Source of the DNA: Arthrobacter sp. ATA002
GTDB taxonomy: Bacteria > Actinomycetota > Actinomycetes > Actinomycetales > Micrococcaceae
Direction: 5' to 3'
NCBI RefSeq assembly: GCF_026898095.1
Contig: NZ_CP114015.1
Coordinates: 2,914,001 to 2,978,000, forward strand
DNA: 64,000 nt
How positions within the stretch are numbered: the first letter of the stretch is position 1; each line of letters starts with the position of its first letter. The notes under the pieces are model-generated. The model saw nothing but the letters and a program-made list of their open reading frames with translations. It ran no database searches and was not told where the DNA came from. The position numbers were made by a program, and so were the translations under genes. Of the stretch, positions 1-64,000 are shown piece by piece.

Positions 1-695
1 GCCGTGAAGCCGTGGGCGAAGTACAGCACCCCGAACATGATCACGCTGGAGCCAACCAGTCCCAGCAGCAGCGGCGGCTGGCCCTCCACCAGCCCGGGCA
101 GGATAAAACCGGCCAGCACCGCGTAGGCCCCGGCCAGGCCCACCAGCGCGCGCAGCCCGCGCCAGCGCGCGACGGCGACCACGACTCCCGCGTAAAGCAC
201 GGTCAGCGCGGCCATCGGGACGGAACGGACGAAGTCCACGAAGACGTACGGCGGGGCTCCCCCGCCGCCCTGCATCACGGCCTCCAGATTCAGGTAGCGG
301 ATGCTGTCGCCGGCCTCGATGGCATCGCCCTTGGCCACTTCCGGCGGAACCTCCACTTGGATGGTGGCTCCCCCGGCGTCGGGAACCGTGTACGCCACGA
401 GGCACTGCTGGGCGGTTCCACCGGCCTCGACCAGTGCCGCCGAGGACGGGCAGTCCTCCTCGCTGACCCGCTGGACGGTGCCGGTGTCGAAGGTCACGCC
501 GTCAGCGGTGGCGTACGGGTCGGCGACGGTGACGGTGCTGCGGTCCCCCGTGGGCCACATCAGCAGCATCGCCACCAGCGCCAGCAGCCCCAACGGCACC
601 AAGATGCAGGTCAGCAGCAGGTTTGCGCGGCGCCGCGCGGCCAGCGCCAGCGGGGACGGCGGCTCATCGGAGTGCGGGGAATGGCTGTGTCCCAT
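1..695 (-). CDS. YibE/F family membrane protein (C-terminus beyond window)
   Basis: The reading frame begins at the ATG at 695 and is still open at base 1, so about 231 N-terminal residues are visible. The protein starts with a short polar region ending in a run of small and basic residues, then a membrane segment at about residues 26-46, an extracytoplasmic domain of about 100 residues, and three closely spaced membrane segments. The last visible stretch reads LYFAHGFT, matching the conserved YAHGF-type motif of the YibE/F family. The function of this family is not established. No partner gene is visible because the 3' side is cut by the window edge. Confidence 0.8.
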   Translation of the reverse strand, partial: MGHSHSPHSDEPPSPLALAARRRANLLLTCILVPLGLLALVAMLLMWPTGDRSTVTVADPYATADGVTFDTGTVQRVSEEDCPSSAALVEAGGTAQQCLVAYTVPDAGGATIQVEVPPEVAKGDAIEAGDSIRYLNLEAVMQGGGGAPPYVFVDFVRSVPMAALTVLYAGVVVAVARWRGLRALVGLAGAYAVLAGFILPGLVEGQPPLLLGLVGSSVIMFGVLYFAHGFT

Positions 696-815
696 GGGGT
701 CCTTCGGCCTAGGCGCTGAGCTGCGTCCGGTGATACGGACGCAGGAAACACGGTCGGCATCATTGTCCCAATGGACCGCCGTTGTCCCAAAACGCCTGAT
801 GCCTTGCCGGAATCT

Positions 816-912
816 CTCGTACAGATACCGGGCCTTAATGTTCCCCATAAGCCCGTTATCTGTACGACGGATGCGGGCCGGAACTCCATAAGCCCGTTAT
901 CTGTACAACGGA
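816..912. repeat. Family A dyad repeat, array 1 (one degenerate forward and two inverted copies)
   Basis: A degenerate forward unit (GTACAGATACCGGGCC, about 819-834) is followed by two inverted units at 850-871 and 891-912, 41 bp apart, each containing GCCCGTTATCTGTAC. The forward unit can pair with the first inverted unit. The core is the reverse complement of CCGTTGTACAGATAACGG, itself an imperfect dyad with arms CCGTT and AACGG. The same element occurs at 30701-30882 and 57878-57998. It lies upstream of the YibE/F gene and downstream of the GNAT gene. The remainder of 696-1094 holds only the hairpin at 974-1021. Confidence 0.85.
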
Positions 913-973
913 TGCGCCTGTCTGCCCATATACGGTGGCAGACACGTGCACCGGGCCGCCGGAACCGCACCTC

Positions 974-1021
974 CGACGACGGCGGGCGCGGCCCCCGAAG
1001 GAACCACGCCCGCCGTCGTCG
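974..1021. terminator. GC-rich hairpin after the GNAT gene
   Basis: Perfect 15-bp inverted repeat (974-988 against 1007-1021) with an 18-nt loop, 73 bp downstream of the GNAT stop codon on the minus strand. There is no U-tract on either side, so it is a possible terminator or stabilising hairpin rather than a textbook intrinsic terminator. Confidence 0.4.
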
Positions 1022-1094
1022 TCACCGCTGTCCTCGGCGCCGTCGTTGTCCCGCTGCGCCGCCGGAAGACCTGGCCGCGGCAGCAGCAACGGAT

Positions 1095-2003
1095 TTAGGT
1101 GCTGACGATTTCCGTCGCCGGCCCCACTTCGCGGGCCGCGCCCTTGTCCAGCAGGGCCTGGATGATCCGTGCCACGGGCTTCATCGACTCGTCGACTTCC
1201 AGCTGGATCGGATACTGGTGGGTCAGCAGGGCCAGCAGCGATTCCAGGGCCGCTTCCGCCTCGGACTGTTCCAGCGCCGGATCGTAGCCCAGGAACACAT
1301 CAGCCGGCTCGTCGGTGCGGTTCTGCGTGTAGCTGACGGCAAAGGCGGCGATCTTGCCGCCCTGTGCCTTGGGTGCGTCACGCAGCACGACAGCGCCGGC
1401 GGCACCGGTGGCGTCGTTGAGCAGCATTTGCTGTGCCCGCCCCAGCGTCATTTCCGACCTGTCCCAGCCGTGCACTCCGTTGTAGAACTCCATCACGGCG
1501 GCGGTGAGTTCCACCGATCCGGTGGCGGCCTCGTCCAGCTGCGGCCCGGCGTCGTCGGTGAACACCGGCAGGCTGATCCGCCCCGGTTCCACCACGACCA
1601 CGCGGGAGCGCTGGATGCGGGAGAAGCCGGCCGCCTCGGCAAAGGCGGCCCCGGAAGTGCCCGGCTCCACCTTCGCGCGGAGGGCGGTCACGCCCGACGG
1701 CGCCGTCTCGGCTTCCTTGCGCAGCATGGCCAGCAGGGTGGAGCCGAGGCCGGCTCGCCGGTTTTCCCGGGCCACCTCCACGTACGCCCAGAGCCGGTCC
1801 GGATGCAGCGAGGTTTCGTAGACGACGCCGGCGGCGACCGGAATACCGTCATCTTCAGCCACGATGCAGCGGCTCCAGGGCTCGTTGGACGAGGGCCGCA
1901 GGACCGCCCGGAACTGGCCGGACTGCACCGTTTCCGGATCGCCCCACAGCTGATTCAGGGCCAGGTCATCATCTTCGCGCCATTCGCGGAACGTCAGGGC
2001 CAT
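1095..2003 (-). CDS. GNAT family N-acetyltransferase
   Basis: 302 residues, long enough for two GNAT folds. The N-terminal half (about 1-140) is a recognisable GNAT domain with the acetyl-CoA loop as ENRRAGLGSTLL near residue 80. The C-terminal half looks like a degenerate second domain. This tandem arrangement resembles MshD-like proteins, but nothing in the sequence fixes the substrate and I do not call it mycothiol synthase. The start ATG overlaps the glyS stop (TAATG), so the two genes are probably translationally coupled. Confidence 0.8.
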   Translation of the reverse strand: MALTFREWREDDDLALNQLWGDPETVQSGQFRAVLRPSSNEPWSRCIVAEDDGIPVAAGVVYETSLHPDRLWAYVEVARENRRAGLGSTLLAMLRKEAETAPSGVTALRAKVEPGTSGAAFAEAAGFSRIQRSRVVVVEPGRISLPVFTDDAGPQLDEAATGSVELTAAVMEFYNGVHGWDRSEMTLGRAQQMLLNDATGAAGAVVLRDAPKAQGGKIAAFAVSYTQNRTDEPADVFLGYDPALEQSEAEAALESLLALLTHQYPIQLEVDESMKPVARIIQALLDKGAAREVGPATEIVST

Positions 2004-3391
2004 TACGCGCCGATCAGCCGTTCCGCGAGGTAGCCCTCAACCTTGTCCAGGCTCACCCGCTCCTGGGCCATGGAGTCACGCTCGCGCACGGTGACGGCGG
2101 AGTCTTCGAGGGTGTCGAAGTCCACGGTGATGCAGAACGGGGTGCCGATTTCGTCCTGGCGGCGGTACCGGCGGCCGATGGCGCCGGCGTCGTCGAAGTC
2201 GATGTTCCAGCTGCGGCGCAGCTGGGCGGCGAGGTCCTTGGCCTTGGGCGAGAGGTCCTCGTTGCGGCTCAGCGGCAGGACCGCAGCCTTGACCGGAGCC
2301 AGGCGCGGGTCCAGCTTCAGGACGGTGCGCTTATCGACGCCGCCCTTGGCGTTGGGGGCCTCGTCCTCGGTGTAGGAATCCACGAGGAACGCCATGAAGG
2401 AACGGGTCAGGCCGGCGGCGGGCTCGATCACGTACGGGGTGAAGCGCTCGTTGGTGGCCTGGTTGAAGTAGCTCAGGTCCGTGCCGGAGTGCTTGGAGTG
2501 CGTACCCAGGTCGAAGTCGGTGCGGTTGGCGATGCCTTCGAGCTCGCCCCACTCGGAGCCGGCAAAGCCGAAGCGGTATTCGACGTCGGTGGTGCCCTTG
2601 GAGTAGTGGCTGAGCTTTTCCTTCGGGTGCTCGAACAGGCGCAGGTTCTCCGGATCGATGCCCAGCTCGGTGTACCAGTTGAACCGGTTTTCAATCCAGT
2701 ATTTGTGCCATTCCTCGTCGGTGCCCGGCTCGACGAAGAACTCCATTTCCATCTGCTCGAATTCACGGGTGCGGAAGATGAAGTTGCCCGGCGTGATTTC
2801 GTTGCGGAAGCTCTTGCCGATCTGGCCAATGCCGAACGGCGGCTTCTTGCGCGAGGTGGTCAGCACGTTGTTGAAGTTCACGAAGATGCCCTGCGCGGTT
2901 TCGGGGCGCAGGTAGTGCATGCCCTCTTCATTGGCGACCGGGCCCAGGAAGGTCTTGAGCAGGCCGGAGAATTCCTGCGGCTCCGTCCACTGGCCCTTGG
3001 TGCCGCAGTTGACGCAGGAAATGTCGGCCAGGCCGTTTTCGGGTGCGTGGCCCTTCTTTTCCTCGTAGGCCTCTTCGAGGTGGTCGGCACGGTAGCGCTT
3101 GTGGCAGCTCAGGCACTCCACCAGCGGATCGGAGAAGACGTCAACGTGGCCGGAAGCTTCCCAGACCTGGCGCGGCAGGATGACGGCCGAATCCAGCCCG
3201 ACGACGTCGTCGCGCCCGCGGACCATGTGCTGCCACCACTGCTTCTTGATGTTTTCCTTGAGCTCGACACCCAGGGGCCCGTAATCCCAGGCGGACCGGG
3301 ACCCGCCGTAAATCTCACCCGACTGGAAGACGAACCCCCGGCGCTTGGCGAGGGAGATGATCGGATCCAGTTTGGATTTGGTCGAAGCCAT
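2003..3391 (-). CDS. glyS: Glycine--tRNA ligase
   Basis: Charges tRNA-Gly with glycine; cytoplasmic alpha2-type class II synthetase of 462 residues, the usual size in actinobacteria. The N-terminus contains the family signature [17 protein letters not shown] (residues 25-41). Two CxxC pairs, C93/C96 and C126/C129, form the zinc site typical of this class. The start at 3391 gives the normal N-terminus [11 protein letters not shown]; an in-frame upstream extension to 3481 has no conserved features. It is followed directly by the GNAT gene with a TAATG overlap. No T-box features (for example a GGUGGNACCGCG-like antiterminator) are visible in the leader. Confidence 0.97.
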
Positions 3392-3646
3392 GGAATGGTA
3401 CCGCCGTTCTTTCGTGTCTGCGCAGGCCGCTGGGTGCGGTCCGCTTCCGGTCCCGCCCGCAGCCCAGCCGGCAGGTTGCACGGCGGGGACTGCAGGGGCA
3501 AAAAAGCTACAACTACCAGCTTAAGCTCAGCCGGCCCAAACACTGGCACCGGCGCTGCCCGCAAAGGAGGGACCGCGCCGAGTGTAGGAATCACGCGGCT
3601 TCCTCACACCGAATGACGCACTAATGCCGCAAAAGCACGACCGAAA

Positions 3647-3766
3647 CCGCATCGTCCCGACAGTCGACGGGGCAAGCCGCATCGTCCCGACACTCGACCG
3701 GGGCAAGCGGCATCATCCCGACAGTCGACGGGGCAAGCGGCATCACCCCGACACTCGGCGGGACGG
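3647..3766. repeat. Family C tandem repeat, four units of 29-31 bp
   Basis: Four consecutive units start at 3647, 3677, 3708 and 3738, each built around GCATCRTCCCGACASTCG followed by ACGGGGCAAG or close variants. Units alternate between the forms with CAGTCG and CACTCG. The array fills the space between the 3' end of the YdcZ-type gene and the leader of glyS. The rest of the gap 3392-3773 is leader sequence of glyS with no recognised element. No protein family matches any frame through the array. Confidence 0.85.
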
Positions 3767-3773
3767 CGCCGCA

Positions 3774-4744
3774 TCACCGGCGGCGCAGCACTCCGGGAGT
3801 GTTCCACGGCAGGGTCGCGAGCACAATGGCGGCGAGGGTCAGCAGGGTTCCCAGCACAGTTGCCGCCACCACCACAGAGCCCGGCGCCGGGAGGAGGATG
3901 TCCAGCAGCAGCGATCCGATCAGCTGGCCGCCGATCAATCCCAGGCTGGTCAGCAGCACCCCGAGGCTGCGCACCAGAAGTGCACTCAGCCCAATGAAGA
4001 TGCAGCCCATCGGGCCGCCCAGGTACAGGTACCACTCCCCGGGAGCGGCTGCCCGAACCCCGAGACCGCCACCTTCACCAGCCAAATCAGGCCGAGCACT
4101 ACCGTGCCGCTGATAAAGTTCACCAGCGTCGCGGTGATCGGAGTGCCGTAGTGCATCCCGGTGGTGCCGTTCATGGCCTGCTGGAAGCTCATCAGCATGC
4201 CCGCCGTCAGGGGCAGCAGTACCGGAAGGAGCAGGTCGGAGGCGCCGGATGTTCCGGCAAGTTTGGGGCTCACCGCCCAGGCGACGGCGGCGATGGTCAG
4301 GACAGCGCCCACGACGCGCATAACGGTCAGTGCCTTTTTGCCGGCCGGGCCAATGCCCAGGCGGTCCACCACCAGGCCGGTTAGTGTCTGGCCGGCGACG
4401 GCGGCAACCGTGAACACCGCAACGCCCAGGACGGCGACGGTCAGGGTTTGGGACAGCACAAAGTAGCCGCCGATGGCTCCGGCCAGCACGTAGTAACGGG
4501 GAAACCGGCGTTCGCGCAGGGCCGGCAGCAGCTGGGCAGCGCCGGCACGGCCGCGCGGCAGCAGCACCGAAATCAGGATCATGACCACCAGCCCCACCGA
4601 GAAACTGACCAGCGCGGCGGCCAGGCCGTCATCCAGCCGGGCGCCGAGTGCACCATTGACGCGGGACTGGACGGGCATCGCGGCCCCGGCAGCGATAGCC
4701 AGGGGAAGACCGATGAGGGGATTGAATCGTACGGCGTTTGGCAC
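3774..4744 (-). CDS. DMT superfamily transporter, YdcZ (DUF606) type, frameshifted
   Basis: Inner-membrane protein with about ten hydrophobic segments in two homologous halves, as in the YdcZ/DUF606 branch of drug/metabolite transporters. The first frame (start 4744) covers residues to GFGQPLPG. The rest, beginning EWYLYLGGPMGCIFIGLSAL, continues in another frame to the stop at 3774. The break is in a CCCGGGG run at about 4038-4046, and one extra base restores a 323-residue protein of normal length. A sequence error is the simplest explanation. Substrate unknown. Confidence 0.8.
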
Positions 4745-4815
4745 GCCCTTACCCTACGGCAGGGCCGCGCCGCTTCCGGCATCGGTGACGGGACTTGTCG
4801 GGCAGAATGGAAGGT

Positions 4816-5046
4816 ATGAGTTCCCCCGATCCCCAAGACCTGCCCATCCGCGACGACATGATCCGTCTGGGCCAGCTGCTGAAGCTGGCCGGCCTTGCCG
4901 AAGACGGCATCCAGGCCAAGCAACTCATCGAAGACGGCCTGGTGAAGGTCAACGGCGAAATCGAGGAACGCCGGGGCCGCCAGCTGCATCCCGGCGACGT
5001 CGTCTCGGTGAACGGCGAAGCGGTACGCATCGTTACAGAGGGTTAG
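4816..5046 (+). CDS. S4-domain RNA-binding protein (YaaA/RlbA-like)
   Basis: 76-residue protein, almost entirely an S4 RNA-binding domain. It contains LGQLLKLAGLAEDGIQAKQL and VKVNGEIEERRGRQLHPGD, the conserved alpha-L RNA-binding motif. The ATG at 4816 follows GGAAGGT; an upstream ATG at 4807 is less well placed. It is divergent from the YdcZ-type gene. The fold implies RNA or ribosome-related binding; the specific target is unknown. Confidence 0.85.
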   Translation: MSSPDPQDLPIRDDMIRLGQLLKLAGLAEDGIQAKQLIEDGLVKVNGEIEERRGRQLHPGDVVSVNGEAVRIVTEG

Positions 5047-5095
5047 CCCCGCCGCGGCGCGGCCAAGACATTGGGCGGCGCCGCCGTCGGGCCCC

Positions 5096-5755
5096 TCAGC
5101 CCTTGAGCACCATGTGGGTGAGGAATTCCTTCACATGTCCAAGCTCCTGCATGTTAATCCCGTGACCCATGTTCGAGTACAGGATCTTGGTCAGCGCGGT
5201 GTGCTCGTTGAGCCAGGCATGCGTGAACTCGATCCGCGGCGCATCGATCACGGGATCAGCCTGGTCCCGGCCCCAGAAGAAGGGCACCCGGCCGGCGGCG
5301 AGTTCGCCGTCCTTGAAGAACGGATTCCCGTCCGACGGCACCACGAACCCTGACAGCCCGACGACGGCGGCGAAGTCCGCGGGCCGGTGCCGCAGCAGGG
5401 TGCTCGCCACGGCCATCCCCATCGAGAAACCGAGCAGGGACACACTGCTGTGGACGCCTTTGACGCCGTCCAGCCAGTCGGAGACATCGGTCACGGCGTC
5501 GACTACGCGCTGCACGGAGAAATCGGGCTCGTTCATCAACGGGAACCAGGTATAGCCGGGGCCCTGGGCCTGCGGTGCACGCACTGACGCGATGGTGAAC
5601 TCGGACGGCAGGTGGTCCGCCAGTCCCATCAGATCTTCCTCGTTGGCGAGGTAACCGTGGAAGAGGACCAGCAGCGGCGTTCCGGCACGCTCGGCTTCCG
5701 GCTTCGACCAGAGGACAGTGGGGTTCCAGGGAGCTGTTGTAGGCATGATATTCAT
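5096..5755 (-). CDS. Alpha/beta hydrolase, phospholipase/carboxylesterase type
   Basis: About 219 residues, the size of the YpfH/carboxylesterase family. The nucleophile elbow is GFSMG, followed by an Asp in QADPVID and a His in SNMGHGIN, giving a complete Ser-Asp-His triad in the correct order. The oxyanion region is LLVLFHGYLANEED. The start could be 5755 or the ATG at 5746, since no strong ribosome-binding site separates them. Predicted cytosolic esterase or thioesterase; substrate unknown. It is divergent from the GDSL hydrolase. Confidence 0.85.
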   Translation of the reverse strand: MNIMPTTAPWNPTVLWSKPEAERAGTPLLVLFHGYLANEEDLMGLADHLPSEFTIASVRAPQAQGPGYTWFPLMNEPDFSVQRVVDAVTDVSDWLDGVKGVHSSVSLLGFSMGMAVASTLLRHRPADFAAVVGLSGFVVPSDGNPFFKDGELAAGRVPFFWGRDQADPVIDAPRIEFTHAWLNEHTALTKILYSNMGHGINMQELGHVKEFLTHMVLKG

Positions 5756-5820
5756 TCTGGCACGGCCGGTTCCCGAACCTACGGTCGCGTAGCCCGGGGC
5801 CTCCTTGGCAGGATGGAGCG

Positions 5821-6717
5821 GTGACTTCTCCCTCGATGCCCCAGGACAGTTCTTCCCCTTCCGCGGCGGCTCCGGCCCAAACGGCTGCCGCGCCCGGTTC
5901 CGCACTCGAAGAGCAGGCGGGCCATCCCTGGAGAAGGTACGTCGCCCTCGGCGATTCCTTCACCGAAGGAATCGGTGACCCCAATCCGGAGAGCCCCGGC
6001 GGTCACCGCGGCTGGGCGGACCGGGTGGCGGAGGAGCTGGCCCGTGACCGGGAGAACTTCGCTTATGCCAACCTCGCCATCCGGGGACGGCTGCTGGATC
6101 AGATCATCAATGAGCAGTTGCAGCCCGCACTGGACCTGAAGCCGGATCTGGTCACGATCTGCGCCGGCGGGAACGATGTCATCCGGCCCGGCGGCGACCC
6201 CGACAGGCTGGCCGAAAAGATGGACGCCGCGATCGCACAGCTGGCGGGAAGCGGCGCCACAGTGGTGCTCTTCACGGGCCCCGATCTGGGCACCACCCCG
6301 GTGCTGGGCAGTGTCCGGGGACGGGTGGCTGTTTACAACGAGAACCTGCGGACCGTCGCCGCCCGGCACGACGTCGTCATCGCCGACATGTGGGCGCTGC
6401 GGGAGCTCAGCGCCCGGGACATGTGGGCGCCGGACCGGCTGCACTTTTCACCGCTCGGCCACCACACGATTGCGGCCATGGTGCTGGACACCCTCGCCGT
6501 CCGGCACACCCTGGAGCCGCTGGAACCCAAGCCGCTGCCGCCGAAAAACTGGCGCACCGCACGCACCGAGGACCTGACCTGGGCGCGCGAATACTTCATG
6601 CCGTGGGTGGTGCGCCGGGTGCGGCACCGCTCCTCCGGTGACGGAATCGAGGCAAAGCGTCCCGTGGCCGGGCCGATTTTCGGCGGCCCCGGAATGCCCC
6701 CGGGCTCGGCCGACTAA
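5821..6717 (+). CDS. SGNH/GDSL-type hydrolase
   Basis: 298 residues starting at a GTG. Block I is YVALGDSFTEGIGDPN (nucleophile Ser), block III is ICAGGNDV, and block V is DRLHFSPLGHH with the catalytic Asp and His. These are the defining blocks of the SGNH family. The first 38 residues are Ala/Pro/Ser-rich and not a signal peptide, and the C-terminal tail is basic. Ester substrate unknown. Two possible starts (5821 and an ATG at 5836) both keep block I. Confidence 0.88.
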   Translation: MTSPSMPQDSSSPSAAAPAQTAAAPGSALEEQAGHPWRRYVALGDSFTEGIGDPNPESPGGHRGWADRVAEELARDRENFAYANLAIRGRLLDQIINEQLQPALDLKPDLVTICAGGNDVIRPGGDPDRLAEKMDAAIAQLAGSGATVVLFTGPDLGTTPVLGSVRGRVAVYNENLRTVAARHDVVIADMWALRELSARDMWAPDRLHFSPLGHHTIAAMVLDTLAVRHTLEPLEPKPLPPKNWRTARTEDLTWAREYFMPWVVRRVRHRSSGDGIEAKRPVAGPIFGGPGMPPGSAD

Positions 6718-6808
6718 CGCACCGCACGCCCAAGACGCCGGTCCAAAGGCAGCGGGGCCAAGCGCGCCAACCAAACCAGAGCGGCCGCGCGCCGATGAGC
6801 AGCCGCTG

Positions 6809-7252
6809 TCAGGCCCGTGATCCGCTTTCCGCCAGCCGGATGAGGGAGGCCAGATGGTCCGCCCAGTCCCCGGTGTGGCTGCGGGCCACCTCGTCCCCGT
6901 CCACCAGCGTGCCCAGGCCGCTTTCGGTGATGACGACGTCGGTGTAGTCGGTGTCGGCATCAGGACCAGGTACCGCATCCAGCAGGAAGCTCACCACTGT
7001 ATGGGCGTTCCAGCCGGGTTTGGTCCAGCGGAAGGACAGCAGCCTGTCCCGGGCGACCGCCAGCACCGTCCCCGTGGCCCACTGCCCGCCGTCGTCGTCC
7101 GTGCCCTCCGCCGGACGCCCGCTCAGCGGAGCCCCGGGGCTGGGGGTGAAATCCATTCCTGGCCACCACGCGGCCCGGTTCTCCACCAGTGCATGCCAAA
7201 GCTCCGCCGGCGGACACTGGGCCTGCCCCGCGATCCGAATTGAATCACCCAT
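6809..7252 (-). CDS. SRPBCC family protein (START/polyketide cyclase-like)
   Basis: 147 residues beginning with the family pattern of a beta strand followed by CPPAELWHALVENRAAWWP. It continues with a central strand region (GTVLAVARDRLLSFRWTKPG) and ends in a long helix (DWADHLASLIRLAES). This matches AHSA1-like SRPBCC proteins, which bind hydrophobic ligands. No ligand can be assigned. It is a single gene between the GDSL gene and metX. Confidence 0.75.
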   Translation of the reverse strand: MGDSIRIAGQAQCPPAELWHALVENRAAWWPGMDFTPSPGAPLSGRPAEGTDDDGGQWATGTVLAVARDRLLSFRWTKPGWNAHTVVSFLLDAVPGPDADTDYTDVVITESGLGTLVDGDEVARSHTGDWADHLASLIRLAESGSRA

Positions 7253-7343
7253 GACAGTGTTCTTCCACGGCCGGCCCGCCTTGGCAAGAGCAGCCGCACC
7301 GCTCCAACTGCTGCAGCGCTGCTCCGGAACGGCTAAGGCGCAC

Positions 7344-8474
7344 TCACTCCGGCCCGAAGAACCGCGTCCGCAGCGGACCGCCGATCTGCTCGACGTCGGT
7401 CAGGAAGCCATCGTGGCCGATGGGCGCCTTGATCGTGTGCACCCCAACGCTGCCGGGCAGGGCCGCAGCCAGCGCCTCGGACTGCTGCGGAAAGTAGAGC
7501 CGGTCAGAATCGACGGCGGCAATAAAGAACTCCGCGGTGGCCCCGGACAGTGCCTGCCGCAGGGAGCCGCGGCCGCGGGCGACGTTGTGGCTCATCAGCG
7601 CTTCGGTCAGGACCAGATAGCTGTTCGCGTCAAAGCGCTCCACGAGTTTGCTCGCCTGGTGGTCAAGGTAGCTCTCCACCGCGTACCGGCCCCGGGCTGC
7701 CGGCAGCACGGAGCCCAGCGGATCCTCCCGCGGCTGGGGCTGCTGCCCGAACCGGTATTCCAGTTCCGGCTCCGAGCGGTAGGTGATGTGCGCGATGCGG
7801 CGAGCCAGGCCCAGGCCGGCGGCCGGCGCCGTCCCGTTGTAGTAGTCGCCGCCGTTGAAGTTCGGGTCCAGCCGGATGGCCTCGAGCTGCGCCTGGCCGA
7901 AGGCTATCTGCTCGGCCGAGCTGGCGGCCGTGCAGGCAATCACGGCGCAGCGCCGCACCCGCCCGGGTTCGGTGACGGCCCATTCCAGGGCCCGCGCGCC
8001 GCCCAGTGACCCGCCCAGCACCGTGTGCCAGGACCGGATGCCCAGCTGGTCCGCCAGCCGGGACTCGGCGCGGACGGAGTCGCGGATCGTGACGAACGGA
8101 AACCGCGACCCCCAGGGCAGGCCCTGCGGATCGGCGGAAGACGGTCCGGTGGAGCCGTAGCAACCGCCGAGCATGTTCACGGCCACCACGAAGAACCGGT
8201 TGGTGTCCACGGCTTTCCCGGGTCCCACCAGATCGTCCCACCATCCGTCCTCCCCGCTGCCGCCGCGGGCAACATGGGTGCTGCCGGTGAGGGCATGGGC
8301 AATCAGGACCGCATTGGATGCGTCCTCATTCAGCGTCCCCCACGTTTCATAGGCGAGGGTCACCTCCGGCAGGTGCCCCCCGGTTTCCAGGTCCATGCCG
8401 CCGATCCGGGCATGCCGCAGCACCCCGTCCCGGGCAGGGGCGGGGTGCTGCGGCACCGTTGACGGCAGGGTCAC
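7344..8474 (-). CDS. metX: Homoserine O-acetyltransferase
   Basis: Transfers an acetyl group from acetyl-CoA to L-homoserine, the first committed step of methionine synthesis. 376 residues, full length, alpha/beta-hydrolase fold. The nucleophile Ser156 sits in VLGGSLGG and the catalytic His in the C-terminal PIGHDGFLTD. NMLGGCYGSTGPSS is a family signature. It starts with GTG 8 bp after the metY stop, so both genes form one operon controlled by the upstream riboswitch. Confidence 0.95.
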   Translation of the reverse strand: MTLPSTVPQHPAPARDGVLRHARIGGMDLETGGHLPEVTLAYETWGTLNEDASNAVLIAHALTGSTHVARGGSGEDGWWDDLVGPGKAVDTNRFFVVAVNMLGGCYGSTGPSSADPQGLPWGSRFPFVTIRDSVRAESRLADQLGIRSWHTVLGGSLGGARALEWAVTEPGRVRRCAVIACTAASSAEQIAFGQAQLEAIRLDPNFNGGDYYNGTAPAAGLGLARRIAHITYRSEPELEYRFGQQPQPREDPLGSVLPAARGRYAVESYLDHQASKLVERFDANSYLVLTEALMSHNVARGRGSLRQALSGATAEFFIAAVDSDRLYFPQQSEALAAALPGSVGVHTIKAPIGHDGFLTDVEQIGGPLRTRFFGPE

Positions 8475-8482
8475 GCGGATCG

Positions 8483-9798
8483 CTACGCTCCCTTGGCGGC
8501 GCGGAAGCCGGCGTCAAGGTCGGCAATGATGTCGTCGATGTGTTCAATCCCGACGGACAGCCGAACCAGGCCTGGGCTGACCCCTGCCGCCAGCTGGGCT
8601 TCAGCGCCGAGCTGGCTGTGCGTGGTCGACGCCGGATGAATCACCAGCGACCGGACGTCACCGACGTTGGCCACATGCGAGTGCAGCTCCAGCGCATCCA
8701 CAAAACGCTTCCCCGCTTCGATGCCGCCGGCAATGTCAAAGGACACAATGGCGCCGGTGCCGCGCGGCCCGTACTTGCGGCCGCGCTCGAACCACGGACT
8801 CGACTCCAGGCCCGCATAGGCCACGGAGACGACGTCGTCGTGCGCCTCGAGCCAGCTCGCGACCGCGACGGCGTTGGCCACGTGCCGCTCCACCCGCAGG
8901 CTCAGGGTTTCCAGGCCCTGCGCAATGAGGAACGCGTTGAACGGGGACACCGCCGAGCCGAGGTCGCGGAGCAGCTGCACCCGTGCCTTGAGGACGTAGG
9001 CCAGATTGGCGCCCAGCACGCCGTCGGCCCCCAGGTCACGGGCATAGACCAGGTCGTTGTAGCTCTCGTCGGGGGTGTTGAAGCCGGGGAATTTCCGGGG
9101 TTTGCACCGAAATCGAAGTTGCCCGAATCGACGATGACGCCGGCGATGGAGGTCCCGTGGCCGCCGAGGTACTTGGTGGCCGAGTGCACCACGATGTCCG
9201 CACCCCATTCGATCGGGCGGATCAGGTAAGGCGTCGAAAGGGTGTTGTCCACGATCAGCGGCACCCCGGCCCCGTGGGCGACGGCACTGATGCCCTCGAT
9301 GTCCAGCACGTCCTGGCGCGGATTGGACACCACCTCCCCGAAGAACGCCTTGGTGTTGGGCTGCACAGCAGCGCGCCACTGGTCCAGATTGTCCGGGTCC
9401 TGGACAAATGTGGTCTCGATGCCGAACTTCTTCAGGGTGTGCTTGAACAAGTTGTAGGTGCCGCCGTAGAGGCTGGGGCTGGCAACAATGTGGTCCCCGG
9501 CTTCCGCCACATTCAGGACCGCGAAGGTCTCGGCGGCCTGGCCGGAGGCAAGCAGCAGCGCCCCCACGCCGCCCTCCAGCGACGCGATCCGGTTCTCGAC
9601 CGCTTCCTGGGTGGGGTTGCCGATGCGGGTGTAGATCGGTGCCAGCTCGGCCAGGGCAAACCGGTTGGCTGCTGCTTCGGCGCTGGGAAAGACGAACGAC
9701 GTCGTCTGGTAGATCGGCAGCGCCCGGGCGCCGGTGACGGCGTCGGGCTCCTGTCCCGCATGGATCTGCCGGGTTTCGAAGGACCAGTTTCCTGACAT
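8483..9798 (-). CDS. metY: O-acetylhomoserine sulfhydrylase, frameshifted
   Basis: PLP enzyme that makes homocysteine from O-acetylhomoserine and sulfide. The N-terminal part (start 9798) contains [14 protein letters not shown] and the PLP lysine in [13 protein letters not shown] (K209). After GANPG the reading continues in another frame with [18 protein letters not shown] through the normal C-terminus. The break is in the AAATTT run at 9090-9095, and adding one base gives 438 residues, normal for the family. I read this as a sequence error. An AAGGGAG ribosome-binding site precedes the ATG. Confidence 0.9.
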
Positions 9799-9867
9799 GC
9801 CATTGCTCCCTTGTGACCAGGGGCCGCACCGAGACTTCTAGCCGGAAAAGAGCCGGCAGCCACGTGT

Positions 9868-9984
9868 GACCCGCGCTTGCCGTACGTCCGTTTGACGTAC
9901 AGCCAGGTCTTCACCCGGGGCACCCCACCGCGGTTGGAGGGTTGCCGGCCAGCAAGCCGGGGCTGTCTGCTGGCACTCATGACC
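9868..9984 (-). promoter_or_regulatory. SAM-IV riboswitch
   Basis: Read on the minus strand the element begins GGTCATGAGTGCCAGC and continues with CCCCGGCTTGCTGGCCGGC. It then has AACCCTCCAACCGCGGTGGG, GTGCCCCGGGTGA, a variable hairpin, and ends GGCAAGCGCGGGTC. From memory this matches the actinobacterial SAM-IV class nearly base for base, including the terminal pseudoknot segment. It sits about 70 nt before metY, so S-adenosylmethionine should repress metYX. A small hairpin GCCGG-CTCTTTT-CCGGC follows it at about 9841-9857. The remaining gap (9985-10210) holds the promoter side and no further recognised element. Confidence 0.95.
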
Positions 9985-10210
9985 TATCCCCTATGAAAAC
10001 GGATATGCGTGCGCCCTGCAAGGTCTGTGACGGTTCATTTCCCGGGGCCGCTGCCGCCCCGGCGTTTGCCGCGCACCGGGGTCCGCCGTCCCTGAGCGTC
10101 AGGTCTGGGCGGGTCCGCACCGGTGGGAAATAGGTATCTTTAGGGCCGGGAACGGCGAAAAGACGCAGTTAGGGTTACCTTGGTCGAGAGGTCGATCACA
10201 ACGTGCCATT

Positions 10211-10870
10211 ATGGGCCGCATGCGCTTGGACCATGTATCTTATGCCTGTGAATCCGACGGTCTTTTGGCCACGACCGAGAGGATTGCCTCCGCTCTGGGA
10301 GCAGACTTCGTCAAGGGCGGTGTGCACCCGCGTTTCGGCACCCGCAACATGATTCTTCCGCTGGCAAACCACCAGTATGTCGAGGTGGTGGAGGCACTGA
10401 ATCACCCGGCATCGGACAAGGCTCCGTTCGGGCAGGCCGTGCGCCAGCGTTCCGAATGCGGCGGCGGCTGGATGGGCTGGTGCGTTGCCGTGGATGATCT
10501 CAAGCCCTTCGAGGAGCGCCTGGGCCGCGAGTCGGTCCCGGGCAACCGCAAGTTTCCCGACGGCCAGGAACTCACCTGGCGCCAGATTGGGATCAACGGC
10601 CTGATTGCCGATCCCCAGGTGCCGTACATGCTGCGCTGGGACGACGGCACCGAGCCGCTGCATCCTTCCGCGGCCCTGCCCGGCATGCCCGGCGCCGTGA
10701 AGCTGAACTCGCTGACCATCGCGGGGTCCGCTGACCGGGTTGCCCAGTGGCTCGGCACCCCGGTAGAAGAACCCCTGGAAAATGTCGGTGTCACCTGGAT
10801 TTCCCCCAAGGGAACGCCCGGCATCATGTCTGTCACGTTCGACACGGCGAACGGTCCCGTGGAGATTTAG
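10211..10870 (+). CDS. VOC (glyoxalase-like) family protein
   Basis: 219 residues. It opens with MRLDHVSYACESDG, the beta-strand start with the metal-ligand-like His of vicinal oxygen chelate proteins, and continues with FVKGGVHPRFGTRNMILPL and YVEVVEAL, typical of the Glyoxalase_3-like branch. The later half repeats a VOC-like pattern. The second in-frame ATG at 10220 is an equally possible start. Substrate unknown. It lies divergent from the metY riboswitch. Confidence 0.8.
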   Translation: MGRMRLDHVSYACESDGLLATTERIASALGADFVKGGVHPRFGTRNMILPLANHQYVEVVEALNHPASDKAPFGQAVRQRSECGGGWMGWCVAVDDLKPFEERLGRESVPGNRKFPDGQELTWRQIGINGLIADPQVPYMLRWDDGTEPLHPSAALPGMPGAVKLNSLTIAGSADRVAQWLGTPVEEPLENVGVTWISPKGTPGIMSVTFDTANGPVEI

Positions 10871-10885
10871 TTCCTGCAGTCTGCC

Positions 10886-11000
10886 CCTCCGCTTTGGGAA
10901 ATCCCGGTCACTCTGGGAAACCCCTCCGCTTTGGGACATCCCTCCGCTCCGCCGCGGCAGGGATTTCCCAACCGGTCGATTTTTCCCAAACCGGAGGGGA
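10886..11000. repeat. Family B palindromic repeat, copy 1
   Basis: Contains CCTCCGCTTTGGGA and, further on, TCCCAAACCGGAGG, which form the outer arms of a long imperfect hairpin. The interior includes CCGCCGCGGCAGGGATTTCC and AACCGGTCGATTTTTCCC. It is nearly identical in sequence, order and orientation to 12072-12166. The two copies flank one gene. Confidence 0.9.
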
Positions 11001-11091
11001 ATCGGGCGGATTCGGCAGACGACGGCGGAGAGTTCTCCACAGATTGATCATCGCACTGCCGGTTGGGTTCCTTTCTGTCCAGCCTTGAGGG

Positions 11092-12050
11092 ATGAACCCT
11101 GCCTTTCTTTACGCGTCCGACGCCGAGACCTACGGTGAGGGCCGTCGTTCCCTCGCATTGCGCTGCCGGTCAGGTGAGCTGATCCGCGTCCGCAGCGGCG
11201 TGTACCTGCCGGCGGACGCATGGCAGCAGCTGCCATCCTGGGAACAGCACCGGGCACGGATACTTGCCACTGCGCGGCAGGGACAGAGCCAGCGCATCCT
11301 GATCCAGCAGTCTGCAGCGGTTTTCTGGGGGCTGCCGGTCATCGGCACGGAACCGGAGGTCATGCTGCTGGCAGTGCATCCATCTCACGGCAGGCGCCGT
11401 GGCGGCATTCGCTGGGCGGAGCGGCAGTTGCTCGAGCCCGTGACGACCCAGGCAGGGGTAACGCTGACCTCCCGTGCGCAAACGGCCCTGGATATGGCTG
11501 CACATCTGGAATTCGAACGCGCCGTTCCGGCCATGGACCGCGTGCTGCTGCCCGATTCCACACGGATGCAGCCGGCGCTGGGGAAGACCAGGCTGCTGGA
11601 ACTCTCCGAAGCACTGCCGTCCCGAGCCAGACGAATGAGGGCCCGGCGGGTAATTGACTTCGCCGACCCCGCGGCCGAATCCCCCGGTGAATCCTATTCC
11701 CGGGCCATGCTGCACCGGCATGGCTTTCCGGAGCCGGAGCTGCAGCGGGAGTTCATTACACCGGGCGGGCGGTTCCGGACCGACTTTTACTGGGAGGAAC
11801 AGGCCCTCGTCGGGGAGCTCGACGGCTCGGTCAAGTACGGCGGGAGCGGGGCGGTGCTCGCTCCCTCGTGGGAGACCCTAAGCAGGAGAAGCGGAGGGAG
11901 GATGCCATCCGCGCCACCGGCGTCGGATTTGTCCGCTGGTCCTGGGGCGATATTGGGAAGCCTCCGGATCATCCGGACGGACTTGTGCAGCGGCTGGTGC
12001 GCGCAGGACTGCCCCGCGCCCACACGCGCACCGCCCGGACCGCCCGCTGA
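11092..12050 (+). CDS. AbiEi-like winged-helix / DUF559 endonuclease-like protein, frameshifted
   Basis: Family of about 300-320 residues common in actinobacteria. The N-terminal part (residues 18-45, LALRCRSGELIRVRSGVYLP) is an AbiEi-like winged helix. The C-terminal part has the restriction-endonuclease-like core: RTDFYWEEQALVGELDGSVKYGG, then in another frame DAIRATGVGFVRWSW. The break is at about 11850-11868 and one missing base restores 319 residues. Proteins of this type are often described as toxin/antitoxin-related or Vsr-like nucleases; activity is not established here. The gene is flanked by both Family B repeats. Confidence 0.7.
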
Positions 12051-12071
12051 ATGTCCTCGACCCTGATCCCG

Positions 12072-12166
12072 CCTCCGCTCAGGGAAATCCCTCCGTTTTG
12101 GGACATCCCTCCGGTCCGCCGCGGCAGGGATTTCCCCAACCGGTCGATTTTTCCCAAACCGGAGGA
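12072..12166. repeat. Family B palindromic repeat, copy 2
   Basis: Direct repeat of the element at 10886-11000, with arms CCTCCGTTTTGGGA and TCCCAAACCGGAGG and the same central block CCGCCGCGGCAGGGATTTCC. It begins just after the DUF559-type gene and ends 40 bp before the GH2 stop codon. Confidence 0.9.
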
Positions 12167-12206
12167 AAACGGAAAGCCCGAGGTTCAGCGCGGCGTCAGC
12201 ACACGG

Positions 12207-14017
12207 TCAGCAACCCCCGGCGGCCCGAAGGAGCCGGGCGTTGACGTCCCGCAGCGTATCGGCGTCGATCTTCACCACCCGCCGGTCGTACGTGAGCAGC
12301 CCGTTGACTTCGTCCTCCACATCGGTGAGCTGGGTGTAGACCGTCGCTGCCAGGCCGTGCTGCACCGCGGGCTCGATCTGCCGCCGGTGCAGCTTGTCAT
12401 ACGCCTGCCGCAGGGCTTCCGGAGTCTTGAAGCGCCGGTATCCGAATTCCTTCTCGTTGAAGGTGTGGCCCGGTATGCGCAGGCTGTACCCGCCGTATTC
12501 GGAGAGCACGACGGCGCGGCCGTCCCGGAGCCAGTCCGTGCGCAGGTGAAAGGGGACAAAGTACACATGCACACTCTTCAGGTCTCCCCCGCCCTGGTCG
12601 TGCCAGCCGCTGGCGTGGTCGATGCTTCGGCTCGAATCCAGCGAGCGCAGCAGTTCCGTGGCGGCATTCGCGTCGAACTGCCCCCATCCCTCGTTGAAGG
12701 GCACCCACACGGCAATCGAGGTGCTGTTGCGCAGCAGCTCGACCGTACCGCGCAGCTCCGCGAGAAACGCGTCCCGGCCCTCGTCGTCGGCCCGTCCGAA
12801 GGCGGCGTAGTCGCCGTCGTCGCGGTGCCGCGCTCCCACGGCGGGCGCTGTCACCACCGCGTGCCGGTAGGAGCGGCCGCCGTTGACCAGGTCCTGCCAC
12901 ACCAGCATGCCCAGCCGGTCGCAGTGGTAGTACCAGCGCAGCGGCTCCACCTTGATGTGCTTGCGCAGCATGTTGAAGCCCAGGTCCTTCGCGGCCTGAA
13001 TGTCGTACGCGAGCGCCTCATCCGACGGCGCCGTGTACAGCCCGTCCGGCCAGTACCCCTGATCCAGCAGCCCGGCGTGAAAGTACGGTTCGCCGTTGAG
13101 CAGCAGCCGGGCGTGGCCCGCGTTGTCCCGGCCCACCCCGAACGTCCGCAGCCCGGTGTAGCTGCGCACGCTGTCGATCTCCTCGTTCCCGGCGCGCAGC
13201 CGCACGTCCAGGTCGTACAGGAACGGATCCTCCGGCGTCCACAGGTGCGGATCCGGCACCGGAATCGTCACCTCCTCGCCGGGCACGACGACGGCGTCCG
13301 CCAGAGTGCGCCCGCCGGCGGACACGGTGATCACCGCGGTCAGGCCAGCCCGGCTGTGATCGCCGTGTCCGCCCGGAGCGCCACCGCCCGCAGCGTCGAG
13401 GTTCCCCGTGTCGAGGTTCCCCGTGCCGCCGTCCAGCAGCACGGTCACGGCCACCGAGTCCAGGGACGGCACCAGGACCAGCTGCGAGATGCTCGTCCGC
13501 GGGACCGATTCCAGCCAGACCGTCTGCCAGATGCCCGACTGGGAGGTGTACCAGATGCCGCCGCGGTCCAGGGTCTGCTTGCCGCGGCTGTGATATCCGG
13601 TGTCGCTGATGTCGCGGACCCGGACCACGATTTCCTGCTCGGCGCCGGGAACCAGCGCGTCGGTGATGTCCAGGGAGAAGGGCAGGTAGCCGCCGTCGTG
13701 CCCGCCCACGTCCGTGCCGTTGACCGTGACGGTGCAGCTCTGGTCCACCGCGCCGAAGTGCAGCAGCACCCGTTCACCCGCAAATCCGGCCGGCAGCCGG
13801 ACGGAACGCCGGTACCAGAGCAGCTGCTGCGGCTGGAGCTGCCGGCCGACACCGGAGAGCGGCGCCTCGGGCGAGAACGGCACCAGGATCTTCCCGTCCC
13901 ACTCCCCTCCCCCGGGGCCTGGTCGCGGCGGGCGGAGGTGATGGCGTACTCCCAGTAGCCGTTGAGGTTCAGGTAGCTGTCCCGGGCAAGCTGCGGGCGG
14001 GGATACTCCTGCAGCAC
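12207..14017 (-). CDS. Glycoside hydrolase family 2 protein, frameshifted
   Basis: Architecture of a GH2 enzyme. It has a sugar-binding jelly roll (YLNLNGYWEYAI at the N-terminus, then LLWYRRSVRLPAGF and WQTVWLESVP), an Ig-like middle domain, and a TIM barrel with the acid/base Glu in WVPFNEGWGQF and the nucleophile Glu in VLSEYGGYSL. The frame breaks at about 13903-13912 in GGGGAGGGGAG; adding one base joins the parts into about 603 residues. The start is uncertain: GTG at 14017 is used, but a ribosome-binding site AAGGAG upstream and coding-like sequence (DDPWGAALDPNS) suggest the true N-terminus is longer. No secretion signal is seen. Sugar specificity unknown. Confidence 0.8.
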
Positions 14018-14119
14018 GGAGTTCGGATCCAGGGCTGCTCCCCAGGGGTCGTCAGTGTCACGGGGCGGTGTTCTCCTTGGTTGGCGTTTCGGGCAGGCGG
14101 GACAGAACGGGTGCCGGCA

Positions 14120-14851
14120 TCAGTCGCCGATGCCGATGGCGGAGCCAAAGAGCGCGAAGCCCACAAACCCGGCAATGTCCACCAGGGCGTGGGCGATGAC
14201 CAGCGGCATGACCCGCCGGGTCTTGACGTAGGCGTAGCCGAACAGCAGTCCCATCAGGAAGTTTCCGATGCCGGGACCGATGCCCTGGTACAGGTGGTAG
14301 CTGGCCCGGATCAGCGCCGAGGTGAGAATGATCGCCGGGGTTCCCCAGCCCAGCTGCCGCAGCCGCAGGAACAGGTAGCCCACCACAATGACTTCCTCCA
14401 GCACGGCGTGGCGCATGGCGGAGAGGATCAGCACCGGCAGCGTCCACCAGTAGGTGTCCAGCGCCGCCGGAACCAGGGCCGTGGTGATGCCCAGGGCCCG
14501 GCCCGCGGCGTACACGCCGAGGGTGCCGACGCCGATCACCGCTGCCAGGGCCGCGCCCAGGCCGAAGTCGCGCAGCGGTTTTTCGAAGGTGAACCCGATC
14601 CGCCGGAACGCGGATTTTCCCGGCTCCGTGAGCAGGTACAGGACCAGTGCCACGGGCAGCAGGGAGAAAAAGATCCCCAGCAGCTGATAGGTCAGATCAA
14701 ACCAGGGGTTCTCGTCCAGCACCGGGTTCAGCGTGGTGGTCTGCCCGGCGAGCGGGCCTTCGGTGGCCTTTTCCAGCAGCTCGACGACGGCGTAGACGCC
14801 GGAGCGGCCCAGGGACAGTCCCAGCACAATCAGGATTTCAAAGACCAGCAT
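14120..14851 (-). CDS. CPBP family intramembrane glutamic endopeptidase
   Basis: 243 residues with seven or eight hydrophobic segments and all CPBP motifs: HAVLEEVIVVGYLFLRL (EExxxR-like), ASYHLYQG (His) and IAHALVDIAGF (His/Asp). Members process prenylated proteins or act in bacteriocin immunity; no role can be set here. The N-terminus may begin at 14915 (MGTMRAAP), with one extra T at about 14895 shifting the frame, giving 264 residues. Confidence 0.85.
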   Translation of the reverse strand: MLVFEILIVLGLSLGRSGVYAVVELLEKATEGPLAGQTTTLNPVLDENPWFDLTYQLLGIFFSLLPVALVLYLLTEPGKSAFRRIGFTFEKPLRDFGLGAALAAVIGVGTLGVYAAGRALGITTALVPAALDTYWWTLPVLILSAMRHAVLEEVIVVGYLFLRLRQLGWGTPAIILTSALIRASYHLYQGIGPGIGNFLMGLLFGYAYVKTRRVMPLVIAHALVDIAGFVGFALFGSAIGIGD

Positions 14852-14968
14852 CTTCCGGGCCCGCGGGTCCAGGGAACCGGCGGAGGCGGGAAGGGGCGGC
14901 GCGCATGGTTCCCATTGTGCCGGATGCCGGCGCCGGGCGGCGGCAGAAAACGGGGAAGCCCGGAACCG

Positions 14969-16222
14969 TCAGCGCAGGCGCTGCCCCGCCCGCCACACCG
15001 CGCCGGTCAGCGGCATCCCCGGCCGGTACGCCAGGTGCGCGGCCGAGGGCGCGTTGAGCAGCTGCAGGTCCGCGCGGTGTCCGGCGGCGAGCGAGCCCAC
15101 TGCCCGCTGCCCGTCCCGGTCCTCTCCCGTGTGCACCCGCAGGGCCAGCGCGCCGCCGAAGGTTGCGGCCCGGACGGCTTCGGCGACCGTGAGGCCCATC
15201 TGCAGCACCGCCGTGGCCACGCAGAAGTTCATGGAACTGGTGTAGGACGTGCCGGGGTTGCAGTTGGAGGCCAGCGCCACCTGCACGCCGGCGTCCAGCA
15301 GCTTCCGGGCCGGGGCAAGCGGCGCCCGGGTGGACAGGTCGCAGGCCGGCAGGCAGGTGGCCACCGTGCCGGGGGTTCCAGCCACATCCCACCCGGTCCA
15401 GGTACCCGCGAGGGCCGCGACGTCGTCGTCGGTCAGGTGGTTCACGTGGTCCACGCTGGCCACCCCGAATTCCACGGCCAGGCGCACGCCGGCGCCGGGG
15501 CCCAGCTGGTTTCCATGCACCCGCAGCCCCAGCCCGGCGTTCCGGCAGGCCTGCAGCACCCGCCGCGACTGGTCCTCGGTAAAGGCTCCCCGTTCGCAGA
15601 AGACGTCGGCCCACTGCACGTAGGGCAGCACCGCGGCGAGCATGTCGGTGCACACCAGGCCGGTGTATTCCTCGGCGTCCATGCCGGCCGGGACCAGATG
15701 GGCGCCCAGGAACGTCACCTGATCGGCCACGCCGGCGGCAATCCGCGCGTGCCGCTGCTCCTCCTCCACGTTCAGCCCGTATCCGGTCTTGGTTTCCAGG
15801 TAGGTGGTGCCGCCGGCAGCGGCTTCGGCGGTGCGGGCCAGCAGCAGCCGGATCAGGTCATAGTCCGAGGCGGCCCGGGTGGCTTCGGTGGTGACGGCAA
15901 TGCCGCCGGCGGCGTAGGGCTGCCCCGCCATCCGCGCTTCGAACTCCGCGCCGCGGTCGCCGGCGAAGACCAGGTGCGTGTGCGAATCCACCCAGCCGGG
16001 CAGCCCGGCCCGCCCGCCGGCGTCGACCATCTCGTCGGCGGCCGGCGCGTCGGAGGCAGCGCCGATCCAGCTGATCCGTTCGCCCTCGAACACCACGGCC
16101 GCGTTGCGCAGCACGGCGGCTTCGGCCCCCTCGCTGTAGTCCTGGGTGGAGAGTTCGCCGATATTGGTAATCAGTGTTGATGCCGGCCCGGCCGGGGTGC
16201 GGGATGCGGTTGCTGCGCTCAT
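14969..16222 (-). CDS. hutI: Imidazolonepropionase
   Basis: Opens the ring of 4-imidazolone-5-propionate to N-formimino-L-glutamate, the third step of histidine degradation. 417 residues, amidohydrolase fold. The metal-binding start is GWVDSHTHLVFAG, the family loop is YLETKTGYGLN, and ALASNCNPGTSYTSSMNF is the C-terminal HutI signature. Its ATG overlaps the hutF stop (ATGA). It is the last gene of the minus-strand hut operon. Confidence 0.96.
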   Translation of the reverse strand: MSAATASRTPAGPASTLITNIGELSTQDYSEGAEAAVLRNAAVVFEGERISWIGAASDAPAADEMVDAGGRAGLPGWVDSHTHLVFAGDRGAEFEARMAGQPYAAGGIAVTTEATRAASDYDLIRLLLARTAEAAAGGTTYLETKTGYGLNVEEEQRHARIAAGVADQVTFLGAHLVPAGMDAEEYTGLVCTDMLAAVLPYVQWADVFCERGAFTEDQSRRVLQACRNAGLGLRVHGNQLGPGAGVRLAVEFGVASVDHVNHLTDDDVAALAGTWTGWDVAGTPGTVATCLPACDLSTRAPLAPARKLLDAGVQVALASNCNPGTSYTSSMNFCVATAVLQMGLTVAEAVRAATFGGALALRVHTGEDRDGQRAVGSLAAGHRADLQLLNAPSAAHLAYRPGMPLTGAVWRAGQRLR

Positions 16223-17610
16223 TGATCTTCCGTTGCGGTGGTGTGTTGGAGGTTGGCGGCGTCCATGACGGCGACGGCGGCCAGCAGCAGCGCGGCAGGG
16301 TCGCCCAGGAGGGCGTGCCGGCCGTTGCGGGCCACGACGCGGCCGCCGATGACGACGGTGTGCACGTCCGACGCGGTGGCAGCAAGTGCCAGCTGTCCGG
16401 GGCGCGAGCCGGCGGTGCGGATGGTGTTGGGGTCCACTGCCATGAGATCGCAGCTGTTCCCCGGAGCCAGTCCCGGTGCCCGGCGGCCCTGGGCGGCGGC
16501 CCCGGCGCCCGACGCCGCCGCCAGCAGCTCGGCCGGACTGAAGCTGCCGCGTTTCCCGGAGCGGAGGCGTTCGCCGTGTTCCAGCGCCCGCATCTCCAGC
16601 CAGGGGTCGACGACGGCGTGCTGGTCGGTGCCCAGCGCAATCCGGGCTCCAGCGTCGCGCAGCTGCGCCGCGGGATCAATTCCGTCGGCCAGGTCGGCCT
16701 CCGTGGTGGGGCAAAGCACTACGGTGGCGCCGGCATCGCCGAGGACGGTGATGTCCTCCCCGCTCAGGTGGGTGGCGTGGACCGCGGAGAGCCGCCGGGT
16801 GGCCAGTCCGTGTTTGGCCAGCAGCCGCGCCGAGGTGAGGCCGGAGGCCTCCAGGCAGGCCTCGTTCTCGGCAGGCTGCTCGGAGAGGTGGATGTGCAGC
16901 GGCAGGTCGGCGGGGAGCTCCCGGGAGATTAGCGCCAGCTCGTCCTCCGGAACGGCGCGCACCGAGTGCAGTGCCGCCCCCACGCTGACCTGGGCCGGAT
17001 CAAACTCCCCGGCAAACGCGGCGCGCAGGGAGGCCAGCCGCTGCAGCCAGGCGGCGCCGTCGCGGTCGCCAAACCGCAGCTGCTCCCCGCGGAGCGGGGC
17101 ATTGAAGCCGCCGGCCAAATAGCAGGTGTCCAGCAGGGTCAGGCGGATGCCGGCAGCGACGGCGGCCCGCGCCAGCGCCCGCTCCATGGCGTGCTCCGGC
17201 GCGTAGGCGCTGCCGTCCGGCCGGTGGTGCACATAGTGGAACTCCGCCACCGACGTCCATCCGGTGACCACCATTTCAGCGAACACGGCCGTGGCCAGCT
17301 GTTCATACAGTTCCGGCGTCAGGGCGCCGGCGGCGTCGTACATCTGCTCCCGCCAGGTCCAGAAGCTGCCGGGGCCTCCGGCGTGCGTGCGGCCGCGCAG
17401 GATCCGGTGGAAGGCATGGGAGTGGGCGTTCGACGCCGCCGGGAACGTCACGCCGGGCAGCCGGCAGTCCCCCTCCCGGGCCGGCACTCCGGTTTCCGTC
17501 CGCGTCACCGTGCCTGCGGCGTCGGTCTCCAACCGGACACCGGCAGCAACGACGCCGTTCACCCAGCCCTGCTCACACCAGAAGGACGCCTGCCGTTCCG
17601 GCGCGCTCAC
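16219..17610 (-). CDS. hutF: Formimidoylglutamate deiminase
   Basis: Hydrolyses N-formimino-L-glutamate to N-formyl-L-glutamate and ammonia, choosing the formylglutamate branch of histidine degradation. 463 residues, amidohydrolase family with metal ligands in ASNAHSHAFHRILRGRTH, then LHIHLSEQ, AVHATHLSGED and ALGTDQHAVVDPWLE. HutF typically reads FWxW near the entrance, seen here as SFWTWREQMYD. It overlaps both neighbours by 4 bp. Confidence 0.95.
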   Translation of the reverse strand: MSAPERQASFWCEQGWVNGVVAAGVRLETDAAGTVTRTETGVPAREGDCRLPGVTFPAASNAHSHAFHRILRGRTHAGGPGSFWTWREQMYDAAGALTPELYEQLATAVFAEMVVTGWTSVAEFHYVHHRPDGSAYAPEHAMERALARAAVAAGIRLTLLDTCYLAGGFNAPLRGEQLRFGDRDGAAWLQRLASLRAAFAGEFDPAQVSVGAALHSVRAVPEDELALISRELPADLPLHIHLSEQPAENEACLEASGLTSARLLAKHGLATRRLSAVHATHLSGEDITVLGDAGATVVLCPTTEADLADGIDPAAQLRDAGARIALGTDQHAVVDPWLEMRALEHGERLRSGKRGSFSPAELLAAASGAGAAAQGRRAPGLAPGNSCDLMAVDPNTIRTAGSRPGQLALAATASDVHTVVIGGRVVARNGRHALLGDPAALLLAAVAVMDAANLQHTTATEDQ

Positions 17611-18917
17611 AACAGGTCCTGCAGCGCGTCGGCCAGCGCGGCGACCCCTGCCTCGGCATCGTCGTCCTCCACGTACTCCTCCGGCGAGTGGCTGATCCCG
17701 GAGGGGTTGCGGACAAACAGCATGCCGGTGGGCACCCGGGCGGCCAGCACTCCGGCGTCGTGTCCTGCCCCGGTCGCCAGGACGGGCGCGCCGGGCACGG
17801 TGCGGGCCACGGACTGCTCAAGCGAGCGCTGCAGGGCGGCATCGAAGGAGACGGTCCCGGAATAGGACTCCTCCGTCAGGTGCACGGAACAGCCTTCCAT
17901 GGCGGCAATCCGCTGCGCCTGACCGTGGAATTTCTCCACCAGGGCGGCCGTCACGGCGTCCTCGGGATGGCGGACGTCCAGCCAGAGGTCCACCCGGGAG
18001 GCGATGACGTTGGTGCCGCCGGGAACCGGTTCCAGGCGGCCCACGGTGGCCCGGGCGCCGGACTGTGCGGCGGCGGCCTGCCGAACGGCCACAATCAGCT
18101 GCGCTGCCGCGACCATGGGATCGGCCCGGTCCGCCATCAGGGTGGTGCCGGCGTGGTTGCCCTGCCCCGTGATGGAAAACCGCCACCGGCCGTGACCCAG
18201 CACGGATCCGCCCACGGCAACGGCCGGTCCGCGTCCGGCAGCGTCCATGAACTCCTCCGTGTTCAGGCCGCGACCCTGCTCCACGTGCAGTTCCACAAAA
18301 TCCCCGATGCGGCCCAACGCCGCCTCGTCCCGGCCCATGCGGTCCGGGTCCAGTCCATTGGCGCGGGCGACGTCGGCAAAAGTGTTACCGTCGGCGTCGC
18401 GCAGGGCCAGCGCCCTGGCCGGCTCGATGGTGCCGGCCAGCAGCCGGGAGCCAAGACACGCCACACCAAAGCGCGATCCCTCTTCTTCCGGGAACACCGC
18501 GACGGCGAGGGCCCGGTTGCGGACCAAGCTGCCCGCCTTTTCCCGGGCCTGCAGGAGATCCACGGCCGCCAGCGCGCTGGCCACGCCAAGCGGTCCGTCA
18601 AAGGCACCGCCACCCGGCACGGAATCCAGGTGCGATCCGGTCACCAATGCGCCGCGGCGCTCTGCCTCCGGCGACAGTTGACCGCCGGTCTCCCCAGATG
18701 ATCCGCCCGGCAGGTCCCACCAGGCCCACAGGATGCCATTGGAGTCGGATTCCACGGCGAGCCCGCGCCGGGACGCCTCGGCGGTGAACCACTCACGCAG
18801 GTCTCTTTCCGCGGCGGAGTACACCGGGCGGGAGTAGCCGCCGCGGCGTGCATCACGGCCGGTGTCTTCGATGGCGGCCAGCAGGAAGTTAACGGGCGAA
18901 GCGGGTGTCGGGTGCAT
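17607..18917 (-). CDS. M20-family amidohydrolase of the hut operon (allantoate amidohydrolase-like)
   Basis: 436-residue M20 metallohydrolase of the allantoate amidohydrolase/N-carbamoyl amino acid hydrolase branch. Metal-site motifs are TGSHLDSVPGGGAFDGPLG, FPEEEGSRFG, ELHVEQG and NPSGISHSPEE. The dimer-domain motif GQGNHAGTT is present. It overlaps hutF by 4 bp and sits between hutU and hutF, where the pathway still needs an enzyme that deformylates N-formylglutamate and no HutG-type gene is present. I infer that it does this job; the family assignment itself is firm. Confidence 0.85.
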   Translation of the reverse strand: MHPTPASPVNFLLAAIEDTGRDARRGGYSRPVYSAAERDLREWFTAEASRRGLAVESDSNGILWAWWDLPGGSSGETGGQLSPEAERRGALVTGSHLDSVPGGGAFDGPLGVASALAAVDLLQAREKAGSLVRNRALAVAVFPEEEGSRFGVACLGSRLLAGTIEPARALALRDADGNTFADVARANGLDPDRMGRDEAALGRIGDFVELHVEQGRGLNTEEFMDAAGRGPAVAVGGSVLGHGRWRFSITGQGNHAGTTLMADRADPMVAAAQLIVAVRQAAAAQSGARATVGRLEPVPGGTNVIASRVDLWLDVRHPEDAVTAALVEKFHGQAQRIAAMEGCSVHLTEESYSGTVSFDAALQRSLEQSVARTVPGAPVLATGAGHDAGVLAARVPTGMLFVRNPSGISHSPEEYVEDDDAEAGVAALADALQDLL

Positions 18918-18922
18918 GGACC

Positions 18923-20607
18923 CTACTCTTCCATTGGGATACGGACGCCGCGCTCGGCGGCGACATCGGAGGCCCGCTGGTAGCCGGCGTCGGCGTGCCG
19001 GATGACCCCGGTGCCCGGGTCGTTGGTGAGGAGCCGCTCCAGCTTTTCGGCCGCCAGTGCGGTGCCGTCGGCGACCGACACCTGACCGGCGTGGATGGAG
19101 CGGCCGATGCCCACTCCGCCGCCGTGGTGAATGGAGACCCAGGTGGCGCCGGACGCGGTGTTCAGCAGGGCGTTAAGCAGCGGCCAGTCGGCCACGGCGT
19201 CGGACCCGTCGGCCATGGCCTCGGTCTCGCGGTAGGGCGAGGCCACGGACCCGGAGTCCAGGTGGTCGCGGCCAATGACGATGGGCGCGCTGACTTTGCC
19301 CTCGGCCACCAGGGAGTTGAACAGCAGCCCGGCCTTGGCCCGGTCCCCGTAGCCCAGCCAGCAGATCCGGGCCGGCAACCCCTCGAACTCCACGTGTTCC
19401 GCCGCGGCATCGAGCCAGCGGTGCAGGCGGGTATTCTCCGGAAAAAGGTCCTTGATGGCAGCGTCGGTGACGGCGATGTCGTGCGGATCCCCGGAGAGCG
19501 CCACCCAGCGGAACGGGCCCATGCCCTCGCAGAACAGCGGGCGGATATAGGCGGGAACGAAGCCCGGGAACTCGAAGGCCCGCTCGAACCCGCCCTGGCA
19601 TGCCTCGTCGCGGATCGAGTTGCCGTAGTCGAACACCTCGGCGCCGGCGTCCTGGAAGCCCACCATTGCCGCCACCTGTCGGGCCATGGACTCACGGGCT
19701 TTCCTGGTGAACCCCCCGGGGTCGGCCGCGGACTCGGCTTTCCACTGGTCCACGGGAATGCCGGCCGGCAGGTAGCTCAGCGGATCATGCGCGGAGGTCT
19801 GGTCCGTGACAATGTCCACGGTGATCTCTCCGGCGTTGTGCCGGCGCAGCAGCTCCTCGAACACCTCTGCCGCGTTGCCGACCAGCCCCACCGACAGGGC
19901 ACGCTTCTCGGCCTTGGCGGCCATGACGCGGGCGACGGCGGTGTCCAGGTCCGTTTCCACCTCCTGCAGGTAGCGCTTGCCGGCGCGGCGGCGCAGGCGG
20001 GATTCGTCGACGTCGACAATGAGTACTGCTCCCCCGTTGAGCGTGACGGCCAGCGGCTGTGCCTCGCCCATGCCGCCGCAGCCGCCGGTCAGGGTCAGCG
20101 TGCCGGCCAGGGTGGCGTTCTCGTCAGCGAAGATCCTCCGGGCCACGGCCCCGAAGGTTTCATAGGTGCCCTGCAGGATTCCCTGCGTGCCGATATAGAT
20201 CCAGGATCCGGCCGTCATCTGCCCGTACATCATCAGCCCCTCGGCCTCCAGCCGGCGGAACTCGGGCCAGGTGGCCCAGTCCCCCACCAGGTTGGAGTTA
20301 GCGAGCAGCACCCGCGGCGCCCACTCGTGGGTGCGGAACACGCCCACCGGCTTGCCGGACTGGACCAGCAGGGTTTCGTCGCCGGCCAGGGTGGACAGGG
20401 TGCGGACGATCGCGTCGTAGGCCTCCCAGCTGCGCGCGGCCCGGCCGGTGCCGCCGTAGACCACCAGGTCCCCGGGGCGCTCGGCAACTTCCGGGTCCAG
20501 ATTGTTCATGAGCATGCGCAGCGGCGCTCGGTTTGCCAGCTCCGGGCGGTCAGGGTGCTGCCGCGCGGAGCCCGGATGCTGCGGGCGGGATCTGATGTGG
20601 TGGCCAT
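18923..20607 (-). CDS. hutU: Urocanate hydratase, frameshifted near the N-terminus
   Basis: Adds water to urocanate to give imidazolonepropionate, with tightly bound NAD+. The body contains [33 protein letters not shown], the NAD-loop [14 protein letters not shown] and [11 protein letters not shown]. The usual N-terminus [12 protein letters not shown]...LTARSWQTE starts at 20607 in a different frame and joins [13 protein letters not shown] if one base is added at about 20522-20527. The restored length is 561 residues, normal for urocanase. The operator-like palindrome at 20660-20673 lies 53 bp upstream. Confidence 0.95.
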
Positions 20608-20659
20608 CTTCCAGACCGTAACGGAGCCGGTTTCCGTTGCTTCCCCTGGGCCGGCAAGG

Positions 20660-20673
20660 TCTGGGATCTCAGA
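20660..20673. promoter_or_regulatory. Palindromic operator candidate upstream of hutU
   Basis: TCTGGGATCTCAGA, one base from a perfect dyad, in the gap between iclR and hutU. The same 14-bp palindrome occurs upstream of hutH. Its position suits repression by the IclR regulator encoded between them. Confidence 0.7.
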
Positions 20674-20682
20674 CAGCAACCG

Positions 20683-21483
20683 TCACCGGCGAGCTGGACC
20701 CGCGCCGAGCCGGCGGGAAATCTCCGCGGCGCAGCGGGAGACGTCGGACAGCCAGCGGGCCGCCAGATCCTCGATTCCCCCGCCGGCACCGGGTTCGGGC
20801 AGTGAGGAATTTGGAGCCGTGAGGGTAACGCTGGCGACGGCGTGCCCGGAACGGTCCAGGACGGGCACGGCGATGGAGGAAAAGCCTTCGGTTACTTCAT
20901 TTTCTTCCCAGGCATAGCCGCGGTTCCGCACCTGTGCCAGCAGACCGGTGAGCGCCGTACCCCCGATGCGGCCGGACCGCATGGTCTCCGGAGCAGGATA
21001 GAGGGCCCGCAGCTGGGCATTTGTCATCTGGGCCAGCATGGCCCGCCCGCTGGCGGTGCGGTGCGCCGGAAGCCGGATGCCGGCGTCGGTCACCAGCGGC
21101 TGCTGCCGCGGCGCCCGTTCCTCGATGACATAGATGGTGTCCGTGCCCTGCAGCACCGCCAGGTGCGCGGTCAGCCGTGCCCGGGCCACCAGCGTGCGCA
21201 GCGGAAACCGGCCGATGCGCTGCAGCGGTGCCTGCCGGGCGTAGCCGGTGCCGAGCTCATGCGCGGTCGCCCCGAGGGCGTATTTGCGTTCCTCCGGCAA
21301 ATGCACGGCAAACCCGTCCTGCACCAGGGCGGCCAGCAGGTGGTAGGTGGTGGACCGGGGCAGGGACAGGTCACGGGAAACGGCAGTGGCGCTGACCGGG
21401 CCCGCCTGCATGCCCAGATACCTCAGGATGGACAGGACCTGCGCTGCTGCTGGAACCTGGACCCGGGAGTAGCTCTCTGGCAT
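20683..21483 (-). CDS. IclR family transcriptional regulator of the hut genes
   Basis: 266 residues. N-terminal winged helix-turn-helix (about residues 12-70, with SATAVSRDLSLPRSTTYHLL as the recognition region) and the C-terminal IclR effector domain (RTLVARARLTAHLAV, ALPAHRTASGRAMLA-like block, and EENEVTEGFSSIAVPVLD). It is encoded between hutU and hutH, with a shared palindrome at both promoters, so it most likely controls both operons; the inducer is probably urocanate or histidine (inference). Confidence 0.9.
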   Translation of the reverse strand: MPESYSRVQVPAAAQVLSILRYLGMQAGPVSATAVSRDLSLPRSTTYHLLAALVQDGFAVHLPEERKYALGATAHELGTGYARQAPLQRIGRFPLRTLVARARLTAHLAVLQGTDTIYVIEERAPRQQPLVTDAGIRLPAHRTASGRAMLAQMTNAQLRALYPAPETMRSGRIGGTALTGLLAQVRNRGYAWEENEVTEGFSSIAVPVLDRSGHAVASVTLTAPNSSLPEPGAGGGIEDLAARWLSDVSRCAAEISRRLGAGPARR

Positions 21484-21503
21484 TCCCGGAGTCTACGGCA
21501 GTG

Positions 21504-21517
21504 TCTGGGATCCCAGA
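21504..21517. promoter_or_regulatory. Palindromic operator candidate between iclR and hutH
   Basis: TCTGGGATCCCAGA, a perfect 14-bp dyad, 21 bp upstream of the iclR start and about 55 bp upstream of hutH. It could serve both divergent promoters, giving autoregulation of iclR. Confidence 0.75.
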
Positions 21518-21571
21518 AACAGAATCGGCGGCAGGCTGGGCCCGGCAGTGTCCGCATGCTCAGATAAGAAG

Positions 21572-23147
21572 ATGGACACCCTGGAACACCCCCGTACAAC
21601 CGTTGAACTCGGCACCGGCGCCCTGACGGCGGAGAACATTGTTGCCGTAGCCCGGTACGGTGCTCCCGTGGAGCTGGCGCAGGAAGCCGTTGCGGCCATG
21701 CAGTCCTCACGGGAAGTCATTGAAGAACTCGCCGCCGACGACAAACCGCATTACGGCGTTTCCACCGGTTTCGGCGCGCTGGCGGTGAAGCAGATCGTTC
21801 CGGACCAGCGCCGGCAGCTGCAGCGCTCCCTGATCCGCAGCCACGCGGCGTCGTCGGGGGCGGAAGTGGACACCGAGGTGGTGCGGGCCCTGATGCTGAA
21901 CCGGCTGTCCACTCTGGCCACCGGCCGCACCGGGGTCCGTCCCGGGGTGGCCATGGCGTACGCGGGGCTGCTGAACGCCGGTATCACCCCGGTGGTGGGC
22001 GAATACGGGTCGCTGGGCTGCTCCGGGGACCTCGCTCCGCTTTCGCACTGTGCTCTGGCCCTGCTCGGCGAAGGAGAGGTCCGCACGGCCGACGGCGACC
22101 GCGTGCCGGCAGCCGCGGCGCTGGCCGCCGCCGGGTTGGAGCCCGTGGAGCTTCAGGAAAAGGAAGGCCTGGCCCTGATCAACGGCACCGACGGAATGCT
22201 GGGCATGCTGACGCTCGCCACCGCCGACCTGCGCCGGCTGCTCGCCACCGCCGACCTGGCTGCAGCCATGAGCGTGGAGGGGCTGCTCGGCAGTGACGCG
22301 GTGTTTGCCGCGGATCTCCAGGCCCTGCGGCCGCAGCCCGGACAGGGCGCGTCCGCTGCGAACGTTCGCGCGGTGCTGGCCGGGTCGGCCCTCATTGACG
22401 AGCACAAGACCGGCGGATTCACCCGGGTGCAGGACGCCTATTCCCTGCGCTGCGTTCCCTCCGTTCACGGCGCGGCCCGGTCCACGCTGCTCCATGCCGA
22501 GAATGTTGCCGGGTGCGAGCGGGCCTCGGCCATCGACAACCCGGTGGTAACCCTGGACGGGCGGCTGGAATCCAACGGAAATTTCCACGGGGCTCCGGTG
22601 GGCTACGTGCTGGATTTCCTGGCCATCGCCGTCGCCGACGTCGCGTCCATGAGTGAGCGGCGGACCGACCGGTTCCTGGACACCGCTCGCAGCCACGGCC
22701 TCAGTGCCTTCCTGGCTTTCGATCCGGGAGTGGACTCGGGCCACATGATCGCGCAGTACACCCAGGCCGGAATCGTGGCCGAGCTCAAACGGCTGGCCGT
22801 GCCCGCCTCGGTGGACTCCATCCCGTCCTCGGCCATGCAGGAGGACCACGTCTCGATGGGCTGGGCCGCGGGACTGAAACTGCGCCGCGCCATCGACGGC
22901 CTGGAAAGGGTGCTGGCCATTGAGCTGCTGGACATCTGCACGGGCGCTGGACATGCGCGACGGCGGCGTGAACACCTCCCGCAGCGCCCCCGCGGTCACG
23001 GCCGTGCGGTCCGCGCTGCGGGCGGTGGTGGCCGGCCCCGGCCCGGACCGGTACCTCGCACCGGAAATCGAAGCGGCCCGGCTGCTGGTGGCCAACGGTT
23101 CCCTGCTGGCCGCTGCAGACCCAGTGCTGGGCCGGCCGTTACGCTAG
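21572..23147 (+). CDS. hutH: Histidine ammonia-lyase, frameshifted near the C-terminus
   Basis: Removes ammonia from L-histidine to form urocanate. The MIO prosthetic group forms from the Cys-Ser-Gly in GSLGCSGDLAPLSH; most family members have Ala-Ser-Gly, and as I recall Streptomyces enzymes share the Cys form. Other signatures are KPHYGVSTGFGALA and QDAYSLRCVPSVHG. The frame changes at about 22936-22945, after AIELLDIC, into ARALDMRDGGVNTSRSAP and the normal end at 23147. The shift equals two missing bases or one extra. Restored length is about 525 residues. ATG 21572 was chosen; a GTG at 21548 is in frame. Confidence 0.93.
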
Positions 23148-23151
23148 GCGC

Positions 23152-23451
23152 ATGACCCCTTCGGATTCCGGTTCGCTGCCGGCCCGCCGCTTGACCGCCC
23201 GCATCACCGGCGACGTGCAGGCGGTTGGATTCCGGTTCCGGACCCTGCAGCAGGCCACCCGCCTCGGCCTGACCGGCGTGGCCTCGAACAGGTCCGACGG
23301 GTCGGTACAGGTGGTGGCGGAAGGAGCCCGGCCGGCACTCGACGGGCTGCTGGAGTGGCTGGGCTCCCCTGCCGCCCCGGGCACCGTCCGCGGCATCGAG
23401 GAATCCTTTTCCGACGCCACCGGCGAATTTCCGGATTTCAGCACCGGCTAA
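23152..23451 (+). CDS. acyP: Acylphosphatase
   Basis: 99 residues with ITGDVQAVGFRFRTLQQA (catalytic Arg in the VGFR loop) and LTGVASNRSDGSVQVVAEG (catalytic Asn in SNRSDGSV). These are the two acylphosphatase signatures. It hydrolyses acyl phosphates in the cytosol. It starts 4 bp after hutH and is probably cotranscribed, although no link to histidine use is known. Confidence 0.92.
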   Translation: MTPSDSGSLPARRLTARITGDVQAVGFRFRTLQQATRLGLTGVASNRSDGSVQVVAEGARPALDGLLEWLGSPAAPGTVRGIEESFSDATGEFPDFSTG

Positions 23452-23569
23452 TACGGCCCGAACCGCCCTAGTTCGCGCAAAGTCCGGGATTCTCCCTGAA
23501 TGCTGCTGCGAATGCCCTCATGAATGCCGTAAAAATGCGGGTAATACCGCAGGCAGGAGAGATTTCCGG

Positions 23570-23630
23570 GCAAAGAAAAACGCCGGCAGACTGTGGATTG
23601 ATTGGGGGGAACAATCCTAGTCTGCCGGCG
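23570..23630 (-). terminator. Strong intrinsic terminator, possibly the 3' end of a small RNA
   Basis: On the minus strand a perfect 12-bp stem (23619-23630 with 23581-23592) is followed by TTTTTCTTTG, a clear rho-independent terminator. The loop contains its own inner helix around CCCCCC. A second short hairpin (GGATAG/CTATCC, 23633-23653) lies just upstream. The nearest minus-strand coding sequence ends at 23766, 136 bp away, so a separate small transcript is possible. The rest of 23452-23765 holds a 10-bp palindrome (GAGGTACCTC) near 23675 and nothing else recognised. Confidence 0.7.
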
Positions 23631-23765
23631 CCGGATAGGTCACTACGCTATCCATTCATCACTCGCACCCTTATGAGGTACCTCTTACGATAATGGTGTG
23701 TTCTGGGCGGAAACTGTAGGAAAGCTGGCAACTCCCTGAAAGCCCCTGCAAGTTGGAGCAGCGGG

Positions 23766-24866
23766 TCAGGACGCCTGTTTGCGGTTGTCCGGAACATGCT
23801 GGCGCCGCGGCTGGGGCATGGCGTTACTGAAAGCCAGCACCAGCGACGGCCGCAGCGGCTTGGACGGCGCACCGCAGGCCTCATCTACCCGGCCAACGGT
23901 CCCGGAAGAACTCTCCTGGCCGCCGGCCTGGTTCTTCCCCGGCGTGCGGCCGGCGGAGCCGCCGGTGCGCTTCGCGGAGGAAGATTTCGACCCGTTGGAG
24001 CCGGCGGGCCGGTTACCTCCCGACCGGTCCTTCGCCGGCGGCGTCTTGGCGGACGGTGCTTTGGCGGACGGCGTTTTAGCACCCTGGGCAGATTTGGCTC
24101 CAGACTTGCCTGAAGCCCCTTTAACCGGAGCTTTGTTACCCGGGGCCGGCTTGGCCGACGCCGTATTGCCGGAGGCGCCCTTGTTGGAGGCGCCTTTGTT
24201 GGAGGCGCCCTTACTGGAGACCGATTTGTTCAGCGCCGATTTAGCCGGCCCCGTCTTCTGCTTCGTGGCGGACGCAGGCTGCTTTTTCGCGGACTGCTTA
24301 TTTACGGACTGCTTCTGAACGGGCCGAGCATCCTCGGCGGACTGCTTCGCGGACTGCTCTTTTGCCGTTGTGGACCGGGGTGCCGCCTTGGCAGGCTGCT
24401 GCCGGGTTTCGGCTTTCATGGACGAGGCGGGCTGCGCCGCGGCACCGGCCTCCGCAGCAGCTGCCGGCACCGCGGCACGAACAGTGCGCGGGCTGGCCGG
24501 AGCGGGCTGCGGGCGGCCCGTGGCGGCGGCGGGATGCAGTGCCGCCAGGATTTCCTCCGTGGCTGAGCGTGTGGTGTCGACAAAGACCACGGCTGCCGCG
24601 TCCTCCGGTGCGGTTTCGGTTCGTTTCACCGCGGAGTTCTTCACCACGCGGTATAGGGCGGCGGTGACCACAATGAGCGCGGCGCCCGTTCCGTAAATCA
24701 GCACCAGGGACAGGGCCAGAGAAGTTGTCCCGCCGGAAAAGAATCCGAACCCCGTGATTGCCATCAGCAGCCAAATGCTGGAAATAACGGTCAAGGCGGT
24801 TCGAACTTTTACATAGAGCGGACGCTGCTGCACGCCATTCAACTGTGGCGGCAAAATATCTGGCAC
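23766..24866 (-). CDS. Membrane protein with a long histone-H1-like Lys/Ala/Ser tail
   Basis: 366 residues, no family recognised. Two predicted membrane helices lie near the N-terminus (about 23-43 and 49-72). A short acidic segment follows, then some 230 residues of low complexity rich in Lys, Ala, Ser, Pro and Gly. The tail includes triple NKGAS units and repeats such as TPSAKAPSAKTPPAK. The C-terminal end (VDEACGAPSKPLRPSLVLAFSNAM) is less repetitive. The composition resembles histone H1/HctB-like tails and would be highly basic on the cytoplasmic side. It is a single gene between acyP and the FAD oxidoreductase. Confidence 0.75.
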   Translation of the reverse strand: MPDILPPQLNGVQQRPLYVKVRTALTVISSIWLLMAITGFGFFSGGTTSLALSLVLIYGTGAALIVVTAALYRVVKNSAVKRTETAPEDAAAVVFVDTTRSATEEILAALHPAAATGRPQPAPASPRTVRAAVPAAAAEAGAAAQPASSMKAETRQQPAKAAPRSTTAKEQSAKQSAEDARPVQKQSVNKQSAKKQPASATKQKTGPAKSALNKSVSSKGASNKGASNKGASGNTASAKPAPGNKAPVKGASGKSGAKSAQGAKTPSAKAPSAKTPPAKDRSGGNRPAGSNGSKSSSAKRTGGSAGRTPGKNQAGGQESSSGTVGRVDEACGAPSKPLRPSLVLAFSNAMPQPRRQHVPDNRKQAS

Positions 24867-25015
24867 TGGGACAGACCTTTCAAGCGAAAAGGTGGATCAA
24901 AAGGGGGAGGAAGCCCACTTGGCTTTGTCCTTCCACTGTAGGCACCGGAGGCGGCGAAAAAGGCCATACGCGCCCCGCTCAGCTAATTCGTTACGAAGCA
25001 GGCATGAGATTTTGG

Positions 25016-26137
25016 TCACAGTCCGCGCCGGCCGGGATTTAGTGCCTGAACCGCCGCTGTTTCCGGCTCCTGTCCGAGCAGCAGGGCTGCCGCAAGTTCG
25101 GCAATTCCTGAGGAAGTTTGGAAGCCGTACCCGCCTTGTCCTGCCAGCCAAAACAGGCCCGGCACGCCGTCGTCGTATCCCACGACGGGCAGTCCGTCGG
25201 CGGCCTCGGTGCGCAGCCCGGTCCAGCATTTCACCGCCCCGGTGATGCCCAGGGTAGTGACGGAATTAATCCGGGTAATGAGTGCCGCGATGTCCTCCTG
25301 CCGCGGCTGGGCATCCATGGGACCACTCGCCTCGCTCTCCGACGGCGAGATCAGCACCCGCCGCCCCTCAGGCCGGTAATAGAAGGAGTCGCCGGCGTCG
25401 GCCACCATCGGCGCACCTGCCGGCAGCGGATGGCCGACGTCGACGACGGCGGCCGTGCGGCGGTACGGCTGCAGTCCGCGCGGCCGGGCTCCGTACAGGC
25501 CGGCGACCTGGTCGGCCCAGGCGCCGGCGGCGTTGACCACCACCTTGGACCGGATGTGCAGGGCTCCCGCCGTGGTGACCCAGCTTCCGCCGTGGTCGGA
25601 GGTGCCGGTTTCCGACGCCTCACCTTTCAGCTCCGCGGCGCGGACCGGATGTCCGGTCAGGATCTTTCCGCCGCGGTCCAGGATCCGCCGGCGGTGGTAA
25701 TCCATCAACGCATCGGTGTTGCACGCGACGGAGGTGGTGTCCAGTCCCGCCGCGGCGAACAGACCGGGCTTCAGTTCCGGAGCCAGGGCCTGCATTTCCG
25801 CGGGCATGATCGGGTGCATGTGTCCGCTGGCACGGTCCCTGACGTTTTCCTCGCTGCCCACCAGCAGGAAACTGCGCGGGGTGAGGACCGGTTCGGGAAG
25901 ATGGACCTCCAACGCGCGGATCAGTGCCAGCGTCCTCAGGGTCAGGTCCTGCACGACGCCCGGGCCGTAACTGGGGATCAGCTGCCGGGCTGACCGCGAG
26001 GAGGTGTGGTAGCCCAGCGTCTGCTCGGCTTCGGCGACGAGCACGCCTGTCCGGCCGGCCAGCGCGGAGGCTAGGGACAATCCGGCTATTCCGCCGCCAA
26101 CCACCAGGACGTCCGTGCTTGGTGTATCAGTGCCCAT
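25016..26137 (-). CDS. FAD-dependent oxidoreductase, DAO family
   Basis: 373 residues with the N-terminal dinucleotide-binding motif VLVVGGGIAGLSLASALA and the DAO C-terminal FAD motif GLFWLAGQGGYGFQTSSG. Resembles glycine oxidase/D-amino acid dehydrogenase-like proteins; substrate not determined. The ATG at 26137 directly overlaps the stop of the APH gene (TGATG), and extension further upstream lies within that gene. The two are likely coupled. Confidence 0.85.
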   Translation of the reverse strand: MGTDTPSTDVLVVGGGIAGLSLASALAGRTGVLVAEAEQTLGYHTSSRSARQLIPSYGPGVVQDLTLRTLALIRALEVHLPEPVLTPRSFLLVGSEENVRDRASGHMHPIMPAEMQALAPELKPGLFAAAGLDTTSVACNTDALMDYHRRRILDRGGKILTGHPVRAAELKGEASETGTSDHGGSWVTTAGALHIRSKVVVNAAGAWADQVAGLYGARPRGLQPYRRTAAVVDVGHPLPAGAPMVADAGDSFYYRPEGRRVLISPSESEASGPMDAQPRQEDIAALITRINSVTTLGITGAVKCWTGLRTEAADGLPVVGYDDGVPGLFWLAGQGGYGFQTSSGIAELAAALLLGQEPETAAVQALNPGRRGL

Positions 26138-27039
26138 CACATGCCGCCTCCGGCGTCGGTCAAAATTTCCATGAGCGTCTCGGACCCCATCAGGTACATC
26201 CCCGGATGATCGTCCGAATTGGCGAGCAGGCTGGAAGCCATGCACACTGCCCAGCCCTGGGCCCTGCCCCAGATGTACGGATCAGCGTCGTACTGGTTTC
26301 CCAGGGCCGCGCGCAGGGCGCTGCGCCCGTTCCGGTCAAAGACCAGCCACGCCGCGGCCAGGTCGGTGGCCGGATCGCCGGCCGTGAGGTCGCCGAAGTC
26401 GATTACGGCTTCCAGCCCGCCGCCGCTGGTGCCCACCAGGTTGGCCGGATGTAGGTCGCCGTGCAGCCACACCGGTGGGCCGGGCCACAGCGGCAGCCCG
26501 AGGCTCGTCTCCCATAGTTCGCGGATCCGGGCCGCGTGCGGCACCATGCCGCTGTCCAGGCGGCTGCGCACGGCATCGTCCCGATCGCGGAGAGGAACGC
26601 CGCGGACCGGGTTGCGGGGAAAACCGGCGGGGGCCGGCTGGTGAAAGGCGTTCAGGAACCGGGCCAGCGGTGCGGCCAGAGCCACGTTGCGGTCCCGCGG
26701 CTGCAGGGACACCTCGGTGCCGGTAAACCAGCGGGTGACGCTCCAGGGCCAGGGAAACGCATCGGAGGGTTGGCCGGCAAACAGGGGTGCCGATGTTCCC
26801 ACCGGCAGGTCAGCGGTCAGTCCGGGCAGCCAGGTCTGCTCATTGGCGGTTAATGCGGCTGCGCTCCGGCGCCGCGGCAGCCGGACGGCGTAGTCGGTGC
26901 CGAGCCGGTAAATGTAGTTATCCCAGCCGTTCGCCACCGGCTGCAGCGCCGCGTCCGCCAGCGCCGGGTGCTGGTCGAGGAGCAGCTGCCGCACCAGGCC
27001 GGTATCCACGAAGATCTCTGCTGCAGGATGAGTGGCCAT
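26137..27039 (-). CDS. APH-type phosphotransferase family protein
   Basis: 300 residues with the kinase-like core of the aminoglycoside phosphotransferase superfamily. The catalytic loop is WLHGDLHPANL (H193, D195, N200) and the metal motif is VIDFGDLTAGDPATD (D214). The N-terminal nucleotide-binding part is GWDNYIYRLGTDYAVRLP. Members phosphorylate many small molecules, so resistance is not implied. Operon partner of the FAD oxidoreductase. Confidence 0.85.
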   Translation of the reverse strand: MATHPAAEIFVDTGLVRQLLLDQHPALADAALQPVANGWDNYIYRLGTDYAVRLPRRRSAAALTANEQTWLPGLTADLPVGTSAPLFAGQPSDAFPWPWSVTRWFTGTEVSLQPRDRNVALAAPLARFLNAFHQPAPAGFPRNPVRGVPLRDRDDAVRSRLDSGMVPHAARIRELWETSLGLPLWPGPPVWLHGDLHPANLVGTSGGGLEAVIDFGDLTAGDPATDLAAAWLVFDRNGRSALRAALGNQYDADPYIWGRAQGWAVCMASSLLANSDDHPGMYLMGSETLMEILTDAGGGM

Positions 27040-27174
27040 GCCTGAACCCTACCGTCAGCCGAAGCCAGCCGTCTGCCCGCCAGCTGCGGCGGGGCTGCGC
27101 GGCTGTGATTTGGGGGCAGCGCGGCGGGTATTTTGCGGCTGCGCGGGCCTTTGAGCCCCGGCGCCCGGGCCGTG

Positions 27175-27215
27175 AACCGGTGCCGGCCCCGGGAAACCCG
27201 GGGCCGGCACTGGTT
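27175..27215. terminator. Hairpin downstream of gatB
   Basis: A 19-bp inverted repeat with one mismatch and an AAA loop, arms AACCGGTGCCGGCCCCGGG and CCCGGGGCCGGCACTGGTT. It lies 16 bp after the gatB stop and could also serve the APH side. It lacks a U-tract. Confidence 0.6.
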
Positions 27216-27230
27216 CATACGTCCGGCTGC

Positions 27231-28748
27231 TTAGCCCTGCACGCCCAGGCGTTCGAGGATCAGCTCGCGGACACGGCCGGCGTCGGCCTGCCCGCGGGTC
27301 GCCTTCATAACGCCGCCAACAATGGCGCCCACGGCCTGGACCTTGCCGCCGCGGATCTTGTCCGCGACGTCGGGCTGGGCCGCCAGTGCGGCGTCGATGG
27401 CTTCGAGCAGAGGACCGTCGTCGGACACCACGGCCAGGCCGCGCGCCTCGATGACTTCCTCCGGGGCGCCTTCGCCGGCGAGGACGCCGTCGAGGACCTG
27501 GCGGGCCAGCTTGTCGTTGATCCTGCCGGCCTGGATCAGCCGGTCCAGGTCAACGATCAGCTCTGCTGTGACGCCAACCTCGGTGGGCTCCACTTCGGCT
27601 TCCTTGGCGCGGCGGGACACTTCGCCCATCCACCATTTGCGGGCCACCTGGGCGGAGGCGCCTGCGGCGATGGTTTCCTCAATGGAATCCATGACTCCCG
27701 CGTTGACCACGTCGCGGAACTCGGCGTCCGAGTAGCCCCAGTCGGCCTGCAGGCGCTTGCGGCGCTCGGCCGGCGGCTCGGGCAGGCGGGAACGCAGCTC
27801 CTCGATCCATTCCTCGGTCGTGACCACGGGAACCAGGTCCGGCTCCGGGAAGTAGCGGTAGTCGTCGGCGTCGGACTTGGGCCGGCCCGACGTCGTCGAG
27901 CGCGTGTCCTCGTGCCAGTGCCGGGTTTCCTGGACAATCTTGTTGCCCGATTCCAGGACAGCGGCGTGGCGCTGGATCTCGAAGCGGACGGCGCGTTCGA
28001 CGGCGCGCAGCGAGTTCACGTTCTTGGTTTCCGAGCGCGTCCCGAACTTTTCCTGGCCGTGCGGGCGCAGGGAAACGTTGGCGTCGCAGCGCACGTTGCC
28101 GCGCTCCATCTTGGCGTCGGAGACACCCAGGTTCTTCACGATCTCGCGGACCGCTGCCACATAGGCCTTGGCCAGCTCGGGCGCGCGGGAGCCGGCACCC
28201 TCGATCGGCTTGGTGACAATCTCCACCAGCGGAACACCGGAACGGTTGTAGTCCACCAGGGAGAAGTCGGCGCCCTGGATGCGGCCGGTGGCCCCGCCCA
28301 TGTGGGTCAGCTTTCCGGCGTCTTCCTCCATGTGCGCGCGCTCAATCTCGACGCGGAACACGGTGCCGTCCTCAAGTTCGATGTCCAGGTAGCCGTCGTA
28401 GGCGATCGGATCTTCGTACTGCGAGGTCTGGAAGTTCTTGGGGGTGTCCGGGTAGAAGTACTGCTTCCGGGCGAAGGTGCAGGATTCGGCGATCTTGCAG
28501 TTCAGCGCCAGCCCGATCAGGATCGAGTACTCCACGGCGGTCTTGTTCACCACCGGCAGCACGCCGGGCATGCCCAGGCACACCGGAGTGACGTTGGTGT
28601 TCGGCTCGTCGCCGAAGACGTTGGGCGCATCGGAGAACATCTTGGTGTTGGTGCTGAGCTCCACGTGGACCTCAAAACCGAGCACCGGATCGTACTTCTC
28701 CATGGCCTCTTCGAAGGACAGGGTGTCGTCCTGGATGTGCACAGACAT
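27231..28748 (-). CDS. gatB: Asp-tRNA(Asn)/Glu-tRNA(Gln) amidotransferase subunit B
   Basis: Kinase/transamidase-scaffold subunit of GatCAB, which converts Glu-tRNA(Gln) and Asp-tRNA(Asn) to Gln- and Asn-tRNAs. 505 residues from [29 protein letters not shown] and the C-terminal GatB/YqeY tail (VGAIVGGVMKATRGQADAGRV) are typical. The start ATG overlaps the gatA stop as TAATG; a longer start at 28799 has no conserved sequence. Confidence 0.97.
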   Translation of the reverse strand: MSVHIQDDTLSFEEAMEKYDPVLGFEVHVELSTNTKMFSDAPNVFGDEPNTNVTPVCLGMPGVLPVVNKTAVEYSILIGLALNCKIAESCTFARKQYFYPDTPKNFQTSQYEDPIAYDGYLDIELEDGTVFRVEIERAHMEEDAGKLTHMGGATGRIQGADFSLVDYNRSGVPLVEIVTKPIEGAGSRAPELAKAYVAAVREIVKNLGVSDAKMERGNVRCDANVSLRPHGQEKFGTRSETKNVNSLRAVERAVRFEIQRHAAVLESGNKIVQETRHWHEDTRSTTSGRPKSDADDYRYFPEPDLVPVVTTEEWIEELRSRLPEPPAERRKRLQADWGYSDAEFRDVVNAGVMDSIEETIAAGASAQVARKWWMGEVSRRAKEAEVEPTEVGVTAELIVDLDRLIQAGRINDKLARQVLDGVLAGEGAPEEVIEARGLAVVSDDGPLLEAIDAALAAQPDVADKIRGGKVQAVGAIVGGVMKATRGQADAGRVRELILERLGVQG

Positions 28749-30250
28749 TACTTCACTCCTCCGAGTACGGGTGCAGAGGCCAGCAGCGGTCCGCCCCACT
28801 TGTTTTCCAGCAGGCGCTCCAGCGCGGCGCCGGCCCGGTACAGGCGCGCATCTTCCCGGACCGGAGCCAGGAACTGGATGCCCACGGGCAGTCCGTCGGC
28901 CAGACCGCCGGGGATGGAGATGCCCGGAACGCCGGCCATGTTGGCCGGGATGGTGGCGACGTCGTTCAGGTACATGGCCAGCGGATCATCCAGCTTCTCC
29001 CCCAGCTTGAAGGCCGTGTTGGGCGAGGTGGGGGAAATCAGCACGTCGGCCTGGGCAAACGCGGCGTCGAAGTCGCGCTGGATCAGGGTGCGCACCTTCT
29101 GGGCCGAGCCGTAGTAGGCGTCGTAGTAGCCGGCCGAGAGGGCGTAGGTGCCCAGGATGATGCGGCGCTTGACCTCGTCGCCGAAACCGGCGGCGCGGGT
29201 GGCGCCCATGACGCGCTCAATGGTCAGAGGACCGTCGGCGGGCAGGGCACGCAGGCCGTACCGCACGCCGTCGTACTTGGCGAGGTTGGAAGACGCCTCG
29301 GACGGCATGATCAGGTAGTAGGCGCCCAGGGCGTACTTGAAGTTGGGGCAGGAGACCTCAACGATTTCCGCCCCGGCGTCTTTCAGGAGCTCAAGTGACT
29401 CGTTGAAACGGGCCAGGACGCCGGATTCGTAGCCTTCGCCCTGCAGTTCCTTGATGACGCCGATGCGCATGCCCGCCACGCTGCCGTTGCGGGCAGCTTC
29501 CACGAGGTTGCCCACGGGATCGGTCAGCGAGGTGGAGTCGCGGGGGTCGTGGCCGCCGATGACTTCCTGCAGCAGGGCCGCATCCAGCACGGTGCGCGAC
29601 ACCGGGCCGATCTGGTCCAGGGAGGAAGCCATGGCAATGGCACCGTAGCGGGAAACTCCGCCGTAGGTGGGCTTCACACCCACGGAACCGGTGACGGCGG
29701 CGGGCTGGCGGATGGAACCGCCCGTGTCGGTGCCCAGCGCCAGCGGCGCTTCGAAGGCGGCAACTGCGGCTGCGGACCCGCCGCCGGAACCGCCGGGAAT
29801 GCGGTCCAGGTCCCACGGGTTGCGGGTGGGGCCGAACGCGGAGTGCTCGGTGGAGGAGCCCATGGCGAATTCGTCCAGGTTGGTCTTGCCGAGCATCGGC
29901 ATCCGGGCGGCACGGATGCGGGTGATCACCGTGGCGTCGTACGGGCTCATCCAGCCCTCAAGCATCTTGGAGCCGGCCGTGGTGGGCTGGCCCTTGGTGA
30001 CGATGAGGTCCTTGATGGCGATCGGGACACCGGCGAGGGTGTGCAGGGTTTCGCCGGCGGCGCGGGCCTTGTCGACGTCGGCCGCTACCTGCAGTGCTTC
30101 GTCGGTGTTCACGTGCAGGAACGCGTTGACGGCGCCGTCGACCTCGGAGATCCGGTCCAGATGGGCCTGCGTAAGTTCAACGGCGGATACCTCGCCGGAT
30201 GCGAGCTTGTCCGCCAGGGCGGCGGCGCTCAAGGTGATCAGTTCATTCAT
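28748..30250 (-). CDS. gatA: Asp-tRNA(Asn)/Glu-tRNA(Gln) amidotransferase subunit A
   Basis: Glutaminase subunit that supplies ammonia to GatB. 500 residues, amidase-signature fold with catalytic triad K80 (IAIKD), S155 ([10 protein letters not shown]) and S179 ([12 protein letters not shown]). Second gene of gatCAB, 8 bp after gatC. Confidence 0.97.
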
Positions 30251-30258
30251 GGAAGTCT

Positions 30259-30555
30259 TTACTCCTCATCCAGGATGGCAGGGACCTTGAAGCGGCCGGC
30301 AGCATTGTCGGGAGCACCGGAGAGCGCTTCTTCGTTGGTCAGCGTCTGCCCCACAACATCCTCGCGGAACACGTTGGTCAGCGGGATCGGGTGGGAGGTG
30401 GCCGGGATGTCTTCGCCGGCAACTTCGCTTACGGATTTGATCGAATCAACAATGACATCCAGTTCGCCGGCCATTTTGGCCAGTTCGTCCTCGGTCATCT
30501 CAATGTGGGCCAGATGCGCCAGGTGCGCCACAGCCTCACGATTGATCTCAGACAT
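30259..30555 (-). CDS. gatC: Asp-tRNA(Asn)/Glu-tRNA(Gln) amidotransferase subunit C
   Basis: 98-residue assembly subunit that wraps between GatA and GatB. Contains [20 protein letters not shown] and the C-terminal RFKVPAIL segment of the family. A GGGAG ribosome-binding site precedes the ATG. Confidence 0.95.
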
Positions 30556-30575
30556 GAGTCTCCCATGCGTCTTTT

Positions 30576-30596
30576 ACGGATAAATAAGGTATCCGT
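30576..30596. promoter_or_regulatory. Dyad in the gatC leader/promoter
   Basis: ACGGATA-AATAAGG-TATCCGT, a perfect 7-bp-arm inverted repeat 21 bp upstream of gatC. Its AT content contrasts with the surroundings, so it may overlap the promoter or act as a regulator site. Confidence 0.4.
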
Positions 30597-30700
30597 TCCA
30601 GTCTACGGCGTTTACTGGTGCGGTTTTCCGGGTTTCGGGGCGGGGCGGGCGCCTGTGAAGCCGCCGGTGCGGGCTTCTGTGAAGCCGCCGGTGCTGCGAA

Positions 30701-30882
30701 TCCGTTGTACAGCTAACGGGCTTTAGCACCCTCCCAGCCCATCCGTTGTACAGCTAACGGGCTATAGCACCCTCCCAGCCCATCCGTTGTACAGCTAACG
30801 GGCTTTAGCACCCTCCCAGCCCATCCGTTGTACAGATGACGGGCCCAAAACCTCGTCTTGGGCCCGTCATCTGTACAACGGA
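30701..30882. repeat. Family A dyad repeat, array 2 (four direct and one inverted copy)
   Basis: Direct copies of TCCGTTGTACAGCTAACGGG or variants start at 30701, 30742, 30783 and 30824, a strict 41-bp period. The spacers are nearly identical (TTAGCACCCTCCCAGCCCA). The last copy reads TCCGTTGTACAGATGACGGG and pairs perfectly over about 25 bp with an inverted copy at 30858-30882, a long hairpin with a loop of about 10 nt. The array fills most of the gap between gatC and the GNAT gene. The rest of 30556-31095 holds the gatC promoter dyad and the terminator at 31030-31061. Confidence 0.92.
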
Positions 30883-31029
30883 CGTCATGCGTTCATCGAG
30901 TGTGCAGATCTGGCGGCTTCCCTACCACCATGGCTTCCGAGTGTGCAGGCCTGGCGGCTTCGAAGGCGTCCGCAGCCCCGGAGCATACCCGGGCCAGGAC
31001 CGCCCGCCGGTACCCGGACCGCACGACGA

Positions 31030-31061
31030 AACCCCCATCCGCATAAACGCGGATGAGGGTT
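31030..31061 (-). terminator. Terminator-like hairpin after the GNAT gene
   Basis: 13-bp arms with one mismatch (AACCCCCATCCGC / GCGGATGAGGGTT) and a 6-nt loop, 35 bp beyond the GNAT stop. On the minus strand it is followed by GTTTCG, only a short U-rich stretch. Confidence 0.6.
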
Positions 31062-31095
31062 CAACCTGCCTCGGCTACACAAGCCGAAGCGCGGA

Positions 31096-31590
31096 TCAGA
31101 GCTCGAGGCGGAAGACCCAGAGGATGATGTCTTCATTGGGTACGTACCAGTCACGCTCGGGAACGCGCTTGAAGCCCATGGACAGGTACAGGGCATGGGC
31201 GTTGGTCATCGGGGTCATGCTGGTCAGGCTGACACTGTGGATGCCGTCGAGGCTGCGCGCGTACTCGATCACGGCCGCAACCAGCGCCCGGCCGACGCCG
31301 CCGCGCTGCAGGGCGGGGTCCACGGCGAGCATCCGGAATTCCAGTTCGCCCTCGACGGCGATGTCGGTGTAGGGCTGTCCGGCGAAGGTAATCGCGGTTG
31401 ACGCCGCCACTTTTCCGTCCAGCTCGGCCACCCAGACCAGCGCGTTCGCCGCACGGTCTTCTACGTTTTCAAGTTCCTTGACGTAGGGATTATCTGCCTC
31501 GATGAACCCTGCGCTGAGGTACGCATCACGGGTGATCCGGCGGATGTCGTCAAAGTCTGCCGCGGTGGCCTGCCGGACGGTGATGCTCAT
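31096..31590 (-). CDS. GNAT family N-acetyltransferase
   Basis: 164 residues, single GNAT domain: RQATAADFDDIRRITRDAY at the N-terminus, ELEFRMLAVDPALQRGGVGRALV (acetyl-CoA-binding Q/RxxGxG/A loop) in the middle and NAHALYLSMGFKRV near the end. Acceptor unknown. Confidence 0.88.
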   Translation of the reverse strand: MSITVRQATAADFDDIRRITRDAYLSAGFIEADNPYVKELENVEDRAANALVWVAELDGKVAASTAITFAGQPYTDIAVEGELEFRMLAVDPALQRGGVGRALVAAVIEYARSLDGIHSVSLTSMTPMTNAHALYLSMGFKRVPERDWYVPNEDIILWVFRLEL

Positions 31591-31664
31591 GCGTGTTACG
31601 AATCCTTACGTAGGTCTTGATTTCCAACGTAGATTCTAGCCCCACCAAACCCCGCGCTGCCGCC

Positions 31665-31800
31665 GGCGGTGACCCCGGACACTCGGCCCGGCATTCCCCG
31701 GCGCGACGCGGGCACGGCGCGGGCACGGCGCCGGACACTCCCCCGGGCACGACGCCGACTCGACGCAGGCACGGCGCGGGCACGACGCCGGCAGGACCGG
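31665..31800. repeat. Family D degenerate tandem repeat
   Basis: Reiterations of GCACGGCGCGGGCACG and CGGACACTC-like units between the GNAT start and the DksA-like stop. Irregular units of about 15-30 bp; no coding family in any frame. Confidence 0.7.
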
Positions 31801-31802
31801 GC

Positions 31803-32249
31803 CTACCGCCGTCGGGCAGCTGCCGCGCAGGAAACGCAGAACCGGGCCTCGGGCCGGATCTCCAGGCGTTCGGAGGGGATGGGGTTGCCGCAGTTCTCAC
31901 ACACCCCGTAACTCCCCTTGTCCAGGCGGACGCGGGCGTCCAGGAGCTCGATGAGAGCGGATTCGGCGGCGGCCAGCAGCGCCATTTCGTTATTGCGTTC
32001 CACCGACACGGTGGAACCCTCCGGATCGTGTTCGTCGTCGGCGGGGGTGTCCTTGGCGGCGAGAGTCACTTCCCGGATGTCAGCCAGGACGGCATCGATT
32101 TTTTCCCGGGTTTCCGCAATGCGTTCGTCCAGCAGGTGCGCGAAGTGTCCGGTGTCCAGATCGGCAGGGGTGGCAGCCCCGGGAACCGGGGTGCGCACAG
32201 CTGCGGAGCCTGGGGCTTTCCGCGGAGCGGCAGTAACTTTACGGGTCAT
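31803..32249 (-). CDS. DksA/TraR-type C4 zinc-finger protein
   Basis: 148 residues. A coiled-coil-like helical region (about 35-100) is followed by the C4 zinc finger CENCGNPIPSERLEIRP and FCVSCAAA, typical of DksA/TraR-family proteins, which contact RNA polymerase or act as general regulators. ATG 32249 follows GGAGGAACCCC; longer in-frame starts lack this site. Confidence 0.88.
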   Translation of the reverse strand: MTRKVTAAPRKAPGSAAVRTPVPGAATPADLDTGHFAHLLDERIAETREKIDAVLADIREVTLAAKDTPADDEHDPEGSTVSVERNNEMALLAAAESALIELLDARVRLDKGSYGVCENCGNPIPSERLEIRPEARFCVSCAAAARRR

Positions 32250-32335
32250 GGGGTTCCTCCGGTCCATGAATGGCAAGTGCGACCAATTATCCGCGCCTCG
32301 CTTCACATGTCCCGCCCCTGGGGCACCCGCTTCCC

Positions 32336-33087
32336 TCAGGGCTTAAACCCACGCCCGGCCAGGGCGGCAGACAAGGGTGGGACACCAGTCCGGGCAACGG
32401 CCTCCGGCGGACCCGGGGCCGGCCGGGGCAGCGTCAATTCCGGCAACTGCAGAATGCTGCCGCACCAGGCCTCCAGCAGCTGGCGGTCATGGCTCAGCGC
32501 CAGGACACCGAGGCCGCGGGCAGCAACCTCCCCGCCGATAATCCCGACCACCGCAGCAGTGGTGGCGGCATCAAGCATGGCTGTCGCCTCATCGCAGATG
32601 AGGTAGTCCGGCCCTGCAGCCAGGGCACGCGCAAGGCAGGCGCGCTGGAGCTGGCCGTCGGAAACCTCGCTCGGATACCGATCGAGCAGGTCGGCGGTCA
32701 GCTGGACCCTGCCCGCGAAGTGCGAGACCGCCGCGTCCACATCCCGGCGCCGTGCAGCACCGCGGGCAGCACCGCGGGCGTTCCGGATTCCCTCCTGATC
32801 ACAGCGCGCAGCGTCATCCGGGGGCTGCAGGACCGGCGCGGGGACTGGAACAGCATGGCGATGCCGCCGTCGCCCGCCGCGCGAACGGCTTCACCGTTGC
32901 AAGTGACAAACCCCGTCGACGGCGCCACCAGGCCGGCCAGCACCCGGGCCAGCGTTGTTTTCCCGCTGCCCGACGGCCCGGTCAGGCCGACCTGGCTGCC
33001 GGCCGGGATGCTAAGCGTGACGTTCCGCAGCACTGTCCGGCCGCCGTAGGAAAATCCCACGTTGGCGGCACTCAGTTCATCTGGCAT
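32336..33087 (-). CDS. ABC transporter ATP-binding protein (second ATPase), frameshifted
   Basis: Walker A GPSGSGKTTLARVLAG and Q-loop LFQSPRRS lie in the first frame. The signature SDGQLQRACLARAL, Walker B YLICDEATAMLD and H-loop ALSHDRQL lie in the second. The break is at about 32778-32790; one added base gives 250 residues, normal for OppF/NikE-type ATPases. The start overlaps the first ATPase gene by 11 bp. With that subunit it powers the transporter encoded upstream. Confidence 0.85.
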
Positions 33088-33985
33088 AACCCGTCTCCAT
33101 TTCCCCGGCCGCCCGCAGCCGGTCCGCGTACGTGTAGTCCGCCGGTAAATCCGTCAGCGCCGGGGGCAGCCCCGGCATCGGGTGCAGTCCGTTGGCCGGA
33201 AGCGCCGCGAGCAGGTCCACGGTGTAGGGCTCCGCCGGTGTCGTCAGGATCTGCGCGGCCGGACCGGTTTCGATGATCCGCCCGGCGTACATCACCGAGA
33301 CCTCGTCCGCGGTACCGGACGAGGCGAGCGCCTGCAGGTCATGCGTTATCAGTACGACGGCGGTGCCGGCGTCCGCGGTGCTGCGCAGCAGTTCCAGGGT
33401 GAGGTGGGCCAGACGGGGGTCCAGCCCGGAGACCGGTTCGTCCGCCACCAGCACGTCGGGATCCCCGGCCAGGGCGAAGGCCAGGGCTGCGCGCTGCAGC
33501 ATGCCCCCGCTCAGCTCATGCGGAAACGCCTCCAGAGCCTGTGCCTCCAGGTTGACCCGGGCCAGCAGCTCCTCCGCCGTGGCCTCTCCCCGCAGTTCGC
33601 GGAGCGTCTCCCGCAGCTGTGCCCCCACCCGTCTCACCGGGGTGAGATAGGTGGCTGCGGACTGCGGAACGTAGCCGATCCTCCGTCCCCGAAGCCCTGC
33701 CGTCCGCGAGGCCGCGGCATGCCCCGCACCGGTCAGGGGTGTCACCGCTCCGTTCCGGTCGACATACTCCAGCCGTCCGCCGGCCATGGTGCCCGCCGGC
33801 AGCATACCGAGGATGGCCGTGGCCAGAGTTGTCTTTCCGGAGCCTGACTCCCCCACGACGGCATGCACTTTTCCGCGAAACGCCGTAAACGCCACATCGG
33901 TGGCAGCGTGCACCCAGGCTGTTTTTCCGCGGATAGTCACCGGTATCCGGACGGTGTGCCCTGCGGCGCGAATGGCAACGCTCAT
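33077..33985 (-). CDS. ABC transporter ATP-binding protein (first ATPase)
   Basis: 302 residues, OppD/NikD type. Walker A VGESGSGKTTLATAIL, signature HELSGGMLQRAALAFAL, Walker B VLVADEPVSGLDP and H-loop VLITHDLQAL. Start ATG 33985 overlaps the permease stop as ATGA. The cysteine-rich C-terminal iron-sulfur-type motif of some OppD proteins is absent. Confidence 0.93.
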   Translation of the reverse strand: MSVAIRAAGHTVRIPVTIRGKTAWVHAATDVAFTAFRGKVHAVVGESGSGKTTLATAILGMLPAGTMAGGRLEYVDRNGAVTPLTGAGHAAASRTAGLRGRRIGYVPQSAATYLTPVRRVGAQLRETLRELRGEATAEELLARVNLEAQALEAFPHELSGGMLQRAALAFALAGDPDVLVADEPVSGLDPRLAHLTLELLRSTADAGTAVVLITHDLQALASSGTADEVSVMYAGRIIETGPAAQILTTPAEPYTVDLLAALPANGLHPMPGLPPALTDLPADYTYADRLRAAGEMETGYAR

Positions 33986-34891
33986 GATCTGCCTTCCGTT
34001 CTGGACACGAGCCCGGACCCGCAGGCCGCAATGGCCAGCGTGGTGCAGAGAAGGAGCAGCGCGGGGAACACCAGGGCCCACCAGCCGCCCAGCAGCACCT
34101 CGGCCTGGGCCTCCTGCAGCAGCGTCCCCAGGGATGCCCGGTCCGGGGACAGGCCAAGTCCCAGGAAGGAGAGGGTGGATTCATGCCAGATGGCGTGGGG
34201 CAGGAGCATCACGGTGGCCACCATGCCCTGTCCCAGGGCTGCGGGCAGGAAATGCCGCCGGAGCACCTGGGCGCGCGTCGCACCCAGCAGATAGGACGCC
34301 TCCACATACTCGAGGCCGCGCACTGACAGAGCTTCCGCGCGGACAATCCTCGCAACCTGCGTCCAGTGCGTCAGCGCGATGGAGGCAATGATCGCGATGA
34401 CTGATCCCCGGAACATGGCCACGATCACCACGCCCAGCAGCAGGTGCGGCACAGCGTTCACCGCGTCGATAATCCGCATGATGATCCGGTCTGTCCGTCC
34501 GCCCACCGCTGCCGACACCGAACCCACCAGCATTCCCAGAACCATCGCCAGCACCGCGCAGAGCGCGGCAATAAGCAGCGAGACCCGCAGCCCGGAGGCC
34601 AGCCGAACAAACAGGTCGCGGCCGGCGTGGTCCGTTCCGAACAGATGGGCGGACGACGGCGGCAGGCGGGCCGCGCTGAAATCGGTCACCTTTTGGTCCG
34701 TGCCGGCAAGCATCGGAACAAACACTGCATAGGCAACGATTCCGGCCAGCACGGCCGCCCCGATAAGTGCACCCGTGCGCTTTCCGGCGCGGCTGCGCTC
34801 CGGGGAGAACCCGGCGCAGGCCCGCTGAGCCGTCGGACCTGGAGCCGCCGGGGCCGGCGCCGGTGGACCCGGAGCTGTCGGGGCTAGACAT
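33982..34891 (-). CDS. ABC transporter permease, DppC/NikC type, frameshifted near N-terminus
   Basis: Inner-membrane permease with five or six membrane segments and the EAA-type loop EASYLLGATRAQVLRRHFLPAALG. The main frame is unbroken from about 34810 to 33982. The likely true start is ATG 34891, overlapping the stop of the upstream permease; reading MSSPDSSG...SAGLRR then joins FSPERSRAGKRTGALIG if one G is removed from the CCC run at 34810-34812. That gives 302 residues, normal for the family. Confidence 0.85.
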
Positions 34892-35909
34892 CGGCCGTCA
34901 CCCTCGGATCGAGCAGGACGTAGAGGAGGTCCGCGAGCAGGGATGCAGCCAGCACGGCAACGGTGGTCATCACCGTGAGCGCCGCCAAGAGGGCAAAATC
35001 CAGTGCCTGCGCCGACGACACCACCGCCGCGGCCAGCCCCGGCCAGGAAAACACCGTTTCGATCAGCACTGCGCCCACGATCACTTCCGGAAGCCTGGAT
35101 CCGAGCACGGCGATGAACGGTGCCAGAGCTGCGGGCAGCACGTGTTTGCGGATCACCGTCCGCTCACGCAATCCCCGGAGCCGAACCCCGCGCACGGCGT
35201 CGGACCTCAGGACTCCTGCCATGGAGGCCCTCAGGGAGAGCAGCAGCCACGGCAGCTGCGACAGTGCTGTCGCCAGCACGGGCAGCACCATGTGCCGGGC
35301 CACTTGCCCCGCGCTGGGCTCGGCACCCGGATCTGTCAGTCCGCCGCCGGGCAGCCAGCCGGCGGTGACGGCGAAGATTCCCAGCAGGCCCAGCGAAATG
35401 ACGAACGGGGGCAGTCCCTGGAGCACGGTGGCCGCGGCGCCCACGGCGCGGTCCAGCGGTCCGCCCGGCCGGTAGGCGCACCGCACGGCAGCCAGGAGCG
35501 CGGTCACCACCGCAAGGAACAGTCCTGTTCCGGCCACCAGCAGGGTCCAGGGCAGGCGCTCGGCCATCACCGCCGTCACCGGCTGCCGAAAGACCCGTGA
35601 ATGGCCGAAATCGCCGGTGAGCGCCGAGCCGGCCCACTGCCACCAGGCGGAGAACCAGGAAGTCTCCAGATTGAGGGCTTCCGAGAGCTGCCGCCGCTGC
35701 TCAACCGAGGCCTGGACATAGCGGTCCCCCAGGTAGGCAGCCAGCGGATCGAAAGGCGAGACGGCGGCCAGCAGGAACACGAGCAGGCTCACCCCCAGCA
35801 CTACGGGCACCGCCAGGACTGTACGGCGGACGACAATGGTCCGCAACTCCGCGCGCCGGCGTCTCCGGCGCGCCTGCCGGCCGGGCAGCGGCGTTGCTTC
35901 CAGGGACAC
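34884..35909 (-). CDS. ABC transporter permease, DppB/NikB type
   Basis: 341 residues, six membrane segments, first helix VLAVPVVLGVSLLVFLLAAV, with the EAA loop RGVRLRGLRERTVIRKHVLPAAL. Typical first permease of peptide/nickel-type ABC systems. It begins 3 bp after the substrate-binding protein and overlaps the second permease. Confidence 0.92.
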   Translation of the reverse strand: MSLEATPLPGRQARRRRRRAELRTIVVRRTVLAVPVVLGVSLLVFLLAAVSPFDPLAAYLGDRYVQASVEQRRQLSEALNLETSWFSAWWQWAGSALTGDFGHSRVFRQPVTAVMAERLPWTLLVAGTGLFLAVVTALLAAVRCAYRPGGPLDRAVGAAATVLQGLPPFVISLGLLGIFAVTAGWLPGGGLTDPGAEPSAGQVARHMVLPVLATALSQLPWLLLSLRASMAGVLRSDAVRGVRLRGLRERTVIRKHVLPAALAPFIAVLGSRLPEVIVGAVLIETVFSWPGLAAAVVSSAQALDFALLAALTVMTTVAVLAASLLADLLYVLLDPRVTADV

Positions 35910-35912
35910 GGG

Positions 35913-37525
35913 CTAGTCCCGGGTCCAGTCGCGCAGGCTCCACCAGAAGCCCCACCCGACGTCGTGGGTGTGCGGTTCCAGGACCGTCTGGACGTTCTGC
36001 CAGCCCATGTCCTGCTGAATGTAGTTGTGGTCAATGAAGGCCAGCATGACGTAACCGGGATCCTGGATGTACAGGTCCTGGACGGCCAGGTAGTGGGCGG
36101 TCCGTTCGGCGGGGTCCAGGCTCTTCCGGGCCGCCTCCAGATGGGCGTCCATCGCGGCGGTGCCGGTGTTGCCCGGATTCGCAAACGGCGAGCCGGAGCC
36201 CGGTATTGCCGTATGCAGGGTTTCAAACAGCTGCGAGTCCAAGTCATAGGGCTTGTCCCCGCCGCCCAGGAGGATCCCGACGTCGTTGCGCCGCTCCTCG
36301 ATGACGCTCCAGTCGGTGCCGAGAAGCGTGACGTCCACACCGAGCTTGGACATGTCCGAGGCAAAGGCCAGGGACAAGTCCCGGCGCAGGGTGTCGCTTG
36401 CGTTGTACGCCAGTTCAAAGGCCGCCGGCACGTCGTCCCTGGCCCGCACCCCGTCTTCTCCCGGAAGCCAGCCCGCCTCGTCGAGAAGCGTCTTGGCTGC
36501 CTCGGGGTCATAGGGAAAAACGGCCTGCGGATTGAAGGCGTCTCCGTAGACGGCCGCCACCGGAGTGTGGGCCGGGGTCCCGCGGCCGTCCAGTACATGG
36601 TCCACCATGCCCGCGCGGTCAACGGCCAGGTTCATGGCCCGAACCGCCAGGGGATCGCTGGCAAAGACATTGCCGGAGGGCAGGGACAGCCCCGCCAATC
36701 AGCCGTTTCCACGGCCTCGTGGGAGTACCCGGCTTTATCCTCGTAGGCTGCGGCCAGCCGGGGCGGCAGGACGGTCCCGTGGATTTCTCCCGATTGAAGC
36801 CGCTGGGCCCGCGAATTGTCATCGGGCACGTGGATGATCGTCACCGTCTTTACTTCCGGTGCACCGTTCCAGTAGTCCTCCTTGGCGGTCAGGACCAGTT
36901 CGTCCGGGCGGAGCGACGTGACAGTGTAGGGTCCGGTTCCCACCGGATCAGTGTTCAGTGAAGATTCGGCCGCCAGGCCCGGTGTCAGCCGCTCCGACGG
37001 CGCGATGCCCAGCAGCAGGCGGCTGGCAAACCCCGCGTACGGGTACTTCAGGGTGAAGGTGACGGTTCCGTCCGCTCCGGCGGCGGCAGCCTGAAGCATG
37101 TCGTAGGACGGGGCCAGCTCGGAGGCCGAGCCCGGGTCGATGACCGCGTTGTACGTTGCGGCAACGTCCCCGGCATCCAGGGCGGTGCCGTCGCTGAAGT
37201 TAACGCCGCCGCGCACTCGCACCGTCCATTCGGTGCCCTCGGCGTTACTCTGCGGCATATCAGCTGCCAGCGACGGAACGAGATCGGGCAGGGACGAGGA
37301 ACCGTCCTGCGGCGAGAGCCGCAGGAGTCCGTCATAGATGTGCGACTGTCCGCTGTCTCCATGTCCTCCCACGGGGTTGAACCGGCCGGGTTCAGTAGCA
37401 TCCGCCAGGACAAGGGCGGCACTGTCCGGGGAATCATCCGGATCCGCTGTACAGCCGGCCAACACGGCCAGCAGCAGTGCTGCCGCTGCCGCTCGGGACA
37501 GGTTTCGGAACCTGGTCTCTGACAT
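35913..37525 (-). CDS. ABC transporter substrate-binding lipoprotein, frameshifted
   Basis: SBP_bac_5-type solute-binding protein. Signal peptide ending in the lipobox LAVLAGC (residues 19-25 from MSETRF), then SGQSHIYDGLLRLSPQDG and NFSDGTALDAGDVAATYNAV, typical of the DppA/NikA cluster. At about 36695-36700, in a GGGG run, reading jumps from VETADWRG to LSLPSGNVFASDPLAVRAMN; one added base gives 537 residues. A GGGAG ribosome-binding site precedes ATG 37525. Substrate could be peptides or a metal chelate; the adjacent ArsR-type regulator favours a metal (inference). Confidence 0.88.
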
Positions 37526-37677
37526 GGTGGCTCCCGTCAACGTATGCATGCCTGTGCAGATAATGATGAATCAATACCTACCCCGGCACCATCCCCGGGT
37601 CCCAAACCCGCTCCCAAACTTGTCTTTGCGTTACCCCGCCCCTGTTCCGGCGCCGGTTGTGCGGTGTGCCGGTGCTC

Positions 37678-37713
37678 TGCAAGGATTCCGAGGTATGCAA
37701 GGATTCGGAGGTA
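37678..37713. repeat. 18-bp tandem duplication at the ArsR start
   Basis: TGCAAGGATTCCGAGGTA followed by TGCAAGGATTCGGAGGTA, each carrying an AGGATTC-GAGGT ribosome-binding-like stretch. The duplication length is a multiple of three, and ATGs at 37695 and 37713 are both in frame with the regulator. Confidence 0.8.
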
Positions 37714-38048
37714 TGAGACCCTTGCCACCCCGTGCCGCCGCCGGCGATGCAGTAACAGATGTTCCCGGCACCGTGGATGTTCAGGGGTGGACCGCCCGTT
37801 TCGACCTGATGTCCGACCCGACCCGGCTCAAGCTGCTGCTGTGCCTGCACTTTAGTCCGGACAGCTCGGTAACGCGGCTGGCCGCCGCGGCCGGGGTCTC
37901 GCAGACGGTGGTCAGTCAGTCACTGCGCCCGCTGCGGGGCCGGGAATGGGTCGTGGTGGAAAAAGTGGGCCGCGAACGCCGTTACCGGCTGGTGGACGAA
38001 TCGCTGCACGTCCTGCTCCATACCATCGGCGCCCCACACTCCGGCTAG
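37713..38048 (+). CDS. ArsR family transcriptional regulator
   Basis: 111 residues from ATG 37713 (117 from ATG 37695). Winged helix with RFDLMSDPTRLKLLLCLH, recognition helix VTRLAAAAGVSQTVVSQSLRPL and wing EKVGRERRYRLVDE. The C-terminal helix has histidines spaced as DESLHVLLHTIGAPHSG, reminiscent of alpha-5 metal-sensing sites in NmtR/CzrA-type regulators. It is divergent from the ABC operon and probably regulates it in response to a metal such as Ni or Co (inference). Confidence 0.85.
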   Translation: MRPLPPRAAAGDAVTDVPGTVDVQGWTARFDLMSDPTRLKLLLCLHFSPDSSVTRLAAAAGVSQTVVSQSLRPLRGREWVVVEKVGRERRYRLVDESLHVLLHTIGAPHSG

Positions 38049-38131
38049 CCGAGCGGTACAAAGCTGAAAGACATGCCGGCGCCGTCCGGCGTCAGTCCGG
38101 CGCCGTCCGGAGTCAGTACAAGGGGGAACAC

Positions 38132-38896
38132 TTGGTTGATGCGCATTACAACGAGCCGCGGCTGGTGGCGCTGTACGACGAGGACAACGCCGGCACCTGG
38201 GACACCGACTTTTACGCCGGGATGCTGGAAGCGCTTAGTGAACAGCGCGGGCCGCTGCGGGTGGCCGACGTTGGCTGCGGCACGGGCAGCTTTGCCGTCC
38301 GGCTGGCGCGGGCGGGCCACGCCGTCACCGGAATTGATCCGGCTGCGGCAATGCTGGACTCGGCACGCTCGCGCGACGGCGGGGAGCTGGTCACCTGGCT
38401 GTCCGGCACCGCCGTCGACCTGCCCGAAGGTCCGTTTGACGCCGCCGTCATGACCGGGCATGCGTTTCAGTGCCTGCTCACGGAAGCGGAAATCCTGTCC
38501 ACGCTGGAGGCGGTGGGCTCCCGGCTGACGCCCGGCGGAACCTTCTTTTGAGTGCCGGAACCCGGCCGCCAAGGCGTGGCTGGAGTGGGACAACAGCAGC
38601 GCAGGGCCCGAGCTGCAGGAATCCTCGGCCGGGACGCTGGAAGTTGAATGGGAACTTGTCGCCGCTCAGGAGGAGCTCCCGACGGCGTCCTGGTCACCTT
38701 CGAGGACAGGACCCGTTTCCTGGCCGACGGCGAGCGCTTCGCCAGCCGCAGCACCCTGAAGTTCACCCCGGCGGAGCTGCTGGCGGAACTGCTGGAGCGT
38801 GCGGGTTTCAGTTCCGTGGACTGGTACGGCGATTGGCAGGGCGGGCCGCTTGATTCCGGAACCAGCCGGGAAATCATCGCCGCGGCCCGGCGGTAG
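38132..38896 (+). CDS. Class I SAM-dependent methyltransferase, two frameshifts
   Basis: Motif I is VADVGCGTGSFAVRLARAG, with GIDPAAAMLDSAR (motif II) and FDAAVMTGHAFQCLLTE (motif post-II). At about 38545 (TTTT run) one extra base breaks the frame; GGTFF then continues as ECRNPAAKAWLEW. At about 38672 one missing base restores the first frame, with DGVLVTFEDRTRFLADGERF to the stop at 38896. Restored length 254 residues. TTG 38132 is preceded by AAGGGGG. It lies downstream of arsR and may belong to that operon; acceptor unknown. Confidence 0.8.
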
Positions 38897-38898
38897 CC

Positions 38899-41943
<3,045 letters not shown>

Positions 41944-42084
41944 CTAACCAATCTTGCCCCATCCGGCCCGCTGGCGGGAGCTACGCGCCGCGGCCGGCGA
42001 GGGCGGCGGCGCCGGGTTTGGAACGTGCGGCGTTCCCCTGGCCGTTCCGGTGTTCGAAATGTGCGGCCGAGATCATTCCGGCGG

Positions 42085-42389
42085 CTAGCCGATGTTCTGT
42101 ACCGCGCTGCGGGCCGGGCACCGGCGCCGGACGCCGACTGGTCGTTCAGGTTCAGGGTCTGCTTGACCAACCCGATAATGTTCCGGGTTTCCGTGGCGGC
42201 GTTGCGGAAACGGTTCTCCACCGCCTGGTACTCCTCCGAAACGCCGTCCGCCTGAAAATCGGCCATGGCGGAATTGACCGCTTTCTCGCGCTCCCCGATG
42301 AGCGATTCGAGGCGGCCCACAATGGACTGGATATCCCCCTGCACGGCGGAGGAGGTGTCGGTGTCATAGCTCAAACGATCCTGGGACAT
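42085..42389 (-). CDS. WXG100-like protein (first), frameshifted at C-terminus
   Basis: 101 residues when repaired. Helix-turn-helix pattern of ESX substrates: GDIQSIVGRLESLIGEREKA, turn ADFQADGVSEEYQ, then ENRFRNAATETRNIIGLVKQ. The WXG Trp is replaced by Phe. The frame breaks at about 42113 in a GGTGCCCGGCCCGC run; one added base changes the end to ARSAVQNIG and a stop at 42085. Candidate secreted substrate of the EccC/EccD system. Confidence 0.8.
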
Positions 42390-42464
42390 TACAAACCCTT
42401 TCAAAACCGGCGAATATTTACGGTGGAAGCAACAGGACAATAAGTATCGATCTGCAAGTACCGA

Positions 42465-42800
42465 TCAGCGGGATGAACCGAACCGGGCTGCATCAAAACT
42501 CGCCGCTCCCTGCTGCTGCTGGGCATTGTCCGCGGCTTCCTGGTCGCCCATCTGAAAGGACCGGTCCATTTCCGACTGCCCCATGAGGATCGCGGCAAGG
42601 GATCCGTTGAGTTCATTGGCAACCTCATCGGTCCGGGCCTTGAACTCGTCAAACCTCACCCGCCCTGAGCCGTTGAACTTGCCCTCCAGCGGAGCCACCG
42701 CCTGCACCAGCGAACGCACCAGCTGCCCCAGGTCCTCATTGGAAGACCCGGTGTGCTGTGTCAATGTCCCCAGCGTGTGCGAACCCATATCGAATTTCAT
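42465..42800 (-). CDS. WXG100-like protein (second)
   Basis: 111 residues with two long helices: GTLTQHTGSSNEDLGQLVRS and KARTDEVANELNGSLAAILM. The turn reads KFNGSGRVRFDEF, with Phe in place of the WXG Trp. Likely heterodimer partner of the neighbour 75 bp away, as in ESX pairs. The 359 bp upstream (42801-43159), before fdhF, contain only a short dyad (CCTAT...ATAGG, 43079-43096). Confidence 0.82.
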   Translation of the reverse strand: MKFDMGSHTLGTLTQHTGSSNEDLGQLVRSLVQAVAPLEGKFNGSGRVRFDEFKARTDEVANELNGSLAAILMGQSEMDRSFQMGDQEAADNAQQQQGAASFDAARFGSSR

Positions 42801-43159
42801 CAGTGCCCACTTTCAGCGCGTGCCGCGCAGTCGTCCGGTTCGGTCCGGGAGCGGAAACCGGTCCCGTTCCCTGAAAATCTGTTCCGCCTGCCGGTGGCAC
42901 CATCAAACGCGTCCCCCGGCGGAAACACCATGCAAAGACCCGCCCTGTGGATAACCGGCTCTCTCTCCGCGGGTGGGCAGGACCGCACGTTTTTCTCCCT
43001 CCGGATGGTTTTCGCCGGGAGGACGGGTCCGGCGGCGCGGCGGCGGCAACCTTGCTATGGGATGCGTCACCTGCTAGGCCTATTCCTACGGATAGGGCGG
43101 TCCGCCCCGGTACGACGGGGCCCGGGCCGTCGGCGGCGGACGGTGAAGGGAAGTGCACA

Positions 43160-45501
43160 GTGGCACGGAGGGAACCCCGCGTTGAAAACGTGGACGAGAA
43201 GGACATACAGGTAAAGCCTGCCAAGGAGTGGGCTGCCGGCGTGCCGGCTGTGTATCACTCGATGAAACCTGCGATCGAACATATGGGCGTAAAGCGCGCC
43301 CTGGACGCCACGTTCAAAATGAACCAAAAGGACGGCTTCGACTGTCCCAGCTGCGCCTGGCCGGACCCGGCCCACCGCAGCAAATTTGAGTACTGCGAAG
43401 AGGGCGTCAAAGCGGTCACCTGGGAGGCCGCGCCGGTGGTCATCTCCTCGGAGTTCTGGGCCGATCACAGCATCAGCGACCTCCGCAACCGCACCGAGTA
43501 CTGGCTGGGCATGCAGGGGCGGCTCACCGAACCGGTGTACAAGCCGGCCGGCGAAGACCACTACCGTCCCATCAGCTGGGACGAGGCCTTCCGGATTGTG
43601 GCGGACAAGCTCAACGGCCTTGAATCCCCCCACGAGGCCGCCTTCTACACGAGCGGGCGCACCTCCAATGAGGCCGCTTTCCTGTACCAGCTCATGGTCC
43701 GGGGTTTCGGCACCAACAATCTTCCGGACTGTTCCAACATGTGCCACGAATCCTCGGGCTGGGCCATGGGCCAAACCATTGGAATCGGCAAGGCCACCGT
43801 CACCTATGATGACTTCGGCCAGGCGGACCTGATCATCCTGATGGGGCAGAACCCGGGGACCAACCATCCGCGCATGCTGACGGCCCTCGAAGGATGCAAG
43901 GCCAACGGCGGGAGCATCGTCGCGGTGAACCCGCTGCCCGAAGCCGGCCTGCGGCGGTATAAGAATCCGCAGAAGGTCCGCGGCGTGGCCGGCAAGGGAA
44001 CGGAGCTCGCCGATCAGTTCCTGCAGATCCGCCTCGGCGGGGACATGGCCCTGCTGCAGGCCATCTCCAAACGCGTCCTGGAAGCCGAAGAGCGCAACCC
44101 GGGAACCGTCCTGGACCACGACTTCCTGGAGAAGCACTGCGAGGGCCTCGAAGACCTCCGGCAACACCTTGCCCATCTGGATGATGCCACCGTGGTGGAA
44201 GCCACCGGCCTGCCCATCGAAGAGATCAACGAGCTCGCCGAACGGTACCTGAAAGCCGAGAAGGTCATCATCACCTGGGCCATGGGCATCACCCAGCAGA
44301 AAAAAGCCGTGCCCACGATCAAGGAAATGATCAACCTGCTGCTCCTGCGCGGGAACATCGGCAAGCCGGGAGCCGGCGCGGCGCCCATCCGCGGCCACAG
44401 CAACGTCCAGGGCGACCGCACGATGGGCATCTGGGAGCAGATGCCCCCGGCTTTCCTGGACGCCCTTGGCAAGGAATTCAGCTTCGATCCCCCGCGGGAC
44501 CACGGAACCGACGCCGTCGAAACCTTCCACCGGATGGAGGACGGCCGAATCAAGGTGTTTGTGGCCGTGGGCGGAAACCTAATTTCGGCCATCTCGGACA
44601 CGCAGTTCGCGGAAAGCGCGATGCAGAAGACTGACATGACGGTCCAGATTTCCATCAAGCTCAACCGCTCCCATCTCATCACCGGGCAGGAAGCCCTGAT
44701 CCTGCCGACCAAGGGCCGGACGGAACTGGACATCCAGGAAAGCGGGCCGCAGTTCGTGTCAGTGGAAGACACGGTGTGCGTGGTTCATGCCTCACGGGGA
44801 AACCTGACCCCGGTCGGCGACAATCTGCTCTCCGAACCGGCAATCGTCGCCCGGCTGGGCGCTCTGCTCGTCGGGAATAAAATCGACGCCGATTGGGAGG
44901 GGTATGAAAAGAACTACGACCTGATCCGCGAGCACATCGGCCGGGTCGTGGAAGGCTGTGACAACTACAACGAGCGGATCCGGCAGGACGGCGGCTTTGT
45001 GCTCCCCAACGGCCCGCGTGATTCGCGCACCTTCCACACTCCCACCGGCAAGGCCATCCTCACGGTCAATGATCTGGAAGCCGTGGAACGGCCCGAAGGC
45101 ACCCTCATCCTGCAGTCGCTGCGCTCCCACGACCAGTGGAACACCACCATTTACGGGCACAACGACCGCTACCGCGGCATCCGCGGCGGACGCCACGTGT
45201 TGTTCATGAATGCCGCGGATATAACGGAGCTGGGGCTGACCGACGGCCAGTACGTGGACATCCACGGTGTACACCACGACAACGTGGAACGGGTCCTGCG
45301 GAAATTCCGCGTCGTTTCCTATCCCACGCCCCGGGCTGCGTGGCCGCCTATTATCCGGAGGCGAATGTCCTGGTTCCCATGGACCATGTCGCCGAGGGCA
45401 GCAACACTCCCGTGTCGAAGACCGTGCTGGTGCGGGTGGAACCAAACCGCGCCCCGGCTGGGGAGCAGTCCGAGGACTTCAAAACCCGGGCCCCGGCCTA
45501 G
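43160..45501 (+). CDS. FdhF/YdeP family molybdopterin oxidoreductase, frameshifted near the end
   Basis: Molybdopterin enzyme of the YdeP/formate-dehydrogenase-alpha-like family. Features include FDCPSCAWPDPAHRSKFEYC near the N-terminus, YTSGRTSNEAAFLYQ, DCSNMCHESSGWAMGQTIG and GNIGKPGAGAAPIRGHSNVQ. GTG 43160 is preceded by GAAGGGA; it is in frame with a longer upstream reading that lacks conserved sequence. The frame breaks at about 45326-45335 (CCCCGGG run), after VVSYPTP, then continues GCVAAYYPEANVLVPMDHVA to 45501. Restored length 780 residues. Reaction not known; YdeP is linked to acid resistance in E. coli. Confidence 0.88.
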
Positions 45502-45974
45502 GCTCCCTGCCTGCCGGTTCGCCGGGCCTTTTTCCTGCCGTTTCGCCGGGCCTTTTTCGCCGGGCCTTTTTCGCCGGGCGGTTTGCCGGGCCGCCCGGCG
45601 AAGCGGCAGGTTGTCCCTCCCTTGCCGGGCGCCCGCGGCTTGCCCCCGGCCGGGCCGCTACTGTGCTGAGTCTTTCCACCCCGGCTGGTCCGGCCCCTGA
45701 GGCCTGTCGCGGCCAGCTGGAACGCAGTGTCGGCCGCGCTCTGAACAGCCTCGTCCGCTGCCTTCCGGCCGCTGGTCTTGGACAGCCCGGCAGCATATCC
45801 AACTACAAACGTGCTGATCAGGCCGGCGTTGTCCCCCACAGTTTTGGACGACTGTTCCGCCAGCTCCACCAGCATCTTGTGATCCACTTCCAAGTCCAGG
45901 ATCTGCAGTGCCTGGGTGAGGCGCCGGCTCCATTCGCTCAGCGTGCGTTCTTCGGTGTCAGGGTTGGAACTCAT
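45498..45974 (-). CDS. DUF6457 domain protein with a Lys/Arg-rich tail
   Basis: 158 residues from ATG 45974. The DUF6457 core is LSEWSRRLTQALQILDLEVD, VELAEQSSKTVGDNAG and KAADEAVQSAADTAFQLA, found beside molybdenum-cofactor genes and sometimes annotated as MobA-related. The last about 55 residues are basic and low complexity and are encoded by a tandem CGCCGGGCCTTTTT repeat. Convergent with fdhF, overlapping by 4 bp. A role in the molybdoenzyme is an inference from context. Confidence 0.75.
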   Translation of the reverse strand: MSSNPDTEERTLSEWSRRLTQALQILDLEVDHKMLVELAEQSSKTVGDNAGLISTFVVGYAAGLSKTSGRKAADEAVQSAADTAFQLAATGLRGRTSRGGKTQHSSGPAGGKPRAPGKGGTTCRFAGRPGKPPGEKGPAKKARRNGRKKARRTGRQGA

Positions 45975-46161
45975 GGCATCTCCTTCGGTGCGGACTGGTG
46001 CATCAAGAACTAGCATCGGCGGCTGCTTTGCACAACGCCCGGCCTGCGCGCGTCGCAGGGCGGACGGTGCGAAGTTATCCCCAGCCCTTGAGTTACGGGA
46101 GCAGGAAGGCGCCCCCGGTGCAAGGATGAACGCAACGTGTCCACAGGGCGAGGGGACCTCA

Positions 46162-46422
46162 ATGGCCAGCGATTACGACAACCAACTCATCGAGTCCGTC
46201 ACTGTGCGCCGCAACCGGCTGCTCACCGCCCTGCTCTTCGGGGAAAACCCCAATGAGCGCCGGTGGATGGACAGCTTGCGGCTGTTCATCCTCAGTGCCG
46301 CGGCCGCCGCCGTGATCGCTTCCGTCTGCGTCGGGTACTCCTTTGTCAGCAACCTGCTCGCCGAGAACCGCGCCAAGCAGGAACAGCAGGCCTACCAGCC
46401 GTACTCCGGGACAGGAGCCTGA
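46162..46422 (+). CDS. Small single-pass membrane protein of the type VII locus
   Basis: 86 residues: polar N-terminus (MASDYDNQLIESVTVRRNRL), a hydrophobic helix SAAAAAVIASVCVGYSFVSN at about residues 48-67 and a short polar tail. The N-terminal LLTALLFGENPNERRWMDSL part resembles short EccB-like N-termini, but the large EccB periplasmic domain is missing. First gene of the plus-strand operon, 3 bp before eccD. Confidence 0.7.
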   Translation: MASDYDNQLIESVTVRRNRLLTALLFGENPNERRWMDSLRLFILSAAAAAVIASVCVGYSFVSNLLAENRAKQEQQAYQPYSGTGA

Positions 46423-46425
46423 GCC

Positions 46426-47763
46426 ATGGCTCACCCTTTCACCCGGGTCACCCTCGTGGGCACCCGCAGGCATGTTGATCTGCTGCTGCCCTCCCATCAG
46501 CCCGTCGGGCTGCTCCTGCCGCAGGTGCTGAACCTGCTGGGCGATGCGCCGGCGGAGACGGTTGCGGCCAAGGTGCTGGTGGCGCCGGACGGTACGGAGC
46601 TGAACGCCGGCGCGTCCCTGAGCCAGGCCCGCGTCCTGGACGGGGCCAGACTGCTGCTGTGCAATGTGTCCGAAGCGCCTCCGGCTGCCGTCGTTTACGA
46701 TGTCAACGACCTGGTGGCCGGCGAATCGGCAGCGGTTGGCGGCCGGTGGAACCGCCGCTGCCGGGACCTTACCACCGGAGCCTTCATGGCGGCAGGCCTT
46801 TGGGCGGGCGCGGAAATCCTGCTCACCGCGCTGGCCCCGAATACAGCCTGGTGGATGCTGTTCACCCTGTCCCTGCTCGGACTGGCCGCAGGATCGGCGG
46901 CAAACCGTCCGCCGCGCCGCGCCGCCTTCGGCTCCGCCCTGCTGGCAGCGGGCTGGCTCACCGGACTCGGCGGAGCCCTGCACCTGTACGGCGGCGTTCC
47001 GGAGCAACTTCCGCCGGCCTCGCTGGCCCTGGCTGGACTCTCCGTCCTGACACTCGCCGCGCTCGGAACCGGCGCCGCCCAGCCGCGTGCCTGGCTCAGC
47101 GGTGCGGCTGCCCTGGCCCTTGCCGCCGCAGTGTGGACTGCCGCCGGAGCCCTGTCCGGGGACCCCGTGCGGGCCGGCGCCGTCGCAGCGCTGGCGGGCG
47201 CACTGATCCTGGGGCTGCTGCCCAAACTGGCCCTGGCGGCGTCGGGCCTGGCCACGCTGGATGATCAACGGGCCAAGGGGCTTCCCAGCGCGCGTACCGA
47301 TGCCGTCGGAGCGGTGGCTGCGGCCCACCGCACCCTGACGCTGGGCACGGCTGTCACCGCCCTCTCCCTGGCCCCGGCCCTGTGGCTGCTCGGCACCGAC
47401 GCCGGCAGCCAGCGCTGGACGCTCCCCCTGCTGCTGGCGCTGACGCTGGCGCTCTTCCTGCGGACACGGTCCTTTCCGCTGGCGCCGCAGCGGGGTGCCC
47501 TGTATCTGACCGTCGCCGTGGGCCTGGCCGCGGTGACGGTGGCTGGCCTCCGTTTCCTTCCCGGCCAGCCATGGGTGGTCGGACTGGCCGTTCTGGCAGT
47601 TGCTTCGGGTGCCGCCGCGGTTCTCTCCGTCTCATTTCCCGACCATACGCAGGCACGGTTCCGCTTGCTGGCCAAACGCCTGGAATCAGTGGCGATTCTG
47701 GCTTCGGTCCCGCTTACAGTGGGGCTCTTCGGAGTGTTCGGCCAGCTCCTGGACAGCTTCTGA
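46426..47763 (+). CDS. eccD: Type VII secretion integral membrane protein EccD
   Basis: 445 residues. The N-terminal about 90 residues form a ubiquitin-like (YukD) domain (FTRVTLVGTRRHVDLLLPSHQ). About 11 membrane helices follow, with DDQRAKGLPSARTDAVGAVA as the cytoplasmic loop between helices and a C-terminal LAKRLESVAI segment. EccD forms the membrane pore-lining part of the ESX core. Stop overlaps the next start (TGATG). Confidence 0.9.
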   Translation: MAHPFTRVTLVGTRRHVDLLLPSHQPVGLLLPQVLNLLGDAPAETVAAKVLVAPDGTELNAGASLSQARVLDGARLLLCNVSEAPPAAVVYDVNDLVAGESAAVGGRWNRRCRDLTTGAFMAAGLWAGAEILLTALAPNTAWWMLFTLSLLGLAAGSAANRPPRRAAFGSALLAAGWLTGLGGALHLYGGVPEQLPPASLALAGLSVLTLAALGTGAAQPRAWLSGAAALALAAAVWTAAGALSGDPVRAGAVAALAGALILGLLPKLALAASGLATLDDQRAKGLPSARTDAVGAVAAAHRTLTLGTAVTALSLAPALWLLGTDAGSQRWTLPLLLALTLALFLRTRSFPLAPQRGALYLTVAVGLAAVTVAGLRFLPGQPWVVGLAVLAVASGAAAVLSVSFPDHTQARFRLLAKRLESVAILASVPLTVGLFGVFGQLLDSF

Positions 47764-48902
47764 TGGCCGGCGCCTTCGTGTCATCTGCCGAACCCCGGGC
47801 CCACGGCCGGCCCGGCCGCCCGGTTGCGGGGTCAGACGCCGCTGCGCCAATACGCCGCCTGCTGCGGACCCGGCCCGCAGAATCGGTACTGCACCGCGCG
47901 CTGGCGGACACCGCGTATCTGTTCCGCGGCGACGACTATCCCCAGCGGTTGGCCGAAGCAGCCGCGGGAACCCAGGTGCCGGTCACGACAGGGCGCCGCA
48001 TCGCCGTGGTGGGTACCCGCGGCGGTGCCGGCAGGAGCACCGTCGCAGCACTGCTGGCGCGGATCTACGCGGCCATGCGCGCTGACACTGTTGCCGCCGT
48101 CGATCTCGCCCCCGGAGCCGGCACCCTCGCCCTGCGGCTGGGCGTTCCCCACGCGCCGCCGCTTGAAACCGCAGCCGCGCGGCTGCAGGCGGAGGCCCCC
48201 GATTCGCTGCACGGACTCGCCGCCCTCCTGACAGCCGCAGGACCGGCAAACCTGCTCGTCACGGGCCGGCGCCGGCCCGCATTGAACGCTGTAAGCGGCA
48301 ACCCTGCCCCTCCAACCTCCGCGGCGTGGACCCCCGCCGGCCCTCTGGTCCCGCCGGTCTGGACTCCGGGCGGTCCCGCCCCGGGGTCCGGTGCTGCCGG
48401 AGAGGAGCCCGGCCGAAACGTTCCCGACGGCGCCTCCCGGATTTCACGGGCCATCTCCCGCTATTGCCCGATTACCCTCTTTGACTGCGGTGCCGGACTT
48501 ACCGATCCCGGCGTGCTCTGGGCGGTGGAGAACTCACACGCGGCCGTTTTCGTGACACCGGCCAGCGTTGCGGGAGTGGAGGACGCCTTGGAATATGCCG
48601 CAGCCTGGCGCCGCCTGCCCGGGATCTCCGGAGTACCGCTGCTGATTCTCGTGGCGCAGCCCGCACCCGGCGGGTCCTTCAGCGCGTCGCGGGAAGCCGG
48701 ACGCCTGCGCCGGGCAGGCATCGACGCGGTCCACCTGGGTCATGACCGGCACCTGGCGGCTGGGGTAGAGGTGCGTTCGTCCCTGTTGTCCCGGCGGACA
48801 CGGCTTGAGGCAGCGACCGTGGCGTCCCGGGTTCTGTCCGCGGCATGCGCTCCGGAAACCCGGCCCCGGGCGGAATCGGCAACCGACCGGAACATGCGCT
48901 GA
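47763..48902 (+). CDS. MinD/ParA-like protein of the type VII locus, altered P-loop
   Basis: 379 residues with a MinD-like domain. The deviant Walker A reads VVGTRGGAGRSTVAALLARI (residues 82-101) and CPITLFDCGAGLTDPG is the equivalent of the Walker B/A' region. Both usual lysines are arginine (R86 for the signature Lys, R91 for the P-loop Lys), so ATP hydrolysis may be weak or absent. A Pro-rich linker interrupts the fold around residues 180-220. Comparable MinD-like proteins are EspI-type. Coupled to eccD and eccC by TGATG overlaps. Confidence 0.82.
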   Translation: MAGAFVSSAEPRAHGRPGRPVAGSDAAAPIRRLLRTRPAESVLHRALADTAYLFRGDDYPQRLAEAAAGTQVPVTTGRRIAVVGTRGGAGRSTVAALLARIYAAMRADTVAAVDLAPGAGTLALRLGVPHAPPLETAAARLQAEAPDSLHGLAALLTAAGPANLLVTGRRRPALNAVSGNPAPPTSAAWTPAGPLVPPVWTPGGPAPGSGAAGEEPGRNVPDGASRISRAISRYCPITLFDCGAGLTDPGVLWAVENSHAAVFVTPASVAGVEDALEYAAAWRRLPGISGVPLLILVAQPAPGGSFSASREAGRLRRAGIDAVHLGHDRHLAAGVEVRSSLLSRRTRLEAATVASRVLSAACAPETRPRAESATDRNMR

Positions 48903-51900
48903 TGAGCACGAAGATCCTGCACCGTCCGGCACGCACCACCGCGCCGGCGCGCACCATGGAGACCTTTACCCTGGATGCACCGCCGCCGGTCGAGGCCGGT
49001 AAAACCGGCATGAACATGATGTCTCTCGTTCCGCTCCTGGGAGCAGGAGTGTCGATGACCGTCATGATGCTCTTCCGCGGGTCCCCGCTGGCAGCCGTGG
49101 GAGCACTGATGATGATCGTGACCATCATCGCCTCGGTGATTATGATGCTTAGCCAGCGGGGCCGGCAGGGAAAGCAGCGCCGGGAGCAGCGGGAAAACTA
49201 TCTGGAGTATCTGGAGCGCTCGCGGGCCACCCTTCGCTCCGATGAAGGCGCGGCCCTGTCCACGGCCCGGTCCGCCAGCCCGCCGCCGGATGCCCTGTTC
49301 GACGTCGTCCGCGACCCGCGGCGAATCTGGGAACGCCGGCGCTCCAACGAGGATTTCCTGCACGTGCGGATCGGAACCGGCGCGCGCCGCAACCGCGACA
49401 TTACTATCCTCAATACCGGATCGGCGCTTGCCCAAACGGACACGTTCATGTCCGCCGAGCTGGAAATCCTCAAGCGGCGGTACGAGACTACTCCGGGGCT
49501 GCCCCTGACCGTGCCGCTGGATTGCGCCGGCAACATTTCAGTGGTGGGCTCACGCGGGTTCGTGACTTCGGTGGCACGGCTGCTGCTCATCGAAGCTGCC
49601 GCATTCCATTCCCCCGAGGACCTGCATCTGGCCATGCTCCTGCCGGAGGACCGGCGCGGCAATTGGGAGTGGGCAACCTGGCTCCCGCATTTGGCGGACC
49701 AGAGCAGCACCCATGCCACGGGCCCGGTCCGGCGGCTTGCCCCCACAGCGGATGCCCTGGGTGAAGTCCTTTCCGACGACCTGAACAACCGCTCATCCCT
49801 GGCCGCCGAGTCCCGCAAGAACTTCCTGCGCGGCGGCGTCGGCACGTCACTCCCCCGATTGTTGATACTCAGCGATTCCTACGGCCGGCTTCCGGCGGAG
49901 ATCCGGCTCCCGGACCAGCAGGCGTCCGCCGCTTCACTGGGCATGACCACCCTCTTCCTGGTCGCCGACCGGCAGCAGGAGCCGGGCGAGGTGGCAGTGC
50001 GGATCACCGAGGCTGCCGACGGGGCTTTCACGGTGGAGAACTACCGAGGGGATCCGGTGCATCCGGACGTCGAGCACGGAACCCTGGACCGCCTTCCGGT
50101 GCCGCTGGCCGAGGCGCTGGCCCGGGAGCTGGCACCCCTCCGTCTGTCACCGGACTCGCTGGAGCACGACACTTCGGAAAACGCCCAGGGTTTCCTGGAA
50201 ATGCTGGGGTTGTCAGCCAGCCTTGACGAGGCCGACATCCGGCGGCTGTGGAAGCCCCGCGGTGAGGTCGATTTCCTGCGCGTGCCGCTGGGTCCCGACG
50301 ACCGGGGCCGCCCGGCGCTGCTCGATTTGAAGGAATCAGCGCAGTTCGGGCACGGTCCGCACGGTCTTTGCGTAGGCGCCACCGGATCGGGCAAATCTGA
50401 GATGCTTCGAAGCATGGTGGTCGGACTGCTGGCGACGCACTCTCCCGAAGTCCTGGCCATGGTGCTGGTGGATTACAAGGGCGGTGCCACCTTCGCCCCC
50501 TTCGCCGGTGCGCCGCAGGTCGCGGGGGTTATCACCAACCTGTCCGACGACGTCAGCCTGATCGAGCGCGTCTACGCCAGTCTGGCCGGCGAAATCCAAA
50601 GGCGGCAGGAAGTCCTCAAGGCGGCCGGCAACCTCGCCAACATCACCGACTATCAGCTGCACCGGCAGGAACTCCAAGCCGCAGGCCGCGACGTGGCGCC
50701 GCTGCCGCATTTGGTGGTGATCATCGACGAATTCGGCGAGCTGCTCACCGCCCGTCCGGATTTCATCGAACTGTTCCTCTCGATCGGCCGGATCGGACGT
50801 TCCATTGGAGTTCATCTGCTGCTTTCCAGCCAGCGGATCGAGGGCGGAAGCTGCGCGGCCTGGATACCTATCTCAGCTACCGCATCGGCCTGCGCACCCT
50901 GTCGGAAACGGAGTCCCGGACGGTTCTTGACACCCCCGATGCCTTTCATCTGCCCCCGGTGCCGGGCTTCGGCTACTTGAAGGTGGACACCACGACCTAT
51001 ACCCGGTTCAAGGCCGGATACGTCTCCGGGCCGCTGGAAGCCGCCCGGGAGGAGGATGTATCCGCGGGAACGGAGGACCAGCCGGAGGTCCTGCCGGTTC
51101 CGCGCTACGCGGCGACCCTCGCCCAGGCGCCGGCCGCAGTACCGGCCGCAGGCGACGGGGACAGAACCGGGGACCGGGGCGGTGCCGGCGTCGGCACCGC
51201 AGGCGCGCCGCCGTCCACCCCATCCTCCAAGCGGACCATGGGCCCGACCGTCCTCTCCACGCTGATGGAGACCCTGTCCACGTTCCCGCGCGCGGTGGCC
51301 CCCATCTGGCTTCCGCCCCTGCCCCGGGGCATCGCCCTGGACCGGGCCGCCGGCGGGCTCGCCGGGGACAAGGGACTGAGGCTGGCCAGCGGCGGATCCC
51401 TGCGGATCCCGGTGGGCCTGCTGGATGACCCGGCCAAGCAGTGGCAGGGAATCTGGGAGCTGGACCTGGCGTCCAACGGCGGCAATGCGGCCATCGTGGG
51501 CGGGCCGCAGACCGGTAAAAGTACTGCCCTGCGCACCATTGTGGCCGCATTGTCGCTGACCCACAGCCCCGCCGAGGTAGGGATCTATGCCATTGACCTG
51601 CTTGGCAGCAGCCTGCTGCCGCTGGACGGGCTGCCGCACGTGGGCGGGGTGGCGGTACGTACAAACCGGGAAGTCATCCGCCGGACCGTGGATGAGCTCC
51701 TGTCCATGCTCGCCCACCGCGAGCACGTATTCGAAAAATATCAGGTGGATTCCCTGTCAACGCTGCGCCGGCGCTGCTCGGCCGGTGAAATCCGCGAGCT
51801 GCCCAGCGCGGACATCGTGCTGGTCCTGGACGGATACGGACAGCTCAGCGATGAATTTGAAGACGTCGAAAAGGCTGTCCACGGGCTGATCAGCCGCGGC

Positions 51901-52953
51901 GCCGGCTACGGCATCCATGTCATTGCCACCTGCTCGCGGATGAATGAGGTCCGGATTTCCCAGCAGAGTTTCTTCGGCAACCGGATCGAGCTGCGGCTGG
52001 CTGATCCCGGCGATTCGTCCCACGGGCGCAAGCTCGCCGAGGCAGTGAGCACGGACAGCCCCGGCAGGGCGTTGACGGACCGCAAGCTGCAGGGACACTT
52101 CGCGCTGCCGCGGCTGGATTCCGATCCCGACGGCGGATCCGCTGTAGAGGGCCTGCGGGACCTGGTGGCGGCGGTAGCGGCCTCCACTCCGGAACGGGCA
52201 ATGCAGGTCCGGGTCCTGCCCGGCGTGGCGTCCGCCGGCGCTGCTCCCACCCCCGACGCGGAGGCCTCCGTTCCGCTGGGGCTCCGGGAGACGGACCTGG
52301 GGACGGAAATACTGGACCTGCACGGCAGGGAACGGCACCTGCTGGTCATGGGCGACGACGGCTCCGGCAAGACCAATGTCATGCGCTCGGTGATCCGCCG
52401 GCTCCTGGAACAGCACCGCCCCGACGGCATTGTTTTCGCGGTGTTCGATCCGCGCCGGAGCCTGACCGGCGAAGTTCCGGCCGATTCGCTGGGCGGCTAC
52501 GCCACCAGTGCCGCGCTGGCGGACCAGCTCGCCGCCGCCGTCGCCGGTGAGCTGCAGAAACGCAGCACGGCGGCTCCGGCGGAACTGGCGGGCCTGCCGC
52601 GCATCGTGCTGGTTATTGACGACTATGACGTCCTGACCGCCGGCGGAGCCTCACCCTGAGCCGAGTTAACCCCGTTCCTGCCGCTGGCACCGGAAATTGG
52701 CCTGCACGCCGTCCTGTCCCGGCGGGTCCGCGGGGCCAGCCGCGGCATGTACGAAGCGTTCTTTACTTCGCTGCGGGATTCGGGCAGTGCAGCCCTGATC
52801 CTCTCCGGTGACCGGGCGGAAGGCACGCTGATCAACGGCGTTCGGGCCCGAACGCTGCCGCCGGGACGGGCCCAGCTGATCCAGCCGGGCAGGCCGGTTC
52901 AGGTGCTGCAGCTGTTCCTTAACGACGGCGCCGTCCTCGCCGGCACCGGGTAG
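48902..52953 (+). CDS. eccC: Type VII secretion ATPase EccC, one frameshift and one in-frame TGA
   Basis: Motor and substrate-recognition protein of ESX secretion. Two membrane helices near the N-terminus (about 38-95), then three FtsK/SpoIIIE ATPase domains: domain 1 Walker A GATGSGKSEMLR (about residue 495) and Walker B LVVIIDEFGELL, domain 2 GGPQTGKSTALR (about 868) and VLVLDGYGQL, domain 3 GDDGSGKTNVMR (about 1150) and VLVIDDYDVL. A frameshift occurs at about 50848 (SSQRIEGG, then KLRGLDTYLSYR; one added A). A TGA at 52657 is followed by in-frame homologous sequence AELTPFLPLAPEIGLHAVLS. Repaired length about 1350 residues. Confidence 0.92.
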
Positions 52954-52980
52954 CGCCAGCGCCAGTGGCCGGCGCGGCCG

Positions 52981-53811
52981 TCAGTCGGTGCTGCCCGAAG
53001 CGGGCTGGGCCTCCGCTGCGCCGGGAAGAACCGCCGCCGGCACACTGCTTTCCAGGGAACCCTCGACGTCGACGACCAGGACGGTGATGTTATCGCGGCC
53101 ACCGGAGCGCAGCGCTGCCTCCACCATGGAGGCGCAGGCGTCCTGCGGATTGGCGACCGAGGAGAGGATCTGCTGGAGCTGCGCGTCGCTGACCTCTCCG
53201 GTCAGCCCATCCGAGCAGACCAGCAGGCGGTCTCCGGGCTCCACCGGAATGAGCCAGTAGTCGGCGCCTGTGTCGCTGCCCGTTCCCAGCGCGCGGGTAA
53301 CTACGTGGCGGCGGGGATGGATGAGTGCTTCATCCGGCGTAATCTGGCCCATATTCACCAGTTCCTGGACCTCGCTGTGGTCCACGGTGATCTGCTCCAG
53401 TGCTCCGTTCGTGAGGCGGTAGGTCCGGGAGTCTCCCACGTTGAAGACGAGCCAGCTGGGCCGGCCGGAGTCGCTGCGGACCAGGACGGCGCCGGTCAGC
53501 GTGGTGCCGGCACGGCCGCCCGTCGCATCGCGGATGCCGGCGTCAGCTTCGCGCAGCAGCAGCTGCAGGTCGGCGGATCCAACCTCAGGCAGGTGCTCGC
53601 CGATAAACGGTGCCTCGCCCAGCGTGCGGACGCAGATGCTGCTGGCCACTTCGCCGGCTTCGTGTCCGCCCATGCCGTCGGCGACGGCGAACACAGGGTC
53701 CGCGGCAATCAGCGAATCCTCGTTCTGGTCCCGGCGCAGGCCGCGGTCGGAAGCGTAGCCAAAGACTGCACGGACGTCCAGGCCCTGGGATGTCGTTTCG
53801 TCGGAGTTCAT
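52981..53811 (-). CDS. PP2C-type protein serine/threonine phosphatase
   Basis: 276 residues with the PP2C metal motifs RRDQNEDSL, AVADGMGGHEAGE, VFNVGDSRTYRL, LVCSDGLTGEV and GGRDNITVLVVDV. No membrane segment, so cytosolic, in the manner of PstP/PrpC catalytic domains. No partner kinase gene is in the window. Convergent with eccC. The gap to the adenylate cyclase holds its promoter side and no recognised element. Confidence 0.95.
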   Translation of the reverse strand: MNSDETTSQGLDVRAVFGYASDRGLRRDQNEDSLIAADPVFAVADGMGGHEAGEVASSICVRTLGEAPFIGEHLPEVGSADLQLLLREADAGIRDATGGRAGTTLTGAVLVRSDSGRPSWLVFNVGDSRTYRLTNGALEQITVDHSEVQELVNMGQITPDEALIHPRRHVVTRALGTGSDTGADYWLIPVEPGDRLLVCSDGLTGEVSDAQLQQILSSVANPQDACASMVEAALRSGGRDNITVLVVDVEGSLESSVPAAVLPGAAEAQPASGSTD

Positions 53812-53974
53812 TCACGCCCTATCCGGAAGCTGCCCGTTGCGGTGGTTCGCAGTAGTGACACATCTTACGCATTTCTCCTGCTTACCCTAGCCGAATGCGC
53901 TGGACCTGTGCCCAACCGCCGGCGGGACTGCGTGCGGCGGGCCCGCGCGGGCGGACAGCGGGGGCCGCCGGCCG

Positions 53975-55186
53975 TCAGTCGAGGATCAGGCCGGGCCCGG
54001 TGCCCCGGGCAAGGGTGACCGGGTGGATTTCTCCGAATCCGCGGACGTTGCGCGGCTGGTGCGGAATCAGCACAAACCGGTCGTTGTGCCGCAGGGCGGC
54101 GGCTGTGGAGGCGTCCGTCAGGACGGTGCCGGGCTCCGCGAGCGACGTCAGCCGCGACGCCAGGTTGACGGTGGGACCGTAAATGTCGCCCAGCCGGGAA
54201 AGCACCCGCCCCCAGACCAGGGACACGCGGGCCGCCGGCAGCAGGTCGTCTTCGGTGAAAGCCTTGGCCAGTGCAAGGGAAATTTCGGCTCCGGCCTCGG
54301 GCGTCTCGGCGTTGAAGAGCACTTCGTCGCCGATGGTCTTAACCAGCCGCCCGCCGCCGACCGAAATGATCTCCGCGCACTTGTGCTCGAAGCGCTGGAC
54401 CATGTGCGCCAGCGTCTTCTCGTTCATCTGCCGTGACAGGGAAGTGTAGGAAACCAGGTCCGCAAAGCCGACGGCGCGGGCCAGCGGCAGCGGATTGTCA
54501 TCCGAGGCGGAACCGTCGTGGCTGGCCAATCCGGCTTCGGCCCGCAGCGCCAGGCGCTGCACGGCGGAGTTCATCTGCCGTTTCCAGGCGTAGACAAGTG
54601 TTTTTTCCAGCGGCTCGATCAGGGCCGGGAGGGCGGCGACGAGCGCCTTGCGGGCTTCGGCGTCGGGAATCCCGCGCTGCACCACCATTTCCTCCACCAG
54701 CGCTTCGATCTGCCACACCACCATCCGGTCGGTCATCTGCCCGATGGAGCGCATGATCGAGATGGCTGCTTCCTCGGTCAGCTGCTCATCCCGGACCAGT
54801 TCGATCACCGTCGTCAGGGCCTCCCGGTCCTGTTCGGTGAAGAACACGGCGTCGTCGTCGAGATTGGGGAAGCCCATTGCCCGCCAGAGTTTGCGGGCGG
54901 AGAGCAGTGACACGCCGGCCTCGGCTGCGGCCTCGCGCCGCTTCAGGGTGCGCGGGCCGCCGATTAGCTGGGCTTCGAGCCTGCGGACGTCCTCGCGGTC
55001 AATGGCGGCCGAGGCAGCGCCGGAGTTCGTGCCGCCGGCGCCGCCTGTACTGTCTGCACCTGCGGAAGGCCGGGCGTTGTCCGAAGACCCGGCGCCGGGC
55101 CGGGCCCGGGGAGGAACGGCCGGCATGGACAGGGTCATGGGCTCCGGATCGGCTGTACGGTCGGCGTCGCGGCCTTCTTCACTCAT
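53975..55186 (-). CDS. Adenylate cyclase class III, Rv1264-like with N-terminal regulatory domain
   Basis: 403 residues from ATG 55186, which follows GGGAGGGAAC. Residues 1-65 are Pro/Ala/Ser-rich. Residues about 70-205 match the adenylate cyclase regulatory domain (RREAAAEAGVSLLSARKLW), which in Rv1264 makes activity pH-dependent. The catalytic domain (about 235-395) has metal Asp243 (VGFADLVSYTS) and Asp287 (TIGDEVLF), adenine-position Lys283, and GPTVNLASRL with transition-state Asn and Arg. It overlaps the PH-domain gene by 8 bp. Confidence 0.93.
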   Translation of the reverse strand: MSEEGRDADRTADPEPMTLSMPAVPPRARPGAGSSDNARPSAGADSTGGAGGTNSGAASAAIDREDVRRLEAQLIGGPRTLKRREAAAEAGVSLLSARKLWRAMGFPNLDDDAVFFTEQDREALTTVIELVRDEQLTEEAAISIMRSIGQMTDRMVVWQIEALVEEMVVQRGIPDAEARKALVAALPALIEPLEKTLVYAWKRQMNSAVQRLALRAEAGLASHDGSASDDNPLPLARAVGFADLVSYTSLSRQMNEKTLAHMVQRFEHKCAEIISVGGGRLVKTIGDEVLFNAETPEAGAEISLALAKAFTEDDLLPAARVSLVWGRVLSRLGDIYGPTVNLASRLTSLAEPGTVLTDASTAAALRHNDRFVLIPHQPRNVRGFGEIHPVTLARGTGPGLILD

Positions 55187-55754
55187 GTTCCCTCCCTTCG
55201 TAGTCGTAATCCCCATTTCCTTCCATATCTACACCATCGAACATGGCGGTCAGCGGCAGCTCCCCTATCGCAGCCAACACAATGGCCTTGAACTTGTGGA
55301 CCTCCGGAACGTGTTCGTAGTGGACCACCCGGTCGTAGCCGACGTCCACCGCCAGCGTCCCTGAACGCTGCATCCGGTCCGTCACGGTCTGCCACACCTC
55401 GAGCTGGAAAACCGATGCCAGCGCCAGTTCGCGTTCCCGCCGGCCCAGCACGCCCTGCCGGTGAATCAGGCGGCGGTTCGTCACGATATAGCGCGCAAAG
55501 GCCCAGCGCAGCACCGGCGGGAGGCTGAAGCGCATCAGCAGCACGGCGGCAACGGCGACGACGGCGGCCTGCAGATACGCATGCCAGCCGGCCACCTGCC
55601 CGGGCAGGGAATCCCGGTCAAGATAGCCGTAGCCGAATCCGGCGGCGGCGCACACCAGGACGGCCAGGGCAACGGGCCACACCAGCTGGCGGGCGTGGGG
55701 CCGGCTGGCCACGATGATGCGTTCGCCCGGCGCCAGGTCCAGCCGGATTCTCAC
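55179..55754 (-). CDS. PH (bPH2) domain membrane protein
   Basis: 191 residues: N-terminal GERIIVASRPHARQLVWPV, two membrane segments (about 26-43 and 60-78), then a bacterial PH-like domain RYIVTNRRLIHRQGVLGRRERELALASV. Function of the family is unknown. GTG start overlaps the birA stop as GTGA. Confidence 0.85.
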   Translation of the reverse strand: MRIRLDLAPGERIIVASRPHARQLVWPVALAVLVCAAAGFGYGYLDRDSLPGQVAGWHAYLQAAVVAVAAVLLMRFSLPPVLRWAFARYIVTNRRLIHRQGVLGRRERELALASVFQLEVWQTVTDRMQRSGTLAVDVGYDRVVHYEHVPEVHKFKAIVLAAIGELPLTAMFDGVDMEGNGDYDYEGREHE

Positions 55755-56635
55755 GCCTGCACGGCGCGCAGGTGCACGACGTCGCCCGCCACCACCGCAT
55801 GCCGCTCACCAAGTTCATCGACCAGGATCAGCGATCCGTAGGTATCCAGGGCCACCGCGCGTCCGGTCAGGGTTTTTCCGCCGGGCAGCTCGGCGCGAAC
55901 CTCCTGCCCCAGGGTCACCATCCGCGCCCGGACCTTCTCCAGCAGCGAGGTCCCGTCCGTCCACGGCCGGGAGGCATCGCCGTCGACTGCGCAAAACTCG
56001 CGGTACGTGCGGGCCAGTTCACGCAAATAATCCTCGAGCAGAATGTTGCGGTCGGTGGTGGAGGCGTACTCCATCAACAGCGAGGTGGCCGTGGGAACGG
56101 GCAGGTCCTCGTCCGTCAGCGACACATTCATCCCGGCGCCGACGACGACGGCGGGAGGAGCTCCGCTGGAATCCATCACCAGCTGCGCCAGGACTCCGGC
56201 CAGTTTGCGTCCGTCCACCATGACGTCGTTGGGCCACTTCAGGCGGGCTTCGACGCCGGTGCGCCCGGCCACGGATCCGGACAACGCCAGCGCGGCCAGC
56301 AGGGACAGCCAGCCGTAGGACTGGGTGGGAAGCGGCCGGCCGGCGTCGTTGACCGGCCGGAGCAGGACACTGACAAACAGCGATGAACACGGCGGGGCAA
56401 TCCAGGCCCGGCCCAGCCGCCCCTTGCCGGCGGTCTGCATTTCGGCGGTCAGGACCGACAGGTCCGGAAAGCCGGAGGGATCAAGCCGTGCTGCGTCGGC
56501 CAGGTCCGTGTTCGTGGAACCGGTTTCTGCCACGACGTCCAGCCGGGGCAGGGGGCCCTGCGGCGCCAGGAGCGCAGCCCGCAGGCGCTCCTGATCAAGC
56601 CCCGGTCTTTCCATGCTGGAGTAGCGCAAATGCAT
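55751..56635 (-). CDS. birA: Biotin--[acetyl-CoA-carboxylase] ligase
   Basis: Attaches biotin to the carboxylase biotin carrier. 294 residues from MHLRYSS; biotin/ATP-binding AGKGRLGRAW (GKGRLGR at 70-76), LKWPNDVMVDGRKLAGVL and the C-terminal SH3-like domain. No N-terminal HTH, so monofunctional. It lies 1.6 kb from the carboxylase beta subunit, on the opposite strand. Confidence 0.95.
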   Translation of the reverse strand: MHLRYSSMERPGLDQERLRAALLAPQGPLPRLDVVAETGSTNTDLADAARLDPSGFPDLSVLTAEMQTAGKGRLGRAWIAPPCSSLFVSVLLRPVNDAGRPLPTQSYGWLSLLAALALSGSVAGRTGVEARLKWPNDVMVDGRKLAGVLAQLVMDSSGAPPAVVVGAGMNVSLTDEDLPVPTATSLLMEYASTTDRNILLEDYLRELARTYREFCAVDGDASRPWTDGTSLLEKVRARMVTLGQEVRAELPGGKTLTGRAVALDTYGSLILVDELGERHAVVAGDVVHLRAVQA

Positions 56636-56703
56636 GCTTCCGATCTTACGCGGGTGCCCGGACATTCCCGCCTGTCCGGGTCCCGCCGCCGGCCGCGCCG
56701 GTC

Positions 56704-56906
56704 CGTGCCGCCGCCGCCCTTACCCCGCCGGTCCACCGGGCCGGGCCGCCACCGGGCCGGGCCGCCACCGGGCCAGGTCCCGGGCCGTGCCCCGGCACCG
56801 CAGCATCCCGCCGTCGTGCCGCCGCCTCCCTTACCCCGCCGGTCCACCGGGCCAGGTCCCGGGCCGTGCCCCGGCACCGCAGCATCTCGCCGTCGTGCCG
56901 CCGCCG
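56704..56906. repeat. Family F direct repeat upstream of birA
   Basis: A block of about 90-120 bp is duplicated (about 56704-56826 and 56816-56906), containing CTTACCCCGCCGGTCCACCG, CCGGGCCGTGCCCCGGCACC and CGCCGTCGTGCCGCCGCC in each copy. The first copy has two extra short CCGGGCCGCCA insertions. The gap has no gene. Confidence 0.85.
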
Positions 56907-56924
56907 CGCAGGGAATACGCCCTC

Positions 56925-57773
56925 CTAGAGGAAGAAGTCCTGCATCAGCTGGTCTTCGGGCGCGCCTAGTGAGTAGGGGCGGAAGTCGGTGATGCCTTCC
57001 TCGCGGAGGACCTGCTCATCGGTGTAGAAGTTGCCGGTGGTTTCGCGGCTGGGGCGGGTCAGGACGGCGTGGGCGGCGTCGGCCATGATGTCCGCGCTGC
57101 GCGAGGCGGCGGCCATCTTTTCGCCGCCGAGGTTGCGGATGGCGGCCGTGTCGATCGCAGTGACGGGCCAGAGCGAATTCACGGCCACGCCGTCGTTCTT
57201 CAGTTCCTCCGCCAGCCCGAGCGTGGTCAGGGACATCCCGTATTTGGCCATTGTGTAGGCCAGGTAGGATCCGGCCCACTTGGGATCGAGGTTCAGCGGC
57301 GGGGAAAGCGTCAGGATGTGCGGGTTCTCCGACCGGCGCAGGGCGTCAAGGGAGAATTTGGAGAGCATGAACGTGCCGCGGACGTTGATGTCAGCCATCA
57401 GGTCGTAGCTCTTCATGGTGACATCGTCGGTGTTCCGCAGGTCGATGGCGGAGGCGTTGTTCACCACGATGTCGATGCCGCCGAAGCGCTCGACCGTCTC
57501 GGCCACGGCACGGGCGACGTCGTCATCATTGCGCACATCGCCAATGATCGGCAGGGCCTTGCCGCCGGCCGCCTCCAGCTGCTCTGCCGCGGTGTAGACC
57601 GTGCCGGCCAGCTTGGGGTGGGGTTCGGCGGTTTTGGCCATGATGGCGATGTTCGCGCCGTCGGCAGCCGCGCGCAGCGCAATGGCCAGGCCGATGCCGC
57701 GGCTGCCGCCGGACATGAGGATGGTGCGGCCGGCGAGGGAACGGGTCTGGGCATCGGATGTGAGAGAAGTCAT
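56925..57773 (-). CDS. Short-chain dehydrogenase/reductase (HSDL2-like)
   Basis: 282 residues, NAD(P)-binding SGGSRGIGLAIALRAAADG, DIVVNNASAIDL, and catalytic YxxxK as AYTMAKYGMSLTT, preceded by HILTLSPPLNLDP, as in the HSDL2 group. Substrate unknown. Single gene convergent to none; its 5' end faces the Family A array and the carboxylase promoter. Confidence 0.88.
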   Translation of the reverse strand: MTSLTSDAQTRSLAGRTILMSGGSRGIGLAIALRAAADGANIAIMAKTAEPHPKLAGTVYTAAEQLEAAGGKALPIIGDVRNDDDVARAVAETVERFGGIDIVVNNASAIDLRNTDDVTMKSYDLMADINVRGTFMLSKFSLDALRRSENPHILTLSPPLNLDPKWAGSYLAYTMAKYGMSLTTLGLAEELKNDGVAVNSLWPVTAIDTAAIRNLGGEKMAAASRSADIMADAAHAVLTRPSRETTGNFYTDEQVLREEGITDFRPYSLGAPEDQLMQDFFL

Positions 57774-57877
57774 GGCAACAGGCTAATACACCGCAGGACA
57801 ATATGTTACTCACCAGTAACATCCGTCTGGGGAGTTCGTCTGGCGGGCACCTCTGCCGTTCAGTGCCCGGCGGCCCG

Positions 57878-57998
57878 TCCGTTGTACAGATAACGGGCCT
57901 CCACCCCATCCGTTGTACAGATAACGGGCCTCCACCCCATCCGTTGTACAGATAACGGGCTTCCACCGACTCTTTGAGCCCGTTATCTGTACAACGGA
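57878..57998. repeat. Family A dyad repeat, array 3 (three direct and one inverted copy)
   Basis: Three direct copies of TCCGTTGTACAGATAACGGG start at 57878, 57909 and 57940, a strict 31-bp period with identical 8-9 bp spacers (CCACCCCA). The last copy pairs over about 21 bp with an inverted copy at 57977-57998. The array lies in the divergent intergenic region between the SDR gene and the carboxylase gene; the rest of 57774-58246 holds the dyad at 58100-58115 and the carboxylase promoter. Confidence 0.93.
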
Positions 57999-58099
57999 AT
58001 CCAGCACCGGCCGAAGACGCCGACGCCGGACAGCGGACGCCACTAGCTGTCAACCGTCCCCGTACCGCACAACCCCGGCCAAGCCCAGCAGCGCGAAAT

Positions 58100-58115
58100 T
58101 GTAGGATCCCTACAC
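58100..58115. promoter_or_regulatory. Palindromic operator candidate upstream of the carboxylase
   Basis: TGTAGG-ATC-CCTACA, a perfect dyad with 6-bp arms, about 130 bp upstream of the carboxylase start. The regulator is not identified. Confidence 0.5.
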
Positions 58116-58246
58116 CGGGGCTCAGCGAATGCCCTCACTAGACTGGATAAATCGCCGTGCACGTTGTGCAATTCCTACTTAACGCAGAAATCCCGCACCA
58201 GCACCGCCCGGCACACGCCCCATCCACTCAGCATTCCGGAGACCAG

Positions 58247-59842
58247 ATGAGCATCGACCAGGACCTTGATCTGCAGACGACAGCCGGCAAGATCGCTGAG
58301 TACCGCCGCCGCCAGGCGCAGGCTGAAATGCCCTCCGGCCCGGCCGCAGTTGAGAAGCAGCACGCCCGCGGCAAGCACACCGCCCGGGAGCGCATCGAGA
58401 TGCTCGTTGATGCCGGATCCTTCGTCGAGCTCGACGCCCTGGCGGTCCACCGCTCCACCGCGTTCGGCATGGAAAAGAAGAAGCCCCTCGGTGACGGCCT
58501 GGTCTCGGGCTACGCCACCGTGGACGGCCGCCCGATTGCCGTCTACAGCCAGGACTTCAGCGTGTACGGCGGGTCGCTGAGCCAGGTCAACGGCGAGAAG
58601 ATCGTCAAGGTCCAGGAACACGCGCTGCGCAACGGCTGCCCCGTCGTCGGCATCCTCGACGGCGGCGGCGCCCGCATCCAGGAGGGCGTGGCCTCGCTGG
58701 CCATGTTCGCCGATATCTTCCGCAACAACGTCCATGCCTCCGGCGTGGTGCCTCAGATTTCACTCATCATGGGTCCGTCCGCCGGCGGCGCCGCCTACTT
58801 CCCCGCGCTCACCGACTACGTGGTGATGGTGGACAAGACCAGCCACATGTTCATCACCGGCCCGGACGTCATCAAGACCGTGACCGGTGAGGACGTGGAT
58901 ATGGAAACCCTGGGCGGGGCGCGGCAGCACAACGCCAACACCGGCACCTCCACCTACCTGGCCTCCGACGAAGAGGACGCCATCGAGTTTGTCCGCGAGC
59001 TGCTGGATTTCCTGCCCTCGAACAACCTCGCCGAAGCGCCGCTGGCCGCCTTCGCGCAGGACCTGGAAATGAACGACGGCGATCTGGCCCTCGACGAGCT
59101 CATCCCCGACTCCGCTAACCAGCCCTACGACATGCGCGCGGTGATCGAGCAGGTCCTCGACGACGGCCACTTCCTCGAAATGCAGTCCCTCTACGCGCCG
59201 AATGTCATCATCGGCTACGGCCGGGTCGAGGGACACACTGTCGGGATCGTCGCCAACCAGCCGATGCAGTTCGCCGGCACCCTGGACATCGCCGCCTCCG
59301 AGAAGGCCGCCCGCTTTGTCCGCAACTGCGACGCCTTCAACATCCCCATCCTCACCTTCGTCGACGTCCCGGGGTTCCTGCCGGGCACCGACCAGGAGTT
59401 CAACGGCATCATCCGCCGCGGCGCCAAACTGCTCTATGCCTACGCCGAGGCCACCGTCCCCAAGCTCACCGTCATCACCCGCAAGGCGTACGGCGGCGCG
59501 TACATCGTGATGGGTTCCAAGAAACTCGGTGCGGACCTGAACCTCGCCTGGCCCACCGCACAGATTGGCGTCATGGGCGCCCAGGGCGCGGTCAACATTC
59601 TCTACCGCGGGCAGCTCAAGGCAGCGGCCGACGCCGGTGAAAACGTTGAGCAGGCCCGCGCGGACTACATCGCGCAGTATGAAGAAGAGCTGCTCAACCC
59701 GTACCAGGCCGCCGAGCTCGGGTACGTCGACGCCGTCGTCGCCCCCTCGGAAACCCGGCTGCAGCTGATCCGCGGGCTCCGGGCACTCCGCGACAAGCGG
59801 GCTTCCCTGCCGGCCAAGAAGCACGGAAACATTCCGCTGTGA
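58247..59842 (+). CDS. accD: Acyl-CoA carboxylase beta subunit (propionyl-/acetyl-CoA carboxyltransferase)
   Basis: Carboxyltransferase subunit that transfers CO2 from biotin to acetyl- or propionyl-CoA. 531 residues. Signatures are [59 protein letters not shown] and, in the second half, [20 protein letters not shown] and [17 protein letters not shown] 58247 is preceded by CCGGAGACC. It is followed at once by the epsilon subunit gene (GTGA overlap), as in actinobacterial AccD5-type complexes. The alpha (biotin) subunit is not in the window. Confidence 0.95.
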
Positions 59843-60099
59843 GTGCCTGGGAGCTGCCGGATCCGTGGGACCGGACGCCGGAGCCGGCCGCGCCGCAGCC
59901 GCCGCTGTTTTCCGTCCTCGGCGGCAATCCGTCGGCCGAGGAACTGGCGGCGCTCACCGCCGTCGTCATGGGCCTGAACGACGGCGGTGCCGCCCCGCGT
60001 GCCACTGCCGAATCCGCGCGCCGGACCTGGAACCGGCGGCGGATGCTGAGCCTGGCGCCCAAGCCGGGGCCCGGTTCCTGGCGGCGCAGCTTCCGCTGA
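59839..60099 (+). CDS. Acyl-CoA carboxylase epsilon subunit
   Basis: 86 residues, matching the small actinobacterial epsilon subunit ([20 protein letters not shown] plus a basic C-terminal half with [16 protein letters not shown]). It activates the holoenzyme. GTG start overlaps the beta-subunit stop. Confidence 0.88.
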
Positions 60100-60215
60100 C
60101 CGCGCAGCTTCCGCTGACCGCGCCCCGCCGCTGACCGCGCAACGGCGGGAGCGGCGGGCGCGGCGGGAGCGGCGGGCGCGGCGGGAGCGGCGGGCGCGGC
60201 GGGCGCGGCGGGCGC
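60095..60215. repeat. Family G tandem repeats after the epsilon subunit
   Basis: Two or more copies of GCGCAGCTTCCGCTGACC followed by four or more copies of GCGGCGGGCGCGGCGGGAGC with small variants. GC-only; no gene in any frame. Confidence 0.8.
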
Positions 60216-60274
60216 ACGTTACACCACCGGCTGCGAACGCGAGATGAACGCCGGGTTCGCGTTAGGCTTCACCT

Positions 60275-61999
60275 GTGACCCAACAGACTCCTTCCTCAGA
60301 TCCCCTGTCCTTCGCTGGTTCGCACAACCGCCAGCCGACCGCCATCGACGCCGTTGCCGATGCCTTCACCGAATCACTGCTGCAGCTGGATCCATCCCTC
60401 GCCACCTCGCTGGGTATCCCCGGGCGTGAGACCGAATACGCGGATTACTCCCCCGCAGGCCTGGAATCCGTCGCGGAAGCCATCCGGGAAACCCTGGAGC
60501 GGCTCGACGGGCTCCAGCCGGCCGACGACGTCGACAGCGTCACCCTCGATGCCATGCACGAGCGGCTCGGCCTGGAACTGGAAATCCACGAGTCCGGCTG
60601 GAACCTCTCGGACCTGAACAACATCGCCTCGCCCGCCCAGGAGATCCGGTCGATCTTTGACCTCATGCCCACCGCCACGGTGGAGGACTGGCAACACATC
60701 TGCGGCCGGCTGCACAACGTCTCCGACGCCGTATCCGGCTACATGACCTCTCTGCGCGCCGGCAGGGAACGCGGACTGCTGCCCGCGAGCCGCCAGGTGC
60801 AGATTGTCATGGAACAGACCGCCAAGTACGCCGAGGACGGCGGCTTCTTTGACGACTACACCGCCAAGGCCGCACTGCCCGACGGCGGGGCCCTCCCGGA
60901 GAGCCTCACCGCCGCCCTGCGGGCCGGCGCCGACTCCGCCCGCGCCGCCTACCGCAACCTTGCCGCATTCCTGGAAACCGAACTGCTGCCGGGGGCTCCC
61001 GAAAAGGACGCAGTGGGCCGGGAGCGTTATGCCCTGATGTCCCGCCGTTTCCTCGGTTCCGCCGTGGACCTGGAGGAGACCTACCAGTGGGGCGTGGAGG
61101 AACTTGACCGGATCATCGCCGAGCAGGAAGCCGTAGCCGAGCAGATTCGTCCCGGAGCCTCCGTCGAAGAGGCCATGCGCCTGCTGGACGAGGATCCCGC
61201 CCGGCAGCTGCACGGCACGGACGAACTTCAGGCCTGGATGCAGGGCCTGGCTGACCGTGCCGTGGCCGACCTCGCCGGTACGCACTTTGACATCGACGGG
61301 CCCATGCGTGAGATCGAGTGCATGATCGCCCCCACGCAGGAAGGCGGCATCTACTACACCGGCCCCAGCGACGACTTCTCCCGCCCGGGCCGCATGTGGT
61401 GGTCCGTTCCCGCCGGCGAGGACACCTTCACCACGTGGAAGGAGACGACCACCGTTTACCACGAGGGCGTTCCCGGACACCATCTTCAGATTGCAACGGC
61501 GACGGCGGCCCGCGGACTCCTCAACAACTGGCGCCGCAACATCTGCTGGGTGTCCGGCCACGGCGAAGGCTGGGCACTGTACGCCGAACGGCTGATGGAC
61601 GAACTGGGCTACCTCAGCGACCCCGGGGACAAGATGGGCATGCTCGACGCGCAGCGCATGCGGGCCGCCCGCGTGGTCTTCGACATCGGCGTGCACCTGG
61701 AACTGGAGGTTCCCGAGCGCTGGGGCTCCGGCATCTGGACGGCTGAGAAGGGCTACGAGTTCCTGAAACAGAACCTTGCGATCTCCGAGGGACAGCTGAA
61801 CTTCGAGTTCACCCGCTACCTCGGCTGGCCGGGCCAGGCCCCGGCCTACAAGCTGGGCCAGCGCCTGTGGGAGCAGATCCGGGACGAGGTCCGCAGCCGC
61901 GAGGGCGAGAACTTCGACCAGAAGGATTTCCACACGCGGGCACTTTCCCTGGGTTCGGTCGGCCTGGATACCCTCCGGCGGGCACTGCTGGAGGCTTAG
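60275..61999 (+). CDS. DUF885 family metallopeptidase-like protein
   Basis: 574 residues from a GTG. The family zinc motif is YHEGVPGHHLQ (about residues 395-402), with SGHGEGWALYAERLMDELG as the second ligand region and QLNFEFTRYLGWPGQAPAYK in the C-terminal part. No signal peptide, so predicted cytosolic. Substrates of DUF885 proteins are poorly defined. Confidence 0.9.
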   Translation: MTQQTPSSDPLSFAGSHNRQPTAIDAVADAFTESLLQLDPSLATSLGIPGRETEYADYSPAGLESVAEAIRETLERLDGLQPADDVDSVTLDAMHERLGLELEIHESGWNLSDLNNIASPAQEIRSIFDLMPTATVEDWQHICGRLHNVSDAVSGYMTSLRAGRERGLLPASRQVQIVMEQTAKYAEDGGFFDDYTAKAALPDGGALPESLTAALRAGADSARAAYRNLAAFLETELLPGAPEKDAVGRERYALMSRRFLGSAVDLEETYQWGVEELDRIIAEQEAVAEQIRPGASVEEAMRLLDEDPARQLHGTDELQAWMQGLADRAVADLAGTHFDIDGPMREIECMIAPTQEGGIYYTGPSDDFSRPGRMWWSVPAGEDTFTTWKETTTVYHEGVPGHHLQIATATAARGLLNNWRRNICWVSGHGEGWALYAERLMDELGYLSDPGDKMGMLDAQRMRAARVVFDIGVHLELEVPERWGSGIWTAEKGYEFLKQNLAISEGQLNFEFTRYLGWPGQAPAYKLGQRLWEQIRDEVRSREGENFDQKDFHTRALSLGSVGLDTLRRALLEA

Positions 62000-62215
62000 C
62001 CGGCGGGGCAGGGCCGCAGCGCTCACCGGCAGCCCCAAACCGGACCCATCCGCGCGACATTCCTCACAGCAGGATCCGGAATAACCCCCGGAACGGGCCA
62101 TTCACCGCCACGTTCCGGGGTTTCGCCTGCTCGGCGCGAAACACCCAGTTTTCTTGACGTAACATTTCGCAACCGACGGTCGAATCTGGTAAGAGTCCGG
62201 CACTACTATCTTCAA

Positions 62216-63655
62216 GTGACCACACAGACTCCCTCCCCTAAGACTTCCTCCGGCCGCAGGTTGCCGCGGTGGATGACTGCATTCGGGCCGCAGATCATCA
62301 TCGCTCTCATTGTTGGCCTGCTGCTGGGCCTGCTGGCCAAGAACATGGGCACCGTCGGCGACGGTGAGCCCAACTGGCTGACGACCACGCTGAACACCAT
62401 CGGCACGAGCTACGTCTCGCTGCTGAAGGCCGCCGTCGTCCCCCTGATCTTCACCGCCGTCGTGAGCTCGATTGCCAACCTGCGCGAGGTGTCCAACGCC
62501 GCCCGCCTGGCCTGGCAGACACTGCTCTGGTTCGCCATCACGGCGCTCATTGCCGTGGTGATCGGCATCCTGCTGGGTGTGATCATGCAGCCCGGCGCCA
62601 ATGCCGACGCCGAGCCGCCCGCCGAGTACGAAGGCGGCACCGGAAGCTGGATGGGCTTCCTGACCGGTCTGATCCCGGCGAACTTCATGGGCCTGACAGC
62701 CTCTTCCACCGCCGTCGACCCGGAAACCGTCACCACGGCACTGAACTTCAACGTGCTGCAGGTACTGGTCATCGCGATCGCCGTCGGCATTGCCGCCCTG
62801 AAGGTGGGCAAGCCCGCTGCTCCGTTCCTGGCCCTGAACGCCTCTGCCCTGGCCGTCATCCAGAAGGTCCTCTGGTGGATCATCCGCCTGGCCCCGCTGG
62901 GTACCGTGGGTCTGATCGGCCGCGCCGTGGCCACCTACGGCTGGGACACCATCGGCTCGCTGGGCATGTTCGCGATCGCCATCTACGTTGGCCTGGCCAT
63001 TGTCCTGTTCGTGGTTTATCCGGTACTCATCAAGGCCCACGGTCTGTCCATCCGCCAGTGGTTCTCCGGCGCCTGGCCGGCCATCCAGCTGGCCTTCGTT
63101 TCGCGCTCTTCCGTGGGCACCCTGCCGCTGACCCAGCGGGTGACCGAGCGGAACCTGGGCGTATCCCGGGCCTACGCGTCCTTCGCCGTGCCGCTGGGTG
63201 CCACCACCAAGATGGACGGCTGCGCCTCGATCTACCCGGCCATCTCCGCCATCTTCGTGGCGCAGTTCTTCGGCATTGACCTGGGCTTCACCGATTACCT
63301 GCTGATCGCCCTGGTGTCCGTACTGGGTTCGGCCGCGACCGCCGGAACCACCGGCGCCGTCGTCATGCTGACCCTGACGCTCTCCACTCTGGGCCTGCCG
63401 CTGGCCGGCGTGGGCCTGTTGCTGGCCATCGACCCGATCCTGGACATGGGCCGCACCGCCGTGAACGTGGCGGGTCAGACCGTGGTCCCCGCGATCGTCG
63501 CCAAGCGCAACGGCCTGCTGGATGCGAACATGTACAACGCCAAGCGCACCGGTGATCCGTTCGCGGACGACTCCTCCGAGATCGCCGACGAAGTGACCGA
63601 GGCCGTCGAGGACACAGTGCCCGCCACTGTTCCCGCCGCTCCCCGGACGCGCTGA
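62216..63655 (+). CDS. Dicarboxylate/amino acid:cation symporter (DAACS family)
   Basis: 479 residues with eight membrane helices and two hairpin loops of the GltPh fold. Key segments are FVSRSSVGTLPLTQRVTERN (HP1 serine-rich), GATTKMDGCASIYPA, and GSAATAGTTGAVVMLTLTLS (HP2), then AIDPILDMGRTAVNVAGQ (Asp/Arg/Asn substrate region). Substrate probably C4-dicarboxylate, glutamate or aspartate. GTG start; 216 bp upstream hold no recognised element other than a TTGACG at 62154. Confidence 0.92.
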   Translation: MTTQTPSPKTSSGRRLPRWMTAFGPQIIIALIVGLLLGLLAKNMGTVGDGEPNWLTTTLNTIGTSYVSLLKAAVVPLIFTAVVSSIANLREVSNAARLAWQTLLWFAITALIAVVIGILLGVIMQPGANADAEPPAEYEGGTGSWMGFLTGLIPANFMGLTASSTAVDPETVTTALNFNVLQVLVIAIAVGIAALKVGKPAAPFLALNASALAVIQKVLWWIIRLAPLGTVGLIGRAVATYGWDTIGSLGMFAIAIYVGLAIVLFVVYPVLIKAHGLSIRQWFSGAWPAIQLAFVSRSSVGTLPLTQRVTERNLGVSRAYASFAVPLGATTKMDGCASIYPAISAIFVAQFFGIDLGFTDYLLIALVSVLGSAATAGTTGAVVMLTLTLSTLGLPLAGVGLLLAIDPILDMGRTAVNVAGQTVVPAIVAKRNGLLDANMYNAKRTGDPFADDSSEIADEVTEAVEDTVPATVPAAPRTR

Positions 63656-63685
63656 TTCACGCGGAGCGCTGAGCGAGGCGGAGCA

Positions 63686-63739
63686 CTGAGTGACTCGTTG
63701 CTGCTGAGTGACTCGTTGCTGCTGAGTGACTCGTTGCTG
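63686..63739. repeat. Family H tandem repeat, three units of 18 bp
   Basis: CTGAGTGACTCGTTGCTG in three perfect consecutive copies, starting at 63686, 63704 and 63722. A second short tandem array (CCCGGCGGGACTT, three copies) lies at about 63838-63882. Both are in the gap between the symporter and maf. Confidence 0.9.
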
Positions 63740-63747
63740 CTGCCGCG

Positions 63748-63776
63748 AGGGCCGTCCCGGATATCCGGGGCGGCCT
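63748..63776 (+). terminator. Hairpin between the symporter and maf
   Basis: AGGGCCGTCCCGG-ATAT-CCGGGGCGGCCTT, a stem of about 12 bp with one mismatch, about 90 bp after the symporter stop; followed by TTCC rather than a U-tract. Confidence 0.5.
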
Positions 63777-63939
63777 TCCGCGTTCGGCGGGCTATTTCCG
63801 GCGGGCTGCTCCGGCGGGGCCGGCCCGGCGACGCGTCCCGGCGGGACTTCCCGGCGGGACTTCCCGGCGGGACTTCCGGCGGGCCGGTGCATGGGCCCCA
63901 TGCACCGGCCCCATACACGGGCCCGGCTAGGCTTGAGGG

Positions 63940-64000
63940 GTGACTGACCTGAATCTCATCCTCGCTTCCGCTTCCCCCGCCCGCACCAAGCTGCTGACCA
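63940..64000 (+). CDS. maf: Maf family nucleotide pyrophosphatase, N-terminus only
   Basis: The last 61 bases encode MTDLNLILASASPARTKLLT from GTG 63940, the conserved start (LILASxSPxRxxLL) of Maf proteins, which hydrolyse non-canonical or pyrimidine nucleoside triphosphates. The rest lies beyond the window. Confidence 0.85.
   Translation, partial: MTDLNLILASASPARTKLLT

Follow-up and report, generated by a model that had tools for sequence, protein, structure and literature searches.

The repeat that an earlier note on this DNA had called Family A is the local dialect, here T1, of a repeat superfamily in Arthrobacter-type Micrococcaceae. The superfamily is real, and no earlier description of it was found in the literature searched. 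Its arrays may be REPIN/BIME-like modules whose half-sites are read in duplex DNA by a putative sequence-specific protein and which spread as mobile DNA, a reading on which we are evenly divided.

Arrays in the window and along the chromosome

The window is the whole 64-kb stretch of DNA analysed, positions 2,914,001 to 2,978,000 of a genome of 3.90 Mb in one contig (G000). Three arrays had been described in it and all three are present, at 814-911, 30702-30881 and 57879-57997; the dyad CCGTT-N8-AACGG, with up to one mismatch, matches 14 times in the window against 2.5 expected, a count reached by none of 100 shuffles. Units on the plus strand are termed D and those on the minus strand I. They were placed by dyad and 18-mer searches with register alignment, and the innermost D and the I units of arrays 2 and 3 by dyad search, register alignment and folding. 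Array 1 has a degenerate D unit (CTCTCGTACAGATACCGG, 814-831, +), placed by register alignment and starting 39 bp before the I unit that follows (46 bp from anchor to anchor, the anchor being GTACAG), and two I units with a 41-bp period (853-870 and 894-911, both -). Array 2 has three D units with a 41-bp period (30702-30719, 30743-30760 and 30784-30801, all +) and an innermost D unit, a GATGACGG variant (30825-30842, +), that stands opposite the I unit (30864-30881, -). This array lies between gatC and an acetyltransferase gene. Array 3 has two D units with a 31-bp period (57879-57896 and 57910-57927, both +), an innermost D unit (57941-57958, +) and an I unit (57980-57997, -). Adjoining array 2 is a cousin unit of another dialect, T3 (GTGCAGATCTGGCGGCTT, 30902-30919, +), which falls within a stretch common to a second locus, L033, and 41 bp from it lies a second T3 unit (GTGCAGGCCTGGCGGCTT, 30943-30960, +). 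This T3 pair (GTGCAG..TGGCGGCTT, 30902-30960) comes right after the array, and T3 units recur at several of the same gaps in sister species.

The periods of 41 bp in array 2 and 31 bp in array 3 were confirmed, but the spacers, said to be identical, are not entirely so, as one of the three array-2 D-D spacers is off by one base. Likewise, the innermost D unit does form a long hairpin with an I unit, but the inverted copies, said always to number one, range from 1 to 6 per G000 array. The internal dyad had been taken as the defining feature of the unit and cannot serve as such: all five pairs are present in 21 of 51 T1 units, and none of the five is commoner in these units than independent columns would give. 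The conserved part of the unit is directional, with TC at positions -6/-5, GTACAGAT at 0-7 and then AAC-GGG, and the half-site is a directional element of about 25 bp with the framework TC-NNNN-GTNCAGAT-NNN-GGG. In RNA folding, a single unit gives a weak fold (-6.3 kcal/mol, z -1.7), whole D-I modules of the window give strong ones (about -30 to -58 kcal/mol, z -7 to -12), and the innermost D-I hairpins, folded from the plus strand, give -50.4, -40.4 and -30.2 kcal/mol (z -10.6, -10.6 and -7.1). A SAM-IV riboswitch lies at 9868-9984 (-) of the window (122.5 bits, above the Rfam gathering threshold); at that threshold Rfam returned nothing else in the whole window, and the riboswitch is away from the arrays.

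A genome-wide search, as had been proposed, found the 18-mer 51 times when up to 3 mismatches were allowed; its reversed control matched 3 times. Fifty of the 51 fall in 12 intergenic arrays of G000, and the lone match outside them, at 2,947,343, is probably due to chance. Neither across the genome nor in relatives were copies found scattered at random positions without period, spacer or hairpin. In every G000 array a D unit is followed by an I unit at exactly 46 bp, and in all 14 D-I modules of the 12 arrays the 18-mers start 39 bp apart and the GTACAG anchors are separated by 46 bp, with an inner spacer of constant length and variable sequence. The D-I pairs are extended by extra D units on the left and extra I units on the right, at spacings that are mostly 31, 41 or 42 bp, and compound arrays occur both in G000 (locus L037) and in relatives. 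Seven of the 12 arrays cluster within 2.866-2.984 Mb (118 kb, 3% of the chromosome), and none of the 51 matches lies below 1.46 Mb or above 3.34 Mb. At L037:5481-5846 a whole D-I module with its flanks is present in three copies in one gap, a local module duplication. Also at L037 (735-1055), beside the maf array, lies a small gene whose product resembles a DUF559/Vsr-type endonuclease by eye, and this region has a diverged counterpart in the relative G003 (66.6% over 464 bp).

Spacings between successive units are quantised. In 155 kb of G000, 14 of the 15 D-I neighbour pairs within 90 bp are 46 bp apart, D-D distances (n = 17) are 31 bp in six cases and 41 bp in five, and I-I distances (n = 11) are 31 bp twice, 41 bp six times and 42 bp twice. 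In 568 kb from relatives, D-I distances (n = 73) are 46 bp in 56 cases and 56 bp in five, D-D and I-I distances peak at 31, 41 and 42 bp, and the I-D distance is 25 or 26 bp in 10 of 17. The steps of 31 and 41/42 bp, together with the shift from 46 to 56 bp, suggest duplex DNA in helical register; the D-I distance of 46 bp and the I-D distance of 25/26 bp fit whole turns poorly, which is evidence against the simplest phasing model. Other recurrent spacings between GTNCAG-like anchors in relatives, 69 bp (20 pairs) and 24 bp (7 pairs), may belong to another repeat.

Dialects and turnover among relatives

An exact scan of GTDB genomes, from which near records of G000's own genome may be left out, returned T1-type modules in 12 stretches, all of them from Arthrobacter or Paenarthrobacter. 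In the bacterial family sample, T1-type matches with up to 3 mismatches were found in 25 of 395 genomes, and GTNCAGNTNNNGG-N21-CCNNNANCTGNAC without mismatch in 29 of 395 genomes and 4 of 32 genera (reversed control 0/395). A pattern 10 bp longer, with anchors 56 bp apart, matched 6 of 295 genomes (G003 18 times, G007 5, G019 4, G002 3, G008 3 and G031 once, the last coding-like), while the reversed control matched 2 of 295 once each; this sample included 24 of the 29 genus genomes, G001 and G022-G025 being absent. Single matches in the 46- and 56-bp scans, such as that of G031, may reflect coding sequence or chance. At 46 bp, G000 has 14 modules and G003 none; at 56 bp, G000 has none and G003 has 18. 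As G002, G003 and G019 are among the closest relatives of G000, with GatC 100% identical, it follows that near relatives use another dialect, T2, with a spacing longer by about one helical turn.

The dialects also differ in sequence. Among modules with GG at +11/+12 in both arms (77 of 93 at 46 bp and 30 of 36 at 56 bp, some of them related copies), GTNCAG has A as its third base in 116 of 154 arms at 46 bp and G in 58 of 60 arms at 56 bp. The T3 dialect, GTGCAG[AG]TNTGGCGGCTT, adjoins array 2 (30902 and 30943) and is present in several relatives. Among the matches listed, GTACAG and GAACAG variants with the 46-bp spacing are found in G023 and G024, and G024 has T2 arrays as well. A possible further cousin unit (GTGCAGTAGATGCTGCC, by eye) adjoins T1 arrays in L049, L059, L061, L063 and L066, at a locus common to several species.

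At the 12 array loci of G000, G003 has T2 units in the corresponding place at six: parC/copA, dusB, the array-1 locus, gatC, maf and lpd/MFS. The right side of the dusB gap is not collinear, and at maf and lpd/MFS G003 has a same-strand pair only. No array was found in G003 at pccB, fpg, adh, dxr, zapE or ROK, the last five searched up to 1.5 kb from the anchor. The gatC gap holds an array in a different code in G002, G003, G007, G008, G019 and G024, none in G023, and none in G001 and G012, where the gap is short (by eye); pccB has a T2-like array in G019 (by eye). At fpg, G002 has T2, G024 both T2 and T1, G007, G008 and G019 have T3, and G003 has none; with dialects so mixed, gaps that tolerate arrays may as well have been colonised repeatedly as have switched dialect in place. 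T1 arrays lie downstream of the heme A synthase gene in G009 and G010, and T2 arrays do so in G003, G019 and G007, the other neighbour being different in G003 (all by eye).

Units at different loci of one genome are 86.0% identical in G000, whose set includes two T3 units, and 78.2% in G003, while between G000 and G003 identity is 73.0% for units of one locus and 70.9% for units of different loci. These identities point to homogenisation, clear in G000 and weaker in G003, whose units are diverse. The two genomes differ at positions -3, -1 and +2 of the unit.

Copying between loci is suggested by a stretch of 134 bp at 30783-30916, containing two D units, the I unit and part of a T3 unit of array 2 at the gatC locus, that is 87% identical to the csbD/zapE array (L033), array-specific spacer included, and is bounded by a T3-unit edge and a T1-unit edge. 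In six of six relatives a search within 1.5 kb of the zapE anchor turned up no array (the csbD side is within the compared stretch in G002, G008, G019 and G024, not in G003 and G007). The shared stretch and the lack of a detected zapE array in relatives together imply that one of the two loci received its module from the other, gatC being the simplest source and zapE the recipient. At the shared-module locus neither a clean empty site nor a target duplication could be made out, and a masked comparison of the 12 arrays and their flanks gave, besides array 2/L033, just short weak matches. Near the ROK gene, no array was found in the five relatives examined. Stretches of the csbD/zapE gap of G000 (L033, about 5950-6120) resemble part of an epimerase-like gene of G003 and G019, which suggests, by eye and from one 72-bp match to G019, that a decayed gene adjoins the shared array.

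A proposed reading of half-sites in duplex DNA and its rivals

Each basic module consists of two directional half-sites of about 25 bp that converge at a dialect-specific distance, to which further same-strand half-sites are added at about three or four helical turns, probably via tandem duplication. In the preferred reading, a putative sequence-specific protein would bind these half-sites while the DNA is duplex, forming a phased complex, the same protein or a linked enzyme would spread the modules as non-autonomous mobile DNA, and shifts in the specificity and geometry of the protein would drive the turnover of dialects. The quantised spacings, the linkage of dialect to spacing, the unpaired arms, the likeness of units within a genome and the shared module all support it.

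The complementarity of the two arms bears most directly on whether a hairpin or a duplex is recognised; the position tests are uncorrected (13 positions per dialect in the 46- and 56-bp arm set, 20 in the six-genome T1 set). In T2, both arms carry the same +8..+10 triplet in 1 of 30 modules (4.6 expected, P 0.03) and the same base at +10 in 3 of the 30 (10.6 expected, P 0.002), whereas position +19 agrees above expectation (23/30 against 17.2). By class at +8 (21 modules), same-side units are alike in 53 of 77 pairs and opposite-side units in 31 of 100, and of the 21 innermost pairs, 11 set C-class against A-class, 5 join two A-class units, 2 join two C-class units and 3 are of other kinds. 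In 49 T1 modules from six genomes, agreement at the inner positions 14-19 comes to 135 of 294 cells, fewer than the 152 obtained by shuffling the I arms inside each genome (P for 135 or more matches = 0.9995), with positions 15 (18/49 against 26.6) and 19 (7/49 against 15.0) below expectation. Outer positions (144/245 against 137.7 expected) and the core (124/147 against 121.6) do not differ from shuffles; arm agreement is above expectation at positions -7 and +6, and the outer positions tend towards complementarity when G000 is taken by itself (53/70 against 48.2 expected, P 0.044). When T1 arms are pooled over genera, agreement at +8..+10 exceeds expectation (46/77 against 29), at least partly because genomes differ in dialect. 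Most positions thus show no pairing above chance and some differ too much, so that protein sites on duplex DNA fit better than selection for a hairpin, and on balance D and I units are alike because both copy one site rather than because the arms pair. The excess of mismatches can alternatively be read as the purging of perfect, unstable palindromes.

Several observations stand against the preferred reading of half-sites read in duplex. No cognate protein was found, the counts of DUF222-HNH proteins being uninformative; some arm positions agree above chance (pooled T1, T2 +19, T1 -7/+6 and the outer positions of G000); arrays were found at just half of the G000 loci in G003; the D-I and I-D distances are off whole turns; neither a clean empty site nor a target duplication could be read; and the contrast between own-genome and same-locus identity is clear for G000 only.

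Its strongest rival, which we consider unlikely though far from negligible, is a true REPIN-type hairpin, recognised as such, whose mobility as single-stranded DNA would depend on an HUH enzyme missed by the Y1_Tnp model or since lost. Inverted doublets at a fixed distance with variable loop sequence, the very stable hairpins, the REPIN-like layout (71/110 bp in the GI/GII groups, in the excerpted text of PMC3116915), the shared module and the few arm positions that agree above expectation would all be accounted for. The mostly mismatched +8..+10 of T2 arms, the T1 inner positions that pair less than shuffles and the same-strand half-sites at 31/41/42 bp outside the hairpin argue the other way, although the conserved mismatches could themselves be recognised. 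The enzyme is a further difficulty: Y1_Tnp (PF01797; RAYT) was detected neither in G000 nor in any of 29 genus genomes, while the control was positive in 5 of 14 known genomes, and Y1/RAYT was rejected as the mover of the arrays.

DUF222-HNH (13E12) proteins, with 3-23 matches in each of the 29 genus genomes, were likewise rejected as the cognate protein, since their counts fail to separate module-bearing from module-free genomes and follow phylogeny: 4-9 matches in module-free G004, G005, G006, G011, G012, G013 and G015, 3 in G001 (46-bp scan only), 16-18 in module-free G016, G018 and G028, and 6 and 9 in module-bearing G023 and G026. Their link to the arrays is a weak lead. By coordinates, a DUF222-HNH gene lies no more than a few kb from the zapE anchor in G002, G003, G008, G019 and G024, and no more than a few kb from gatC in G009, G010, G018, G020, G021, G022, G027 and G028. 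A phage, plasmid or viral origin was rejected for want of matches: viral contigs (IMG/VR) gave no exact pattern match at 46 or 56 bp, and plasmids and phages no blastn match for array 2. The arrays are not CRISPR arrays either, as units also occur inverted and the same-side spacers of an array are near-copies of each other.

Arrays lie in gaps that are seldom divergent. Among gaps of 120-1500 bp in G000, G003/G019/G007 and G009/G010, from stretches chosen for holding arrays and with genes called by our own codon-usage script, those with arrays (n = 46) are convergent in 14 cases, tandem in 30 and divergent in 2, against 11, 86 and 40 of the 137 array-free gaps. The Fisher P values for the divergent deficit (2e-4) and the convergent excess (4e-4) are too small because some gaps are orthologous and not independent, and array gaps are also longer (medians 472-665 against 222-314). 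Called genes contain no arrays. The flanking genes are ordinary-looking and unrelated, and no recurrent neighbour gene was seen among the flanks examined (Pfam on 10 of 28 flank proteins of one set, the rest named by eye). This placement speaks against a common operator and for a REP-like niche at gene 3' ends, and the earlier observation of a gene downstream of every array carries no information, array gaps being seldom divergent and often convergent.

The convergent excess (14/46 against 11/137), the divergent deficit (2/46 against 40/137) and the strong RNA folding are what would be expected of a 3'-end element acting in the transcript, where the hairpin ends transcription or shields the upstream mRNA, as REPs can. 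We regard this as improbable: array 3 lies between divergent genes, a simple scan for terminators (loops of 3-8, T run required) found none at 30500-31200, around array 2, and neither the same-strand half-sites nor the mismatched T2 arms are explained. Still less probable is a multi-site operator of one transcription factor with a regulon, another candidate of the earlier note, for which the quantised spacing of directional sites speaks, as do the differences between G000 and G003 at -3, -1 and +2, such as a change in binding specificity might give. The location does not suit it (divergent in 2 of 46 gaps against 40 of 137), the neighbouring genes are unrelated, and not all loci are kept, no array having been found near zapE in 6/6 or near ROK in 5/5 relatives. 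Neutral debris, in the form of quasi-palindromes grown by slippage whose perfect palindromes were purged as unstable, is very improbable, for although it would account for tandem copies on one side of an array whose spacers are nearly identical, and for the absence of arrays inside called genes, and although the 134-bp module common to two loci favours the earlier suggestion of mobile-element debris, one exact D-I distance in 12 loci and in other species, and a second distance tied to a second dialect, are left unexplained.

A broader and more doubtful extension of the preferred duplex reading is that the arrays represent an undescribed Micrococcaceae class of selfish or regulatory polarised half-site pairs, in which a run of one class stands opposite a run of another, read in duplex by a fast-evolving protein family with a dialect-specific code and spacing (46 or 56 bp, a helical turn apart). 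Were this so, some loci common to sister species would be written in different codes. For a direct protein search, an array of some 150 bp from any dialect could serve as bait, with that of a sister species as the matched control.

Comparison with known repeat systems

In a literature search, 13-base strings of the core were unmatched and 11-base strings occurred only in papers with unrelated titles; nothing on these repeats was evident by title among the matches listed, and publication elsewhere is possible. Arthrobacter livingstonensis appears in a table of generic REP counts in PMC12306157, as far as the excerpted text goes, while Arthrobacter and Actinobacteria are unmentioned in the excerpts of the BIME paper PMC6006769.

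REPINs are the closest parallel. According to the excerpted text of PMC3116915, they are pairs of inverted short repeats at a group-specific fixed distance (71 bp for GI and 110 bp for GII in P. fluorescens SBW25) with a variable spacer, extragenic, with groups split by two positions and some ordered tandem clusters, and the Arthrobacter arrays are alike in these respects. The inverted doublet at a fixed distance is present at 46 bp in 14 of 14 G000 modules and at 46 or 56 bp in relatives, and the arrays are extragenic and tend towards gene 3' ends, as REPs do. The same excerpts describe compensatory arm changes as common in REPINs and 1,053 REP sequences in the extragenic space of SBW25. In Arthrobacter such compensation is not seen, outer and core positions being no better than shuffled arms within genomes and inner positions worse; arm complementarity is mostly not above chance, the unit itself is no palindrome, extra half-sites occur at 31/41/42 bp, G000 has about 50 units, and no Y1/RAYT gene accompanies the arrays in 29 of 29 genus genomes. 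The REP-like hairpin element of the earlier note is therefore the closest of its candidates in layout, while the missing Y1/RAYT (0/29) and the mostly absent arm complementarity count against it.

The mosaic organisation recalls BIMEs, with units in both orientations and few allowed spacers (31, 41/42, 46/56 and 25/26 bp) in compound arrays. BIMEs bind gyrase, IHF or Pol I. The Arthrobacter sequence differs from theirs, and runs of D units face runs of I units in place of alternating palindromes. The basic BIME unit is two REPs in inverted orientation (excerpts of PMC6006769), and REPs in BIMEs are regularly spaced and alternate in orientation (excerpts of PMC2817692). CGTC-tagged REPs are dispersed, reportedly without a dedicated transposase, and are palindromes with a CGTC end tag, a tag not seen in the Arthrobacter units; a word search of the main text of PMC3733652, the source for them in excerpt, returned no Arthrobacter, Actinobacteria, Micrococc- or Streptomyces.

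MITEs of DDE transposons have constant terminal repeats and target-site duplications; here one shared module has ends at unit edges, and no clean empty site was made out. The ends of Tn7, Mu and IS21-type transposons carry several directional transposase sites of about 20 bp. In such ends, as here, a directional run of sites faces an opposite run, and the two T2 runs tend to differ in class; unlike in transposon ends, no enclosed gene or constant ends were seen in the arrays, and it is the distance between the runs that is fixed. The arrays resemble REPINs and BIMEs in layout, and membership is not claimed. REPIN-like repeats are usually explained by a Y1 transposase. Here, a REPIN geometry, a genus in which no Y1 was found, arms that mostly do not covary as a hairpin would and a dialect step of about a helical turn suggest that arrays of this sort can be built and kept by another mechanism.
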